In this document: positions 1-58,156 of the stretch, in pieces
Position numbering within the stretch: position 1 is the first letter of the stretch
Layout of the letters: the number at the start of each line of letters is the position of its first letter
NCBI GenBank assembly: GCA_020831765.1
Contig: JAFIFY010000109.1
Location: forward strand, 1-58,156
From: Phycisphaeraceae bacterium
GTDB taxonomy: Bacteria > Planctomycetota > Phycisphaerae > Phycisphaerales > Phycisphaeraceae
Direction: 5' to 3'
Length of the DNA stretch: 58,156 nt
The notes under the pieces: generated by a model
The model's database searches: none
What the model was told of the DNA's origin: nothing
The model's input: only the letters and a program-made list of their open reading frames with translations
Program-made: the position numbers and the translations under genes

Positions 1-1662
1 ATGCAACTCTGCCGGATGCTCGACGACAAGCCGCGCACGCTGCGCTCGAAGATCATCGAATCGCTCCAGGCCGTGCGGATCGAGCGCGCCATGACCAAGG
101 ATGAGATTCTTTCGGCGTACCTGAACATCGCCCCTTACGGCGGTAACCTGCGCGGCGTCGAGGCCGCTTCCCGGTTCTGGTTCAGCAAACCCGCGGCCGA
201 TCTGGCCCTCCACGAGGCGGCCCTGTTGGCCGGCCTGCCCCAATCGCCCGTGCGACTCAACCCGGCACGACATCCGGATCGGGCGGTTGCCCGGCGGAAC
301 CTGGTGCTTCGGCGGATGCACGAAGAGGGCATGATCAGCGCTGCGGTTCTCGACGAAGCCCGATCCATGCCGCTGGAACTGCGCATCGGCCGCCGCAATG
401 CCCTGGCGGCGCCAAGCATGGCCTGGCTGGCTCTGGCGCGGCGACCCGACGGTGGGACGATTCATCTCGATCGCGAGTTGCAGGCCCAGTGCCAGCGTCT
501 TGCCGATCATGCCGCCGCGCAACTGCCTGCCGATTCGGACCTGGCCGTCGTGGTCATCGATATCCAGCGCGGCCAGCTCGCGGCCATGGTCGGAACCGTC
601 CGACCCTTCGACCCTCGAACCGGGCAGGTCAACAGCGCCCTGGGCTGGCGGTCGCCCGGCTCGGCCCTCAAGCCGTTCGCCTACGCCCTGGCATTCGAGC
701 ACCGAAGACTGAATGCCGATTCCACGGTCGATGATCGGCCGATGACCCTGGCCGGATGGCGGCCGGAAAACTTTGACCGCAGTTTTTCCGGAAAGGTGAC
801 CATCGCCGAGGCATTGCAGCGTTCGCTTAACCTGCCGGCGGTGCGCATCACCGAACAGATGGGGCTGGCGGGTGTGGTGGGCATGATGGAGGCGTGCGGC
901 GTGCAACTGTTGGATGATGCAGCGCGCCGGGGCGGATTGGCGACGGTGTTGGGCGCGGTGGAGGTGCGATTGCTGGACCTGACCAATGCCTATGCCACGA
1001 TCGGGCGCGGCGGGTTGAGGCGGGCACCGGCGCTTTTTACCGATGAATCCGATGCCCCTGTCCGGGTGCTGTCGGAGATCACCTGTGCCGAGTTGGATGA
1101 CATCCTGGGCAGCCATCGTGTCCGGCCGGCGGGGATGCATGATCTGGTCGAGTCGGATGTGCCGTGGTTCATGTGGAAGACCGGCACCAGCAGCGGGCGC
1201 CGGGATGCCTGGGCCGTGGGGCACAATCAACGGTACGCCATCGGTGTGTGGGCCGGCCGCGTGCGAGGCTCGGGCGACGGTTCGCTGATCGGCCGCCATG
1301 CCGCCGAGCCGCTGCTGGCGCGATTATTCGATCTTCCGGAGGTCCGCAACGGCACACCGCCTCGCTTGGATGCGCCCCGGCCGGTGCTCCATCCCCTGCC
1401 GCTGGCCGATGACGATGCCCAGCGACCGCCTCGCATCCTCAGCCCGGCACATGGAACGCGCTACCCGGCGATCAACGGACGCGCTATCGTCCACGGCCAG
1501 GCCGAAGCCGCCGGGCCGGTGCTCTGGCTGATCAACGGCCAACCGGCAAGCCGGCGGAACCCGATGCGTCAGGAACTGCCGCCGGGCCGTTACGAGGTTC
1601 GCCTGGTGGATGCCGCCGGCCGGGCGGCCACCAGCATCATTCACATCATGCCACCACCGTAG
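1..1662 (+). CDS. pbpC: Penicillin-binding protein 1C, 5'-truncated by window edge
   Basis: Bifunctional class A penicillin-binding protein of the PBP1C type, which polymerises and cross-links peptidoglycan at the inner membrane. The visible 553 residues begin inside the GT51 glycosyltransferase domain: the first residues match the stretch that follows the catalytic Glu motif in this family, so the ATG at base 1 is very probably internal and the real start, membrane anchor and catalytic Glu lie outside the window. The transpeptidase domain follows with the nucleophile motif SALK (about residues 221-224), SLN (about 277) and KTGTS (about 395). The last 90 residues (PPRILSPAHGTRYP onward) resemble the C-terminal BiPBP_C domain typical of PbpC, as opposed to PBP1A/1B. 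It ends at a TAG and nothing upstream can be judged. Confidence 0.9.
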   Translation: MQLCRMLDDKPRTLRSKIIESLQAVRIERAMTKDEILSAYLNIAPYGGNLRGVEAASRFWFSKPAADLALHEAALLAGLPQSPVRLNPARHPDRAVARRNLVLRRMHEEGMISAAVLDEARSMPLELRIGRRNALAAPSMAWLALARRPDGGTIHLDRELQAQCQRLADHAAAQLPADSDLAVVVIDIQRGQLAAMVGTVRPFDPRTGQVNSALGWRSPGSALKPFAYALAFEHRRLNADSTVDDRPMTLAGWRPENFDRSFSGKVTIAEALQRSLNLPAVRITEQMGLAGVVGMMEACGVQLLDDAARRGGLATVLGAVEVRLLDLTNAYATIGRGGLRRAPALFTDESDAPVRVLSEITCAELDDILGSHRVRPAGMHDLVESDVPWFMWKTGTSSGRRDAWAVGHNQRYAIGVWAGRVRGSGDGSLIGRHAAEPLLARLFDLPEVRNGTPPRLDAPRPVLHPLPLADDDAQRPPRILSPAHGTRYPAINGRAIVHGQAEAAGPVLWLINGQPASRRNPMRQELPPGRYEVRLVDAAGRAATSIIHIMPPP

Positions 1663-1823
1663 GGCAATAAGTCTTATTGGACGTTCCCACGCCCCTATTC
1701 GGGCAAGCGGCCATGTCGATCGGTCGCTGCGCTCACACTTCCGCAGCTTCAGACCAATTCAGCCGATAAAAACCTGACGGGTTAGTTTTGTCCGTTGATG
1801 GCCCTGACTCCCGGAATGCAATC

Positions 1824-2921
1824 GTGCGTCTTCTGATCATCCTGATGCTCAACGGGCTTCTGGTGCTGGCTTTTGCGGGCGGCGGTTCGTGGCTTGCCTT
1901 GGAGCAGCATCAACGCCTCACCTCCTGGGAACCGACCACGGCCATCGTCACCGCATCGCCCATCGGACCGCCGGGTCAGACCGCGTCGGCACTGGAGTAT
2001 GGCTACGAGTTTCAAGGGGGCACCTACAAGTCGCGTCAACTGACGCCGCTGGGCCTGCTCGCTCGCGAAGCGACGATGCATGCCATGGCGGCGGAGTTGG
2101 CCGTCGGGCAGGCGACGACGGCGTGGGTCAATCCGCGTAACCCGCACCAGGCCTTCCTGAAATCCGTACCGGGCTTCCTTCCGTTCGGTGTTCTCCTGCT
2201 GGCACCGCTGCTCCTGCTTGTGTTCGTCCCGAAGCTGATCGAAGGCGGCGTGCTTGGGCGCAGGCCCGAGGCCTCGCTGACCGAAGAATCCGACTACTAC
2301 CTGGCAGCGCCCGAATCCACACTTCGCGGCGGCCAACTGCTGATGCTGGGCGCTGCGGCGGCCTGGTGGCTCTATGGGCTGGTGGTCATGGGCACCTACG
2401 CCGCTTGCGGCGGCATCGTCGGCGAGGGCGTTGTCCTGGCCGCGATCGCCTGGTTACTGGTGCCCACGCCACTGTTGTATCGCTGTCGCCGACTGCATCA
2501 CATCGCCCGGTGCATCGAAGACGCCTCCGTCGGCACCGCCCTGGCCGCGCCGTGCATCAACAGGCCGATCGTCTGCCACATGCGGCAGAAGTTGCTTACG
2601 CCACTGGTGATTCGTGAGGCGGTCATTGCCATCATGTGTCATCGTCGCGATGGGCTAACGTCCGAACGGTTGTACATCGAAAGCCAGCCGATCAGTCGCC
2701 CGCGCCAGACCAATGCCGAGGAGGTGCTCCACCTCTGCCATGTGTTTGAGATTCCCGAGCGCAAACGCCGCGCTTCCTCCCACTTCTCGCGGTTGGATTT
2801 TCCCCGGATCGACTGGTCGCTGGAAGTTCGCCTCCGCGCTGATGGCGGCATCGAGTATGTCGCACGTTTCCCGATCCGACTGGTGGATGCGCCCGAACAA
2901 TCCGCCCGCAACGCCGCCTGA
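1824..2921 (+). CDS. DUF3592-like membrane protein
   Basis: Integral membrane protein of about 365 residues. A first transmembrane helix (residues 2-24) is followed by an extracytoplasmic domain whose pattern (W-x-P-T-T-A, a Y-x-Y-E-F strand, G-x-x-Y, then V-x-x-G-x-x-x-x-x-W-V-N-P) resembles DUF3592. A second helix (about 135-155), two more near 185-230, and a soluble C-terminal domain rich in beta-strand-like segments follow. I start it at the GTG at 1824 because this places a charged tip directly before the first helix; an upstream TTG at 1788 in the same frame would add 12 residues. The role is unknown; DUF3592 proteins are generally uncharacterised. It is convergent with the antiporter gene, 26 bases away. 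Confidence 0.65.
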   Translation: MRLLIILMLNGLLVLAFAGGGSWLALEQHQRLTSWEPTTAIVTASPIGPPGQTASALEYGYEFQGGTYKSRQLTPLGLLAREATMHAMAAELAVGQATTAWVNPRNPHQAFLKSVPGFLPFGVLLLAPLLLLVFVPKLIEGGVLGRRPEASLTEESDYYLAAPESTLRGGQLLMLGAAAAWWLYGLVVMGTYAACGGIVGEGVVLAAIAWLLVPTPLLYRCRRLHHIARCIEDASVGTALAAPCINRPIVCHMRQKLLTPLVIREAVIAIMCHRRDGLTSERLYIESQPISRPRQTNAEEVLHLCHVFEIPERKRRASSHFSRLDFPRIDWSLEVRLRADGGIEYVARFPIRLVDAPEQSARNAA

Positions 2922-2947
2922 TCACCGGACATCCCCGACATCGTCGC

Positions 2948-4996
2948 TCAGACGCTTGCGTCTTTCGGTTGTCCGTTCAAGAAGTTTCGCGCCGCGTCCA
3001 GATGCTCGCGCGATCCGAGCAGCAGCAGGCGATCGCCGGCTCGAATGTCCTCATCTGGTGCGGGGTTGATGATGCTCTGGCTCTCGTCGGGGCGTTCGAT
3101 GCCCACGATGCTGGCGCCGGTCACGGTACGCAATTGCAATTCACGGATGAGTTGGCCGACGGCCGGGGATTCCGGCGTGATCTGGACGGTCTGGACAATC
3201 GCCTTCTGGAGAAGGGTGGGAACACGCGGGACGGGGTCGGGCTCCGGCGGGTCGATGGCTTCGAGCGTATCGCGAAGCGCGACCTGGGCGCGGGAGTACA
3301 TGCGAATGAATGATCGCCAACGCCAGATCGACACGACCACGGCCACGCCCAGCATGCCCAGGAGGATCGGCCAGGATGGCACAATCGCCGCGCTGACGAT
3401 CAGGATGTAAAGCGCCATGATGACCACGCCGCCGCCGACCACCGCGCTGAGCACCAGTGAGCGTAGGACCGCCACTTGCTCACGACGCCGTGAACCGGCG
3501 ATCGAGGCCTCGGCCATCAGCATGCCGGTGGCCCGTAACTTACGAATGGTGGCCGCCATCAACGGCAGAGACAGCAACAGCGCGGCCAGAAACGCGATCA
3601 CTTCAGGCTCAAGCCACTCCGGCAGCCAGTCCGGTGGCGGATGGAGTTGACCGGATAAAGCCGAAAGCGAAACGAAGATCACGCCGATCAGCAGCAGGTT
3701 AAGTCCCATCTGCATGAACGATCGCCGAATCAGCCTGCGTACCTGCGTCGCCTGCCGCTTGGATTGAGTAAGCGATGTCAGCCATCGCGTATAGAGGTCC
3801 ATAAGTACCCGGACTTTGCCGGGTACCGCCTTCTCCAGCACCGCGGCGATCGGATTGGAATATCGGATCATGTATGGCGTGGTGAGTGTGGAAATCGCCG
3901 CGACGGACACGGCCACGGGATAGAGAAAGTCACTGGTCGCGCCCAGTTCATGACCCAGCACCGCGATGATGAATGCGAACTCGCCGATCTGGGCCAGCCC
4001 CAGGCCGACGCGAAGGCTCGTCCGCAGATCATTGCCCGCAACCAGAGCGCCCAAGGCGCCGAATAATGTCTTTCCGATGATCAGCGCCACAGTCACGATC
4101 AGAATCGTCAACCAGTGATCCACCAGAAGCGCTGGATCAAACAGTAAGCCGATGGAGATGAAGAATACTGCGCTGAACATGTCCCGAACGGGCGTGACCA
4201 TGGCCCGAATCCTGGCCCCCTGCCGCGTCTCGGCGATGATCGTACCCAACAAAAACGCGCCCAAGGCCGTGGAAAGCCCCAACTCCAGCGCCAGGATGGC
4301 CATGCCAAAACCCATGCCCAGCACCAGCACCAGCATCACCTCATCATCCTTGAAGCGGGCAACAAACCGCAGCAACCGGGGCATGACCAGCAGGCCAATG
4401 ACCAGGACCGCGGTCAGAAACAACGCCAGCCGCCCGCCACTGACCATCAGGTCCATCGCCTCAAGCTGACCGGAAAGCGCGATTCCGGTCAATAGCGCGA
4501 TGGCGATGATCGCGGCCATGTCATCAATGACCAGGATGCCAAAGATCGTCCGGGCGAACCTCGCCTGAACAAGGTTCAGATCATTGAGCACCTTGATGAT
4601 GATGACCGTGGAAGAACTCAGCAGCATCGCGCCCAGGAAGACGGCATCCATCCACGACCAGCCCAGCATCCGGCCGAGCAGGTAGCCCAGAAGAACCATC
4701 AGCGAGATTTCCACGATCGCGGCCACCGATGCTGGCGGTCCGATCTTCACGAGACCGCGAAACGAAAGTTGAAGCCCCAACGTGAACATGAGCATCACAA
4801 TGCCCAGTTGCGAAAGGGTCTTGATGCTCTCAGGGTCATTGATCAGCGGGAACGGCGGCGTGTTCGGCCCGATGATGATGCCCGCCAGAATGTATCCGAG
4901 CACGACCGGCTGTCTGAGCCAGTGAAACAGAAGGGTCACGAACCCGGCGATGAGCATGACGATGCTCAGGTCGTACAGAAAAGTTGAGCTTTCCAT
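2948..4996 (-). CDS. CPA2 family cation:proton antiporter with C-terminal RCK_C (TrkA_C) domain
   Basis: Monovalent cation/proton antiporter of the KefB/KefC (CPA2) type, acting in the inner membrane in K+ or Na+ and pH homeostasis. The 682-residue chain has an N-terminal bundle of about 12 helices (Na_H_Exchanger fold; the QPVVLGYILAGIIIGP start is characteristic). It continues into an unusual second membrane module of four to five helices (about residues 420-580) and ends in an RCK_C/TrkA_C ligand-binding domain (about 600-680). The NAD-binding TrkA_N domain of classical KefB/C is absent. The start is the ATG at 4996: the frame stays open to 5143, but the added 49 residues are low-complexity and precede the normal N-terminus. 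No strong Shine-Dalgarno is visible. It is transcribed alone, with the histidine phosphatase gene upstream on the same strand 325 bases away. Confidence 0.9.
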   Translation of the reverse strand: MESSTFLYDLSIVMLIAGFVTLLFHWLRQPVVLGYILAGIIIGPNTPPFPLINDPESIKTLSQLGIVMLMFTLGLQLSFRGLVKIGPPASVAAIVEISLMVLLGYLLGRMLGWSWMDAVFLGAMLLSSSTVIIIKVLNDLNLVQARFARTIFGILVIDDMAAIIAIALLTGIALSGQLEAMDLMVSGGRLALFLTAVLVIGLLVMPRLLRFVARFKDDEVMLVLVLGMGFGMAILALELGLSTALGAFLLGTIIAETRQGARIRAMVTPVRDMFSAVFFISIGLLFDPALLVDHWLTILIVTVALIIGKTLFGALGALVAGNDLRTSLRVGLGLAQIGEFAFIIAVLGHELGATSDFLYPVAVSVAAISTLTTPYMIRYSNPIAAVLEKAVPGKVRVLMDLYTRWLTSLTQSKRQATQVRRLIRRSFMQMGLNLLLIGVIFVSLSALSGQLHPPPDWLPEWLEPEVIAFLAALLLSLPLMAATIRKLRATGMLMAEASIAGSRRREQVAVLRSLVLSAVVGGGVVIMALYILIVSAAIVPSWPILLGMLGVAVVVSIWRWRSFIRMYSRAQVALRDTLEAIDPPEPDPVPRVPTLLQKAIVQTVQITPESPAVGQLIRELQLRTVTGASIVGIERPDESQSIINPAPDEDIRAGDRLLLLGSREHLDAARNFLNGQPKDASV

Positions 4997-5321
4997 ATTT
5001 TGGAGTGTATCCCACGCCCTGCCACCCTCCAAACAAGCCGTTGCCGATCCTTCGGGATACCCATCGGCGGCCGCTCGAATCTCCGCGAACCGCTCTGACC
5101 AGACGGTCTTCGCACCTTCACCAACCGCAAGCCCGAACCGCAACGGTTCGGCTCAGATGCCAGTTGCCGCGATGATCGGAGACCTGCATGCAGGAAGTAA
5201 CTTCCGCGATCCCTGGCCCATCATGCCACCGTCACCGGACCGGCCGACGGTGATCGCGCCCGTTGGCAAGTGTGTCGAGCAATGACATCAGCGCGGCTTG
5301 TGGCTTAGAGCCGACCGCCCT
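4997..5321. other. Intergenic region with three short dyads
   Basis: No gene is supported in these 325 bases. Three compact inverted repeats are visible: CCGAACCG-CAA-CGGTTCGG at 5133-5151, the perfect 12-base palindrome CCTGCATGCAGG at 5183-5194, and GGAAGT-A-ACTTCC at 5193-5205 overlapping it by two bases. Any of them could be an operator for the antiporter gene or a transcription end signal for the phosphatase gene. None is followed by a T-run. Confidence 0.4.
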
Positions 5322-5945
5322 CTATACTGCCTGGCCGTTGGAAATCGGCCGGTTGGTGTATTCAAGCTTCCACCAGCCCTCCTCATGGCGGAGCAGGGTC
5401 AGGTTGCAGTTCTGGTGCGATATCAACAGGGGCTGGCGAATATCCAACAGAAATGCGATCAACGCCTGAAGGAAATGGCCGTGGGTGACGACGAGCAATT
5501 TAGGTTTCCGGTTGTACCGCTCGAGCAGACGGTTGCGAACGACCTGAACGCGATGCCGGGCTTGCGGTATGGGTTCATCCGCGATGGGCATCACGGGCCT
5601 GCCATCGTGAAAATCGAAAACATCCGGTAGACCAGCAAGATCGACGAACGGTTTGCTGGACCAGTTGTCGGCGGTGGGTCCTCGAACGGGATCGTTTCCG
5701 ATTTCGGCCAACTCCGGCCAGATTTCCGCCCGCCGTCGCGTGTGCTGGAGATAGGGAACGATCGTCTGCAAGGTTCGAGCCAACGGGCTCACAACGATCT
5801 GATCGAATTCCAGGGTCAGCAGGTGCCGCACAAGCTGATCCGCCTGTCGCTTCCCTTCTTCGGATAGAAGCCCGGACTGTTCAGTGGCATACTTCCCGGT
5901 GGCGTTGCCCTCGGATTCAGCATGTCGGAGCAGATACAGATCCAT
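5322..5945 (-). CDS. Histidine phosphatase family protein (phosphoglycerate mutase-like)
   Basis: Branch-1 histidine phosphatase superfamily member of 207 residues, a cytoplasmic phosphohydrolase or mutase. The phosphoacceptor motif LRHAES is at residues 5-10 with the following N-x-T-G, and the second catalytic histidine lies in VVTHGHFLQAL (about residue 155), both as expected. A Glu-containing segment follows PLARTLQT, the usual position of the conserved Arg and proton donor. The substrate cannot be told from sequence; cobC-, sixA- and gpmB-like members look alike at this level. The ATG at 5945 is directly before the first beta strand, which fixes the start well. Confidence 0.88.
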   Translation of the reverse strand: MDLYLLRHAESEGNATGKYATEQSGLLSEEGKRQADQLVRHLLTLEFDQIVVSPLARTLQTIVPYLQHTRRRAEIWPELAEIGNDPVRGPTADNWSSKPFVDLAGLPDVFDFHDGRPVMPIADEPIPQARHRVQVVRNRLLERYNRKPKLLVVTHGHFLQALIAFLLDIRQPLLISHQNCNLTLLRHEEGWWKLEYTNRPISNGQAV

Positions 5946-6108
5946 GGGCGACGATGATAACGGTTCACTCCCTCATTTCTGATTCGGACGATACGGCCGC
6001 AAGCGGAGGGCTCGGTCCGCAGCGCGACATGCAATGGCGCGGCTTGGTCGCGGCATTCCTGGAGCCCAATGGTTTGGGAAATTTGCAGATTCCCGGTGGT
6101 CCAAGACT

Positions 6109-6178
6109 CCCGGGGCGGATTCTGGGGGGTAATCCAGGGAGCCCGCTTCCGGGGGAACTCCGGGGGGACTTCCGGGGG
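6109..6178 (+). repeat. G-run-rich imperfect tandem repeat after atpG
   Basis: Immediately after the atpG stop codon (which reads on the minus strand) the plus strand has six runs of three to six G. These include a near-tandem unit of about 12-13 bases (CTTCCGGGGG, CTCCGGGGGG, CTTCCGGGGG). The composition favours G-quadruplex formation on the plus strand, while the atpG transcript would carry the C-rich complement. No hairpin-plus-T-run terminator is seen here. Confidence 0.5.
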
Positions 6179-7078
6179 TCAGGAGACGCTGGCGGCACCG
6201 GAGACGATTTCGTTGAGTTCGGTGGTGATGGCCGACTGACGGGCTCGGTTGTACTTCAGGGAGAGGGCCTTGCCGACCTTCTTGGCCGAGTCCGTGGCCG
6301 CCTTCATGGCGGTCATGCGGGCGACGTGTTCGCTGACGGTCGCTTCGTTGAAAATCTGGAAGAGCCGGGTCTTGACGGTCAGGGGCAACAGATCGGCCAG
6401 CAGGGTTTCGGGCTCGGGAGAGAACTCGAACTCGATTTCCGTCGTAGGACCAGCGGATTGGGCAGGCTGATCGGACGTGGGTTCGGATTTGGGTTTCTGC
6501 ATGGGCAGAATCTGCTCGACTTCCGGCACCTGCCTGGAACTGGAGACGAAGGCCATGTAGATGACCTGGATGGAGTCGTATTTTCCGGCTTCGAACCGCT
6601 CCATGTAGTTCTCGGCCAGTTCCTCGACCTCCTGATAGGCGACTTTCTCTCCGAAGTGGGCGAGGAATCGGGACACCGGGGTCCGCGAGAACTTCATGTA
6701 GCTAAAGCCTTTTTTGCCAACGACTTCCAGGTCAAACTCCTGGCCAGCTTCGCGCAGGGCGCGGAAGTGCTTGACCGCCGCGCGGAGGACATTGGCGTTG
6801 TAGGCACCACACAGGCCGCGGTTACTGGTCAGAACCAGAAGCAGATGTCGGCCGGTGGGTGGCTGAGGTGCCTGCAATAAAGGATGGGTTGCCACGCCGG
6901 ACCTGGAGGAGAGCTCGCTGACCAGTTCGGCAATTTTGCGGCTGAACGGCTGGCTGGCGGCGACCCGCCCGGAAGCGGCCTGAAACCGCGCGGTGGCGAT
7001 CATCTGCATGGTGCGCGTGATACGCTGGATATTGCCCACCGCTCGGATGCGGCCCTTGATTTCACGAGTTCGTCCCAT
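6179..7078 (-). CDS. atpG: ATP synthase F1 subunit gamma
   Basis: Gamma subunit of the F1 sector, the central rotor shaft of F-type ATP synthase. The 299-residue chain starts with the conserved coiled-coil region (EIKGRIRAVGNIQRIT, TRTMQMIATARF) and carries the SNRGLCGAYNANV motif near residues 85-97. It ends with the C-terminal helix (NRARQSAITTELNEIV) typical of AtpG. An insert of about 25 residues rich in P, S and E (residues about 197-222) is longer than in E. coli. Notably the gene stands alone: atpH/A upstream and atpD/C downstream are absent. The neighbours are a phosphatase gene downstream and a divergent beta-helix gene upstream, so the subunit must be coordinated with the rest of the complex from another locus. 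Confidence 0.95.
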   Translation of the reverse strand: MGRTREIKGRIRAVGNIQRITRTMQMIATARFQAASGRVAASQPFSRKIAELVSELSSRSGVATHPLLQAPQPPTGRHLLLVLTSNRGLCGAYNANVLRAAVKHFRALREAGQEFDLEVVGKKGFSYMKFSRTPVSRFLAHFGEKVAYQEVEELAENYMERFEAGKYDSIQVIYMAFVSSSRQVPEVEQILPMQKPKSEPTSDQPAQSAGPTTEIEFEFSPEPETLLADLLPLTVKTRLFQIFNEATVSEHVARMTAMKAATDSAKKVGKALSLKYNRARQSAITTELNEIVSGAASVS

Positions 7079-7142
7079 AAAGGCTCATGATAGCGTAGAC
7101 GATGAAACTAACAATTCGAGGACTGTCCAGGAGGGGCCCAAC

Positions 7143-8564
7143 ATGCTTCACTCCACCCAATGTCGCACAACACCCGATCATGAAACCTTGATATCCTCTT
7201 CATGGAGCGCCGGGTGTCGGCGCTGGCCGTTGCCGGGGAGATCGGGATGGTTGGCGGCCATGGTGGCGCTGGTCTTGACCTTCGGGTCCGGCGGTGTCGC
7301 CCTCGCCGAACAGGACGATGAGCCCAAAGACGAGGCGGCCAAAAAGGTTTACGCGCTGCCCGGCTTTCGCGATATCGAGCCCAAGCGGACGATCGTCGTC
7401 GGCAACGACCGCGAGCTTCGCCAGGCGACACGCGATGCTGAACCGGGCGACCATATCCAGATCAAGCCGGGCACCTATCGCGGGGACATTTTCATCAATG
7501 AACTGGCCGGCACGGCGGACGACCCGATCTTCATCGGGGCCAAGCATGCCCACGAGCCTCCGGTCATACGCGGAGGCCGACAGGGTCTGCACATCGTCCG
7601 GCCGCGGCATGTAATGATTCATGACCTTTTGATTGAGGATGTGGCGCTCAACGGGATCAACATCGACGATGGGATGCGTCCGGGCGGCGCATCGCATGTG
7701 ACCATCCGAAACGTTCGTGTGCGGAATGTGGGCGGCCAGGGCAACGAGGATGGGATCAAGCTCTCGGGTGTTCAGCATTTCGTGGTTCAGAGCGTGACGA
7801 TCGAGCGTTGGGGAGTTGGTGGTTCGGGTATCGACATGGTCGGTTGCCATCACGGCGAGATCATCGAGAGCCGATTCATTCACCGGGCCGGTGTCCTCAG
7901 TGGCAACGGCATCCAGGCCAAGGGCGGCAGCACCGAGATCGTGATTCGACACTGCCGCTTCGTGAACGCCGCCGGCCGCGCGGTGCAGATCGGCGGCTCG
8001 ACGGACCTGCGCTTCTTCCGCCCGGAACCGGCGGGATTCGAGGCCCGCAATATCACCGTCGAGGGCTGCAAGATCATCGGATCAGCCGCGGCGGTGGCCT
8101 TCGTCAACGCCGAGGATTCGGTCTTCCGCCACAACACCGTCTTTCGTCCGACGCACTGGGTGCTTCGCATTCTTCGCGAGCAGCACGCACGGGGATTCGC
8201 GCCCACGCGGAACAACACCTTCGAGCGCAACCTGATCATCTACGATGCACAATCGATCAACGATGTGGCCAACATCGGTCCGGGGACCGAGCCGCTGACG
8301 TTCCGCTTCCGCGAGAATTTCTGGTTCAGCGAGGATCGCAGTCGATCGGTGCCCGTCCTGCCGACCGCGGACCGCGGCGCGGTGATCGGACGCGATCCAA
8401 GATTCGATGGGCCGTTGCCCGGTGACCTTGCGCTATCCGAGAACAGTCCGGCCATCGGCTATGGCGCCACGGCCGAATTCGAACCGACGCGCATTTCCTC
8501 GATCTGGAGGTCGGTCAATCCGGACCACGAGGAAGATGGATCGCTCGTCTCGCCAGGTCCGTGA
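7143..8564 (+). CDS. Exported right-handed beta-helix (pectate-lyase-like) protein
   Basis: Secreted or periplasmic protein of 473 residues. A long N-terminal region ends in a hydrophobic signal segment (about residues 37-54, ending VALA before EQDD). It is followed by repeated short strands of the N-V-T-I-x-x-x-R-x-x-x-N type that define a right-handed parallel beta-helix (about residues 95-420), as in polysaccharide lyases and the NosD/PbH1 families. The stretch GDHIQIKPGTYRG is the usual entry into such helices. The start is set by AGGAGG ending about 8 bases before the ATG at 7143; the frame is open further upstream but without a ribosome site. The substrate is unknown, and polysaccharide binding or cleavage is a guess from fold. 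It is divergent from atpG by 64 bases. Confidence 0.8.
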   Translation: MLHSTQCRTTPDHETLISSSWSAGCRRWPLPGRSGWLAAMVALVLTFGSGGVALAEQDDEPKDEAAKKVYALPGFRDIEPKRTIVVGNDRELRQATRDAEPGDHIQIKPGTYRGDIFINELAGTADDPIFIGAKHAHEPPVIRGGRQGLHIVRPRHVMIHDLLIEDVALNGINIDDGMRPGGASHVTIRNVRVRNVGGQGNEDGIKLSGVQHFVVQSVTIERWGVGGSGIDMVGCHHGEIIESRFIHRAGVLSGNGIQAKGGSTEIVIRHCRFVNAAGRAVQIGGSTDLRFFRPEPAGFEARNITVEGCKIIGSAAAVAFVNAEDSVFRHNTVFRPTHWVLRILREQHARGFAPTRNNTFERNLIIYDAQSINDVANIGPGTEPLTFRFRENFWFSEDRSRSVPVLPTADRGAVIGRDPRFDGPLPGDLALSENSPAIGYGATAEFEPTRISSIWRSVNPDHEEDGSLVSPGP

Positions 8565-8789
8565 GCCAACGGCCGCAAATGACTTGATCACTTGGCATCC
8601 TTTCCGACGGCCGAAAATCCGTTTCCCCTACCTGAAAAGCCGTGGAACACTGCGTCCATGCCCCCATGCATAAGATAAGGCGACCGGGGCGTTGTGGGTT
8701 TGGTGGGTCGCGGCGACAATGGCGCTTCAGTGAGTGGCTGGGAGTCTGTCCGCGCTGCCCGGTTCCCTTTCTGCCAGGAGTATCGCACC

Positions 8790-10436
8790 ATGGCACGATA
8801 CACCCTTCGATTCAGTACGGTCTGGGCCTTTGTCCTGATCAGTGCGTTCTTGTTTTTTGCTCTTGGTTGGGCGGAAACCGTTCGAGCCGACTCCGGCGAT
8901 GAACGAGGACGCGCCCAGGCGATGTTCGATTCGCTCTACGGCGCTGACATTCAGCGGGCCCGATCCACGCGGGATAGCCGGGAATCGGTGGATCTGGCAC
9001 AGCGTCTCCTGGTCAACGCAAGGATCAGTGGGGTGAATGCTCCCCTTGCCGAGCTGATGCTGGATGCGGCCCATGATCTGGCGATGCGTCAGCCGGCCGG
9101 GTTCGATATCGCGGTGCAGGCCATGCGCGAGCTTGCCGAGCGTGTGCCTGAGCGGCATCAGGATGCCTACACGCGCGCGATCTCGGCCAGTCGCCGGGCC
9201 ATGAGCGCGGCATCGGCCGACAATCGACCCGCCGAGGCCAGGCGCCTTGTTGAATTGCACCTGGAGCTGGCCACCGCGCTGGAAGATAGCGGACAGTACG
9301 CCGAAGCCGGACGCATACTCTCACAGGCCACGGGGCCGGCCAACACCGCCGGCAGGCGTTGGCTGGAGGATATTCGCGCTGCCCAGCGGCGAGTCAGCGA
9401 CCTGACCCGAGTACAACGCGATGTCGAGAACCTTCGGGCGCGATTGGAATCCTCGCCAACGGATCAGACGATCCGCAGCCGGCTGGTCACCATGCTGGCC
9501 GTGGACCTGCAGAACCCGCGCGAGGCAGCGAGGATCATGCATCCCTTGACCGACGAGGATCTGAAGAACCGCGTCCGCATGGCCATACAACCGATCGGCC
9601 GGCTCAACGCAGAACAATCCCTGGAAATGGCCAATTGGTACCACGGTCTGGCCGGATCGCGTTCGGGAGACCTGGCGGTTCGCCTGATGGTCCAGTCGGC
9701 CGAGGCCTTTCGGCGGTATCTGGCCGTCAGTAGCGGCGACACACCCCAGCGCGCGCACGCGACGCTGATGCTACGCCGGCTGGAATCGGACATCCGTCGC
9801 ATGGCGGCCGATGGCGTGGCCTCGGCCAGCGCGGCGGCCGCGTCCAGACGGGTGAATATGCTCAGTCACGTCCGAAGCCCGACGGGACGCGACCATCACT
9901 GGACGGCCGAGCGCGGGGAAATATCGGCCAACGTGCCTGATGCTGTCGGCTGGCATCACGGGCCCCGCTTCACCGTGGAAACCGGCTTCAGCTACAGCGT
10001 CACCATGAAATTGCAGGTCCAGTCGGTTCCACGTGGACGGCACTCGGTTCGGATCAGCTTCCCGGTCGATGAAACCCTGCTTATGCTGACCCTGATGCCC
10101 AATCATGGCGATGCCCAGGACGCACGTCCGGCGATGAGCCGCGCCCGTCCCCCCTTGTTGACCGGGTTTGAGCTGGCACCGGGACCGATGCGCGGCCCCA
10201 CCGATTTCGACCTGCGGATCGAGGTTCGTCAGATCGGATCCGAAGTGGACATTCAAATCACGCTCAACGAGGAAGAGGCGATCAAGTGGCGAGGCTCGGT
10301 TCGTGAGCTCAGCCCGCCCGATCCCAACACCATCGGGCATCCCCAGTTGTTCCGCGTCCAGTTTCCCTCTCCGTTTGTGGGACGGATCATGGAGTTCACC
10401 GGAAGCGGCGAGATTCAGCCCCTGTCGAGCTCCTGA
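8790..10436 (+). CDS. Exported protein of unknown function
   Basis: A 548-residue protein with a clear signal peptide (hydrophobic residues about 9-27, cleavage likely after VRA). I do not recognise the family. The first 350 residues look alpha-helical and repeat-like (many A/R/L-rich amphipathic segments, reminiscent of TPR solenoids). The last 180 residues are beta-rich with alternating hydrophobics, suggesting a C-terminal beta-sandwich. The start is the ATG at 8790, preceded by CAGGAG about 9 bases upstream; 32 extra in-frame codons upstream lack a ribosome site. It follows the beta-helix gene by 225 bases, so co-expression is possible, and it overlaps the convergent NUDIX gene by 22 bases at its 3' end. 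Confidence 0.75.
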   Translation: MARYTLRFSTVWAFVLISAFLFFALGWAETVRADSGDERGRAQAMFDSLYGADIQRARSTRDSRESVDLAQRLLVNARISGVNAPLAELMLDAAHDLAMRQPAGFDIAVQAMRELAERVPERHQDAYTRAISASRRAMSAASADNRPAEARRLVELHLELATALEDSGQYAEAGRILSQATGPANTAGRRWLEDIRAAQRRVSDLTRVQRDVENLRARLESSPTDQTIRSRLVTMLAVDLQNPREAARIMHPLTDEDLKNRVRMAIQPIGRLNAEQSLEMANWYHGLAGSRSGDLAVRLMVQSAEAFRRYLAVSSGDTPQRAHATLMLRRLESDIRRMAADGVASASAAAASRRVNMLSHVRSPTGRDHHWTAERGEISANVPDAVGWHHGPRFTVETGFSYSVTMKLQVQSVPRGRHSVRISFPVDETLLMLTLMPNHGDAQDARPAMSRARPPLLTGFELAPGPMRGPTDFDLRIEVRQIGSEVDIQITLNEEEAIKWRGSVRELSPPDPNTIGHPQLFRVQFPSPFVGRIMEFTGSGEIQPLSSS

Positions 10437-10912
10437 TTCGCTGGCGGCCGGGGCTGGCCCCGGTCGTCTTCGCCCAGCAAGGCGCGCCAAGCCGGCCCTT
10501 CTCGAGCGATCCAGGCAAGGATCGGCCCATTGGCGGGCGGGAAGCGGAATTCCTTGAGCCCGCCGATCGGAATCCAGCGGTGCTCGCTGACCGCCAGATT
10601 GCGACAACTTCCGGAAATAAACCGACAGACCATCGGCCACAGCCGCACCCGACGATGCGGGTAGCGGTGGTCGACCGGCTCACCCTGGGCCACGGGCTCG
10701 ACCTCGATGTCCAGTTCCTCGCGAATTTCGCGAGTCGCGGCGTCGGACGGGGTCTCGTTGCCCTCGATCTTGCCTCCCGGAAACTCCCAGAAACCGGCCA
10801 GATCGGCGTCGGGCCGCCTAAGAGATAATAAGACCTCTATTGATTCACCTTGCGGGCGAAGGACGATCCCGATCGCGATTTCCACAAACTGTCCCGAGCC
10901 GGTTTCGGACAT
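10415..10912 (-). CDS. NUDIX hydrolase, MutT/8-oxo-dGTP diphosphatase-like
   Basis: Hydrolase of nucleoside diphosphates linked to X, 165 residues. The Nudix box G-x5-E-x7-REIREELDI is complete (about residues 47-69), preceded by GFWEFPGGK as in MutT-type house-cleaning enzymes. A W-x-x-x-G-L segment near residue 115 matches the MutT C-terminal half. The likely role is removal of oxidised dGTP before it is misincorporated. The ATG at 10912 has GAAGGA seven bases upstream; a GTG six codons earlier (10930) has a site that is too close. It overlaps the end of the convergent exported-protein gene by 22 bases. Confidence 0.88.
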   Translation of the reverse strand: MSETGSGQFVEIAIGIVLRPQGESIEVLLSLRRPDADLAGFWEFPGGKIEGNETPSDAATREIREELDIEVEPVAQGEPVDHRYPHRRVRLWPMVCRFISGSCRNLAVSEHRWIPIGGLKEFRFPPANGPILAWIAREGPAWRALLGEDDRGQPRPPANQELDRG

Positions 10913-11092
10913 TTTTCGTCCTTCACTCACACCTCAAAAACACGCGCCAACCACGCTTCTAAACCTCGATTGCCGGAGACTTTGCAGGCTCGATCCCAAG
11001 CGCGAAACCGCCGCACTCGAGCATGATTGCAGTTTCCTAAATGCCCAAAAATAAGAAGTTTACCACATAATGATGATTCCCCGGCATTTTCG

Positions 11093-11122
11093 TTGACAGA
11101 CCAATCCGACGGTCGATAGGAT
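11093..11122 (+). promoter_or_regulatory. Sigma70-type promoter of orphan small RNA
   Basis: A perfect -35 TTGACA (11093-11098) is followed after 18 bases by TAGGAT (11117-11122). The predicted transcription start is near 11129. No plus-strand protein gene lies downstream before a strong terminator 45 bases further, so the promoter seems to drive only a short RNA. Confidence 0.6.
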
Positions 11123-11128
11123 AAGCAG

Positions 11129-11211
11129 GCACTCCGGTGGCCACTAAATCTGATCAGCCGTGGCGCGCCTCCGCCCGCAGGTTTCGGAGCCCTGCGGCGG
11201 GGGCTTTTTTT
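11129..11211 (+). ncRNA. Candidate small RNA of about 80 nt
   Basis: Between the promoter and the terminator lie about 80 bases with a first hairpin GCCAC...GTGGC (11140-11164, 15-base loop). The terminator stem follows directly. There is no ribosome site or ORF of note. Both neighbouring genes (NUDIX and O-methyltransferase) are on the minus strand, so this unit is independent of them. I cannot assign it to a known RNA family; it lacks the conserved loop of SRP RNA and is too short for 6S RNA. Confidence 0.5.
11167..11211 (+). terminator. Rho-independent terminator of small RNA
   Basis: A stem of 14 base pairs with one bulged C (left arm 11167-11181, right arm 11191-11204) is followed directly by seven T. 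It points along the plus strand; the complement lacks a T-run. This is the strongest terminator shape in the window. Confidence 0.85.
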
Positions 11212-11377
11212 ATCCCTTGATCAACCAAGGTGACAGGTTTTCAACATTGCGGTTCGCCGCTTCAAATCGTCGGGTCGATCAACGGGTAAGCATCGCGACC
11301 ACCGCCGCGCGCATCGCGCGCAACGCTTGACCATCCGCATCGGCCATTCAATGCGATTCAGCGCATCACGATGCGCA

Positions 11378-11947
11378 TCAACCCATGCGGAAGGCCAGCT
11401 CAAACCCGTTGCCGATCTCAACGTCGCATCCGACAAAGCCTTCCAACGCGCGGATGCGCTGCACAAACGCGCCAAGCTCGCGCCGGTGCGTCCGCGTATT
11501 GTCCAACGCGATTGCGACACGCGGTGCCAGGCGAGGCAACAGCACATCGAGATAAGCATCCGACTGCTGCTTCACCGCATCGATGAACACAAAGTCATAC
11601 GGCGCTTCCGGTTCGACCTGCTCAAGCGTCTTTCGCGCATCCCCGACCGTAAACGTGACACGATCGGCAAGTCCGGCCTCCGCCAGATGCGCTCCGGCGG
11701 CGTCGTGCTTCTTCTCGCTGAGGTCGAAGCTGTAGACGTGGCCGCCGTTCCGCTGCGCGGCCGCAGCCAGGTGCAACGTGCTAAATCCATACGAATGCCC
11801 CACTTCACAAATGCTCTTGAACCCCCCGATCAGCACGATCTGCATCAGCACCAAAGCCTCGTCAGCCGGAATCTGCCAATGATCATCCACCTGCCCACGC
11901 AAGGCATCCACCTTCGCCACGACTTCCGCCACCTTGCCGCTGAGCAT
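11378..11947 (-). CDS. Class I SAM-dependent O-methyltransferase-like protein
   Basis: Cytoplasmic methyltransferase of about 189 residues. The SAM-binding motif I is seen as ICEVGHSYGFSTLHLA (about residues 47-62), the acidic end of strand 2 as VYSFDLSEKK, and motif IV as YDFVFIDAVKQQ. These resemble the Methyltransf_3/24 O-methyltransferases. Motif I has GHSYG in place of the usual G-T-x-x-G. The acceptor is unknown. AGGAG lies eight bases before the ATG at 11947; another ATG two codons upstream (11953) is too close to it. It follows the fucosidase gene on the same strand by 37 bases, so the two probably share a transcript. Confidence 0.78.
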   Translation of the reverse strand: MLSGKVAEVVAKVDALRGQVDDHWQIPADEALVLMQIVLIGGFKSICEVGHSYGFSTLHLAAAAQRNGGHVYSFDLSEKKHDAAGAHLAEAGLADRVTFTVGDARKTLEQVEPEAPYDFVFIDAVKQQSDAYLDVLLPRLAPRVAIALDNTRTHRRELGAFVQRIRALEGFVGCDVEIGNGFELAFRMG

Positions 11948-11984
11948 GGTCATCACTCCTGAAACAATCCGGAAACAACGGGCA

Positions 11985-13274
11985 TCAACCCTTGAGGAAA
12001 ATCTCAATCACCGGCACTTCCACCTTCGGCTTGATGACCGGCAGGTGCAGCGCCACCATATCGCTGAAGCCCAGGTCCACCCCGCCGTACTTGGCTTCGT
12101 GGATGCGATCGATCCGCACCTCGCTGGCATCGTGCAGGAACTGGGCGTACTCGATGCGCTCCACCAGGCCGGGGCAGAGGATATGGCGATAAGGCCAGTT
12201 GAACAGATGCAGGTAGAGACGCCGGTCTTCGGCGTTGTAGGTGTAACGCGAGTCGGCCGGCGCAACCAAACCTTCGGGCGCCGCCCCGCAGCCGTGGATC
12301 GACCGCGAATGATGATGCATCCAGCGCGCGACCCCCTCAAGCCGATCCCTCGCCCGGTCATCGAACTCGCCCCGCCCAGTCGGACCGACATTCAATAGCA
12401 GATTGCCCCCCTTGCTTACGCCATCAATCAGCATCCAGAGCAATTGCTCCACCGATTTCCAGGTCATCTCATCGCGGTGGTAGCCCCACGATCCGCTGAG
12501 CGTCTGGCACGCCTCCCAGACCGCCGGCTTGCCGGATTCATCACGAATGCCCGCCGGCGGCTGGAACTGCTCGGGCGTGAGGAAATCGCCCACGCCGGGA
12601 AGGTCGAGCCGGTTATCCACCAGCACGTGCGGCTGAAGCTCCCGCACCATCGCGTAGAGCTTCTCGCTTTCCCAGTCATCGCGCCCTTTGCCATCCTCGC
12701 CGGGGTACGAAAAATCGAACCAGAGCAGATCGATCCGACCGAACTCGGTCAGCAGCTCGCGCACCTGATCGCGCATGTACTTGGCGTAGCGCTTCATGTC
12801 GCGCCCCGCGTTCTCCGCTCGTGCCGCTTCATCCTCACGAAGCGGGTGGACCCGATCGATCGTGAAATCCGGATGGTGCCAGTCGATCAGGGAGTAATAG
12901 AAGCCGATCTTCAGCCCCTCATCCCGGAACGCCTCGACCATCGGCTTGAGTAGATCGCGACCCGCCGGCGTCTTGGGCGCCTTGTAATCGGTGAATTTGC
13001 TGTCCCACAGACAGAAGCCTTCATGATGCTTGGTGGTGATGACAAAGTATTTCATCCCCGCGCGGCGGGCCATCTTCGCCCACTGGCGTGGATCGTAAAG
13101 GTCCGGATCGAACCGCTGGAAATACCTTCGATAATCTTCCGGGCGGATTTTCTCGCGGTTCTGTACCCATTCATGCCGCGCCGGAAGCGCGTAGAGCCCC
13201 CAGTGAATGAACATGCCGAATCGATCGGCCACGAACCAGTCGGTCGAAGGCTTGGGCAACGTATCTGCGGACAT
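11985..13274 (-). CDS. Alpha-L-fucosidase (GH29), cytoplasmic
   Basis: Glycoside hydrolase family 29 retaining alpha-L-fucosidase of 429 residues. Diagnostic segments are WFVADRFGMFIHWGLYALP at the N-terminus, YFVITTKHHEGFCLWDS (about residues 75-91), and the nucleophile region IDLLWFDFSYPG, where the Asp of WFD is the expected nucleophile. NLLLNVGPTGRGEFD follows. There is no signal peptide, whereas many GH29 enzymes are secreted, so it should act on imported oligosaccharides. The start ATG at 13274 has AAGGAGCAGG upstream. It is followed on the same strand by the O-methyltransferase gene, and a GH4 glycosidase gene lies 1.6 kb upstream, suggesting a small sugar-degradation neighbourhood. 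Confidence 0.9.
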   Translation of the reverse strand: MSADTLPKPSTDWFVADRFGMFIHWGLYALPARHEWVQNREKIRPEDYRRYFQRFDPDLYDPRQWAKMARRAGMKYFVITTKHHEGFCLWDSKFTDYKAPKTPAGRDLLKPMVEAFRDEGLKIGFYYSLIDWHHPDFTIDRVHPLREDEAARAENAGRDMKRYAKYMRDQVRELLTEFGRIDLLWFDFSYPGEDGKGRDDWESEKLYAMVRELQPHVLVDNRLDLPGVGDFLTPEQFQPPAGIRDESGKPAVWEACQTLSGSWGYHRDEMTWKSVEQLLWMLIDGVSKGGNLLLNVGPTGRGEFDDRARDRLEGVARWMHHHSRSIHGCGAAPEGLVAPADSRYTYNAEDRRLYLHLFNWPYRHILCPGLVERIEYAQFLHDASEVRIDRIHEAKYGGVDLGFSDMVALHLPVIKPKVEVPVIEIFLKG

Positions 13275-13458
13275 GGCGAACCTGCTCCTTGAGACCAGGC
13301 GGCGAACATGGACCCGTCGCCGCACAACCCGAACCCAACCGCCGACGCTCTGGCGAATCGGGAACGAACCGAACACTCTACCAGACCGCCCATCCACAAC
13401 ACGAACCACAGGGGCGCCATCGGCCTGAGGTCGCGATCAGCCAATTCCCGACTTCACT

Positions 13459-14487
13459 TTACGAACCGACACCGGACCCATCCTCATCGTCCAGCTCATC
13501 CACACCGTTCCGCGTCGCCGTCGCTTCTTCCATCTGCCGGTCGTAGCGCTCCCGATTGCTTCGGCCATCCATGAGCAGAAAGACGCGATCGCGATCGGCC
13601 GCGGGAACATGCTCACCCATCAGCCGCCGGATTTCGCCGATGTGCGTGCGGCGGGAAAGATGCGTGAGAATGATCGCCCTGGCCTGACTGACCTTGAGCA
13701 GCTCGACGATATCCATCAGGTGCAGGTGCTGCCCGACCCTGGCCTTGCTCCGGTGTTCCGGATCGACGAACGTACATTCGGCGATCAATAGCTGGCTTTG
13801 AAGCACATCCGGTCGATGCAGATGCTCGCCCATCTGCGTATCGCCAGTGTACGCCACAAGGGGAATCTCCACCATCTGGGTGATGTTCCGGCCGCTTTTT
13901 TTGAGCTCGATGAGCTTTTCCTGCGGCAGGCCGACCAGTTCCGGCAGCAGCTTGCTTCGCCGCTCGACCACGACATAGCCTTGGGCGGGCACCGGGTGCC
14001 GCGCTGGGATGGCGCGCAGGAAATGATTGTTCTTGATCTCCAACTCGTGATCGACATCCAGCGGCACCACGTTGTAAGGCGTCTCCTGCTGCTCGATATC
14101 CACCCACGAAGCCATCATCCGGCGGATCGGCTGATCCAGGGCCGGCGGACAGATCACCGTGCCCACACCCATGCCCTGGAACTTGCGCTGGGAAAAGTAA
14201 TACGGCAAACCGCCGACGTGATCCATATGGCCGTGGCTGAGGGCGACAAAGGGACTGGTCAGCACGGCCTTGTGCGCCTGGCCGATGTCAAAGCACACAT
14301 CCAGTTCCGGCACCTGGACGACCGTCTGCTCTCCGGCGATCGAAACACCCTGGACGCGAAGCGGCGGGAACAGCAGAAAGCCCAATTGGGGCGACTTGAC
14401 CGGTTGACGGGGGAGCACGGGCCGAATCCTTTTTCTGGCGGGGCTGAGCCCAAGCGGTGCGTGGACAGGTAATTTCGCCCGTCCCAT
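13459..14487 (-). CDS. MBL-fold hydrolase, ribonuclease Z-like
   Basis: Metallo-beta-lactamase-fold protein of 342 residues. The zinc ligand motif SHGHMDH is at residues 84-90. The following GGLPYYF, the later YTGDT (Asp ligand) and LTHLSRR (His) match the RNase Z/ElaC group, which matures tRNA 3' ends; other phosphodiesterases share this fold. The ATG at 14487 precedes a basic linker and the first strand. The frame is open to 14667, but the extra residues translate a tRNA-like T-arm sequence and are not credible. A highly acidic C-terminal tail (DELDDEDG) ends the chain. The enzyme could equally be a PqsE/PhnP-type phosphodiesterase, so no gene symbol is given. Confidence 0.78.
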   Translation of the reverse strand: MGRAKLPVHAPLGLSPARKRIRPVLPRQPVKSPQLGFLLFPPLRVQGVSIAGEQTVVQVPELDVCFDIGQAHKAVLTSPFVALSHGHMDHVGGLPYYFSQRKFQGMGVGTVICPPALDQPIRRMMASWVDIEQQETPYNVVPLDVDHELEIKNNHFLRAIPARHPVPAQGYVVVERRSKLLPELVGLPQEKLIELKKSGRNITQMVEIPLVAYTGDTQMGEHLHRPDVLQSQLLIAECTFVDPEHRSKARVGQHLHLMDIVELLKVSQARAIILTHLSRRTHIGEIRRLMGEHVPAADRDRVFLLMDGRSNRERYDRQMEEATATRNGVDELDDEDGSGVGS

Positions 14488-14595
14488 GGAGCGGAAAGCC
14501 GGTATGGGTCTTCCTTGAACGACGTGGGGAGCCGAGGCTTTCCAACACGCCGCGCACCGCCCTTGCCAGGAAAAAGGGAAAACGCACCGGCGACA

Positions 14596-14619
14596 GGCCA
14601 CCGCGGGAATCGAACCCGC
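14596..14619 (-). pseudogene. tRNA 3'-end-like fragment (T-arm plus acceptor strand)
   Basis: The minus strand shows a perfect 5-bp T-stem with a canonical TTCGATT loop, then seven bases in the acceptor position. A 5' partner of the form GG[CT][CT][AG][CT][CT] is not found at tRNA distance; the nearest is a six-of-seven match 108 bases away. It may be a decayed tRNA, the remnant of a tRNA-directed integration event, or chance. It lies just upstream of the RNase Z-like gene. Confidence 0.35.
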
Positions 14620-14708
14620 AACCGGGCGCACAGCCCATCCGGCCAGAACCCGCACCGGCCGACCCACAAAGGGCGGGCACGGATGGATTCTCCAGGCGCG
14701 GCCATTTC

Positions 14709-14725
14709 GACCTGACCGTCAGGTC
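14709..14725. promoter_or_regulatory. Perfect 17-base palindrome, putative operator
   Basis: GACCTGAC-C-GTCAGGTC is a perfect 8+1+8 inverted repeat of the size bound by TetR- or GntR-type dimers. A TATACT box lies about seven bases downstream on the plus strand, though no plus-strand gene follows. On the minus strand it sits about 220 bases upstream of the RNase Z-like start. Confidence 0.4.
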
Positions 14726-14856
14726 AAGCCATATACTCAGCGACATGCGGACCCGGGTCAAGTCGATCGAATCGCCCGAGCACGGAAAGCCATGATGCGG
14801 CCACCGGCACCGTCATGCCGCGGGATTGCGATGGACATGCCCCGAATGCGGGCCGA

Positions 14857-16242
14857 TCACACCACAGCGCCGGCTGGCTTGATGCCGTAACGCTCCTGGG
14901 CTTCGATCGCATCGCCCTGCTCTTCGAGCATATCCTGGAGCAGCGCATCGATATCGCCGATCGAGCTGGTCAACGGGTCGATGACCAGAGCGCGGCGGAG
15001 CATCCGCATATCGCCGTCGTGAATCGCCTGGGCGGTCAATTCGTGCGTATCCAGAATCTGCTCGCAAAGCCCGCGGATCCCCCGCGGCATGGGTGGACAG
15101 GGAAGCGGTCGCGGTCCGTTCATGTCCAGTTCGCTGTAAAGCTCGATGAACGCATCATCGCTCATGTTCGGCACAGCGCCGCGGTTGGCGGTGTTGATGA
15201 AAAACCGCTTGCCGAGATTGCCCCACATGCCTTCGATAATGTCCGTGGCCGGGTCCGGCCCGAAGGTTTTGTCGAATGTGGGGATGTCCAGCTTCCCGGA
15301 GATGAAGTCGTCCACCTGCTGCCACGCCTTGGCCGTCATCTCGGCGCGGGATTCGGAATCAAAGATCATCAGCGGCGGAATCGCATCCTTGCCGGTGCGG
15401 CCAAGGCCCTGGTAGTAGCGCACATATTCCTTGGTGTGGGAAACCACCGAAGGCAGGGTGCCCAGGGTTTCATAAAGCTCAACGGCGATGGCATTGTTCA
15501 GCCAACCCTTGGCGTATCGCTTGCCGCCATCGACCTGCTCGTTGAGGTCCGCATCGGCGGCCTTGCGCATGTGCTCGACCACCTTGGGCAGTATGTCGCG
15601 ACCGTCGTATTCGGCCTTGAGCGTCCAGGTGAAATGGTTCGGCCCGGCGGTCAGGATTGTGAGTTTCTCATCGTCCGTCACGCCGGCGGCCTCGGCCCAA
15701 TGACGCCGCAACCCCCACTGGGCATCGCACAGGGCCAGCGACTTGAGCTCCGGGAAATACCGCCGCACCGCCATGCCGTGAACGGTCGTCGGGTTCACAT
15801 AGTTGATCACCCAGGCCTTGGGGCACAGCTTCTTGATGTCAGCGCAGATGCGAAGCACATGGGGAAGCTCTCGGGCGCTGCGAAAGACGCCGCCCGGCCC
15901 GATCGTGTCGCCCGAGCACATCCGGATACCGTACTTCTCCGACACGCGGCAATCCACACCGCGAAAGTGGGCGTTACGCTCGGCAAAGGAAAGCACGACG
16001 AAATCGGCATCGGCCAACACCTCGGTGCGGTCGGTCGAGGCCTCGATCTTCAAAGGAACCTTGTGATGATCCCGAACCTTCACCGCCAGTTGGCGCATAC
16101 GCTCGAGGTTTGATGGATCGGTATCCACCAGCGCGAGCGTCCCGGTCCGCAGATGCGGCGAATGCACCATCTGCCAGATCGCCTTTCGCCCGAAAAAGAA
16201 ACTCCCCGCCCCGACAATCACCACCTTCGGTTGCTGAGCCAT
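14857..16242 (-). CDS. Glycoside hydrolase family 4 (alpha-galactosidase/alpha-glucosidase type)
   Basis: NAD+- and Mn2+-dependent GH4 glycosidase of 461 residues, cytoplasmic, cleaving via redox at C3 of the sugar. The N-terminal Rossmann motif is VVIVGAGSFFFG (residues 7-18), followed by LVDTDP at the end of strand 2. The NPT motif appears in VINYVNPTTVHG, and the metal-binding Cys is in LALCDAQWG, with His about 20-30 residues later as the second ligand candidate. A ribosome site AAAGGAATGG precedes the ATG at 16242. Substrate specificity (galacturonide, galactoside or glucoside) cannot be read from this. It lies near the GH29 fucosidase gene, supporting a role in plant- or algal-polysaccharide breakdown products. 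Confidence 0.88.
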   Translation of the reverse strand: MAQQPKVVIVGAGSFFFGRKAIWQMVHSPHLRTGTLALVDTDPSNLERMRQLAVKVRDHHKVPLKIEASTDRTEVLADADFVVLSFAERNAHFRGVDCRVSEKYGIRMCSGDTIGPGGVFRSARELPHVLRICADIKKLCPKAWVINYVNPTTVHGMAVRRYFPELKSLALCDAQWGLRRHWAEAAGVTDDEKLTILTAGPNHFTWTLKAEYDGRDILPKVVEHMRKAADADLNEQVDGGKRYAKGWLNNAIAVELYETLGTLPSVVSHTKEYVRYYQGLGRTGKDAIPPLMIFDSESRAEMTAKAWQQVDDFISGKLDIPTFDKTFGPDPATDIIEGMWGNLGKRFFINTANRGAVPNMSDDAFIELYSELDMNGPRPLPCPPMPRGIRGLCEQILDTHELTAQAIHDGDMRMLRRALVIDPLTSSIGDIDALLQDMLEEQGDAIEAQERYGIKPAGAVV

Positions 16243-16407
16243 GGCCTGACCATTCCTTTTGAAAAGGGACTTGACAAAGCGCCGGCGGACACCGGCCCAA
16301 CCCGGAACGATACCACATCGCGGCCGAAACTCCGAACAGCGCGGCATACCGTCCCAACCCATGGATAAGGTCTTCTGTTTTCAGTATTTTCTCGTGCCGT
16401 CGGCGGC

Positions 16408-17103
16408 TCATCCGCCTGCCGGATCACCCAGCGACTCAAGGCGATTCAGCCAGTCACCGAAATGCGGGCAGGCCTTCCGCAGGCGATCAAGCCCGATGCG
16501 GTTGGTGATGATCGGCCCATGCACTCGCTTGCGATAGCTTTGACCGACGACGCGGAGTAGACGCCGGGACGGGCAGGTTTCAGCACCATCGTCGATCGCT
16601 TCGGGCGAGCCGGCTTCATCAAGAATTAGCTCGAACTTTGTTCGCAGGCGGGACCGGGATGCGCGGCTCAAGGGGGCGGTAACTTCAGCGAGTTCCGCGA
16701 CGCCGGCGAACGCAAGTGCCTCGAACTCATGAAGCTGAACGTACGGCAGGAACCGGCCCGGGCTGAACGACGCGCCCAGGGTCTGGGCGATATCAAGTCC
16801 CATGGCCTCCTGGACATGTTCGGCCCGCTTATCCCATGGCAGGGCCGCGGCCGCCTCACGTCCGGGCCAATCATCCGGCATGCCATAGAAATCAAACATC
16901 GTGGTGCAGAATGGCTGCCGCTTGAGTGATCGAATGATGTCGTCCCGGACAACACGCCACTTTGGCACTCCGCCCCGCCGGCGCGGCCACCCCGGGAGCA
17001 CCGACCAGATCGACACGCCGCGAAGCCCGAGATGCTCAGCCAACTGGTCGCGAATGAAGGTCTGCTCGGTCTGACCCTCAACAATCGCCTCCACCTTATT
17101 CAT
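16408..17103 (-). CDS. DUF4276 family protein (TOPRIM-like nuclease candidate)
   Basis: A 231-residue protein of the DUF4276 type. The N-terminal IVEGQTEQTFI (residues 7-17) matches TOPRIM motif 1 with its catalytic-type Glu, and an acidic FDFYGMPDDWPG segment (about residues 75-86) could supply the D-x-D metal ligands. VQLHEFEALAF is also typical of DUF4276. Its ATG (17103) lies inside the end of the ATPase gene: the two overlap by eight bases, so translation is probably coupled. TOPRIM plus ABC-ATPase pairs include OLD nucleases, Gabija GajA and PARIS (AriA/AriB), so an antiphage or DNA-repair role is the best inference. There is no signal peptide. Confidence 0.82.
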   Translation of the reverse strand: MNKVEAIVEGQTEQTFIRDQLAEHLGLRGVSIWSVLPGWPRRRGGVPKWRVVRDDIIRSLKRQPFCTTMFDFYGMPDDWPGREAAAALPWDKRAEHVQEAMGLDIAQTLGASFSPGRFLPYVQLHEFEALAFAGVAELAEVTAPLSRASRSRLRTKFELILDEAGSPEAIDDGAETCPSRRLLRVVGQSYRKRVHGPIITNRIGLDRLRKACPHFGDWLNRLESLGDPAGG

Positions 17104-18217
17104 GCATCGGCCCCCCGGCCACCACGTTCTTCTGCCAGAGCTCACCCACGGAGTACTCGTCCAGCCATTCCTTTAATTGGTCGGCGGACAGTCGCTCGAA
17201 CGTTGACCGGCCTTCACGACGATTCACCACAATCACCTGCTCCGGGTCGAAGTAATCCAGAAGTGTGGATGACTGGGTCGAGATGATCACCTGAGTTCGT
17301 TCCGATGCGGATTTGATCAACTCGGCCAAGACCGAAAGCGCATAGGGATGGAGGCCAAGCTCGGGTTCATCGATCAAGATCGTCGCCGGTAGCCGCGGTT
17401 GCATCAGGGCCGTGGCCAGGCAGATGAATCGAATCGTGCCGTCCGAAAGCTGGCTGGGCTGGAACGGAAAATCACTGCCCTTCTGCGTCCACTCCAACCG
17501 AATCAATTCATTCTCGCCGCGCTTCTCAGGCCGGAGCACGAAATCGTTGAAGAAGGGCGCGATGAGGCGAATCGTGTCGCGAATCAATTGGTAGCGCCCG
17601 GAGTCGGTTTCCCGCAACCGCAGCAGAAACGGGGCGAGATTGGATGCATCCTCTCGGAATCGCTCATTGTCCCGGAGAGACTGCGGGCGACGCATCGGCG
17701 CAACGTCGGACGTGTCGTGAAAATGGTACACCGTCCAGCTCGATATCGCATTGTAAACGTACCATTCAACCCCGTGCTGATTGCCAGGCAAACCGGGCTC
17801 GTCTTTATTCTTCCTGACCGCGGATTCAAGCGATCCCGCGCCAACGGTGTTCAAGGTCCCCAACCCCTCCCCACCGGTGTGCCGCACCCGTTCCTCAGCG
17901 ATCTGAATCCTGCCATCGGCGGTCGGCTCAAGGTCGAATTCATAGATGTTCTGGGGAAACTCCAGATGCGATTTGATCCGCCGCGTCACCCTCGGCCCCA
18001 GATAAAAGAATTCGTCTCCGCCGCCACTTGCGTTGATGAATTTCTGAAACACCCCGTCCATCATCGCGCGCAGCATCCGGAAGAACTCAACGAAGTTGCT
18101 CTTGCCCGCGCCGTTGGCACCGATCAGAATGTTTAGCCTTCGATCGAGAGCAAGCCCCTCCAGGTGGTCAATCGACTTGAATCCATGAATCGACAGAGAC
18201 TTGAGGGTTGAGTCCAT
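17096..18217 (-). CDS. AAA-family (ABC/RecF-like, AAA_21) ATPase of a two-gene module
   Basis: SMC/RecF-like ATPase of 373 residues. Walker A GANGAGKS is at residues 33-40, preceded by the typical FKSIDHLEG strand. The signature motif LSDGT is at about residue 265 and Walker B with D-loop ILIDEPELGLHP about 25 residues later, followed by the H-loop region IISTQSS. There is no coiled-coil arm of SMC length. This is the ATPase type of OLD, RloA, PARIS AriA and retron-associated proteins. Its 3' end overlaps the DUF4276 gene by eight bases. The start ATG at 18217 gives the usual N-terminus; no good Shine-Dalgarno is visible. The region upstream is divergent to a TPR gene. Confidence 0.85.
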   Translation of the reverse strand: MDSTLKSLSIHGFKSIDHLEGLALDRRLNILIGANGAGKSNFVEFFRMLRAMMDGVFQKFINASGGGDEFFYLGPRVTRRIKSHLEFPQNIYEFDLEPTADGRIQIAEERVRHTGGEGLGTLNTVGAGSLESAVRKNKDEPGLPGNQHGVEWYVYNAISSWTVYHFHDTSDVAPMRRPQSLRDNERFREDASNLAPFLLRLRETDSGRYQLIRDTIRLIAPFFNDFVLRPEKRGENELIRLEWTQKGSDFPFQPSQLSDGTIRFICLATALMQPRLPATILIDEPELGLHPYALSVLAELIKSASERTQVIISTQSSTLLDYFDPEQVIVVNRREGRSTFERLSADQLKEWLDEYSVGELWQKNVVAGGPMHE

Positions 18218-18622
18218 GGAGATTCGTCCAGCCTGGAGATCCGCCGATCCCCGCAAAACCGCCAAAACCGCAACATCCGAACTGACCAAGCCCCGCCCGC
18301 GCCGGAAGTCCTCGCCTGGAGACGACGGCGAGAATGGGATTCGAGCGCACGGTACGTCAAGCCATACCCAAGGTTTTCGAAACCAGCCCGTTCGAAGACG
18401 CTGGCGCCGCTCCGGCTACAAAACAGTCATTCTAGGCCCGGGGGGCAGGGGCCGCAAAAAACCGGCCTTCACGGACGTCTGACGCTCTGCCCGGGTGACT
18501 GGTTCCCTTGGTCGCCATCAGGCGGTTCAAGTCGGCTTACCGTGGCATCTCATGGACCTGTTCGCCAGGGCTGCCGCGCACAACACGATGAATCAACACC
18601 TGGTCGGTACAATTTCCTGAAG
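18218..18622. other. Intergenic region with a GIRTHGT-type element
   Basis: No gene is supported in these 405 bases. In one plus-strand frame 18333-18413 translates to a string beginning NGIRAHGTSSHTQGF, a phrase well known from spurious short ORFs scattered through bacterial genomes. It probably reflects a conserved non-coding intergenic element and not a protein. Downstream, 18434-18466 contains G-runs and, on the minus strand, a TTTTTT run after a GGCCGG, which might end a minus-strand transcript. Confidence 0.4.
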
Positions 18623-19864
18623 ATGCCCCCGAACAAACACCGCAAGAGCCAACACCGCCCCCTCCTTCGACCGGAACCGGCCATCCATCGGTGTGAACCG
18701 GTATCTCGACGGGGCGGCGCGGCGGTCAATGCGCTCGCCCTGGTGGTCTTGTTGATTGTGGCGGTGGCGCTGACGGTCGTCTATTTCCGTTCCCTCGATG
18801 ACCGGATCGAGCCGATCGATACCGCCTCGCTGGAATTCGACAGCCTGGCCGAGCGAACCGCGCGGGCGATCGCCGATCGACGCCCGGAACGGGTATTTGA
18901 TGACGCGGCCGCATTCGTCCAGCGTCACCCGGAGTTCGCCCTCGGCCATCGCCTGATCGGGCAGATCTGGTACGAGAAGGGTGTCCATGACCGGGACCTT
19001 CGCCCATCGGCCTGGCAGAGCGCTCAGTCACACTGGCATCGCAGCCTCGAGCTTGACCCGGAACAGGATGGGCTGCGCCTGCTTGCCGGCGATCTGGCCA
19101 TGAAACGGCAAGAGCCACAGGAGGCGGAAGAACTCTTCGCCGAACTGGTCAGGCGGAATCCGGACAATCTGACCCATTCACTGCGCCTGGCCTTTGCGTG
19201 GATCAACCTCGGACGGTTCGAGGAAGCGGAACGGCGGATCGATCTGGCGGCGAGACTCGATGATCGGCGCTACGAGAGCTTTTACCTGCGTGGTGTGCTG
19301 GCCGGGCGGCGGGCGCTTGATCCGGAGATGGATGACGCGCAACGCCGATCACTTCTGCTGGAAGCGATCGACCATGTCGAGCGGGGCCGTGAGCGATTGG
19401 AAGACAAGGTTCTGGAAGAGCGTGAACGGTATATTACGGTCGTTCGACATCTTGCCGGACTTCATCGCCGTCTCGCCGTGGCGTCGGGCGGTGATCGCGG
19501 CGCGGCTGAATCAGCACTGGCACTGCTCCAGCCGCCAACCCTCTTCGAGACCGAAGCCATGGAACTGGAGATTGTTCGGGAGATCGCCCAAGCGTATGAA
19601 CTGCTGGACAGGCCGGAACGCGCGGCGATGCAGTATCAGATGGCATCGATTCGCAATCCCCGTGAATGGCGACTGGCTCACGGCGCGGCGAAGTGGTGGA
19701 TTCGAGCCGGCCGTCTCGACCACGCCGAAAGCCACCTCCAGCGACTTCGAACCCTCGCACGGGAGCGACCGGGGCTTGAACTTTTACAGCAGCGGTTGAG
19801 CGAAGTCGAAGCCATGTTCCAAGATGCCTCGCCCATTCCGATGGATGATTTGATTCCGGATTGA
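18623..19864 (+). CDS. TPR-repeat protein with N-terminal membrane anchor
   Basis: A 413-residue protein with a basic cytoplasmic tail, one transmembrane helix (about residues 36-55: ALALVVLLIVAVALTVVYF) and a long helical region. The helical part shows TPR-like repeats: LELDPEQDGLRLLAGDLAM, the next AEELFAELVRRNPDN unit, GRFEEAERRID, and a C-terminal RAAMQYQMASIRNP unit. It probably acts as a membrane-tethered scaffold in the periplasm. The ATG at 18623 is chosen because it gives a short basic N-terminus before the helix; the ribosome site (CTGAAG) is weak, and a GTG at 18542 extends the frame. It is convergent with the O-antigen ligase/TPR gene 35 bases away, which is also TPR-bearing. Confidence 0.78.
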   Translation: MPPNKHRKSQHRPLLRPEPAIHRCEPVSRRGGAAVNALALVVLLIVAVALTVVYFRSLDDRIEPIDTASLEFDSLAERTARAIADRRPERVFDDAAAFVQRHPEFALGHRLIGQIWYEKGVHDRDLRPSAWQSAQSHWHRSLELDPEQDGLRLLAGDLAMKRQEPQEAEELFAELVRRNPDNLTHSLRLAFAWINLGRFEEAERRIDLAARLDDRRYESFYLRGVLAGRRALDPEMDDAQRRSLLLEAIDHVERGRERLEDKVLEERERYITVVRHLAGLHRRLAVASGGDRGAAESALALLQPPTLFETEAMELEIVREIAQAYELLDRPERAAMQYQMASIRNPREWRLAHGAAKWWIRAGRLDHAESHLQRLRTLARERPGLELLQQRLSEVEAMFQDASPIPMDDLIPD

Positions 19865-19899
19865 TTCCGTTCGCACCGTGTCCACGCGGCCCGCCGAAC

Positions 19900-22284
19900 T
19901 CATCGCCCTTCGCCGGCCTCCGATCTGGCCCGGGCCCGACTTCGCGCTGTCTCCGACAACTGATCCGCGGGATCCAGCGCGTGCAGTTCATCCAGTCGAA
20001 GCGCCTGCCGATAGTGGCCCACCGCTTCTTCAGTCCGACCGAATCGCCATAGCAGGTCGGCCGCCTGGATGCGAAACCGAGTATCCACAGGAGCCTGCCG
20101 GACCATCGCTTCCATTTCCTCGATCGCCCGTCGGCGGTGCTCGGCTTCACCGGTCAGGCCATCAAGCATCAAGAGCAGTCCGACGCGGAGGCGGCGCGTG
20201 TTGATCGCCGCATCGTGCGGCGGGCCGAGTCGATCCAATTGGTTCAATCCACCAAGCAACATCACGACCGCCCGCGCCGAGTCACCTTGCTCCCTTGCCT
20301 CACCCGCCAATCCCATGGAAATCTCCACGGACCTCCACACAGGGAACGGATCACGGGGCATCGCATCGGCGGCATGAAGCATGAACCGCTGGGTATCGAG
20401 AACCCGATGATCTCGCAGGGCATCGGCGGCCTCGGCCATCCATTGGTGTTGTCGATGAACCGGAAACGCCACCCACACCATCCACACCAGCGCGATCGTC
20501 ATCAGACCCACACCCAGACCCATTCCCAGCAATGGCCGCCCCGAAGTGGCGGTGAGGCGATCATGAACTTCGGCCGGTTGGGCGGCATCTCCCGCCCGGC
20601 GTTGCGTTCCATCATCACACGCGCCGCCGCCGATGCACGATGCCATCATGCCCAGCAGCATCCAGCCCAGCATCGCCGAGGTGGGATGGTGAAACGCCAT
20701 ATCCATCTGACCATGCGACCATACCACCAACGCCATCGCCCAGATGCCGACATTCAGCCAGCGAGCCCGCACACCGTCAAGGTGGGTAAGCCCGACCCAA
20801 CACACCAGGAAAAAACCCAACATGCCCAGATTGCGGATCCACCCGCTCCATCCGATCAGTCCCAGCAATTCGAACCACCATTTGAAAGCCGCCAGCGCCA
20901 GGGTCAACACCAGGGCCAATGCGAAGGCGCGCTCCCGGTCGATCCAGTCGAATGATGGCGAAGCTTCCCGCGAATCCGGCCGGCCGAGGCGCTGCGAAGC
21001 GCTCCAGAACCACCATCCGATCAGAACGATCCAACCCAGCGCCATCACCCCCAGCATGGCCGTCCAATCCAGGACGGCGCTGTGCGTACTCGTCACCACT
21101 TCCGGGCTGATCGCCAGTCGATGGAACTGGTATGCCTCCTGAAAGCGACCTGGCGCTGTGCCCAACCATGGCGAATCCGCGATCATCGCCGTTGTCGATT
21201 GCCAGTAATGCGACCGGAAGATCAGGCTCAACCAGGGCGATTGCGGTGTTGGCTCGATGAGCAGCCCCACGGCAACGATGCCCAGGATCACCAGCAGCGG
21301 CGCCATGATGCCCATGATCCCGGCCAATCGCCATATCCACGATCGATCCCTGTCCAGCCGCATCAGCAGAGCCCAAGCCATCAACCAGGGCGCGGCCATC
21401 GCCAGCACCAGCATCGCCCCGCGCGCCCGCGTCAGGTAAAGCGCTGTCAGCGAAAGCAGCAAAACGCCGACCGTCACCCACGCTTGCCATCGACGCGGGC
21501 CGAACCAGCCGACGAGCACCACCAGACCCAAGGCCGATACACCGGCCAGCCAGGTGCCGAAGACATTGCTCAGCCCGAATGGCCCGGTGGCATCGGAAAA
21601 CATCAGGCGGCGCAGGAACTTGGTGTGTTCCGGTGAACCTTCGGACCAGCCACGCGCTTTGAGAAAACCCGCCTCGTCGGCGCGGAAGGTCTCCAGCATC
21701 CGGGGATGGTCGATCCAGACATAGGCAAATGCGTCAGCCGCCCAAGGCATCGCCATGGCCAGCATCATCACGCCGAAGATCAACCTGAGGCGCAGATCGC
21801 GACCCAATACGGCCAGCGACAGCGCGGCGGCCGCGCCGGCGGCCCAGGCACCGGAAACAGCACGCCCGGGCGGATCCAGATGCATGTAGGCCAGGGCAAT
21901 GAGGAATGCCGGCACGAGCAGAACCACCCAGCCTCGCCAAGGCACCCGCCCGGTTCGAGCCGCCAGCATCAGACCCAGCCCGGCCAAAGCCACCACCAGC
22001 AACTGCGAAAAGGTCAAACCGACCGGACCAATCATCAGCAAGGGCTGGATGTCGTAGACCGGGTCCAGCTCCCACAACGGCCGGGGAGAGTAACGAACCA
22101 GTGAAAGGGCAAGTCCGATCCCAACCAAGAGCAAGCCACACCACGCCGCGCCATCCAACGTCGGCAGGGCCGATGCTCCAGAGCCAACGCTCCGCGATGA
22201 CGCCGGAGCCCCATGCTCCGCGATATCACGATGCGTAACTATCTGTCGATTAGATACTTTTCGCTTGGTCGGCCGTTTGGTCAA
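19900..22284 (-). CDS. O-antigen ligase/polymerase-like membrane protein with C-terminal TPR region
   Basis: Integral membrane protein of 794 residues of the WaaL/Wzy superfamily, which transfers or polymerises polysaccharide on the periplasmic face. About 12-14 helices fill residues 45-640. A Wzy_C-type core is seen around the large periplasmic loop with LGTAPGRFQEAYQFHR and the histidine in VVTSTHSAVLDW (about residues 385-415). A region of roughly 150 residues after the last helix (from about 645) is TPR-like, ending in GRTEEAVGHYRQALRLDEL. TPR-fused ligases are common in Planctomycetota and other phyla. It uses a TTG start at 22284 with GGAG seven bases upstream. A strong minus-strand terminator 115 bases upstream separates it from nrdJ, so it needs its own promoter. 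Confidence 0.85.
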   Translation of the reverse strand: MTKRPTKRKVSNRQIVTHRDIAEHGAPASSRSVGSGASALPTLDGAAWCGLLLVGIGLALSLVRYSPRPLWELDPVYDIQPLLMIGPVGLTFSQLLVVALAGLGLMLAARTGRVPWRGWVVLLVPAFLIALAYMHLDPPGRAVSGAWAAGAAAALSLAVLGRDLRLRLIFGVMMLAMAMPWAADAFAYVWIDHPRMLETFRADEAGFLKARGWSEGSPEHTKFLRRLMFSDATGPFGLSNVFGTWLAGVSALGLVVLVGWFGPRRWQAWVTVGVLLLSLTALYLTRARGAMLVLAMAAPWLMAWALLMRLDRDRSWIWRLAGIMGIMAPLLVILGIVAVGLLIEPTPQSPWLSLIFRSHYWQSTTAMIADSPWLGTAPGRFQEAYQFHRLAISPEVVTSTHSAVLDWTAMLGVMALGWIVLIGWWFWSASQRLGRPDSREASPSFDWIDRERAFALALVLTLALAAFKWWFELLGLIGWSGWIRNLGMLGFFLVCWVGLTHLDGVRARWLNVGIWAMALVVWSHGQMDMAFHHPTSAMLGWMLLGMMASCIGGGACDDGTQRRAGDAAQPAEVHDRLTATSGRPLLGMGLGVGLMTIALVWMVWVAFPVHRQHQWMAEAADALRDHRVLDTQRFMLHAADAMPRDPFPVWRSVEISMGLAGEAREQGDSARAVVMLLGGLNQLDRLGPPHDAAINTRRLRVGLLLMLDGLTGEAEHRRRAIEEMEAMVRQAPVDTRFRIQAADLLWRFGRTEEAVGHYRQALRLDELHALDPADQLSETARSRARARSEAGEGR

Positions 22285-22398
22285 GCCAGCGCTCCAAAGA
22301 AAGCTTGAAAGACCGACATATCCGGCCTGTCACCATTGAAGCAGAAGGATGGAAAGATGCCAAACCTTAGGCGGCCAGCGGAGTTGGGTCGATACGAA

Positions 22399-22434
22399 AA
22401 ACCCCCTCGGGTGGTGGGTTCCCGAGGGGGCGGA
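22399..22434 (-). terminator. Strong rho-independent terminator downstream of nrdJ
   Basis: On the minus strand CCCCCTCGGG, a nine-base loop and CCCGAGGGGG form a perfect ten-pair stem followed by TTTTT. It lies 290-320 bases beyond the nrdJ stop codon and 115 bases before the start of the O-antigen ligase gene. Confidence 0.85.
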
Positions 22435-22650
22435 GGAGGGAGAAGGAAGGCTGTGAGGGATGCCGGCCTCTCGGAAGCGACATCCGCATTTTTATCAACG
22501 GGTGTTCAAGGTCTAATGGTCTTCATTTTCGCAATTTTGTCAACTGAAGGCCCCAACTAGCCTTGATGCGAGTTTTTCTCAAGGACCGGACCCTTCGGTA
22601 AGGTTGAGTAGGGATTCGAGGAATTGCCCCAACCATCCTTGCCACAACGC
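22400..22650 (-). ncRNA. Possible nrdJ 3'-UTR-derived or independent RNA
   Basis: Between the nrdJ stop and the terminator there are about 285 bases without a gene. On the minus strand TTGCGT (22680-22685) and TAAGAT (22657-22662), 17 bases apart, form a plausible promoter just after nrdJ that would give an RNA of about 250 nt ending at the terminator. A consensus TTGACA is also present at 22538-22543 but lacks a good -10. The segment may simply be a long 3' untranslated region. Confidence 0.3.
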
Positions 22651-22720
22651 TTTCCTATCTTAACAGATTCAACCCAGAAACGCAACTCAGATTTTTCCTA
22701 AGGTAAACCGGCCGCACGGC

Positions 22721-25700
22721 TTAGCTGCATCCGGCTGATGTTCCGCAGTTGACGCACTTGTAGCAACTGCCGCTTCGGACCGTGATCTGACCGCAGACCG
22801 TGCAAGCCGGAGCGTCCGACTGCATGGCTGAATTGGCCGAGCTCATGGCCGCGCTGGTCGCCGGCTTCGCGATGCTCGTGCTGACTGCCGCCCCGCCATC
22901 CGCCGCAGCAGGGCTGACGACCGGGCTGGAGGTGGAGACGGCGGATCGTGGCCGGTCCGATCGGCCTTTTGCGCCCGGATCGCCTGTTGCCGAACCTCCC
23001 GGTCCGCGAAGGTTTCCGTTGGCCGAAGCCCGCACAAGGCTGGCTCGGCCATTGGCCGTGAGCGGCTTGGAATCGGTCGATTCGGTCATCGCCTCCAGGC
23101 CACTGGAACCGTCGCAATCCTCGGCATCGCAACCGGCTTGGTCCAAGGCATCGGTCGTGGTCGTCTTCGTCGATCCTGGAGTCTGATCCTTGCGCCCGCC
23201 GGTGGGAGCGTTGGCCTCGCGGTAACCGGGCACGAATTCCATACCCATCCACCGGAAGATGTAATCCACAAGGCTCTTGGCCATGGGAATCTCGCGGTTA
23301 TGGGTCATCCCCGCCGGTTCGAACCGCTGGTGACTGAATTTGTTGACCAGGGACTCGACCGGCACGCCGTACTGCAGCGCGATGCTGATGGCCGTACCCA
23401 GCGAGTCCATCAGACCGCCGACGGTCGAGCCTTCCTTGGCCATGGTGATGAACAGCTCGCCGGGCTGGCCGTCCTCGTAGAGGCCGACCGTGATATACCC
23501 TTCATGGCTTGCGACGTTGAAGCGGTGCGTGAGGCTGCGCCGCGTGTCCGGCAGGCGCCGGCGCAGCGGACGTTCGACGATGCGCTCAACCACCTTCTGG
23601 ACCGTTCGAGTCACCGGCTGGCCGGAACTCGGTTCGCTCGTCGCCACCCGCGCCAGCGCTCCCACCGCTTCGACCACCTCATCCTTCGCCGCCTCGACGG
23701 CATCCTCATCTTCATCCGCTTCCTGCTTATCGGCGGTCGCGTTGAGCGGCTGGCTCAGCTTGCAGCCGTCGCGATACAGGGCATTGGCCTTCAGCCCGAG
23801 TTCCCAGGAAAGCTGATAGCAGCTTTGGATCTCATCCGGCGTCGCCTCGTGGGGCAGGTTGATGGTCTTGGAGATGGCCCCGCTGATGAACGGCTGCGCC
23901 GCGGCCATCATGCGGATGTGGCCGGCCGGCTCGATGAATCGCCTACCGCCGTGCCCGCACTTGTTGGCGCAATCAAACACCGCGTAGTGCGCCTCATCCA
24001 GATGCGGGGCGCCTTCGATGGTTCCCTTGCCACAGATATGATCGCTCAGAGATCGAATCTGTGCCCGGGTCAGCCCCAGCAGGCCCAGCGCATCCTGGCC
24101 TTCCTTGAGCCCCAGCCGTTCGACGGCCGCCTGGCCAAGCGTCCACTCCGTGAACGCATTTCGAAGTTCCATCGCGCCGGGCAGCGCTTCGGTGATGCGC
24201 GACAGCTCCTTCTCGGTAAAGCCCTTCTTGATGAGGAAATCACGGAAGGTCGATGGATTGCCCGGGCCGGATGACACGCCGGCGGGAGGCATGGCGACAT
24301 CCAGCCGCTGCACGCCCAGCACATAGTCAATGATGGCACTGATCTGTTCTTCGTTGTAGCCCAGGGATCTGAGCGCCGGCCGCACCGACTGATTGACGAT
24401 CTTGAAATAGCCGCCGCCGGCCAGTTTCTTGAACTTGACCAGAGCGAAATCCGGCTCGACGCCGGTGGTGTCGCAATCCATCAGGAGCCCGATGGTGCCC
24501 GTCGGCGCAATCACCGTGGTCTGGGCGTTTCGATATCCGTATCGCGCACCGAGGCTCAACGCATCATCCCACGCCTTGCGCGCCCGCTTGATCAGCAATG
24601 ATGCATCGGACAGGCGGGAGTCGCCCGAATCATCTTCCAGCCATTGCGCCTCGATGGGCACGGGACGGATGTCCAGTTCTTCATAGTCCCCCAACTCATG
24701 GCGCACCGCATCGGTCCCTGAACGTCGGACACCATAAGCCGCGCGGCGATGGTTGCGGATGACCCGGAGCATCGCCTGGCGGTTCTTTTCATAGCCGGGA
24801 AACGCGCCCAGTTCCGCGGCCATCTCCGCGCTGGTGGCGTATGACCGGCCGGTCATGATCGCCGTGATCGCGCCGCAAATGGCCCGGCTCTCGTCCGAAT
24901 CGTACGGAATGCCCGACTGCATGAGCATCGCACCGATATTGGCATAGCCCAGGCCCAGCGTGCGGTATTCATAACTCAGCCGGGCGATCTCGCGGCTCGG
25001 GAACGCGGCCATCAGCACGCTGATTTCCAGCACCACCGTCCAAAGGCGGACGCCATGCTCGAAGGACTCCACATCGAACCGCCGCGACCGGGCATCGAAG
25101 AACTTGATGAGGTTCAGCGACGCCAGATTGCACGCGGTGTTGTCCAGGAACATGTACTCACTGCACGGATTGGAGGCATTGATTCGACCGCTCTCCGGGC
25201 AGGTGTGCCACTGATTGATGGTGGTGTCGAACTGCACGCCCGGATCAGCGCAGTGCCAGGCGGCGCTTGCGATCTGGTCCCAGAGCTTGCGGGCCTTGAT
25301 GGTCCGGGCGACCTTGCCATCGATGCGGCGGATCAGGTTCCAGTCGGCATCATCGGCCACGGCCTTGATGAAGTCATTGGTGATGCGCACCGAGTTGTTG
25401 GAGTTCTGGCCGCTAACGGTGTAGTACGCCTCACCGTTGAAATCGTAATCAAGCTTCAGGCCCAGCTCCCGGGCGATGGATTTCTTATCCTCGCCCAGGC
25501 GTTTGAGTCCCTCGACCATGGCCGCGACCTTGATCTCTTCGCGAACCTTCCAGTTGACAAAGGATTCGATGTCCGGGTGATCGAGGTCCAGGCACACCAT
25601 TTTGGCGGCCCGGCGGGTCGTGCCGCCGGATTTGATGGCTCCGGCGGCACGATCACCGATCTTCAGGAAACTCATCAGGCCACTGCTTCGTCCACCGCCG

Positions 25701-26389
25701 GAAAGCGATTCACCTTCGGCTCGGAGCGTGGAGAAATTCGTGCCTGTTCCCGACCCGTACTTGAAAAGGCGCGCCTCACGTACCCACAGGTCCATGATTC
25801 CGCCGGGGTTGACCAGGTCATCTTCGATTGACTGAATGAAACACGCATGCGGCTGCGGATGGGTGTAGGCATCGTCGGCCTGACGGGCCTTGCCCGACTG
25901 GGGATCGACGATCCAGTGGCCCTGCGTCGGGCCGGTCATGCCGTAGGCCCAATTGAGTCCCGTGTTGAACCACTGCGGGCTGTTGGGCGCGCACATCTGA
26001 TGCAGCAGCATGTGGACGATCTCGTCGTAGAACGCCTGAGCATCTTCATGCGTGGAAAAATAGCCGTATCGCTGCCCCCAATGCCGCCAGCAACCGGCCA
26101 GACGGTGGATCACCTGCCGCGCCGATCGCTCCGGGCCGGTCACCGGGCGGCCCTGATCGTCCACCTGCGGTCGCCCATGCCCATCGTATTGCGGGACACC
26201 GGCCTTGCGGAAATACTTGCTCACCATGATGTCGGTGGCCAACTGCGACCATGCCGCGGGTACTTCCGCATCCTCCATCGCGAACACGACCGAGCCGTCG
26301 GGTTGAAGAATCCGGCTCGAACGACGCGTCCACTCGACGGTTTCGAATACATCCTGACCTGGGCGGGTGAATTTTCGTTCAATACGCAT
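22721..26389 (-). CDS. nrdJ: Class II adenosylcobalamin-dependent ribonucleoside-diphosphate reductase
   Basis: Vitamin B12-dependent ribonucleotide reductase, which makes deoxynucleotides without oxygen or a small subunit. The 1222-residue chain contains NPCSEYMFLDNTACNLASLN (about residue 410; active-site region), the phosphate-binding IAPTGTIGLLMDCDTTG (about 635), and FSTLRAEGESLSGGGRSSG near 225. After about residue 950 come a variable linker and a C-terminal tail with two C-x2-C pairs (CTVCGQ...CYKCVNCG), the redox or zinc tail of NrdJ. No ATP-cone is evident at the N-terminus. AAAGGAATGG precedes the ATG at 26389. It is the last gene of a dcd-orf-nrdJ set, although a strong hairpin lies upstream. 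No cobalamin riboswitch is visible before it. Confidence 0.95.
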   Translation of the reverse strand: MRIERKFTRPGQDVFETVEWTRRSSRILQPDGSVVFAMEDAEVPAAWSQLATDIMVSKYFRKAGVPQYDGHGRPQVDDQGRPVTGPERSARQVIHRLAGCWRHWGQRYGYFSTHEDAQAFYDEIVHMLLHQMCAPNSPQWFNTGLNWAYGMTGPTQGHWIVDPQSGKARQADDAYTHPQPHACFIQSIEDDLVNPGGIMDLWVREARLFKYGSGTGTNFSTLRAEGESLSGGGRSSGLMSFLKIGDRAAGAIKSGGTTRRAAKMVCLDLDHPDIESFVNWKVREEIKVAAMVEGLKRLGEDKKSIARELGLKLDYDFNGEAYYTVSGQNSNNSVRITNDFIKAVADDADWNLIRRIDGKVARTIKARKLWDQIASAAWHCADPGVQFDTTINQWHTCPESGRINASNPCSEYMFLDNTACNLASLNLIKFFDARSRRFDVESFEHGVRLWTVVLEISVLMAAFPSREIARLSYEYRTLGLGYANIGAMLMQSGIPYDSDESRAICGAITAIMTGRSYATSAEMAAELGAFPGYEKNRQAMLRVIRNHRRAAYGVRRSGTDAVRHELGDYEELDIRPVPIEAQWLEDDSGDSRLSDASLLIKRARKAWDDALSLGARYGYRNAQTTVIAPTGTIGLLMDCDTTGVEPDFALVKFKKLAGGGYFKIVNQSVRPALRSLGYNEEQISAIIDYVLGVQRLDVAMPPAGVSSGPGNPSTFRDFLIKKGFTEKELSRITEALPGAMELRNAFTEWTLGQAAVERLGLKEGQDALGLLGLTRAQIRSLSDHICGKGTIEGAPHLDEAHYAVFDCANKCGHGGRRFIEPAGHIRMMAAAQPFISGAISKTINLPHEATPDEIQSCYQLSWELGLKANALYRDGCKLSQPLNATADKQEADEDEDAVEAAKDEVVEAVGALARVATSEPSSGQPVTRTVQKVVERIVERPLRRRLPDTRRSLTHRFNVASHEGYITVGLYEDGQPGELFITMAKEGSTVGGLMDSLGTAISIALQYGVPVESLVNKFSHQRFEPAGMTHNREIPMAKSLVDYIFRWMGMEFVPGYREANAPTGGRKDQTPGSTKTTTTDALDQAGCDAEDCDGSSGLEAMTESTDSKPLTANGRASLVRASANGNLRGPGGSATGDPGAKGRSDRPRSAVSTSSPVVSPAAADGGAAVSTSIAKPATSAAMSSANSAMQSDAPACTVCGQITVRSGSCYKCVNCGTSAGCS

Positions 26390-26532
26390 GGGTTACACCA
26401 TTCCTTTGGGTCTTTGAATTATTGGTTTTCTTATCACGTGCGGCTGCGCCATTCCATCGGCGCCTGATCACGATCCCGATTCTCCGGATCGCATCAATCC
26501 CAAACATCGCCGGCCTGACGCCGACAGTCCCG

Positions 26533-26596
26533 GAAAAACCGAACTGGCCTGCCCGTCATCCGTGACGGACCCGGCATGGGCCGGCAGGCCAATTCG
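26533..26596 (-). terminator. Terminator-like long inverted repeat between nrdJ and upstream gene
   Basis: Arms 26540-26553 and 26583-26596 pair over 14 positions with a single mismatch. An internal CGTCA-TCCG-TGACG hairpin sits in the loop. On the minus strand the right side runs into GGTTTTTCC. It lies at the end of the upstream unknown gene, so it may attenuate transcription from the dcd promoter into nrdJ. Confidence 0.65.
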
Positions 26597-26601
26597 GGTG
26601 G

Positions 26602-27252
26602 CTACGACTTCCCTGAAAGTTTCAACTTCCCTGTTGACCGGTCTCCATTCCGGTAAGCGATCGCCGCGTTCGCGGCGTGGTCACCAAGTTCGTGTTCAAC
26701 ACGTCGGGCACCGCCTGGTTCGCTGGAACCGATGGCCCGGATGCCTTCAACCGATGCGCGGGCCGTGGTCGGATCGATGCGCTCGTGGAGGAGCCTGGCC
26801 ATGGCCGCGGCGGCATCGGCCAATTCGCGCAGGTGACTGGACACCTCGACCTGTCCATCAATCATCACGCTCCAGCGACGAAAGAATGCACCGCCTCGCA
26901 TCACGTCGATGCACGGTTCGCCCACAAGGCGCAGGCCATGGATGCGATGCGCATCGGTCCCGGTGCGTAACAGCGGATCACGGGAAAGCGACCAGAGAAA
27001 GTCCGCCGCGATGCCCCGGGGATCGTCACCATGCCGAACCGCCGTCAGGTTGCCCCGCCAGGCGCCCAGCAGCGGATTGATCACCGGGCTGGTATCGAAG
27101 TAGCCGCCCGCGGGGAGCGAGTCCGGCCCGGTTCGACGAGGCCCGGTCAGGCGCACCAGTTGCCCGACCGGCTCGCCCGGCGCCCGGTGAATCCACAGCC
27201 GACCGTTGGCGGCATGGTCCTGAAACTCGCGGGTCCAATCGTTGGCGGTCAT
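26602..27252 (-). CDS. Conserved-looking protein of unknown function between dcd and nrdJ
   Basis: A soluble 216-residue protein that I do not recognise. It has no signal peptide or membrane helix. Visible features are GRLWIHRAPGEPVGQLVRLTG near residue 20, a D/R-rich middle with SVMIDGQVEVSSHLREL, then a helical region rich in alanine (ELADAAAAMARLLHERID). The Ala/Arg tail and a low-complexity end make it look like a bona fide but small regulatory or binding protein. It is possibly co-transcribed with dcd (103 bases upstream). A GGAG site sits eight bases before the ATG at 27252. The long inverted repeat begins right after its stop. Confidence 0.65.
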   Translation of the reverse strand: MTANDWTREFQDHAANGRLWIHRAPGEPVGQLVRLTGPRRTGPDSLPAGGYFDTSPVINPLLGAWRGNLTAVRHGDDPRGIAADFLWSLSRDPLLRTGTDAHRIHGLRLVGEPCIDVMRGGAFFRRWSVMIDGQVEVSSHLRELADAAAAMARLLHERIDPTTARASVEGIRAIGSSEPGGARRVEHELGDHAANAAIAYRNGDRSTGKLKLSGKS

Positions 27253-27355
27253 GGGTGCGGCTCCGAATCGTGGTTTCGGAATGGGACGGGAACACGCCGC
27301 CGGCCCTGACCCGGACATTCCGGATCGAGGCGACGGCGCTAACCGTTTGGCCGAT

Positions 27356-27931
27356 TCAGTGATCGACCATGGGCAGGGTGAGCCCGGCCTGATCCTGATA
27401 CTTGCCCTGCTTGTCGGCGTAGGACCGCGCACAGATGCGCTCGGCGCGCAGAAAGATCATCTGCGCGATGCCTTCATTGGCGTAGACGCGCGCTGGAAGC
27501 GGCGTGGTATTGCTGATCTCCAGCGTCACCTTGCCTCGCCATTCCGGCTCCAGCGGCGTCACGTTCACAATCAGCCCACAACGCGCGTAAGTGCTCTTGC
27601 CCACGCAGATCGCCAGAACATCGCGTGGAATCTTCATGACCTCGACCGTCTCAGCCAGCGCGAAGGAGTTGGGCGGAATGATGATGTGATCCCGACCGGT
27701 CTGGCGCGTATCCACGGTGACGAACAGGTCGTCGGAAAAGCCCTTGGGATCGACGATCGCCTGGCCGCCATGTACGGCTGTGGGCGTGAATATCTTGAAC
27801 AGCGTGCCCACCCGCACGTCATAGCCGTAGCTGCTCACGCCGTAGCTGATCCGGCCCGGACGCTTGTCGCTTTCCTCGAAGGGCTCGATGCCGACCAGTT
27901 CTCGAATTTGTGTATCGCAGAGAATTCCCAT
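27356..27931 (-). CDS. dcd: dCTP deaminase
   Basis: Deaminates dCTP to dUTP (or, in bifunctional forms, directly to dUMP), feeding dTMP synthesis. The 191-residue length and motifs fit Dcd: [10 protein letters not shown] (residues about 33-42), [37 protein letters not shown] with the catalytic Glu in that last stretch, and [13 protein letters not shown]. Whether it is mono- or bifunctional cannot be decided by eye. It is the first gene of a minus-strand set with an unknown gene and nrdJ, all relevant to deoxynucleotide supply. A good promoter lies about 150 bases upstream. Confidence 0.95.
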
Positions 27932-28077
27932 GTGCCTGACCCCAAGGTGAATGACTGACCGACTTGCCCGGGCTCGAACCCGTCCTGAACCTGACCGCCC
28001 GCTTGCGCCCGCTGGACCGGATCGACCCTATGCTTTGGCGGCCCGGCGGTTCGGACGACTTTCCTAACGACCTTCTC

Positions 28078-28105
28078 ATCATACCACAACATGTAGCGTT
28101 GGCAA
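28078..28105 (-). promoter_or_regulatory. Sigma70-type promoter of the dcd operon
   Basis: On the minus strand TTGCCA (28100-28105) and TATGAT (28078-28083) are separated by 16 bases; each box matches the consensus at five of six positions. The predicted start is near 28071, giving an untranslated leader of about 140 bases before dcd. Confidence 0.65.
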
Positions 28106-28110
28106 GCCCA

Positions 28111-28135
28111 TTTTTACCCAGATGTAGGGGTAAAT
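28111..28135. promoter_or_regulatory. Dyad TTTTTACCC/GGGGTAAAT upstream of the dcd promoter
   Basis: TTTTTACCC (28111-28119), seven bases, then GGGGTAAAT (28127-28135) form an inverted repeat just upstream of the -35 box. Its half-site recurs in the dyad at 28186-28215. It is flanked by GGCAA and TTGCC that extend the symmetry. It is unlike the known NrdR box. Confidence 0.45.
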
Positions 28136-28141
28136 TTGCCG

Positions 28142-28190
28142 CCTGATTCTAACCCGCCACCAGCCACGATGTTAGAAATATCAGGTTTTT
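28142..28190 (+). terminator. Hairpin with T-run, possible plus-strand terminator
   Basis: CCTGATTCTAAC (28142-28153) pairs with GTTAGAAATATCAGG (28171-28185) with a small internal asymmetry, and five T follow at 28186-28190. No plus-strand gene precedes it, so it may instead be part of the regulatory dyad cluster. Confidence 0.35.
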
Positions 28191-28215
28191 GCCCGAATGG
28201 ACGGAATGGGCAAAA
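28186..28215. promoter_or_regulatory. Dyad TTTTTGCCC/GGGCAAAA
   Basis: TTTTTGCCC (28186-28194), thirteen bases, then GGGCAAAA (28208-28215). The half-site differs from that of the 28111-28135 dyad at a single base, so both may be bound by the same regulator. Confidence 0.4.
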
Positions 28216-28406
28216 GACCCCATCCCCAAGCCCCATTTGCCGACACCCAGGAACAGGTTTTCCAGACCCATCCCCACCCGGAACGGCACATCTCGCACTC
28301 GAAATCGAACATTTGGCTCTGTGAACGCGCAGGTTCGTCAAGCCGCCGGCCGACCCGACGCGAATCGCTGCCGCCCGGCGGATGGGTCGCGGACATGTGA
28401 TTGGGA

Positions 28407-29861
28407 TCAACCCTCGCGGCCATGTTCCAGGCGTTGGACGAGGCGGTGGTATTCCTGCGGACTGATCGCCCCGCTGTGGAGCAGGGCATCGAGATGACGC
28501 CGCGCTTCGCTGGTAGCCACCATGTCGTCCGGCCCATCAAAATCCGAGTAATCCAGCGTTGTCGAGCTGCTGGCCAGTGCGTCCAGTGCGGGGCCGGGAT
28601 CGACTGGCCGCGCCGCCGGCGCCGGACGCTCACGAAGCGTCGCCGGCCCCAGTGTCTTGCCGATCGACACTTCAACCGCCCCGTAAATCACCAGTCCCAG
28701 CGTTCCGCCCAATCCCAGCACCATCAGGTTCAGCGAGCGCAGCATCATGCCGCCGCTTCCCGCCGCCAGGACCGGCGTGACCATGACCAAGAGGCCCCCG
28801 AGCAGAATGCCCATGTACAGCGGAAGCGCCGCCTGCGCCGCCAGATGGCCCCGGCCTCGAATGCTGTCGGCCAGCAGGAGCCCGCAGGTGCCCAGCCATG
28901 CCAGGACGACAAGCACCAATCCGTAATACGGCGTGATCAACCAGTTCTCGGTCCCATCCGTCGCCGGCCGGTTGGTCAACAGAATGATCAACATCACCAG
29001 CATCCAGACAACACCCACCCCGCCGCCCACCCCGACCGCGGTGTGGATGGGTCCGCTTCGCCCCACCGCCGCGCGCCAGTGCAGCGCAATGGCGTTGATC
29101 GTCACGATCAGGAGCGTCGCCCCCCAGAGGGCCCGCCATCCAGGACCGTGTTCAAACAGCCATGTTCGTTCGGCCCACGCCACACTGTTGCCTGCGTCGG
29201 CATGGACGGCGGCGGTCAGCATCAAGCCGACCACACCCAGCAGCAGGCAGGTCAGGCCCCGCGTCATACCCGTGCTCAATGAGATCGCCAGCAAAGTCAC
29301 CCCGCCGATGATCCAGAGGCCCAGAAGGTAAGCCCACTGAACCGCCCGGCCATCGCCCAGCAGATTCCATGAAAAGTCGACGGAGATACCCGATTGCCCC
29401 ACGACCGCCGGGACGCTCTCGATGTTCCAGGGCAAAACCATGGTGGCCAGCAGCATGGACCCGAGCACGGCCGGAATGTTGGTCGAAAGCCCGCGCCATG
29501 GCCTTGCCACCCGCCGGCCACCACTCGGGGCGATCGCTGGCGATCCGGAACCGGTACCAACCATTGAAGACGGAGATGCGGCATTTTCGGGCAATGGAGG
29601 CGGCGGTCGGCCTCGCCCTTTGGCAGCGCCGCCGGCCGGGCTCGGTTCGGGCGCCGCCGGCCGGGGCGATGGCGCTCGATCCGGCAGCGTAATGCCTTCA
29701 GCCTCGGCGATCCTGGCCCGTGCGGTGCGCCCATCATCCCGGGGAAAGGGCACGACGTTGAGCTGCTGGCACTGCGGACATCGACCCCGCTTGCCCGCGA
29801 GGTCCGAGGCGACCTGGAGCAAAGCCCCACAATGACCACAGTAAAACTGAAGCATCGGCAT
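28407..29861 (-). CDS. Zinc-ribbon multi-pass membrane protein with SHOCT-like C-terminus
   Basis: A 484-residue protein of unknown function. An N-terminal zinc ribbon (FYCGHCGALLQV...RGRCPQCQQL, two C-x2-C pairs in residues 8-34) is followed by a proline-rich cytoplasmic linker (about residues 50-130). Eight or so transmembrane helices occupy residues 135-400. The last 30 residues (ARRHLDALLHSGAISPQEYHRLVQRL) look like a SHOCT short C-terminal helical pair. This architecture is frequent in Planctomycetota. The first codons are ATG CCG ATG; the second ATG (29855) is equally possible. It is not obviously part of an operon, since 475 bases separate it from dcd. Confidence 0.8.
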   Translation of the reverse strand: MPMLQFYCGHCGALLQVASDLAGKRGRCPQCQQLNVVPFPRDDGRTARARIAEAEGITLPDRAPSPRPAAPEPSPAGGAAKGRGRPPPPLPENAASPSSMVGTGSGSPAIAPSGGRRVARPWRGLSTNIPAVLGSMLLATMVLPWNIESVPAVVGQSGISVDFSWNLLGDGRAVQWAYLLGLWIIGGVTLLAISLSTGMTRGLTCLLLGVVGLMLTAAVHADAGNSVAWAERTWLFEHGPGWRALWGATLLIVTINAIALHWRAAVGRSGPIHTAVGVGGGVGVVWMLVMLIILLTNRPATDGTENWLITPYYGLVLVVLAWLGTCGLLLADSIRGRGHLAAQAALPLYMGILLGGLLVMVTPVLAAGSGGMMLRSLNLMVLGLGGTLGLVIYGAVEVSIGKTLGPATLRERPAPAARPVDPGPALDALASSSTTLDYSDFDGPDDMVATSEARRHLDALLHSGAISPQEYHRLVQRLEHGREG

Positions 29862-30006
29862 CGGCTCTTGAACCCTCGATCAGACGAACTCGCGCCCGGG
29901 CTCCGCCCTGGCTCGGTCCGGTCCTCGTCCGCGATCAACGTCGGCGATTCTCCGACCGCGGCCAGGCAACGCTCCGGCCGGCGCGGCGATCATGCACCGC
30001 CTGTGC

Positions 30007-30900
30007 TCAATCGCTCACACCTTCCTGCTGGTCCATCATCCGGTAAGGATGTTGATCCTTCAAGTAACCGCCTTCGGTAACCCGTCGCGCCCACTGCGCG
30101 GCCACCTCGGCGATCATCGGGCCCAACCTGGCCATCGGTAAAGCGAACGGCGGCTGCCAGCGCGTCAGGCCCAGCAGATCGTGCAGCACCACCACATGCC
30201 CGTGACAGGCCGGGCCGGCACCACATCCGATCACGGGGACCACCCCGTCGGTCGCGGCCTCGGCAAGCTCCACGACACAGGCACCCACCTCGGCCGGCAC
30301 CGCTTCGACCAGCAGCATCGAACACCGGGCATCGAGCATCGCGCGGGCGTCGGCCGCCACCGTCTGGGCCTCGGCGCGGGTCTTCCCCGTCGAACGAAAG
30401 CCACCCGATGCACGGACATGCTGCGGTTTGGCGCCGATGTGGGCCACCACCGGAATCCCACCCCGCGCCATGCGCTCAACCAGTGAGGCGTGCGACTGGT
30501 CCACCTCAAGCTTGACACAATCCGCCCCCGACTCCTTGAGGAAACGCCCGGCATTGAGCATCGCCCGATCATCTCCACACTGGTAACTTCCAAACGGCAT
30601 ATCCGCCATCACCAGTGCCCGGGGCGCGCCGCGCCGAACCGCGCCGGTCAGCTCGACCAGAAAATCCATACTGACCGGAAGCGTCGAATCATGACCCAGA
30701 ATCATCTGCGCCGCCGTATCGCCAACCAGCAGCACATCCACGCCACCTTCCACCAGCCACCCGGCGGTGATCGCATCGTAGCAGGTCAACATGGCAAACC
30801 GCTGCCGATCGCGCACTCGCTGCCGCAAGGTCTGCAACGTCACCCGACGCGGGGGCGAACCCCCGGCTCCCCCGCTCGCTCTGGATGGAACCTCACTCAT
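30007..30900 (-). CDS. panB: 3-methyl-2-oxobutanoate hydroxymethyltransferase (ketopantoate hydroxymethyltransferase)
   Basis: First step of pantothenate and CoA synthesis: transfer of a hydroxymethyl group from methylene-tetrahydrofolate to alpha-ketoisovalerate. About 297 residues, TIM-barrel PanB. Recognisable are FAMLTCYDAITAGWL (residues about 36-50), VDVLLVGDTAAQMILGHDSTLPVSMD with the metal-binding Asp in VGD, GADCVKLE, GIPVVAHIGAKPQHV, the catalytic-type Glu in LLVEAVPAE, and GVVPVIGCGAGPACHGHVVVLHDLLGL. A GTG directly before the ATG (30903) is an alternative start. The gene is alone: panC is not in the window. Confidence 0.95.
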   Translation of the reverse strand: MSEVPSRASGGAGGSPPRRVTLQTLRQRVRDRQRFAMLTCYDAITAGWLVEGGVDVLLVGDTAAQMILGHDSTLPVSMDFLVELTGAVRRGAPRALVMADMPFGSYQCGDDRAMLNAGRFLKESGADCVKLEVDQSHASLVERMARGGIPVVAHIGAKPQHVRASGGFRSTGKTRAEAQTVAADARAMLDARCSMLLVEAVPAEVGACVVELAEAATDGVVPVIGCGAGPACHGHVVVLHDLLGLTRWQPPFALPMARLGPMIAEVAAQWARRVTEGGYLKDQHPYRMMDQQEGVSD

Positions 30901-30988
30901 CACCGCATCTTACCAATCATGACCCATCATCCGGCCGGGCCATCGGCTGCAAACCAGCCGCCGCGTTTTCAGCTCGCCCGGAAAACAC

Positions 30989-31012
30989 AACGGCCGCGCT
31001 CGGGCGGCCGTT
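30989..31012 (-). terminator. Rho-independent terminator of the OmpA-family gene
   Basis: On the minus strand AACGGCCGC, a six-base loop and GCGGCCGTT form a perfect nine-pair stem followed by GTGTTTTCC. It starts 28 bases after the stop codon of the lipoprotein gene. Confidence 0.75.
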
Positions 31013-31039
31013 GAATCGTCTGGGCAAGACATCGAACCA

Positions 31040-31957
31040 TCACTTGAACGATGGATCATGTGTCGTCGGAGGGCTTGTTGCCCCGGGGTTGGCGTCGCGT
31101 GGCGGGGAGCCACCGGTCCGGGTGCCGGCCGCACCGTTGCCCGCCGGGGCTTGGGCACTGTCGGGCATGCGCACGATGTAAATCTCGACGCGTCGATTCT
31201 CAGCCGTGCCCTGGGCGCGACCGGCCTGGGCCGGCCGATTGGGCACCAGCGGCCGATGCTCGCCATGGCCGACCACCGCGATCTTCCGGGCCGATACGCC
31301 ATTGCGGACCAATTCACGCATGACGGAAATGGCACGGAAAGCCGACAGCCCCCAGTTATCCTCAAATCGCTGGCGATTGGCCGGGTTGGTCACGGGGACG
31401 TTGTCGGTGTGGCCGACGATGCGCACCTCGAAATCGGCCGCCGCCGCGCCGCGCAGAATTCCGGCCAACGTGCGAAGACTCCGAACCGCGGCCTCCTGCA
31501 CTTCGATGCTGCCCAGCGCGAAGGTCAGGTCGCTGGCGAAGCGCACCATGCCACGCTCCGGATCGTAAGTCATCAAGTCCGGATTCTCGCCCGCCAGGCG
31601 CACGAGGGCCTCATCCAGCTCGCGCGGCAGGATCGCTCCACCATGCCCCTCGGAAAGCTCGACGATCCTGGCGCGAAGCTCGGCCAACGTCGCCTCGAAT
31701 TCCTCACGCTGACTCTCATTGGCCGCCTGAAGACGCTCCAACTCGGCCAGCAGATCGGGATCCTGCCTCGGCGGCGCATCCCGAAGCGTGTTCACCATCC
31801 GCTTGGCGGATTCAAGATCAGCCCGCAACTGTTCGTTGGAGGCGCGTAACGCATCATTGTCCTGCCGCAGCCGATCGATATTGACCTGCGAGGCACAGCC
31901 CCCGACCGTCAGGTTCACAACCGCCAGCAGAACCACGCTCAACAGAAGTCGTCTCAT
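31040..31957 (-). CDS. OmpA-family (Pal/MotB-like) lipoprotein with coiled coil
   Basis: Predicted outer-membrane or periplasm-facing lipoprotein of 305 residues that binds peptidoglycan through an OmpA domain. The signal peptide ends in the lipobox VGGC (Cys 21). Then come a heptad-like coiled coil (residues about 28-105: RLRQDNDALRASNEQLR and so on), the OmpA domain (about 130-265; VRIVGHTDNVPV, then SAFRAISVMREL, GHGEHRPLVPN and ENRRVEIYI), and a low-complexity G/P/T tail. An AAAGGAC site precedes the ATG at 31957. It has its own terminator and lies next to panB without obvious functional link. Confidence 0.88.
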   Translation of the reverse strand: MRRLLLSVVLLAVVNLTVGGCASQVNIDRLRQDNDALRASNEQLRADLESAKRMVNTLRDAPPRQDPDLLAELERLQAANESQREEFEATLAELRARIVELSEGHGGAILPRELDEALVRLAGENPDLMTYDPERGMVRFASDLTFALGSIEVQEAAVRSLRTLAGILRGAAAADFEVRIVGHTDNVPVTNPANRQRFEDNWGLSAFRAISVMRELVRNGVSARKIAVVGHGEHRPLVPNRPAQAGRAQGTAENRRVEIYIVRMPDSAQAPAGNGAAGTRTGGSPPRDANPGATSPPTTHDPSFK

Positions 31958-32231
31958 GACATGTCCTTTCCATGAACAATGCGGCCTAATCGGATCCTTC
32001 CATCACCGCTCTAAGCTTACCTTGCGTTACTATATCCGACGCGGACCTCCGGTGCGACCACATCGGCCCGGCCTTGGGATCCACCATCAGGGTACAACCC
32101 CGCGTTGGACCGGTCTTATGCACCCGAATACCGACTGAATCGCCGTCGGCCAGGTCAGCCCACTGGCCAGGCGGAAAACGAGCCGATCGGCCCCGCGGAT
32201 TCCCAAGAATCCAAACCTTCTGGAGCATTCC

Positions 32232-33188
32232 TTGCGAATCGTCATCCTCGACAGCTTCACGACGGACCAGGGCGAAAACTGCTGGACACCATTCCAAGCC
32301 CTGGGCGCGCTGGACGTTTTTCCCCGCACACGATCGGAACAGGTCGCCGAGCGGATCGCCGCGGCCGAAGCGGTGCTGACGAACAAAGTTTCCCTTACCG
32401 CCGCTGAAATCCAAGCCGCAAGCCACCTCAAGTATGTGGGCGTGCTGGCTACCGGGTTCAATGTTGTTGACTTGGACGCCTGTCGCCGGGGCGGCATTGC
32501 GGTCACCAATGTCTCGGGCTACTCGGCGCGCAGTGTCGCCCAACTGGTTATCGCCTACCTGCTCGAACACGCCGCGGCGGTCCATGAGCATCACCAGGCG
32601 GTGGTGGCCGGCCGTTGGGCGCAGAGTCCTGATTTTTCCTTCACCACTCGACCCCTGATCGAGCTGGCGGACAAGACCCTGCTGATCCTTGGCTCCGGCG
32701 CCATCGGCTCGAAGGTCGCCACCATCGCCCAAGCGCTTGGCATGCGTATCCTTCGCGGCGCGGTTCCGGGTTCGACCACCCCTGATCGCGTGCCTCTGGA
32801 CCACGCCCTGCCCGAGGCCGACTTCATCACCCTGCACTGCCCCCTGACCGACAAAACTCGACACATGGTCAATCACGCGTTTCTGGCCGGGGTCAAGCCG
32901 GGCGCCATGCTCATCAATACCGGGCGCGGCGACCTGATCGATGAACAAGCCGTCATCGAGGCGCTCACCTCCGGCCGGCTGGCGCGTGTTGCCCTGGATG
33001 TGCTGTCCACCGAGCCGCCGCCGTCCGATCATCCGCTGCTCGATCCGCGGGCTCCATGGGCCGATCGGCTGATCATCACCCCGCACATCGCCTGGGCAAC
33101 CGCCGAAGCCAGGGCAAGACTGGTCACCGAAGCTCTGGCCAATCTCAAGGCATTCATCGACGGCCAACGGCGAAACCGGGTCGATTAG
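32232..33188 (+). CDS. D-2-hydroxyacid dehydrogenase (hydroxypyruvate/glycerate dehydrogenase-like)
   Basis: NAD(P)-dependent D-2-hydroxyacid dehydrogenase of 318 residues. The nucleotide-binding motif is LLILGSGAIGSKVA (about residues 148-161), with the catalytic residues in NTGRGDLIDE (Arg), VALDVLSTEP (Glu about 20 residues on) and TPHIAWAT (His). The N-terminal VGVLATGFNVVDL is characteristic of HprA-type glycerate dehydrogenases. It begins with TTG at 32232, with GGAG six bases upstream. Its stop overlaps by four bases the end of the convergent RlmJ-like gene. Exact substrate unknown. Confidence 0.9.
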   Translation: MRIVILDSFTTDQGENCWTPFQALGALDVFPRTRSEQVAERIAAAEAVLTNKVSLTAAEIQAASHLKYVGVLATGFNVVDLDACRRGGIAVTNVSGYSARSVAQLVIAYLLEHAAAVHEHHQAVVAGRWAQSPDFSFTTRPLIELADKTLLILGSGAIGSKVATIAQALGMRILRGAVPGSTTPDRVPLDHALPEADFITLHCPLTDKTRHMVNHAFLAGVKPGAMLINTGRGDLIDEQAVIEALTSGRLARVALDVLSTEPPPSDHPLLDPRAPWADRLIITPHIAWATAEARARLVTEALANLKAFIDGQRRNRVD

Positions 33189-33973
33189 CCGAAAACCCAG
33201 CCCAGTTGCTCGAGGCCGGCGCGTACGATGCCTCGTGCCTTGCGATTGGCCATCAGCGAAAGCCCGTAGACCTTCGACCCGAGCCCGCGGGCTTCGATTC
33301 GAGTCTCGTGAGTCCCCACCTGCCGCAAGTCCCCCGCATTGATCGACGGCCAGTCGCCTCGGCCCATCCCGTAACCGAAGCACAGCACCGCCACGGGGGC
33401 CTTCATGCCCCAATGGCGGTTGAGCACCTTCAGCCAGATTTCCACCGACCGACTGACCGCCTCACTCCAAACGAACGGATCGACCAGCCCAACCACCCAT
33501 CCCGGCGGCTCCGAACCGGCATCCATCCCGTCCAAAGCCGATGCCAGCCGATCGCAATCCTCCAGAAGCGTGGCGGCGGGAAACGCTCGAGCCAGCTCAT
33601 CGCGGCAATGCTCATCCCGCTCACACAGCAGAGCCCTGGCCCGCCAGCCATCGAAAGTATCAAGCAGAAGCCCGGCAAGACTCGTCGAACAAAGGTACCT
33701 GCCCTCATCGACCGCGATCCGCTCCATTTCGAGATAGCGTGCCCCGGCAACAGTGCCAGCCAGGGGCGCGGCGAACCGCCGCCACGCTTCGATCCGGTCC
33801 TCGGTCAACGGGCAGTGAGGCCGGAAGGCATGCGTCTCAAAGTAAATCCCCATCGAGAGTTGCGCCTTTTTATCGTCTGGGCGGGCCAGGTCGGTCAGCA
33901 CACTGACCAGCGAGGCGTGCTTGGCGATATCCCCGAGATTGGCGGCGTTGAAATTCTGCGGATTGGCCGTCAT
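33185..33973 (-). CDS. Protein of unknown function with RlmJ/TcmP-like N-terminus
   Basis: A soluble protein of about 262 residues. The N-terminal NFNAANLGDIAKHASLVSVL is close in pattern to the H-x-G-N-x-A-D-x-x-K-H segment of RlmJ-type rRNA adenine methyltransferases and to three-Cys-motif partner proteins. I also see a Y-L-C/S-T-S-L-x-G-L-L-L-D-T-F-D-G-W-x-A-R segment (around residues 90-120) and a W-x-x-G-L-V-D-P-F-V-W motif near 160 reminiscent of the D/N-P-P-[YF] region. Start uncertain: ATG at 33973, or 33985 with four more residues; an open frame reaches 34096. Function not assigned beyond a possible nucleic-acid methyltransferase. Confidence 0.6.
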   Translation of the reverse strand: MTANPQNFNAANLGDIAKHASLVSVLTDLARPDDKKAQLSMGIYFETHAFRPHCPLTEDRIEAWRRFAAPLAGTVAGARYLEMERIAVDEGRYLCSTSLAGLLLDTFDGWRARALLCERDEHCRDELARAFPAATLLEDCDRLASALDGMDAGSEPPGWVVGLVDPFVWSEAVSRSVEIWLKVLNRHWGMKAPVAVLCFGYGMGRGDWPSINAGDLRQVGTHETRIEARGLGSKVYGLSLMANRKARGIVRAGLEQLGWVFG

Positions 33974-34376
33974 GGTGCCGGGCATCTTCGTACGGCCCGC
34001 CACCCGTGGCAAGACCGGCTCGAGCCTTATATCGTGGGGGGGGGTAAGTGACGGCCGCATGCTTCCCAGCGATTGCGCGGCGGCCTGGGAATGCAAGCGT
34101 TATCCTGCCCAATGGATGGCCCGCCGGCCGCCGCGCGTGGCCGATTCGATTGCCCGGCGTGCGGATCGCGGTAAACTACTGTGGTCAGCGGGCCGGGCGG
34201 CCCGATTAACCCGTGGTTGAGCGACCCCCCAGAATTCCGCCCGATCGAGTGATTGATTTTTGCCAGCCCAACCCGGCCCATCCCGAGCCCAGCCCATCTC
34301 CGCGACCGATGTCGGCGACTCCGATGACGATGGCTCGGGGGAACCTCCATCGTCGCATCAACGCGAGAAACCCTTG
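33974..34376. other. Divergent intergenic region with a ybeY promoter candidate
   Basis: These 403 bases separate the minus-strand RlmJ-like gene from plus-strand ybeY. A sigma70-like promoter TTGCCC (34150-34155), 16 bases, TAAACT (34172-34177) points to ybeY, giving a leader of about 190 bases. A G7 run at 34036-34044 is near the RlmJ-like start. Nothing else of note. Confidence 0.4.
34150..34177 (+). promoter_or_regulatory. Putative promoter for ybeY and downstream genes
   Basis: TTGCCC (34150-34155) and TAAACT (34172-34177) spaced by 16 bases, about 200 bases before the ybeY start. Confidence 0.4.
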
Positions 34377-34889
34377 ATGTCTTCCACCCCCGGGGCCACT
34401 GTGGCTGTGCATGTTGACGAGGCGATCGATCCCGATGTGTCCTCGCGGCTGGAGGCGGTCAAGCCGTGGCTCGGCGGCAAGCTCCACGATGTGCTGAAGC
34501 TGCTGGCGATCGAGAGGGGTCAACTGAGCATCGCCCTGGTCAACGATCAGGTGATGTCCCGGTTGCATGAGTCGTATGCCGGTGTTTCCGGCACCACCGA
34601 TGTGCTGACGTTCGACCTGCGTGACGATGGGGATGGCGAAGATCAAGCCGCACTGGATGGTGAAATTGTCGCCTGCGTGGATGAAGCTGCCCGCCAGTCG
34701 GCTCGGCGCGGCCACAAACTGGAAGAAGAACTGTTGCTCTATGCGATTCACGGGTTGCTACACCTTCTGGGCGAGGATGATCACGACCCGGAGGATGCCC
34801 AGCGCATGCACGCCCGTGAGGATGAATTGCTGGAGAGGCTCGGACTCGGGCCGATCTATGCCCGTGATGCCGGGGAGGATGACTCCTGA
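34377..34889 (+). CDS. ybeY: Endoribonuclease YbeY, rRNA maturation factor
   Basis: Zinc-dependent single-strand endoribonuclease needed for 16S rRNA 3'-end maturation and ribosome quality control; about 170 residues. The diagnostic metal-binding motif H-G-L-L-H-L-L-G-E-D-D-H (about residues 123-134) is complete, preceded by the TTDVLTF strand (TDVLSF in E. coli). The ATG at 34377 gives the normal length; the frame is open upstream from a TTG at 34260 but that part is low-complexity. The ribosome site is weak. It is followed by the CBS-domain gene, the classic ybeY-corC/TlyC neighbourhood seen in many bacteria, which supports both calls. Confidence 0.92.
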   Translation: MSSTPGATVAVHVDEAIDPDVSSRLEAVKPWLGGKLHDVLKLLAIERGQLSIALVNDQVMSRLHESYAGVSGTTDVLTFDLRDDGDGEDQAALDGEIVACVDEAARQSARRGHKLEEELLLYAIHGLLHLLGEDDHDPEDAQRMHAREDELLERLGLGPIYARDAGEDDS

Positions 34890-34974
34890 CCGGCCGATGG
34901 TTTTCGGTCCTTTTCGCGGCGCCGGCGCGAGGGGCTGAACGAAAACGAACCCCGGCGAAGGATGGAACCACCTG

Positions 34975-36309
34975 GTGACCGACCCCTGGTTATGGCTTGG
35001 GCTTGTTGCGGCCCTGATCGGCGGCTATTTCGCCTGTTGCCACGTCGCGCTGAAGAACTTCGGCCGGGCGCGGCTCAATGATTTGTTCGCCGCCGCCGGC
35101 CGCGAGCCTGAATTGGCCCCATTTCTTGATCTCAAGCCCACCCTGCTGTTGATGAGCGGGACGCTGCGAACCTGCATGAGCATGCTGATGCTGCTCTGCC
35201 TGCTGATCTTCGTCGAGCGCGAGTGGTTCGGTCTGGCCCGCGAGGCTGATGGTTGGGCCGGATACGGTCATTATGTCGTCGCCTTCGCCCTCACGGGCCT
35301 GATCCTGAGCATCTTCGTCGTGTCGATCCCCGAGAGCGTCGGCCGCTACATGCCCGAGGCGCTTCTGTTCCGCTCGGCACGGTTCCTTCGTCTGGCGGTC
35401 TGGTTGTTCCTGCCCCTGGCCCGGTTTCTGCACCTTTTCGACCCGATCGTGCGGCGACTGAGCGGCTATCGGCCCGAAACCGAGACCGAGTCGCAACTGA
35501 GCGATGAAGTCCTCTCCGTGGTGGAAGGCCACGGCTCGACCGGACAGGTCGATGAAACCCAGAAGGAGATGATCGAGGCGGTCTTCGAGCTCAAGAGCAC
35601 GGCCGTCGATGAGATCATGACGCCCCGAACCGACATTCGCGGCGTCGAAGTCAACAGCCCGCTGCACGCCGTCAAGCAGGCGATTCAGGACGACGGCTTC
35701 AGCCGGCTGCCGGTGTACGAAGAATCGATCGACCACATTGTGGGACTTCTCTACGCCAAGGATCTGCTCCGCTTTCTCCGGACCGATGATTCAGCGGATG
35801 ATGAGTTCGACCTCCGAGAGATCATGCGCGAGGCGCTGATGGTGCCCGAGACCAAACCGGTCCGCGAGCTGCTGGCCGAGTTCAAGGCCCGAAAGGTGCA
35901 CATCGCGATCGTCCTGGATGAGTACGGCGGCACCGCCGGACTCATCACCGTCGAAGACATCATCGAGGAGATCATCGGCGACATCCAGGATGAATACGAA
36001 GCACCGGTGAAGGATGTGCCGATCGTGCGCATCGATGAGCAGACGATGGAAGTCGATGCGCGGGTTTATGTGGATGACCTGAACGATGAACTGCCGGTCG
36101 ATCTGCCTGAAGATGAGGACTACGACACGCTGGGCGGGTTCGTCTTCTCATCCCTGGGCCACGTACCGGCGGTGGGCGAATCGTTCGAGTTCCGCAATCT
36201 GCGCCTGACGGTGATCGAAGCCGAGCGCACGCGGGTGCTGCGGGTCCGGATCGAAGTGCTCGGCCCGGTCGGCACGGGAAGCGCGGCTTCTGAATCACCG
36301 GTGAGCTGA
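34975..36309 (+). CDS. CNNM/CorB/TlyC-type transporter with CBS pair and CorC_HlyC domain
   Basis: Hemolysin C/CNNM-family protein of 444 residues, thought to handle Mg2+ or Co2+ efflux. A DUF21-type membrane domain with four helices (residues about 5-160) is followed by the linker DEVLSVVEGHGSTGQVDETQKEMIEAVFEL. Two CBS domains follow (about 210-335; IMTPRTDIRGVEV...FSRLPVYEESIDHIVGLLYAKDLL, then VHIAIVLDEYGGTAGLITVEDIIEEIIGDI) and a CorC_HlyC domain (about 350-430; DYDTLGGFVFSSLGHVPAVGE). It starts with GTG at 34975. It probably shares a transcript with ybeY, 85 bases upstream. Confidence 0.93.
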   Translation: MTDPWLWLGLVAALIGGYFACCHVALKNFGRARLNDLFAAAGREPELAPFLDLKPTLLLMSGTLRTCMSMLMLLCLLIFVEREWFGLAREADGWAGYGHYVVAFALTGLILSIFVVSIPESVGRYMPEALLFRSARFLRLAVWLFLPLARFLHLFDPIVRRLSGYRPETETESQLSDEVLSVVEGHGSTGQVDETQKEMIEAVFELKSTAVDEIMTPRTDIRGVEVNSPLHAVKQAIQDDGFSRLPVYEESIDHIVGLLYAKDLLRFLRTDDSADDEFDLREIMREALMVPETKPVRELLAEFKARKVHIAIVLDEYGGTAGLITVEDIIEEIIGDIQDEYEAPVKDVPIVRIDEQTMEVDARVYVDDLNDELPVDLPEDEDYDTLGGFVFSSLGHVPAVGESFEFRNLRLTVIEAERTRVLRVRIEVLGPVGTGSAASESPVS

Positions 36310-36474
36310 TTCCGGACGACATGCCGGGATGCGGTATCGAGCATTCGCGCCAATACGCTGGTGGCCAGGCAATGCACACTATTTGATCTTTTTCAAGCAG
36401 TGCCTTCGGCTTCTACGAACATTCGCCCGCAGCGCCCAAGGTCCAGAATAAAGTCGCCACAATGCGAAAAAATC

Positions 36475-36503
36475 TTGCATTGCAGGGTTCGTTCAGCGAT
36501 AAT
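36475..36503 (+). promoter_or_regulatory. Sigma70-type promoter of the 36.5-kb RNA unit
   Basis: TTGCAT (36475-36480) and GATAAT (36498-36503) are separated by exactly 17 bases. The predicted transcription start is near 36510. Confidence 0.65.
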
Positions 36504-36538
36504 TCAAAGGTCGCCTGATCGCCCGAAAGGAGTCCTCC

Positions 36539-36715
36539 ATGCGTTGGAGTTCCATGGGTCGAAGGTTCGCATCTCCGTTTTGCCTGATCGAAACACGCTG
36601 TAGTGTCCCCTCGACCGCCGGGCAGCCTGGAGCTGAGTCTGCGGGATTCGCAGCCGGTCGATACCTTGAGAACCAGGCATCCCGGTCATGCGTACCACCA
36701 TTGGCTTTGAGATAA
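36539..36715 (+). CDS. Possible small ORF (58 aa) within the RNA unit
   Basis: ATG at 36539 is preceded by AAAGGAG at good spacing and opens a 58-codon frame ending TAA. The product (MRWSSMGRRFASPFCLIETR at its start) is basic and Ser/Cys-containing with no recognised motif. It coincides with the junction structure, so it may be accidental, or the RNA may be dual-function. Not supported beyond the ribosome site. Confidence 0.3.
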   Translation: MRWSSMGRRFASPFCLIETRCSVPSTAGQPGAESAGFAAGRYLENQASRSCVPPLALR

Positions 36716-36789
36716 ACCGTCCGGACCCGGCCAGACCGGAACCGGCCGAAAGCCAGACCAAGCGAGCTTCTTTCCTTCTCCTCCTCCTG

Positions 36790-36822
36790 CCCCGCACGAA
36801 CACGTTTCGCGCGGGGTTTTTT
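36790..36822 (+). terminator. Rho-independent terminator of the 36.5-kb RNA unit
   Basis: CCCCGC and CGAA pair with TTCG and GCGGGG around a short loop with one internal mismatch, followed by six T (36817-36822). Confidence 0.8.
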
Positions 36823-36903
36823 ATCGCTTGCCCGCTGGCGGCGGCGAACGACTGACCCTAAACATCATCGAATAAAACACTTACGGCCAGGCTTCGGCAT
36901 TGC

Positions 36904-36931
36904 TCGACAAGCCGATCCGCTTGGGTATCAT
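36904..36931 (+). promoter_or_regulatory. Putative rplS promoter
   Basis: TCGACA (36904-36909), 16 bases, TATCAT (36926-36931); each box matches the consensus at five of six positions. The leader before rplS would be about 170 bases, long enough for an autoregulatory structure. Confidence 0.5.
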
Positions 36932-37106
36932 ATGGGGCTCGGCATTTTCAGCTTCCCGGCTGTCAGGGCACAGCCTGCTGGATGCCGGTTCCCGCCTTCA
37001 GAACGGCCGCAAGCCCGGACTCGTTTCCAGCCGATGTCCCGGTGGGCGTGAGATGGGCGACCAGGCCGACGTCGGCATCACCGATTTGAGTAAGTGAGCA
37101 AGAGCC

Positions 37107-37532
37107 ATGAGCCATGCCATGATCCAGGAATTTGAAGCACGCCAGATGCGCACCGATCATCCGGAAGTTGCCGTCGGCGATACCGTGGATGTGCATCTGA
37201 AGATCGTTGAAGGTGCCAAGGAGCGAATCCAGGTCTTCAACGGGGTTGTCATCGCACAGGGCGGAACGGGCATGAACCAGACCATCACGGTCCGTCGCAT
37301 CGTCGCCAACGAAGGCGTCGAGCGGGTCATCCCGATCCACAATCCGCGCGTGGCACGCATCGAAGTCAAGCGTCAGGGTCATGTGCGACGTGCCAAGCTC
37401 TATTACCTTCGCGATCGCGTCGGCAAAAAGCGGCGGCTTCAGGATCGCCGCCGGGGACTTGCGACGACAACCCGACGCCCGCAGGCCGCTGAAGCCAAGC
37501 CCGAGGCCGTGGCAGCGGGCGCTGAGGCCTGA
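37107..37532 (+). CDS. rplS: 50S ribosomal protein L19
   Basis: Ribosomal protein L19, at the 30S-50S interface, 141 residues. The family core is intact: FEARQMRTDHPEVAVGDTVDVHLKIVEGAKERIQVFNGVVIA, then TITVRRIVANEGVERVIPIHNP, IEVKRQGHVRRAKLYYLRDRVGKKRRLQD (residues about 85-115). A non-conserved alanine/proline-rich tail of about 25 residues extends the usual 115-120. The start at 37107 or the Met four codons later is possible; the ribosome site (AAGAG) is modest. lysS follows 200 bases downstream. Confidence 0.97.
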   Translation: MSHAMIQEFEARQMRTDHPEVAVGDTVDVHLKIVEGAKERIQVFNGVVIAQGGTGMNQTITVRRIVANEGVERVIPIHNPRVARIEVKRQGHVRRAKLYYLRDRVGKKRRLQDRRRGLATTTRRPQAAEAKPEAVAAGAEA

Positions 37533-37733
37533 CGCCATCTGGGCGATGCCGCCTGATCGCACGCCTACCCGCCGGCGGACAGGTTCGTCCCATCCCGCCC
37601 GGCTCACGCCAAAACACGATGCTTTGCCATCAGGACCGGCAAGCCCACGGCGGGCGGATTTCCGCTTCGCGCAGCGCTGGCCGACATCAGCCCGCCGCTT
37701 CATCAACCGGTGGCCCGTGGTAGGATTCAAGCG

Positions 37734-39293
37734 TTGAATACCGCTTCTCCCCAAACCGATCACGGTGGCTCGGACCTACCCCCCGGCTCCGCATCCACGC
37801 CCGCCGGCGGCGTCGACCAGGAAGCGGATCGACGCAACAAGCGCGAGAGGTTGCGGGCGGAACTGGGCATCGACCCCTACGGTGGAAGCATCTCCGGCCT
37901 GATCAGCCTCGCCGAGGCCAGAGCCCTCCATCAGCCCCGGTCCGAACACGAATCCACAGATGAAGATCAGCGGCCGCTGGTCTGCGTCGCCGGGCGCATC
38001 CGGCTGCACCGGGTCATGGGCAACCTGGTCTTTGCCACGCTTCGCGATCACAGCGGCGACCTGCAAATCGCCATCAGCAAGAAGTCCGTCACCCCCGAGG
38101 CATTCAAGCTCGCCAAGCTGCTGGACCTTGGCGACATTGTGGTCGCTTCCGGGCGGCTGGGCACCACCCGGACCGGCGAACTGACCGTCTGGTGTGAAGG
38201 TGATGACGGCTTGAGCCTGGCGTGCAAGAGCCTGACTCCTCCACCGGACAAGCATTCAGGCCTTCAGGATTCGGAGCTTCGCTGCCGGCTTCGGTATGCC
38301 GACATGTTCGCCAACCCGGCGGTGACCGAAACGTTCCAGAAACGCTCGAAGATCGTCAGCGCCATCCGCCGCTTCATGGATGAGCGGGGCTTTCTCGAAG
38401 TCGAAACGCCGATGCTCCAGCCCATCGCCGGTGGCGCGGCGGCCAAGCCGTTCACCACCCACCACAACGCGCTGGATATTCCCCTGTTCCTTCGCATCGC
38501 GCCTGAGCTTTACCTCAAGCGCCTCCTGGTCGGCGGCATTCCGAAGGTTTACGAGATCAACCGCAACTTCCGCAACGAAGGGGTGGACCGACGGCACAAT
38601 CCCGAGTTCACCTCGATGGAGGTGTACGAAGCCTTTGGCGACCATCGAACGGGCCTGGAGCTGGTTGAATCGCTGATCCGCCATCTGGCGACCATGATCG
38701 AGCCGTCGGGGGCGATCCCCTGGACCGACCACGTCATCGACTACGCCCGCCCGTTCCGGCAGGTGACCTACGCCGAGCTTTTCCAGCAGGCCAACGGTTT
38801 TTCCATTTTCGATTTCGACCAGGTCCGGAAGAAGGCCCGCGCGATGCATCTGCCCGAGGCCGGCCTGGACAACTGGCTGGTGGTCAACCACTTGTTCGAG
38901 GCCACGGCCGAGAAGGGCCTGATCCAGCCCACGTTCGTTCTGGATTACCCCAGCGCGATCAGTCCCTTGACCCGTCCCAAGTCCGATCAGCCCGAGCTAT
39001 GCGAGCGCTGGGACCTGTTCATCGGCGAGATGGAGATCGGCCCCTGCTACACCGAACTCAACGATCCAGACCTTCAGCAGCAGCGTTTCCGCGAGCAGTT
39101 GGCCGGCGCTGATGAGGAAGAAAACACTTTCCGAAGTGTGGACGAGGACTTCCTGGCCGCGCTACGGTTCGGCATGCCCCCGGCCGGCGGCATCGGCCTG
39201 GGCATCGACCGGCTGGTCATGCTGTTGACCGGGAGCCGTACCATTCGTGATGTGATCCTCTTCCCACTGCTCCGGCCGGCAGGACCGGGCTGA
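37734..39293 (+). CDS. lysS: Lysyl-tRNA synthetase, class II
   Basis: Charges tRNA-Lys; class II aminoacyl-tRNA synthetase of about 519 residues. The N-terminal OB-fold anticodon-binding domain (about residues 75-170; VAGRIRLHRVMGNLVFATLRD) is followed by the catalytic domain with motif 2 YEINRNFRNEGVDRRHNPEFT (about 275-295) and motif 3 GIGLGIDRLVMLLTGSRTIRDVILFP at the C-terminus. I start at TTG 37734, which has AGGA eight bases upstream; a GTG at 37710 is in frame but lacks a ribosome site. The Lys-specific segment GEMEIGPCYTELNDP is present. Stops 13 bases before the LolE-type permease gene. Confidence 0.95.
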   Translation: MNTASPQTDHGGSDLPPGSASTPAGGVDQEADRRNKRERLRAELGIDPYGGSISGLISLAEARALHQPRSEHESTDEDQRPLVCVAGRIRLHRVMGNLVFATLRDHSGDLQIAISKKSVTPEAFKLAKLLDLGDIVVASGRLGTTRTGELTVWCEGDDGLSLACKSLTPPPDKHSGLQDSELRCRLRYADMFANPAVTETFQKRSKIVSAIRRFMDERGFLEVETPMLQPIAGGAAAKPFTTHHNALDIPLFLRIAPELYLKRLLVGGIPKVYEINRNFRNEGVDRRHNPEFTSMEVYEAFGDHRTGLELVESLIRHLATMIEPSGAIPWTDHVIDYARPFRQVTYAELFQQANGFSIFDFDQVRKKARAMHLPEAGLDNWLVVNHLFEATAEKGLIQPTFVLDYPSAISPLTRPKSDQPELCERWDLFIGEMEIGPCYTELNDPDLQQQRFREQLAGADEEENTFRSVDEDFLAALRFGMPPAGGIGLGIDRLVMLLTGSRTIRDVILFPLLRPAGPG

Positions 39294-39306
39294 AACAGGG
39301 CGACGC

Positions 39307-40839
39307 ATGTATATCAGCCTGCTGATCCGCAAGTACCTCTTCCGCAAGATCGCCCCGCTCTTCGCCACGCTGGCCGTTGCCCTGTGTTCGGCCATGGTGA
39401 TCATCGTCCTGAGCGTCATGGGCGGTTTCTACGACCTGATGCAGACCTCGGCCAGAAGCCTTCTGGGCGATGTGATCATCACCCACGGGCTTTCGGGCTT
39501 TCCCCATGAGAAGCTGCTGGAAAAGATCGAGACCATGGACTCGGTCGAGGCGGCCACGCCCATTGTGCGCACGTTCGGCCTGCTCCAGCTTCACGGCGGC
39601 ATCTCCATGGTGCAGGTCGATGGCATCGATCCGGAGAGTTTCAACCGGGTGACCCGATTCGAGGATGCCATCCACTGGCGGTCCGAGGATGTCGTGGGTT
39701 ATGCCAACCGTTGGCTGCGGGTGGCCGCCGATGAGGAACAATCCGGCCAACACCGATGGCTGATACCCGGTGACGATCGGTACTTCCAGCGACTGGCCGA
39801 ATTCTTCACCGAAGCCGAGCTTGCCGAATATGGCAGCGCGCTGAAGGTTCCCCAGGTCTGGTCGCAGGTCGCTGAAGACGACGATGACGCCGATCCGGCC
39901 ATCGTCCTGGGCGTTGCGCTGAGCCCGTTCAACATCCGAACCCCGCAGGGCCAGTATGAGTTCAACCTCGACACGCTGGGCGAATCGGTGACGCTGACCA
40001 TCGCGCCGATGACGCGGAGCGGTGAGCTGGGCGATCGCCGCGCGGTTCAGCGGTTCACGATCGTCAATGAGTACAAGAGCGGCCTGATGGATGCCGACCG
40101 GGGCCAGGTGTTCGTGCCGTTCGAGATTCTCCAGAAGATGAACCAGTTCGACGCCTGGAAGCTCTATCCCGATGAGGATCCGGTCACGCTCGAGCCGATC
40201 GGAGACCCCATTGCCATGCCCGCCCGGGCGACGCTGATCATGGTTCGCGCCAAGCCAGGCATCGATGCTCAGACGCTCCGAACCCAGACCGAGGCGGTGA
40301 TCGAGGAGCATCGTAAGCGGATGGGCTGGCAGATGTCGCCGCGGGTGATGACCTGGCGCGACCAGCATGCCGGACTGTTCGCCGCGGTTGAAAACGAGCG
40401 CGGGCTGCTGACGATCCTCTTTGGCATCATCAGCATGGTCGCGGCGGTGATGATCGGCGTGATCTTCTACATGATCGCCATGGAGAAGACCCGGGATATC
40501 GGCGTGCTTCGGGCCATCGGCGCCGGCCGCGCGGGCATCGCATCCATCTTCCTCTGCTACGGCCTGGTGCTGGGCATCATCGGCTCGATCCTGGGCGTCA
40601 CGCTGGCGTGGCTGGTGGTCAGCAACATCAACGAAATCCAGGAGTTTCTCGTGGTGCTCGGCTTCCAGCGCGTCTGGGACCCGCAGACCTACTACTTCGA
40701 CCGCATCCCTTCGCGTCTGGATGCCGGGGAGGTAGCCATCATTGTCCTGGCCGCGATCACCGCCAGCATCGTCGCCGCGATCGTGCCGGCCATCCTCGCG
40801 GCGATGGTCGATCCGGTAAAGTCGCTTCGCTATGAGTGA
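39307..40839 (+). CDS. ABC transporter permease, LolC/LolE (FtsX/MacB) family
   Basis: Permease of a lipoprotein-release type ABC transporter, 510 residues. Helix 1 (about residues 17-40) is followed by a large periplasmic domain (about 45-360) and a C-terminal FtsX-type bundle of three helices (about 375-500; IFYMIAMEKTRDIGVLRAIGAG carries the conserved coupling segment, and [11 protein letters not shown] is the usual C-terminus). It overlaps the ATPase gene by eight bases, so the two form one unit. Only one permease gene is present, implying a homodimer or a partner elsewhere. The periplasmic domain is about 100 residues longer than in E. coli LolC/E, by rough comparison. Confidence 0.9.
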   Translation: MYISLLIRKYLFRKIAPLFATLAVALCSAMVIIVLSVMGGFYDLMQTSARSLLGDVIITHGLSGFPHEKLLEKIETMDSVEAATPIVRTFGLLQLHGGISMVQVDGIDPESFNRVTRFEDAIHWRSEDVVGYANRWLRVAADEEQSGQHRWLIPGDDRYFQRLAEFFTEAELAEYGSALKVPQVWSQVAEDDDDADPAIVLGVALSPFNIRTPQGQYEFNLDTLGESVTLTIAPMTRSGELGDRRAVQRFTIVNEYKSGLMDADRGQVFVPFEILQKMNQFDAWKLYPDEDPVTLEPIGDPIAMPARATLIMVRAKPGIDAQTLRTQTEAVIEEHRKRMGWQMSPRVMTWRDQHAGLFAAVENERGLLTILFGIISMVAAVMIGVIFYMIAMEKTRDIGVLRAIGAGRAGIASIFLCYGLVLGIIGSILGVTLAWLVVSNINEIQEFLVVLGFQRVWDPQTYYFDRIPSRLDAGEVAIIVLAAITASIVAAIVPAILAAMVDPVKSLRYE

Positions 40840-41605
40840 AAAGCCCTCCAACGCAACGGTCGCGCCGCCGAGCGCGGCCAATGACGACCTGCCCGTCGCC
40901 CGGCGGTCGCCGGTCTCCGGTCCTCTGCTGGAAGCCACCGACGTCGCCAAGCATTTCCGCATGGGCCAGGAAGACATCCAGGTGCTCCGGAGCATCCACC
41001 TCAAGGTCGAGCCTGGCGAATGGGTCAGCATCATCGGGGCTTCGGGCTCGGGAAAGAGCACCCTGCTCCATCTCCTGGCGGCTTTGGACCGGCCGGACCG
41101 GGGAACACTGAAAGTGGAGGGTCGATCGATCTTCGACCTGGGCGCGGGCGATTTGAACCGCTATCGCGTGGAGAAAGTCGGCATCGTCTTCCAGGCGTAT
41201 CACCTGCTTCCGGAATTGTCAGCCCTCGAAAACGCGATGATCAGCGGCATGATGCGCCGGAGGGCCGACCGGGGCGAGGGCACCCTCCGGGATCGGGCCA
41301 CAGCGCTGCTGGACCAACTCGGCCTCGGCCACCGCCTCCGCCATCGGCCCAACAAGCTCTCCGGTGGCGAGCGGCAGCGGGTGGCCATCGCCCGGGCATT
41401 GATCAACCGGCCGGTGTTGCTGCTGGCCGATGAGCCGACGGGCAACCTTGACCAGCGGACCGGCCAGCACATCCTCGAGCTTTTCCAGCGGATCCATCAG
41501 TCCGGCCAATCGATCATCATGGTCACCCACGAGCCGGGCATCGCCGCCATGGCCGATCGCTGTCTCCAACTCGACGATAGCGGCCTTTCACCCGCCAAAG
41601 TCTGA
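40832..41605 (+). CDS. lolD: ABC transporter ATPase, LolD-like
   Basis: Nucleotide-binding subunit, 257 residues, powering the adjacent permease for lipoprotein release from the inner membrane. Walker [10 protein letters not shown] (about residues 70-78), Q-loop [18 protein letters not shown], signature [15 protein letters not shown], Walker [13 protein letters not shown], and H-loop MVTHEP are all intact. An N-terminal extension of about 30 residues is unusual. It starts inside the permease gene (eight-base overlap). After its stop, 187 bases separate it from the next gene. Confidence 0.93.
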
Positions 41606-41792
41606 AATCACCGGGCCGATTCGCTGGACTCAGGTTCACCGCCACGGATGCTCGGCCGGATTGGCGAACCTGAAATCCTCGAGTCGGGCGGCGATGGCGG
41701 GCTTCCGATCTGGCCGGAAACCCGCTTTTTCGGTAAATTGTCCGCTTCCCGCCCGACCGGGCCGACCCCGCCCCATCCCATCGAGCCAAGCC

Positions 41793-42764
41793 ATGACCCG
41801 ACGAGTGTTGTTGACCACCACCAGCTACCAGGACACGCCCGGAGCCCATCACCAATTGCTCAAGGAAAGCGGCTACGAGGTTGTTCGCGATCGCGGTCCG
41901 CTCAGCGAGACGCGGATGCTTGAATTGATCGAAACCGCCGGCCCGTTCGATGGCCTGCTCAACGGTGATGATCAGATCACGGCCCGGGTCATCGATGCCG
42001 CCCTGCCGGCGCTCAAGTGCATCTGCAAGTACGGCATCGGGCTGGATTCGATCGATGTCCGTCACGCCACCAGCCGCAAGGTTCCCGTGCTCTTTACGCC
42101 CGGCGTCAATCACACCACCGTCGCCGAACATGCCCTCGGGCTGATGATCGCGCTGGCCAAGCATTTCTGGGCGCATCTGCGTGAAGTCAAAGCGGGCAAC
42201 TGGAAACGAATCACCGGCAGCGAGCTTCACGGAAAGACCCTGGCGGTGCTGGGCATGGGCCGGATCGGCAAGGAAGTGATCATTCGCGGCCGGGCGTTCG
42301 GCATGAAGCCGGTGGGCTTCGATCTCCACTGGGATGAAGCGTTCGCCGCCGAGCACGGCGTCCAGCGCATCGATACCGCTGAAGAGGCCCTGAAGGTCGC
42401 CGATGTGGTCAGCCTGCACATGAATCTGAGCGAAGAAAACGCCGGATTCATCAATGCCCGTACGCTCAGCCTGATGAAGGCCTCGGCCATACTGATCAAT
42501 ACCGCCCGGGGCGGATTGGTGGTTGAGCGGGATATCGCCGACGCTTGCCGCGCCGGCCGCCTGGGCGGATATGCCACCGATGTTCTGGATCACGAGCCGA
42601 TGAAAGCGCCCCATCCCTTCCAGGACATTGACAACATCCTTGTGACACCGCACGTCGGCAGCCGAACCTTCGAAAGCGTCGAACGCCAGGCGATGCGCGC
42701 CACGCGGAATCTGATCAACTTCCTCGAAGGTCGCGAAGATTTCATCCAGGCCAATCGCTTCTGA
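41793..42764 (+). CDS. D-2-hydroxyacid dehydrogenase (phosphoglycerate dehydrogenase-like)
   Basis: NAD-dependent 2-hydroxyacid dehydrogenase of 323 residues. The Rossmann motif [14 protein letters not shown] is at about residue 149; catalytic residues are in [10 protein letters not shown] (Arg), the DVLDHEP segment (Glu) and TPHVGSRT (His). The N-terminal [14 protein letters not shown] is the SerA/PGDH-like substrate loop. It lacks the ACT domain of SerA. The ATG at 41793 is preceded only by a weak site; a longer frame overlapping lolD is not credible. gnd starts 68 bases downstream, so the two may be co-transcribed. It is a separate gene from the 2-hydroxyacid dehydrogenase at 32.2 kb and differs from it clearly. 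Confidence 0.9.
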
Positions 42765-42832
42765 CTTCAGTGGCCACGAGCCCCCACCATCACACCATCG
42801 GCGGCGTCCGGCCGCACGGAGAATCACACGAT

Positions 42833-44392
42833 ATGGCGACCCGCAAACGTTCGAGCGATAAAGACCCGCATTCCGATATCGGCCTGATCGGCCTGGCCGT
42901 GATGGGCCAGAACCTTGTGCTGAACATCGCCGATCATGGATTTGCGATTTCCGTCTATAACCGCACCGAGGCCAGGACACGCGAGTTTCTTGAACAGGCC
43001 CAGGCCCAGGAGCCGTGCTTTGGCAATCTCAGGGGCTGTTATTCGCTCGAGGAACTGGTCGCAAGCCTCAAGCGGCCGCGCAAGCTCATCCTGCTGGTCA
43101 AATCCACGGCCAAGCACGGCCATGAGCGCGATGCCGTGGACTTGCTGATCGATCAATTGCTCCCGTTGCTGGATACCGGCGACATCCTCGTCGATGGCGG
43201 CAACTCGAACTGGAACTGCACCATCCGCCGGGCCGGGGAACTGGGCCAGCGCGGTATTCGCTTCATCGGGTCGGGCGTCTCCGGCGGCGAGGTCGGGGCG
43301 CGATTCGGCCCTTCGCTCATGCCCGGTGGCGACCTCAAGGCGTGGAAGAGCCTCGAGCCCATCTGGACCGCCATCAGTGCCAAGGTCGATCGCAAGTCCG
43401 GCAAGCCGCTGGAAAACTACGCCAAGGGCAAGCCCATCACCGAGGGTGAACCCTGCGCGGCGTATATCGGCCCGGACGGCGCGGGCCACTACGTGAAGAT
43501 GGTCCACAACGGCATTGAATACGGCGACATGCAGTTGATCTGCGAGGCGTACTTTCTCATGTCCAGACTGCTGGGCATGAAAGCCGGCGCTATTGGCGAA
43601 GTTTTTGAGCAGTGGAACGCCGGCGATCTGGATTCCTTCCTCATTCAGATCACCGCCGACATTCTCAAGCAGAAAGACCCGATCAAATCCGGCAAGTTCC
43701 TGGTGGATCATGTCCTGGACACCGCCGGGCAGAAAGGCACCGGCAAGTGGACCGCCGACAGCGCGTTGGAACTGGGCATCCCGGCCTCAACGATCGCCGA
43801 GGCGGTGTTCGCCCGCTGCGCCAGCGCGCTCAAGGAGGAACGGGTTTCGGCCGCGCGCGTGCTGCGCGGCCCCAAACCCGCCTTTGAAGGCGAGCGCGAA
43901 GACCTGATCGCCGCCATTCGCGATGCCCTCTATTGCTCGAAGATCTGCTCCTACGCCCAGGGCTTCCAGCTCATGGCCGAAGCCCAGCGCGAGTACAAGT
44001 GGAAGCTGGATTTCGGGCAGATCGCCATGATCTGGCGCGGCGGCTGCATTATCCGCGCCCGCTTCCTGCAGAAGATCAAGGAAGCCTACGACGAGAACCC
44101 CGGCCTGGCCAACCTGCTGTTGGACCCCTACTTCCGCAAGCAGATTCAGAAGGGACAGGGCAACTGGCGCAAGATCGTGGCCCTGAGCGCTCAGAACGGC
44201 GTCCCCTGCCCGGCGTTCGGCTCGGCCCTGGCTTACTATGACATGTACCGATCGTCGGTGCTGCCGGCCAACCTCCTGCAAGCCCAACGCGATTACTTTG
44301 GGGCCCACACGTTTGAGCGAACGGACAAGCCGCGCGGCAAGTTCTTCCACGTCGATTGGCCCGACCCCAAACGCCCCATGCAAAGCGTGTGA
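42833..44392 (+). CDS. gnd: 6-phosphogluconate dehydrogenase, decarboxylating
   Basis: Pentose-phosphate enzyme converting 6-phosphogluconate to ribulose 5-phosphate, CO2 and NADPH. The 519-residue chain belongs to the long, GndA-type. It shows [21 protein letters not shown] near the N-terminus, [31 protein letters not shown] (substrate loop), [21 protein letters not shown] with the catalytic Lys, and the C-terminal FHVDWP. The chain is about 40-50 residues longer than typical, partly at the N-terminus. GGAG lies about ten bases before the ATG at 42833. The convergent PHP gene follows by 11 bases. Confidence 0.95.
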
Positions 44393-44403
44393 ACCAGGGA
44401 TCA

Positions 44404-45291
44404 TCACGCCAAGACCGCGCGGCCGACGAAGAACGGCTGCGTCCAGGCGAAGGTTTCGCCCGCGCCCCAACATTCCAGGCGGACATAACGCACCCGATCG
44501 GGGACCACCAGCTCGATCCGTGGGCCATCGGCCACGGCGACGCGCTTCCCTCCCGTGGCCACGGCCACGATCCGCTGCGCGTTGGGTGCCTCAACCCGGA
44601 TGGTCATGCCGTGGACTTCGATGGAGCGAATCAACACCCCGGTCGAGGCATAGAAGCGGCCCTCGATCAGCGCATCCATCACGCCATCCAGATCGCGCTC
44701 ACGCGCCAGCGCCATGACCCATCCCCGGCCGACGTCCGTGGCATCGTGGGCATCGTCGGTCGCCAGTCCCCAGACCCTGTGGCCATCGGCCAGCACCATG
44801 TCCCACTTGTTCATCGCATAAGGTGAGCCGCGATTGACCCCGCAGATGCCGTTGTAGATTTCGATCCCGACGAATCCCATCCACTGCCGCATCAACATCA
44901 TCGGACAGTGATCAAACGCCGCGCCCTGGTTGGGATGGTTCACGATCACCATCGACCGTTCGTGCCGGGCGTGGTCGATCACGGCCTGCCGTTGCGGGAT
45001 CGGCCTGACCAGGCGCTGAGCGTTCAAGTGCAGCAGATGAGGTCCGCCGGCCGTGATCTCGTTGCCGGGGATCAGGATCAGCCCGCGTCGATCGAGCAAG
45101 GCATAGCGGGATTCATCGGTCAATCGATCATGATCGGTGAACGCCAGAAAGTCATAGCCGCGCGCGGCGTAGAGATCGACCATCGCCTGATGGCTGAGCA
45201 CGCCATCGGAGTGGTTGGAGTGGGTGTGCAGATTCCCCTTGAGCCATTGGCCCTGATCGAGGTTCTGATAAGGGTGCTCAAGGGCTTTCAT
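44404..45291 (-). CDS. PHP-domain metal-dependent hydrolase (CehA/McbA-type)
   Basis: Polymerase-and-histidinol-phosphatase-domain protein of 295 residues. Motif 1 is NLHTHSNHSDG (residues about 20-30) and motif 2 FLAFTDHDRL (about 50-60), followed by GNEITA, IVNHPN and LATDDAHD, which together give the trinuclear metal ligands. Similar proteins are annotated as phosphoesterases or CehA/McbA amidases; the substrate is unknown. The C-terminal 80 residues form a small beta domain. It starts six bases after the nuoH stop on the same strand, so it is probably co-transcribed with nuoH, an odd pairing. Confidence 0.85.
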   Translation of the reverse strand: MKALEHPYQNLDQGQWLKGNLHTHSNHSDGVLSHQAMVDLYAARGYDFLAFTDHDRLTDESRYALLDRRGLILIPGNEITAGGPHLLHLNAQRLVRPIPQRQAVIDHARHERSMVIVNHPNQGAAFDHCPMMLMRQWMGFVGIEIYNGICGVNRGSPYAMNKWDMVLADGHRVWGLATDDAHDATDVGRGWVMALARERDLDGVMDALIEGRFYASTGVLIRSIEVHGMTIRVEAPNAQRIVAVATGGKRVAVADGPRIELVVPDRVRYVRLECWGAGETFAWTQPFFVGRAVLA

Positions 45292-45297
45292 CGCCGA

Positions 45298-46737
45298 TCA
45301 CGACCCCGCCGACCCGGAATCATCATCCGCCGAACGCTTGAACGCGATGTGCCGTGAAACCGGCATGACATCGTCAAAGAGGCTCTTGCGAGGCTGTCGC
45401 CGGTCGCGGAGAATCATGCCAACCCCCGCCAGCGCGATCACGCCCAACACCACCGCCGCCATCAGCACCCCCAGGACCGCCAACGCCGCGCGGCTGACCA
45501 GGGCGACCGTGCTTCCCTCGCCCAGGAGGTGCGCCAGCCTCGGGTCTTCAACCGCCTCCACCGTCGGCCCATCGACCAGCACGATCCAGATCGCCGAGCC
45601 CAGCAATGTCAGCAGCGAAACCGGCAGCAGCACCTTCACGCACATATGCAGCACCTGATCGATCCGGATGCGCGGCAAGGTCCAGCGAAGCCACATCTGC
45701 ACCCAGACCACCAGAAAGGCTTTGCTGATGAACAACAGCGCGCCATAGAGGTTCAGCACGATCAGCCCGGTGACACTCAGCCCCATCGCCGAGGCCGCGC
45801 CGGCCAGGCCCGCCTCGGTCGTGGCCGCATCGATCTGGCCGGCGAAATACGCCTGCCCCGCCGCGACCGGGTCGTAGCCGATCAGCATATAGATCGGGTC
45901 CCATGCCCCCAGGGGACTGTTCCAGGCGCCGAGAAACAGCGTCGCCTGGATCGCACCGACGATGAACATCCCCGCATACTCGGCGAAGAAGAAAAGCGAC
46001 CAGCGAAGGCCGCTGTACTCGGTCAGGTAACCGGCGACCAGCTCGCTTTCCGATTCAGGAAGGTCGAAAGGCGCGCGCTTGTTCGAAGCCAGCGAGGCCA
46101 CAAAGTAGAGAAAGAAGGCCAGGAAGACGAATGGATTGACAAACACGAACCAAGCCCAGAGGCCCCCGCCCTGAAGGTAGGCCAATTCCACCATGTTCAG
46201 CGTGCCGGCCGCCAGCACCGCCGTCAGAATAGCCAGCCCCATCGGAATCTCATAACTGACCATCTGGCACGCCTCGCGCATCGCGCCATAAATCGACCAC
46301 TTGCTGTTGGAGCCCCACCCGGCCAGGATCGTGCCCATCACCTCCACGCCCAGCACCGCCAGGAGGTAGATCACCCCGATGTTCAATCCTTTTTCGAAAA
46401 CCAACTGCGGCCCGAACGGAAGCGCCAGAAACGCGGCGAACACCGGCGCGAAGGCCAGATACGGGGCCAGGCGAAACAAGAAACCATCGGCCCGGGCTGG
46501 AATCAGGTCTTCCTTGAAAACCAGCTTGATGCCATCAGCGATCGATTGCGCCCAACCATGCCAACCACCGACATGCATCGGTCCCAGGCGGCTCTGCACG
46601 TGACCGGCCACCTTCCGCTCCCACCAGATGAAAAACATCACCATCAGCCCGACACCGGCGGTGAAGACACCGCCGATGATGGCGATGCTCAAGCTGATTT
46701 CCAGCAGAAGATTCCCGCCCGTGTAGTACTCGAGCAT
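45298..46737 (-). CDS. nuoH: NADH-quinone oxidoreductase subunit H (complex I)
   Basis: Membrane subunit of respiratory complex I that forms the quinone chamber. Residues 15-60 contain the diagnostic VMFFIWWERKVAGHVQSRLGPMHVGGWHGWAQSIADGIKLVFKEDLIP, and later come WGSNSKWSIYGAMREACQMVSYEIP and KRAPFDLPESESELVAGYLTEYSG; at least eight helices are evident. At 479 residues it is longer than E. coli NuoH (325), with an extended loop near residues 270-310 and a long C-terminal region ending in a D/S-rich tail. It is isolated: no other nuo gene lies in the window. Only a PHP hydrolase gene follows, six bases downstream. Confidence 0.95.
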   Translation of the reverse strand: MLEYYTGGNLLLEISLSIAIIGGVFTAGVGLMVMFFIWWERKVAGHVQSRLGPMHVGGWHGWAQSIADGIKLVFKEDLIPARADGFLFRLAPYLAFAPVFAAFLALPFGPQLVFEKGLNIGVIYLLAVLGVEVMGTILAGWGSNSKWSIYGAMREACQMVSYEIPMGLAILTAVLAAGTLNMVELAYLQGGGLWAWFVFVNPFVFLAFFLYFVASLASNKRAPFDLPESESELVAGYLTEYSGLRWSLFFFAEYAGMFIVGAIQATLFLGAWNSPLGAWDPIYMLIGYDPVAAGQAYFAGQIDAATTEAGLAGAASAMGLSVTGLIVLNLYGALLFISKAFLVVWVQMWLRWTLPRIRIDQVLHMCVKVLLPVSLLTLLGSAIWIVLVDGPTVEAVEDPRLAHLLGEGSTVALVSRAALAVLGVLMAAVVLGVIALAGVGMILRDRRQPRKSLFDDVMPVSRHIAFKRSADDDSGSAGS

Positions 46738-46796
46738 CCGGCATCGGCTCCTGAACGCGCTGAACTCCGGTTCCGCTGGACCTTCGGGCGCTGGAC

Positions 46797-46843
46797 CGGA
46801 CTCTGGAAAGTCCGGAGTTTAGCAATTGGCGGCTGAGTCGACA
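46797..46843 (-). promoter_or_regulatory. Putative nuoH promoter with 5' hairpin
   Basis: On the minus strand TTGTCG (46838-46843), 17 bases, TAAACT (46815-46820). Directly after it CCGGACT and AGTCCGG (seven pairs) form a small hairpin in the predicted 5' leader, which is about 70 bases long. Confidence 0.4.
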
Positions 46844-46952
46844 AAATCATCCGATTTCTGACGGACTTTCGCGAATCTTCAAACACCAAGGCATTTCAAC
46901 CCGCCCATCAGCCTGTCCGGCATTCGCCTCGCATGCCCGTTTCCACGGCGGC

Positions 46953-48251
46953 TCAATCTTCGGCGCGCTGACTCATCGCATCGGCCACCAGTCTCACCAG
47001 CATGTCCAATCCCGGTTGCTCCTCACCACCCCAGAGCCATTTGAGCAGCGCGTTGATGTGCGCCGGTTCCGGGCGTGGCGTGATGAGCGATTCCGGAGGC
47101 AGGTCTTTGGGCCAATCGCCGTGGTCGGCCGCTTCACCGACCAGTTGAACGATCGCCTCGGCCGCGCCCCGGGCCATGATGCGCGGCATAACCCCCGCCT
47201 CCAGGGCCAGGCGCATCGGCCCGAAAAGACGATCGTTGTAGCCCAGTTTCCGACGCGGATCGCGCGTCACCCGTTCAACCAGGTCGTTGAGATGCGGATT
47301 CGCCATCCGCGCAAGAAGATCGTCGGCATAGGCCCGCCAACCTTCGGGCGTGAAGAGCTCATCGCCATGATCGCCGTGACGGTGAATCAACCCCGCGCCG
47401 CATTCTTCCAGGAACGCCCGCCGGGCCAATGATCGTAACGAGTCATCGCCACCGGCTTCGGCCATGCTGACATAACCCCGATCGCGGCCGAGATAACCAA
47501 GAAGCGCGTGAACAGCATTGTGGCCGAAGAGCTTGGCTTCCTCGAAGGGCAAGAGTTCGGGCTTGGCGGTGAATACGGGGATGCGGCTTGCGACACCCGC
47601 CCGGCGAGGCTGGGAGATCAGAATCCGGTTGAAGGCTTCCACGAGCACCGCCCGGGGCAGGTCCGGCACCGCGCGCTTCAAACCCAGACGCTCGATCGTT
47701 GGTGCATCGGTGATGACCCCGCTCATCTTGCCGATCACCGTGTTGACCACCTCGAAACGATCATGGCGATCGCGAGGCAACAGCGCGGCCACTTTCTCGG
47801 TCAGGAGTTCGGCTGCGTGATTGTCGTTCTCGGCCGCATAGATCAGAAGCGGCGACGAACGGGTGCGGCGTTGAATGCCCTCGGCCAGAATCGATGCAGC
47901 GCAGGCTCGCCCGCCCCGGTCAAAGAAACGGACGCTGGGCAGTGCGGTGGCCGCTTCATCGGCGTTGGCGATCGCTTCGATCAAGTGTTCCCGATCGTTG
48001 GCCTCACCCGGATTGCGCAGCTCCAACCCGCGAAGTTGCACCGCCTCGATCCCATCGGTATCAGCGATGTTGATCCAATAGGTGCCGGCATGGCGGTTCA
48101 CCGCCTCGACCAGGACCGAATCGACCTCGGCGATGACCATGCGGCGAAAATAATCGCTGCGCTGAGCCTCCAGTGCGAACAAGGCGCTCTGAATCGGACC
48201 GAAGCCGAATCCAACGAAGAGACCCGGTGCTGAGGTGGTTGCTTCAGGCAT
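46953..48251 (-). CDS. Mannitol dehydrogenase family protein
   Basis: Polyol or uronate dehydrogenase of 432 residues, likely NAD-dependent, resembling mannitol-1-phosphate 5-dehydrogenase. The N-terminal FVGFGFGPIQSALFAL is a variant Rossmann motif followed by acidic VIAEVDSVLVEAV. The catalytic segment EEAKLFGHNAVHALLGYLG contains the K-x-x-x-N-x-x-H triad of the family. AAENDNHAAE is at the junction. The substrate cannot be inferred; adjacent genes encode sulfur and tryptophan enzymes with no functional link. Confidence 0.8.
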   Translation of the reverse strand: MPEATTSAPGLFVGFGFGPIQSALFALEAQRSDYFRRMVIAEVDSVLVEAVNRHAGTYWINIADTDGIEAVQLRGLELRNPGEANDREHLIEAIANADEAATALPSVRFFDRGGRACAASILAEGIQRRTRSSPLLIYAAENDNHAAELLTEKVAALLPRDRHDRFEVVNTVIGKMSGVITDAPTIERLGLKRAVPDLPRAVLVEAFNRILISQPRRAGVASRIPVFTAKPELLPFEEAKLFGHNAVHALLGYLGRDRGYVSMAEAGGDDSLRSLARRAFLEECGAGLIHRHGDHGDELFTPEGWRAYADDLLARMANPHLNDLVERVTRDPRRKLGYNDRLFGPMRLALEAGVMPRIMARGAAEAIVQLVGEAADHGDWPKDLPPESLITPRPEPAHINALLKWLWGGEEQPGLDMLVRLVADAMSQRAED

Positions 48252-48301
48252 GGCGTGTTGACCCGGCCGCGATGAACGTTGGACCCATCATGACCATGGA
48301 A

Positions 48302-49603
48302 TCATCCACAGGCGGCGTTGAGCGCCTGTTCGATGTCGGCCACGATGTCCTCGACATCCTCGATGCCGATGGACAGCCGCACATACTCGGGATTGACGCC
48401 CGCCTGGGCCTGTTCCTCGGGGGTCAACTGCTGGTGGGTGGTGGATGCCGGATGGATCACCAGGCTCTTGGCATCGCCGATGTTGGCCAGGTGCGAGAGC
48501 AGCTTGGCCTGATTGATGAAGCGAACTGCCGCATCGTATCCGCCCTTGATGCCAAAGCCGATGATCGCCCCGGCGCCGTGGGTCAGGTATCGCCGCGTCT
48601 GCTCGAAATCTGGATGGCTGGGCAGGCCGGGATAATTGACCCAGTCGACATTGGGGTTGGATTCGAGGAACTGGGCCACTCGCAATGCGTTCTCGCAGTG
48701 TCGCGGCATGCGAAGGTGCAGCGTTTCGATCCCCAGCAGGTTCAGGAACGAGCCGAAGGGGCTCTGCACCCCCCCGGTATCGCGCAGCATGTGGGTGCGC
48801 ATGTGGATGACATAGGCGATGTTGCCGATCGGTCGCAGGGCTTCCTCGAAGACGATGCCGTGATAGGCGGGGTCGGGCGCGCAGAACTCGGGCCATTTCT
48901 CCGGATCGCTGGCCCAGAGAAATTTGCCGCTGTCCACCACCGCGCCGCCAATATGCACCCCGTGGCCGGCCAGGAACTTGGTCGTCGAGTAGACCACGAT
49001 GTCGATGCCGTGATCGATTGGCCGGAGCAGCGCCGGGGTCATGACCGTGTTGTCGCACATCAACGGCAGGCCGTGCTGATGCGCCACTCCGCTGATTCGC
49101 CGATAGTCGGGCACATCGTTCTTCGGGTTGCCCAGCGATTCCATGAACACCAGGCGGGTGTTGTCATCGACCAGTTCGCTGATGCGCTCGGGATGATGGC
49201 TGTCAAAGAACCGGACTTCGATGCCCAGCTTCTTGAAGGTCTGCGTGAAGAGCGTCCACGTGCCGCCGTAAAGCGCGGTGGTGGAGATGAAATTCTGCCC
49301 GCTGTGGCAGATGGTCAGGATGGCGGCGGTGATGGCCGCCTGTCCGGAAGCGAACCCCAGCGCCGCCGCGCCCCCCTCCAGCGCCGCCAGGCGCTTTTCC
49401 ATCACATCCGTGGTGGGGTTCATCAGCCGGGTGTAAATGTTGCCGAACTCTTTCAGTGAAAAGAGATTGGCCGCGTGCTCGGTATCACGGAAGGTGTAGG
49501 AGGTGGTGGCGTAGATCGGCACCGCCCGGGCGTGAGTGACCGGGTCCGGCTCCTGGCCGGCATGAAGGGCCTGCGTGGCGAATCGGTAGGCTGGTTGCTC
49601 CAC
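48302..49603 (-). CDS. metY: O-acetylhomoserine sulfhydrylase/aminocarboxypropyltransferase
   Basis: PLP-dependent Cys/Met metabolism enzyme, direct sulfhydrylation route to homocysteine. At 433 residues it has the MetY length (longer than MetB/C). Sequence marks are TSYTFRDTEHAANLF near residue 35, NIYTRLMNPTTDVMEKRLAALEGG (about 54-78), GGTWTLFTQTFKKLGIEV, LGNPKNDV, DNTV, and the PLP-lysine in VVYSTTKFLAGHG (about residue 200-212). It starts with GTG at 49603 with AGGAG nine bases before. A sigma70-like promoter is just upstream. There is no obvious SAM riboswitch. Confidence 0.93.
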   Translation of the reverse strand: MEQPAYRFATQALHAGQEPDPVTHARAVPIYATTSYTFRDTEHAANLFSLKEFGNIYTRLMNPTTDVMEKRLAALEGGAAALGFASGQAAITAAILTICHSGQNFISTTALYGGTWTLFTQTFKKLGIEVRFFDSHHPERISELVDDNTRLVFMESLGNPKNDVPDYRRISGVAHQHGLPLMCDNTVMTPALLRPIDHGIDIVVYSTTKFLAGHGVHIGGAVVDSGKFLWASDPEKWPEFCAPDPAYHGIVFEEALRPIGNIAYVIHMRTHMLRDTGGVQSPFGSFLNLLGIETLHLRMPRHCENALRVAQFLESNPNVDWVNYPGLPSHPDFEQTRRYLTHGAGAIIGFGIKGGYDAAVRFINQAKLLSHLANIGDAKSLVIHPASTTHQQLTPEEQAQAGVNPEYVRLSIGIEDVEDIVADIEQALNAACG

Positions 49604-49657
49604 GACTATTTACTCCTATCAGCGAACTGCGATGGGTTTTGCCCGCGATGCGGTGAG

Positions 49658-49685
49658 AGTGTAGTGCCCGGCCCAACGGATGCAA
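49658..49685 (-). promoter_or_regulatory. Putative metY promoter
   Basis: On the minus strand TTGCAT (49680-49685), 16 bases, TACACT (49658-49663). The start would be near 49651, giving a leader of about 50 bases. Confidence 0.45.
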
Positions 49686-49742
49686 AACAAAGGCGGATCG
49701 CCGCCGGCCGACGTCATTCAGACATGGGATGGTGGAAACGGA

Positions 49743-50555
49743 TCAGGCGGCCGGGGAGCGCATCAGATCGCGCAGGGCCTGCTCGACATCCGGCTGTCGC
49801 ATCAGGTGCTCGCCGACCAGAATCCGGTGTACGCCCGCAGCGCGTAGCCGGGCCACATCGTCGGGCGTTTTGATGCCGGATTCAGCCACGAGAATGGAAG
49901 GGTCCTCGATCATCTCCAGCATCCGCATGGTGTGCCGGATATCGGTGCTCATCGTCCGGAGATTGCGGTTGTTGACGCCCAGCAAGGCATAGCCTGGATG
50001 CGGAAAGCCGATATGCGGGCGAACCCTCAGCAGCGACTCGACCTCATGCACCTCCAGGAGTGTGGTCATCTGAAGCTCGGTCGAGAGGATCATCAGGTCG
50101 ATCAGCAGGGCCTCGTCGAGGCATTCAGCAATCAGAAGGATCGCGTCCGCCCCCGCCGCTCGCGCCTCGTAAACCTGGTAAGTATCAACAATAAAGTCTT
50201 TGCGAAGGACCGGGATGTCCACCGCGTCCTTGATCTGCCTCAGGTAAGCCAATGAACCCTGGAAGAACTTTTCATCGGTCAGGCAACTGATCGCCGCCGC
50301 GCCGGCGCGCTGATAGGCCAGAGCCAGTTCGACGGGCTGAAAGTCCTCCCGGATCAGACCACCCGATGGGCTGGCTTTCTTCACCTCGGCAATCACACGA
50401 AGCTCACCGGGCGGACGGGTGAGCGCGGCAAAGAAATTCCTCGGCTTGGTGGTGGCCAGGGCCGCCTCCCGAACCCCCTCCAGCGGGCGAGCCTGCTTGG
50501 CGGCGGCAATCTCCTGGCGCTTGTGCTCCACGATCCGGGCCAGAACGTCAGTCAA
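49743..50555 (-). CDS. trpC: Indole-3-glycerol-phosphate synthase
   Basis: Tryptophan pathway enzyme closing the indole ring, 270 residues, TIM barrel. Recognisable are VIAEVKKASPSGGLIREDF (residues about 54-72), ISCLTDEKFFQGSLAYL, VLRKDFIVDTYQVYEARAAGADAILLI (about 120-146), LLGVNNRNLRTM, and VAESGIKTPDDV, which together contain the usual catalytic Lys and Glu residues. It starts at TTG 50555 with GGAG eight bases upstream. No other trp genes are nearby. Confidence 0.96.
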   Translation of the reverse strand: MTDVLARIVEHKRQEIAAAKQARPLEGVREAALATTKPRNFFAALTRPPGELRVIAEVKKASPSGGLIREDFQPVELALAYQRAGAAAISCLTDEKFFQGSLAYLRQIKDAVDIPVLRKDFIVDTYQVYEARAAGADAILLIAECLDEALLIDLMILSTELQMTTLLEVHEVESLLRVRPHIGFPHPGYALLGVNNRNLRTMSTDIRHTMRMLEMIEDPSILVAESGIKTPDDVARLRAAGVHRILVGEHLMRQPDVEQALRDLMRSPAA

Positions 50556-50761
50556 TTTGAATCTCCAACTTGTTTTTCCATCGTCAGTTATTGGCTGGAA
50601 TCCATGGCGTCGCCCTGGCCCGGCTCGCGGTCCGAAAGCGGCAACAGCCTAAGTCCCGTGCCCCTGGAAATGCCATCTCATGATGATACCGCCCAGATTT
50701 CGCTGGATGTGGCAAGCGCCCGGCACACCGATGTCACGTCCGCGCGGCAAAGGAAGGAGGA

Positions 50762-52408
50762 TCAGTTTCCTCCGCCGGGTCGCTGCCGGCTGGAACCCTG
50801 CGGACGACCGGGGGAACGTCTGCCCGAATCCGTGCCGCTGTACTCGATCATCTCCCGCCAGATTCGCCGCAGTTCCGGGCGGTCGCTGGCGACCAGTCGC
50901 ACACCGTTGCCCAGATCACGTTCAAGCAGCCGCCCCCGATGATCGTAGATGGAGACCCGCTCTTCATGGTTGAGCGTCACCCGCGACCAGACCTCGAACC
51001 CGCCATCTTCGCGCTGTTCAACACGATCGGTCCTCAGGACAATGCGACCCACTTCCGGCTGATAGCTGTAGAATCCCAACATCATCCGGCTTCCGCGTGG
51101 CAGCATCGCGCCCAGAACTTCCCGCTCAAGCAGCGAAAGATAGGCCTTGGGAGGAGTTGTCCAGCGTCTCTGCTGCCGAGGATCGTCCTTGGGGATCACG
51201 CCGAGTCGCCGATTTCTGGGGTTGATGAACGCCCCGCCGGAAACGTGGGACACGGAGATGATGTCGCGCGATCGCGTGCCGAAATCCAGCGACAGGACAT
51301 GCTCACCGGGGACCGCCGCGCGAGCTTGGGCTCGACGAAGATCAAGCGAATCATCACGCCCGTCCTTCTGAGCGTCCTCACCCAGGACGAAGGCCGGGCG
51401 ATCCGTCCACGGCCGGTAGGCCGAGCGACAATCCCAGACCTCGTGACGCCGGTCATTCGACAAGAAGTAAGACTCATATGCATCCAGCACCTGCTGGCCA
51501 CCGGCAATCGAGCGGCGTTCCACGATGAGCCTGACGCCGCCCATGCCAAGTTCCGATGCTTCTTTCTCAAAGCGAATCCGCTTGTAGCCGGTGTCGCGCC
51601 CGTTGGTCACGATCCGGAAGTACCGAACCGGTTCCATCACCCTGCGAATCTGGTCCACGGTGATGGTCTGCCGGAAGGTGTCACCGGCGGTGATCAGTGT
51701 GGTCCGTTCCCGATCGAGATTCTCCGGCGGCGCGATCCGAATGCTTTGGAGCATCGCATCGAAAATCTGATCCAGCTCCTCGGAACGAACCCGGTCATCG
51801 TCATAATCAAGCTGCAGGGACAGGTAATTCAACGGATCGATCTGCGCAAAGGCGCGGCTCATGATCGCCGTATCCTCGCCCTTTCGTGGCACACGAAACT
51901 GCACCAGCGAGACCGGCGTGCGTTCCACTCGAAGCAGTTGCTGCTTCGAGATCGAAGCGTTGGGCTGAACGTTCATCCGCTCGATGATCACACGAGAAAG
52001 CTCCGCGGCATTGGTCATCTCTTCGGTATGGACCATCGAGACGATGATCACCGCGCGACGGGTGGGCAGATCAATGCGAAGCACCACGCCATCGCTCACG
52101 AACGAATAAAGCTCGGCATCGTGAGGCAGGCGAAAGCTGATGCCAAAGCTCTGGGCGGTCCATCGCTCACGGCTGAGCCAGCGGTCCAGCGATTCCTGCT
52201 CGGACGCGGCATCCCCCGACCGCTTTCCGCCGGGCATGACAAAGCCCTGGTCGCGCGGCAATGGGTCAAAATCACCCGATGCCGCCAAGCCACCATCAGC
52301 AAAACCGACAGCCAGGGCCATCGCCAGAACGATCACCGACCACCGGATAGCGCGGCCACCGGCCAAACGAAAGAAAACATGCATCAATAAGGATGGGCTC
52401 AGTTTCAT
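50762..52408 (-). CDS. Exported protein of unknown function
   Basis: A 548-residue protein with a signal-like N-terminus (hydrophobic residues about 22-43, ending GLAA). I do not recognise the family. The mature part is beta-rich with repeated segments such as SFGISFRLPHDAELYSF, LIVERRSIAGGQQVLDAYESYFL, and VISVSHVSGG. The tail is P/G/R-rich. There are no membrane helices after the signal. It is periplasmic or extracellular by inference. It stands between trpC and a small membrane protein with no evident operon. Confidence 0.7.
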   Translation of the reverse strand: MKLSPSLLMHVFFRLAGGRAIRWSVIVLAMALAVGFADGGLAASGDFDPLPRDQGFVMPGGKRSGDAASEQESLDRWLSRERWTAQSFGISFRLPHDAELYSFVSDGVVLRIDLPTRRAVIIVSMVHTEEMTNAAELSRVIIERMNVQPNASISKQQLLRVERTPVSLVQFRVPRKGEDTAIMSRAFAQIDPLNYLSLQLDYDDDRVRSEELDQIFDAMLQSIRIAPPENLDRERTTLITAGDTFRQTITVDQIRRVMEPVRYFRIVTNGRDTGYKRIRFEKEASELGMGGVRLIVERRSIAGGQQVLDAYESYFLSNDRRHEVWDCRSAYRPWTDRPAFVLGEDAQKDGRDDSLDLRRAQARAAVPGEHVLSLDFGTRSRDIISVSHVSGGAFINPRNRRLGVIPKDDPRQQRRWTTPPKAYLSLLEREVLGAMLPRGSRMMLGFYSYQPEVGRIVLRTDRVEQREDGGFEVWSRVTLNHEERVSIYDHRGRLLERDLGNGVRLVASDRPELRRIWREMIEYSGTDSGRRSPGRPQGSSRQRPGGGN

Positions 52409-52506
52409 GGCTTTTCAGTCTAGGCACCGGCCCATCCGGCGTCATCTCGAACGGCCCAACCCCCACCGGATCCCGTGGAAGGCCAGACACCCGTACCCGC
52501 TGGCGG

Positions 52507-52743
52507 TCACCCTGAACGCGACGGACCGCTCTTGTATCTGCATATGGCCAGCAGAACCGCCACCATCGCCGCCATGAACACCAGGAACCATACGATATCG
52601 ACCACCGCGATCACCGCGCCAAGCGGGATCACCACCAACACCCAGATCAGCACCGTCACCCACCCCTCCCATGTCGCCGGCTGCCAGCCCCAGCCCCACG
52701 TCTTGGGCACGAACCAGTAACGAGGTTTGGGGTCGTCAGCCAT
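52507..52743 (-). CDS. Small two-helix membrane protein
   Basis: A 78-residue protein starting MADDPKPRYWFVPKTWGWGW at the ATG at 52743. It carries two hydrophobic helices (about residues 23-45 and 50-68). The Trp-Val-Pro-Lys-x-W-G-W-G-W-x-P segment before the first helix is a recurring pattern in small hypothetical membrane proteins of many phyla. It begins 46 bases after the stop of the permease gene and is probably on the same transcript. Function unknown. Confidence 0.6.
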   Translation of the reverse strand: MADDPKPRYWFVPKTWGWGWQPATWEGWVTVLIWVLVVIPLGAVIAVVDIVWFLVFMAAMVAVLLAICRYKSGPSRSG

Positions 52744-52789
52744 GGCTGGTGTCTCGACACCGGATGCTGGATCGCCGCGCCGGCCGGCT

Positions 52790-54007
52790 TTAGTTGGCGT
52801 AAGGGTCGGCCGCATCGCGCAGGCCATCGCCCAGGAAATTGAAACAGAGCACCGTCAGCACGATCAGCATCACCGGCAACAACAGCCAGGGGTAGTGCGC
52901 CACGGCCTGCATCTGCATCGTGTCCTGAAGCATGACGCCCCAACTGACCACCGGCGGGCGCAGGCCCAGCCCCAGGAAGCTGAGCGCCGTTTCACCCAGG
53001 ATCATGCCCGGCACGCTGAGCGTCAGCACAACGATGATGTGGCTGGTGAAGCCCGGTACCAGGTGACGGAAAAGAATACGCCCATGGCCAGCGCCCAGCA
53101 ACCTCGCCGCGACCGCGTAGTCCTCTTCGCGCAGCGACAGAATCTTGCCACGCACCACGCGCGCAAGGCCGGTCCAACCCAGAAGGCTCAGCACGATGGT
53201 GATGGCAAAGTAAACCCGAAGCGGCGACCAGTCTCCGGGCATCACCGCCGCCAGCGCCAGCCAGAGCGGCAACTGCGGAAACGCATTGATGATCTCGATG
53301 CCGCGCTGGATCAGGTTATCCACCGAGCCGCCGATATAGCCGGAAACGCCGCCGATCACGATGCCCAGGATGAACGTGATCACAATCGAGATCACGCCGA
53401 TCGAAAGGCTGATGCGTGAGCCGTAGACCATGCGGCTGAACAGGTCGCGGCCGTAACGATCAGCCCCCAGGAAATAGAACGATGGCGCAAGGTGGCGAGG
53501 CGCCTCGCCCTCCAGCAACACGGTCGGGGTTGAGGGATTGAGCCGGTCGTGCGCGGCATGATGGATGCCAAACAGATGCACATCCCATTCGAACAGTCCC
53601 CAGAGCCGGTAGCTTTCACCCCGCACGAAGAAGCTCAGCGGAATGACCCATTCCGTGTCGCGGGTATAGGTCTTGGCGAAGGTGATCGGATCGACATGCA
53701 CGCGCATGCCGTGGACGTGTAACCCGTGTTCGATCGAAAACCGAGGCAGTTGCGGCGGGCAGTAGGCATAGTCCAGATCGCGGTGGTCCCGGCCGGTCGG
53801 GGCGACCATCTCGGCGAAGATGGCCATGAGATAGAGCAGGATCAGCAAATAGAAACTCGCCAGCGCCACCTTGTGCCGGCAGAACCGCCGCCAGATCAAC
53901 TGCCACTGGGAGAGCGAGGCGACCTCCTGAATCGGATCGATCAGCGCCGCCGAAGGCGCGGGATTCGCCGGTTGCGTGGGCTGGGGCTTGGGGGCATCCA
54001 CGCTCAT
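52790..54007 (-). CDS. Oligopeptide/dipeptide-type ABC transporter permease (OppC/DppC-like)
   Basis: Inner-membrane permease of a peptide/opine/nickel-type importer, 405 residues. The N-terminal region is OppC_N-like. Helix 1 is at about residues 47-70, followed by a large periplasmic insertion of about 120 residues. The permease domain follows, from YGSRISLSIGVISIVITFILGIV to the C-terminal FNFLGDGLRDAADPYAN. The EAA loop appears as EEDYAVAARLLGAGHGRILFRHLVPG. Its ATG (54007) overlaps the TGA of the preceding fusion gene (ATGA), so they are coupled. ATPase partners are not in the window. Confidence 0.93.
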   Translation of the reverse strand: MSVDAPKPQPTQPANPAPSAALIDPIQEVASLSQWQLIWRRFCRHKVALASFYLLILLYLMAIFAEMVAPTGRDHRDLDYAYCPPQLPRFSIEHGLHVHGMRVHVDPITFAKTYTRDTEWVIPLSFFVRGESYRLWGLFEWDVHLFGIHHAAHDRLNPSTPTVLLEGEAPRHLAPSFYFLGADRYGRDLFSRMVYGSRISLSIGVISIVITFILGIVIGGVSGYIGGSVDNLIQRGIEIINAFPQLPLWLALAAVMPGDWSPLRVYFAITIVLSLLGWTGLARVVRGKILSLREEDYAVAARLLGAGHGRILFRHLVPGFTSHIIVVLTLSVPGMILGETALSFLGLGLRPPVVSWGVMLQDTMQMQAVAHYPWLLLPVMLIVLTVLCFNFLGDGLRDAADPYAN

Positions 54008-57000
54008 CGCGTGCCTCCTTCCATCCGGATGCGCGGGTCCAGCCACAACAGCAGCAGATCACTGACCAGTGTCCCGAACACGCCCAGAAGACTCAGCACC
54101 ATCAGCATCGATCCGGCCAGGTACATGTCCTGGGTCAGCAGTGCCGAGAGCATCAGGGGCCCGACCGTCGGCAGACTCAGCACCATGGCGACGATGGCGC
54201 CGCCGGATACGAGCTGCGGAAAGATACCGCCGATGCCGCTGATGAACGGATTCAGCGCCAGGCGAACCGGATACTTGAGCAGCAGCTTGAGCGGCCGAAC
54301 ACCCTTGGCCCGCGCGGTGGTGACATACGGTTTGCGTAGTTCATCCAGCAGATTGCCGCGCATCACACGAATCATCCCCGCCGTCCCGCCAATGCCCAAT
54401 ACCAGCACCGGAACCCAGATGTGCTGAAGCAGGTCCACCACCTTGCCCCAGGTCCATTCCGGCTGCCCGGCGTACTCGGCGGAAAAGAGCCCCGTGACCT
54501 GAACGCCGAAAAGCTCCGCGCTGGCGTAGATCAGCACCAGGGCCAGCAGGAAGTTGGGCACGCACATGCCGATGAAGCCGACAAACGTCAGGATGTAATC
54601 ACTGATCGAATACTGCCGCACCGCCGAATAAATGCCCGCGGGCACGGCGAACGCCCAGGTAAAGATGATCGTCAAGGCCGAGATCGTCACCGTCAGGGCG
54701 ATTCGATCCCCCACGACATCATTGACCCGCCTCCCATCCTCCATCGACCGTCCCAGATCGCCCTGGATCAGGCCTCGATCCGATGATTGGAATCCGGTGA
54801 ACCAGTAGATGCCCAGCCAGCGCAGGTAGCGCTGAAAGTACGTTTCCTCAAGGTGGAAGAGTTCCTTGAGTTCCTCGACCTGGCGCAGGGCCGCTTCATC
54901 ACCGGTCATCTGTAGCTCGGCGATACGCGCCGAGATGAAATCCCCCGGGGGCAGTTGAATAATCACGAACACGATGATCGAGATGATCAGCAGCGTCGGG
55001 ATCATGATCAGGAGCCGACGTCCGATGTAGGGGTGACGAAACGCCGCCATCAGCAGCAGGAGGCCAAGCGTGCCCAACACCAGCACGCGGATGATCAGGC
55101 CGATCACTCCCGATGTCGAAGCCGCTTCCCGCCCGGCGACCGAACGTGGCTCGGGCGTCACGGTGGTCATGGCGCGGCGGACCTGGGCGATGGCACCGGG
55201 CGAATCGCTCGGGTCAACGAAGAAGTAAGTCTCGATCCCCGCGTTCGCCGGCGTGGCGTAATCGGCTCCGACCAGGGCATTGTCCGGCACGTTGCGAAGA
55301 TTCTTGTCCACCACCACCAGTTGCGGCGGCGGGGTTCCGATGCTGATGTGCCAGACGTTCTCCGCGGCGATCTGAAGAACCTCACGGAAAATCTCAACCT
55401 GTTCATCCAGGTCCACCGTCCGCTGAGCCTTGCCCAGCACTTCCATGGCCCGGTAGAGCGGATGATCCTTGGGCGGGCCGAACGAGCCGGGCCGTTCGGC
55501 CCGCGGATCACCATAAAACCCGCCCAGCCCGTACCACACGCCCCAGGCGGGGGCGAAGAACGATTCGATATAGGTCGGCACGAAGTTGCGCGGCTGCACC
55601 AGGGGGAAGATTTCGCTTTCGCCCATCCAAACCGTGAAGTCGTGGTCGTAGGCGTTCTTCTCGGCATAGAAAAGCGGCCGGGCGCGCTCGCGGAGAATCA
55701 CGCGAACACCGATCCTGGCCCAGTCATCAATGATGAACTGCGCCGGGCCGCTGCCCGTGTAGTCGGTGACGTTCAGATAGAACGTCATCCGCGTGCCATC
55801 GCGGAACAGTCGGAAGCCGTCCCGATCGCGTTGGGTCAGCCCTAGCTCATCAAGCTTCCGGTTGGCCCGGTCGGGGTCGAACTCGGTGAAACTGTGAAAC
55901 AGCGGTGGATGGTGGAAGGGTGAATCCGGCCCGGGGTCGATCTGTGCCGGCTCGATCTGGTTGTTGTACTCAGCGCGGATGATCGCCCGACGGTTGATCG
56001 CCAGCGAAAGCGCCTGGCGGAAGGTCACTTCGTTGAGCAACTCATGCTTGAGGGCGGTATCGGGCCGGGCCGGATCGATCCGTCGGTTGAGCACCGGAAA
56101 AACCGTATAAACCGAACGGGTGCCCTGGGGCCAGTGGAAGACCTCGTAGTTATTCTGCCGCCGCTGGTTCATCAGCAGCGTGTAATCCTCGTAGCGGATG
56201 TGCCGAAGCTGCATGGTGATCTCGCCGCCGGCGGCGGTGACGCCGATCATGTTCGGCGCTTTGATGTCCATCAGCAGGCGATCGATGTACGGAAGCTGGT
56301 TGCCGGCCTCATCCACAACGGGGTAGTAGGGATTGCGGACAAAGGCATAAGGCGGATTGGCCTGGTAGGTACGATAGACCCACGGCCACAGGCGGGGATG
56401 CTCCGGGTTGAGGAAATTCTTGACCCGATTGTAAACGCCCTGGGGGCTGGCCACACCAAGCGAAGCCTGCATCGCCGCGATGGCCTCGGGATCACCAATT
56501 TCGGGGTGGTATCGCTCAAGATAATGCGCAGGCAAACACCAGGTATGGGCCCCGGCCATTCGCTCGGGAAACAACCCGTTGGGCTCGGGAAAGACGAAGC
56601 GAACCGTATAGTCGTCCACCCTCTCGATACGGCCGACATCCGGGCCGATGCGAAGCAGGGTCGGCGCCTGGTCGTAGAACAGCACCTCCTGCTCATACCA
56701 GAACATGATGTCATCGGCCGTCAGCGGATGGCCGTCAGACCATCGAGCGCCCCGGCGCAGGTGTACGACGTAAACGCGGCCATCGTCCTCGACATCCCAG
56801 CCCTTGACCAGGTGGGGCACGATTGGATAGCCCTGTGGCGACCAGCGCGCCATGGTCGCTCCACTGAGTCGCCAGGTGATGACGCTCAGGTCACCCTGGC
56901 TGCTGCACACGCGATACCACGTGCCGCCATAGTTGCCCACGCCATCCACACCCTTGAGCACCGCGGGCTCGGGGCCCACCCGCTCGTGAACCGGGGGCAG

Positions 57001-57294
57001 TTCTCCTTCCTCGACCAGTTGGGCAAGGATCGGCGATTCGCCGCGCGGAAACCATGACGCGGCCTCACCCTGGGCATAGTCAACATTCTGGAGCAGCACC
57101 AGCGGGTTATCCGGATCGATCCGCGTATCGCGCAGGCGCTCAACCTCGGCCAGGGCCCGCTCATCGTGGACCACCGGCGGCCGATCCAGGTTGGGGCGCA
57201 CGACCCAACCTGAGACATAGAGCAGTCCCACCAGGCCGAAAACGCTTCCGATCACCCAGAGGGATACGTGTACCCAGTGCTTGGCTTTGGACAT
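54004..57294 (-). CDS. Fusion of extracellular solute-binding protein (SBP_bac_5) with DppB/OppB-type permease
   Basis: A single 1096-residue frame holding two parts normally encoded separately. A membrane anchor (residues about 10-30) precedes a family-5 solute-binding domain (about 115-690; GRVYVVHLRRGARWSDGHPLTADDIMFWYE and LNEVTFRQALSLAINRRAII are characteristic). A linker leads to a transmembrane helix (about 736-753). Next come the OppB N-terminal segment (IPTLLIISIIVFVIIQLPPGDF, about 770-790) and the permease core with the EAA loop in TTARAKGVRPLKLLLKYPV (about 990-1010). The stop overlaps the OppC-type gene by four bases. The anchored, fused binding protein probably delivers peptides directly to the channel; the substrate is unknown. 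No frameshift is needed. Confidence 0.92.
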   Translation of the reverse strand: MSKAKHWVHVSLWVIGSVFGLVGLLYVSGWVVRPNLDRPPVVHDERALAEVERLRDTRIDPDNPLVLLQNVDYAQGEAASWFPRGESPILAQLVEEGELPPVHERVGPEPAVLKGVDGVGNYGGTWYRVCSSQGDLSVITWRLSGATMARWSPQGYPIVPHLVKGWDVEDDGRVYVVHLRRGARWSDGHPLTADDIMFWYEQEVLFYDQAPTLLRIGPDVGRIERVDDYTVRFVFPEPNGLFPERMAGAHTWCLPAHYLERYHPEIGDPEAIAAMQASLGVASPQGVYNRVKNFLNPEHPRLWPWVYRTYQANPPYAFVRNPYYPVVDEAGNQLPYIDRLLMDIKAPNMIGVTAAGGEITMQLRHIRYEDYTLLMNQRRQNNYEVFHWPQGTRSVYTVFPVLNRRIDPARPDTALKHELLNEVTFRQALSLAINRRAIIRAEYNNQIEPAQIDPGPDSPFHHPPLFHSFTEFDPDRANRKLDELGLTQRDRDGFRLFRDGTRMTFYLNVTDYTGSGPAQFIIDDWARIGVRVILRERARPLFYAEKNAYDHDFTVWMGESEIFPLVQPRNFVPTYIESFFAPAWGVWYGLGGFYGDPRAERPGSFGPPKDHPLYRAMEVLGKAQRTVDLDEQVEIFREVLQIAAENVWHISIGTPPPQLVVVDKNLRNVPDNALVGADYATPANAGIETYFFVDPSDSPGAIAQVRRAMTTVTPEPRSVAGREAASTSGVIGLIIRVLVLGTLGLLLLMAAFRHPYIGRRLLIMIPTLLIISIIVFVIIQLPPGDFISARIAELQMTGDEAALRQVEELKELFHLEETYFQRYLRWLGIYWFTGFQSSDRGLIQGDLGRSMEDGRRVNDVVGDRIALTVTISALTIIFTWAFAVPAGIYSAVRQYSISDYILTFVGFIGMCVPNFLLALVLIYASAELFGVQVTGLFSAEYAGQPEWTWGKVVDLLQHIWVPVLVLGIGGTAGMIRVMRGNLLDELRKPYVTTARAKGVRPLKLLLKYPVRLALNPFISGIGGIFPQLVSGGAIVAMVLSLPTVGPLMLSALLTQDMYLAGSMLMVLSLLGVFGTLVSDLLLLWLDPRIRMEGGTR

Positions 57295-57550
57295 CAGAAC
57301 TCAACCTTTGTCGAACCGCCGTCCCGGAAGCGGGCAGGGTCCGATCAAGCATGCCGCGCGGGCAACGATGCCATCAAAAATACCGCGGACGGAAGTATAC
57401 CCCATTCCTCGACCCGGGAACGGGAAACCACCGTGACCGCCCCCGTTAGCCCCCAACGCCGCCGTGACCATCATGTGAACCCAACGGTGTGGGCTTCGCG
57501 CCCGGAGGTCGATCGGATGGATCGCCCGCTGGATCGTGGGTTCCACGGCG

Positions 57551-58156
57551 TTAGAAGAGGAGTTGAAACTGTGCGCGAACCGTCCAGGCATTGGGCGGCG
57601 CGGCCCGAAACCCCAGGCCGCTCCGGTCCCGCTGGACATTGAAGGCATGCGTGGCATCAATGGTCACCTTCGCCGAATGTCCCCTGATGTAGAAGTTGCC
57701 GCCGATCGTCAGATACTGCTCATGGTTGTCCAGCGGACCCAGGGGCGGGGCACCACCGGCCGACCCGGCCGCGCCTTGGATGTACTGCCAGTCGAAGCGG
57801 GCAAACGGTTCAAGCACATAGTCACCAACAGCCAAAGCATAGGCCCCTTGAACCACAAAGCCATAAGCGTTGATGTCCGGCCCGGCTGCCATCAACATGT
57901 GCGATCCGAAAGCCGCCGCATAAGCGCTAAAGCCATCGACCTTGAAAATGGCATCGGCGGTCCACTTGACCAGATCGTCATTGGCCGCGGCGGTGCCGGT
58001 CTTGCCAAGTTCATAATGGCCGGCGGCGCCCAGCGTCAGGAACAATTCATCCCCCGGGAGCGAGGTGAAGGCTGAATCATTCCAACGGTCACCGAGCACC
58101 TTCGCTTCGACACGCCCGGTGACGGCGAAGTCGGTCGGGGTATTGTCGGCGCGCAG
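57551..58156 (-). CDS. Porin, OprO/OprP-like (partial, runs off window)
   Basis: C-terminal 201 residues of an outer-membrane beta-barrel, open to the last base of the window on the minus strand. Alternating hydrophobic strands and aromatic girdles (FSAYAAAFGS, YVLEPFARFDWQYI, NHEQYLTIGGNFYIRGHSAKVTIDATHAF) and a C-terminal Phe (QFQLLF) match outer-membrane porins of the phosphate-selective porin O/P family. The N-terminus lies outside. The downstream peptide transporter gene is 256 bases away, so the porin may let substrate into the periplasm, but this is speculative. Confidence 0.82.
   Translation of the reverse strand: MRADNTPTDFAVTGRVEAKVLGDRWNDSAFTSLPGDELFLTLGAAGHYELGKTGTAAANDDLVKWTADAIFKVDGFSAYAAAFGSHMLMAAGPDINAYGFVVQGAYALAVGDYVLEPFARFDWQYIQGAAGSAGGAPPLGPLDNHEQYLTIGGNFYIRGHSAKVTIDATHAFNVQRDRSGLGFRAAPPNAWTVRAQFQLLF

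Follow-up and report, generated by a model that had tools for sequence, protein, structure and literature searches.

The data suggest that the plus strand between a NUDIX hydrolase gene and an O-methyltransferase gene in the window (the whole 58,156-nt stretch of Phycisphaeraceae DNA analysed here) very probably carries a gene for a small non-coding RNA. Judged from conserved promoters, stems and sequence elements, this gene looks like one member of an sRNA family common to about half of the sampled Phycisphaerae genomes. As to function, we lean slightly towards a free-standing sRNA that acts in trans through a near-constant element, GCCGUGGCGC, probably without Hfq.

The features of the locus are collected in Table 1. 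The first-pass annotation had proposed a TTGACA/TAGGAT promoter with an 18-base spacer, and this promoter is present at 11093-11122, where it gives 10 of 12 matches (TTGACA-N18-TAGGAT). The RNA would start at about 11129, a position set 7 nt beyond the -10 element. The terminator hairpin begins 44 nt past the -10 element, in agreement with the earlier estimate of about 45 bases. Its 14 pairs and seven T were borne out, but the description of it as perfect was not, as one C is bulged; the loop is 9 nt. Both flanking genes, the NUDIX hydrolase and the O-methyltransferase, are on the minus strand, as had been stated. A GCCAC/GTGGC hairpin that had been placed between the promoter and the terminator appears in one minimum-energy fold, but another fold pairs differently and the hairpin is not conserved. 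Overall, the window's fold is only somewhat better than those of shuffled sequences (z -1.94; 5 of 200 shuffles as good). There is no ATG in the predicted RNA. Two plus-strand GTG frames start inside it (27 and 56 aa), the second of which opens within the conserved motif and reads through the terminator.

Table 1. Positions of the predicted small RNA gene, its parts and the adjacent genes in the window
Feature	Position	Strand	Basis or remark
-35 element TTGACA	11093-11098	+	Sequence read; kept in members
-10 element TAGGAT	11117-11122	+	18-nt spacer from -35; usual own-family form TASGAT
Predicted small RNA, about 83 nt	11129-11211	+	Promoter and terminator positions
Variable leader	11129-11155	+	Weakly conserved in own family (20-locus alignment)
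GCCAC/GTGGC hairpin (11140-11144 with 11160-11164)	11140-11164	+	Drawable, not conserved
Conserved element AGCCGTGGCGC, proposed interaction site	11156-11166	+	Alignment columns and exact-match counts
Terminator hairpin, 14 pairs, one bulge	11167-11204	+	Fold; covariation
Terminator loop TCGGAGC	11184-11190	+	Constant in order, rare in rest of class
T tract of intrinsic terminator, seven T	11205-11211	+	Sequence read
NUDIX hydrolase (MutT-like) gene, divergent from the RNA unit	10415-10930	-	Its start faces the unit
O-methyltransferase gene, convergent on the RNA unit, outside the unit	11378-12007	-	Next gene downstream

The RNA had been called an orphan, and this does not hold because the family is spread across the class Phycisphaerae. 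In a blastn search of the window's own genome and 60 relatives, 22 of the relatives, all from the same family, match the last 58 nt or so with 79-90% identity (E<1e-5). The own genome has a single copy, the next match having an E-value of 1.3. A covariance model built on 20 aligned loci (R1) finds the RNA in 38 of 51 own-family genomes at E<=0.1, 36 of these at E<=1.2e-11, and in 56 of 151 genomes of the order at E<=0.1; families f2, f3, f4 and f6 are included and the weakest matches are near noise. A second model (R2), built from 53 members in a structural alignment, finds it in 108 of 298 class genomes at E<=0.01. R2 gives seven matches outside the class, all of them weak, and none of the four that were read is member-like. 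Sixty further places were read after R2. In members from other orders, GCCGUGGC is accompanied by a stem such as CUUCCGG/CCGGAAG and a T tract, and most of these members have a hairpin CGGCU-loop-AGCCG directly before.

A two-hairpin model from 44 sequences (R3) finds the RNA in 224 of 397 class genomes at E<=1e-3; 24 of these matches are weaker than 1e-8, leaving 200, and the models were partly built from genomes later searched. In a sample of the phylum, 90 of 294 genomes pass a loose E<=0.01 with R3, many of them outside the class. The E-values of R3 are thus too generous and the gap in score was used instead: the 14 class genomes in the phylum sample with E<=1e-8 all score at least 38.5 bits, and nothing outside the class (about 270 genomes) exceeds 26.5 bits (E 2.9e-7). 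R3 matches are mostly one per genome, although some genomes have two or more, and there are four in one genome of another family (G184). R1 and R3 give no match in the nearly complete own-family genomes G003, G016, G021 and G071.

The order-level pattern was also searched for in a named collection, where it occurs in 52 stretches, 18 of which were read as sequence. Forty-eight of the 52 have planctomycete or Phycisphaerae names, and one that is named only 'bacterium' has the full structure. The stem is absent from the matching stretches of Lutimaribacter, Pseudomonas and Desulfoprunum, which were rejected as chance. A virus-borne origin was likewise rejected: viral contigs hold one exact match to the class pattern, with no terminator behind it in the printed sequence, and none to the order pattern. 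After reading, L107 (G090), L234 (G099) and L242-L245 (outside the class) were set aside as non-members; L107 is still within the 55 order places scored for promoters and the 54 neighbourhood members given below. L080 was omitted where its contig ends too early and kept in the 55 promoter places and the 37 own-family members.

The first-pass annotation had looked to compensatory changes in two stems for support of the RNA, and the terminator stem provides them. In the structural alignment of 53 members, which is fitted to the model's structure and so favours the stem somewhat, 12 of 14 pairs have two-sided changes. In this alignment 96.8% of cells are paired, compared with 32-53% for slid partners, and none of 500 shuffles is as good on any of five measures. 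An unfitted alignment of 20 loci has two-sided changes in 3 of 14 pairs, with 9 of 500 shuffles as good. At the level of the class, 89.9% of cells are paired in helix 1 of R3 and 87.2% in helix 2. No shuffle out of 500 is as good on four measures, and 28 are as good on the number of two-sided pairs. These changes fall in 10 of 13 pairs of helix 2 and in only 1 of 6 of helix 1. Most members keep the loop UCGGAGC and the sequence preceding the stem unchanged, even though the stem itself is rewritten. The other stem, GCCAC/GTGGC, is not conserved in the own family.

The promoter is kept as well. Within the order, 41 of 55 places score at least 9/12, in comparison with 35 of 1100 random stretches, and the own-family form is mostly TTGACA-N18-TASGAT. 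In other orders a score of at least 10 is found in 38 of 46 members (controls, 30 of 920), often as TTGACA-N17-TATAGT. Predicted lengths of the own-family RNAs are 70-127 nt (median 91). The earlier proposal of a free-standing RNA of about 80 nt, assigned to no family, is therefore supported at the level of sequence by the retention of promoter and stem and by the lack of an Rfam match.

The most constant part of the RNA is GCCGUGGCGC, which lies directly 5' of the terminator. An exact GCCGTGGC is present in 32 of 37 own-family members and all 46 members of other orders, but in the order's other families only 11 of 26 members have it, and its variation there is in several cases accompanied by a change in the partner arm. 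In other orders GCCGUGGCGC forms the 3' side of a hairpin, CGGCU...AGCCG, whose loop is mostly U-rich. Outside the own family, the pairing score between the fixed element and the upstream arm is 5.96, compared with 3.69 for shuffled sequences (n=72). Within the own family it is 3.80 compared with 3.58 (n=36), although single members keep the pairing. Base-pair probability across 52 members of the order, with L087 also omitted, shows a small excess (0.73 vs 0.62), and in the window the pairing of the arm with the leader is 0.72, against 0.67 for shuffled leaders, 17 of 40 of which do as well. These values suggest that pairing of the fixed element has, on average, been lost in the own family and its sequence retained. 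Since the sequence persists beyond its pairing partner, GCCGUGGCGC itself is best explained as functional and is probably the working part of the RNA; on the same grounds the GCCAC/GTGGC hairpin is no conserved feature. The loop UCGGAGC is present in 60 of 63 members of the order and in 4 of 46 in other orders, which points to either a specialisation that arose later or a second site.

There is no Hfq in the 61 genomes searched (the own genome and 60 relatives), whereas CsrA is encoded by every one of them, and 51 have at least two matches. This favours an sRNA that pairs in trans without Hfq. A housekeeping-type promoter would start the RNA at about 11129 and an intrinsic terminator would end it at about 11211. 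GCCGUGGCGC, which abuts the terminator hairpin on its 5' side, would be the RNA's contact with a partner, most likely as a base-pairing seed for one or more mRNAs in trans, acting without Hfq. The seed would lie inside a small hairpin in other orders and would, on average, be open in the window's family. For base-pairing in trans, taken by itself, we see about an even chance.

The exact 10-nt complement of the element, GCGCCACGGC, is found at 22 places in six class genomes, chosen as presumed low-GC (GC assumed), compared with 50 for a control pattern, so there is no excess. Six of the 22 places are the RNA gene itself and the remainder share no gene. As this search gave no common target, the mode of action, like transcription and the start site, is one that we infer. 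Pairing of the seed with the start region of the NUDIX gene, with starts taken from mechanical ORFs, is no better than for shuffled sequences (mean -13.0 vs -13.1 kcal/mol; 23 of 46 better). At one place in G246 (L263; C19:254036-254045) an unrelated terminator-like hairpin has the exact 10-nt complement in its loop, which is possibly a sponge RNA or chance. In G265, a congener of G246, the 10-mer is confined to the RNA gene and a single site within a long open frame.

It is scarcely credible that the locus is a chance pairing of promoter and terminator with no RNA function. Promoter-like sites alone do occur at chance level in this region (3 vs 2.9 expected in a scan of 5000-18000) and terminator-like sites are mildly above it (13 vs 9.4 expected, sd 2.8). 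The whole unit, however, defined as a promoter of at least 10/12 followed by a stem of at least 12 pairs and then at least 6 T, is found once in the window and in none of 100 dinucleotide shuffles, with both strands searched, and conservation and covariation extend across the class. A leader peptide or small protein in place of a non-coding RNA is very improbable. Short GTG frames cross the region, and a member in G205 (L213) has a well-placed ATG frame that runs through hairpin 1 into the terminator. Yet in 63 of 89 promoter-scored members, counting ATG starts alone, no frame stays open into the fixed element, the remaining 26 use all three frames, only the G205 member has an SD-like sequence, and stem positions change in compensating pairs. 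An open frame SRGA... was considered as a leader peptide because it occurs in many of the members listed, but was rejected as there is no shared start or frame. The frame in L213 has 25 codons, follows an SD-like GGAGG and reaches into the terminator loop, and is leader-peptide-like. The main rival to base-pairing accepts the RNA but makes it a binder of protein, with GCCGUGGCGC, and in the order also the loop UCGGAGC, as a protein site through which the RNA would sequester or scaffold the protein. A 10-nt motif that is near-fixed throughout the class might just as well serve as such a site, and the sequence is near-fixed across the class with no shared target found; the ubiquity of CsrA and the GGA in the order-level hairpin loop also fit. 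Against binding through CsrA, there is one GGA loop only, and 42 of 46 other-order members lack UCGGAGC. A CsrA decoy acting through this loop was rejected since the loop is not class-wide. We regard protein binding in general as rather unlikely, and give similarly tentative credence to an ancient, class-wide housekeeping RNA, in which GCCGUGGCGC would bind a class-common partner (a conserved RNA or protein) and the RNA would function, without Hfq, as a global regulator or part of a core ribonucleoprotein and not as a niche sRNA.

The genes around the RNA bear on whether it is free-standing in all orders. Upstream, a gene of the NUDIX sequence cluster is head-to-head with the RNA in 32 of 54 order-set members and in 47 of 108 members overall, also in other orders. 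It is possible that the NUDIX gene and the RNA gene share a regulatory region. Downstream, the genes within the order differ in identity and strand. In other orders, 29 of 46 members have a co-oriented gene of one sequence cluster, the pyrK cluster, about 20-320 nt past the T tract (e.g. L210, L213 and L236). This arrangement prompted a look at a pyrK leader, in which case the RNA would descend from, or in other orders still be, an attenuator or leader of a pyrK-pyrD operon. Two members of the pyrK cluster were tested against Pfam and both carry a PyrK-type domain, and a separate cluster, read as pyrD-like, is present at 12 of the loci. On the other hand, the gene downstream in the window has the opposite orientation, and a PyrK-type domain is found in 7 of 21 genomes, the RNA being present in seven that have no such match (G001, G005, G008, G009, G010, G011 and G041, some of which are incomplete drafts). 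In the six genomes with both, the RNA and the PyrK domain are on different contigs. A shared leader peptide is absent, and inspection by eye revealed no mutually exclusive antiterminator. A -10-like hexamer (at least 5/6) lies directly before the pyrK start in 7 of 29 cases, a count that is weak and only suggestive because each start was chosen by its best -10 and is thus biased. For some of the pyrK-cluster genes there appears to be a separate -10 element so close to the start that hardly any leader is left. Taken together, the reading as a pyrK-pyrD leader is disfavoured and we consider it improbable.

A free-standing sRNA acting through GCCGUGGCGC is of a known kind. RsaE/RoxS of Firmicutes are Hfq-independent, trans-acting sRNAs with their own promoter and an intrinsic terminator. 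The Phycisphaerae RNA resembles them in being a small gene, mostly one per genome, with a sigma-70-type promoter, an intrinsic terminator, a short fixed sequence element and a wide taxonomic range. It differs in that its sequence and phylum are other and its fixed element is GC-rich and adjoins the terminator. CsrA-sequestering RNAs of the CsrB/RsmZ type carry many GGA sites. In the window's order the Phycisphaerae RNA shares with them a GGA in a hairpin loop, and CsrA is present in each of the 61 genomes examined, but the RNA is much shorter, its single GGA loop is rare in other orders and it has no Rfam match. Pyrimidine-operon attenuators are known as the PyrR leader and the E. coli pyrBI type. 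The likeness to these is an intrinsic terminator and a position before pyrK on the same strand in many other-order members; in contrast, the RNA is free-standing in the window, occurs in genomes with no PyrK match, and has neither a shared leader peptide nor a match in Rfam.

No Rfam 15 family was matched at its gathering threshold, either in the window or in 18 loci from relatives. A permissive search gave five sub-threshold matches in all, three of which are plus-strand look-alikes of the terminator: nse_sRNA (15.4 bits, cut-off 75), Betaproteobacteria_toxic_sRNA (14.5, cut-off 50) and Spot 42 (13.5, cut-off 80). Their likeness is a terminator hairpin with a U tract. Identity with any of these was rejected, the scores being far below cut-off and the resemblance that of terminators by chance. 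In the literature, the titles and abstract openings among the matches listed, from sources with few subscription journals and no bioRxiv, describe no such RNA for Phycisphaerae or other planctomycetes. This is a new RNA family of a known kind, the free-standing sRNA, and is remarkable for the depth of its conservation.

Regulatory RNAs of planctomycetes are little charted. Table 1 of a 2022 review (PMC9029176) gives 8 distinct annotated sRNAs for the PVC group and 345 for Proteobacteria. Having no match in the RNA catalogue and being shared class-wide, the RNA is likely to be a regulator in a group with very few known. A class-wide RNA in a class where none of the 61 genomes searched gave an Hfq match offers an entry point to this biology. 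There is a cultured host, Poriferisphaera heterotrophicis ZRK32, whose chromosome CP066225 contains a member (L160) with a predicted RNA of about 127 nt; strand-specific RNA-seq of this strain has been published (PMC10945688), from a standard library in which short RNAs may be lost. Additionally, the family has a near-fixed candidate interaction site and provides a natural contrast between other orders, in which this site lies in a hairpin, and the window's family, in which the hairpin is mostly lost.
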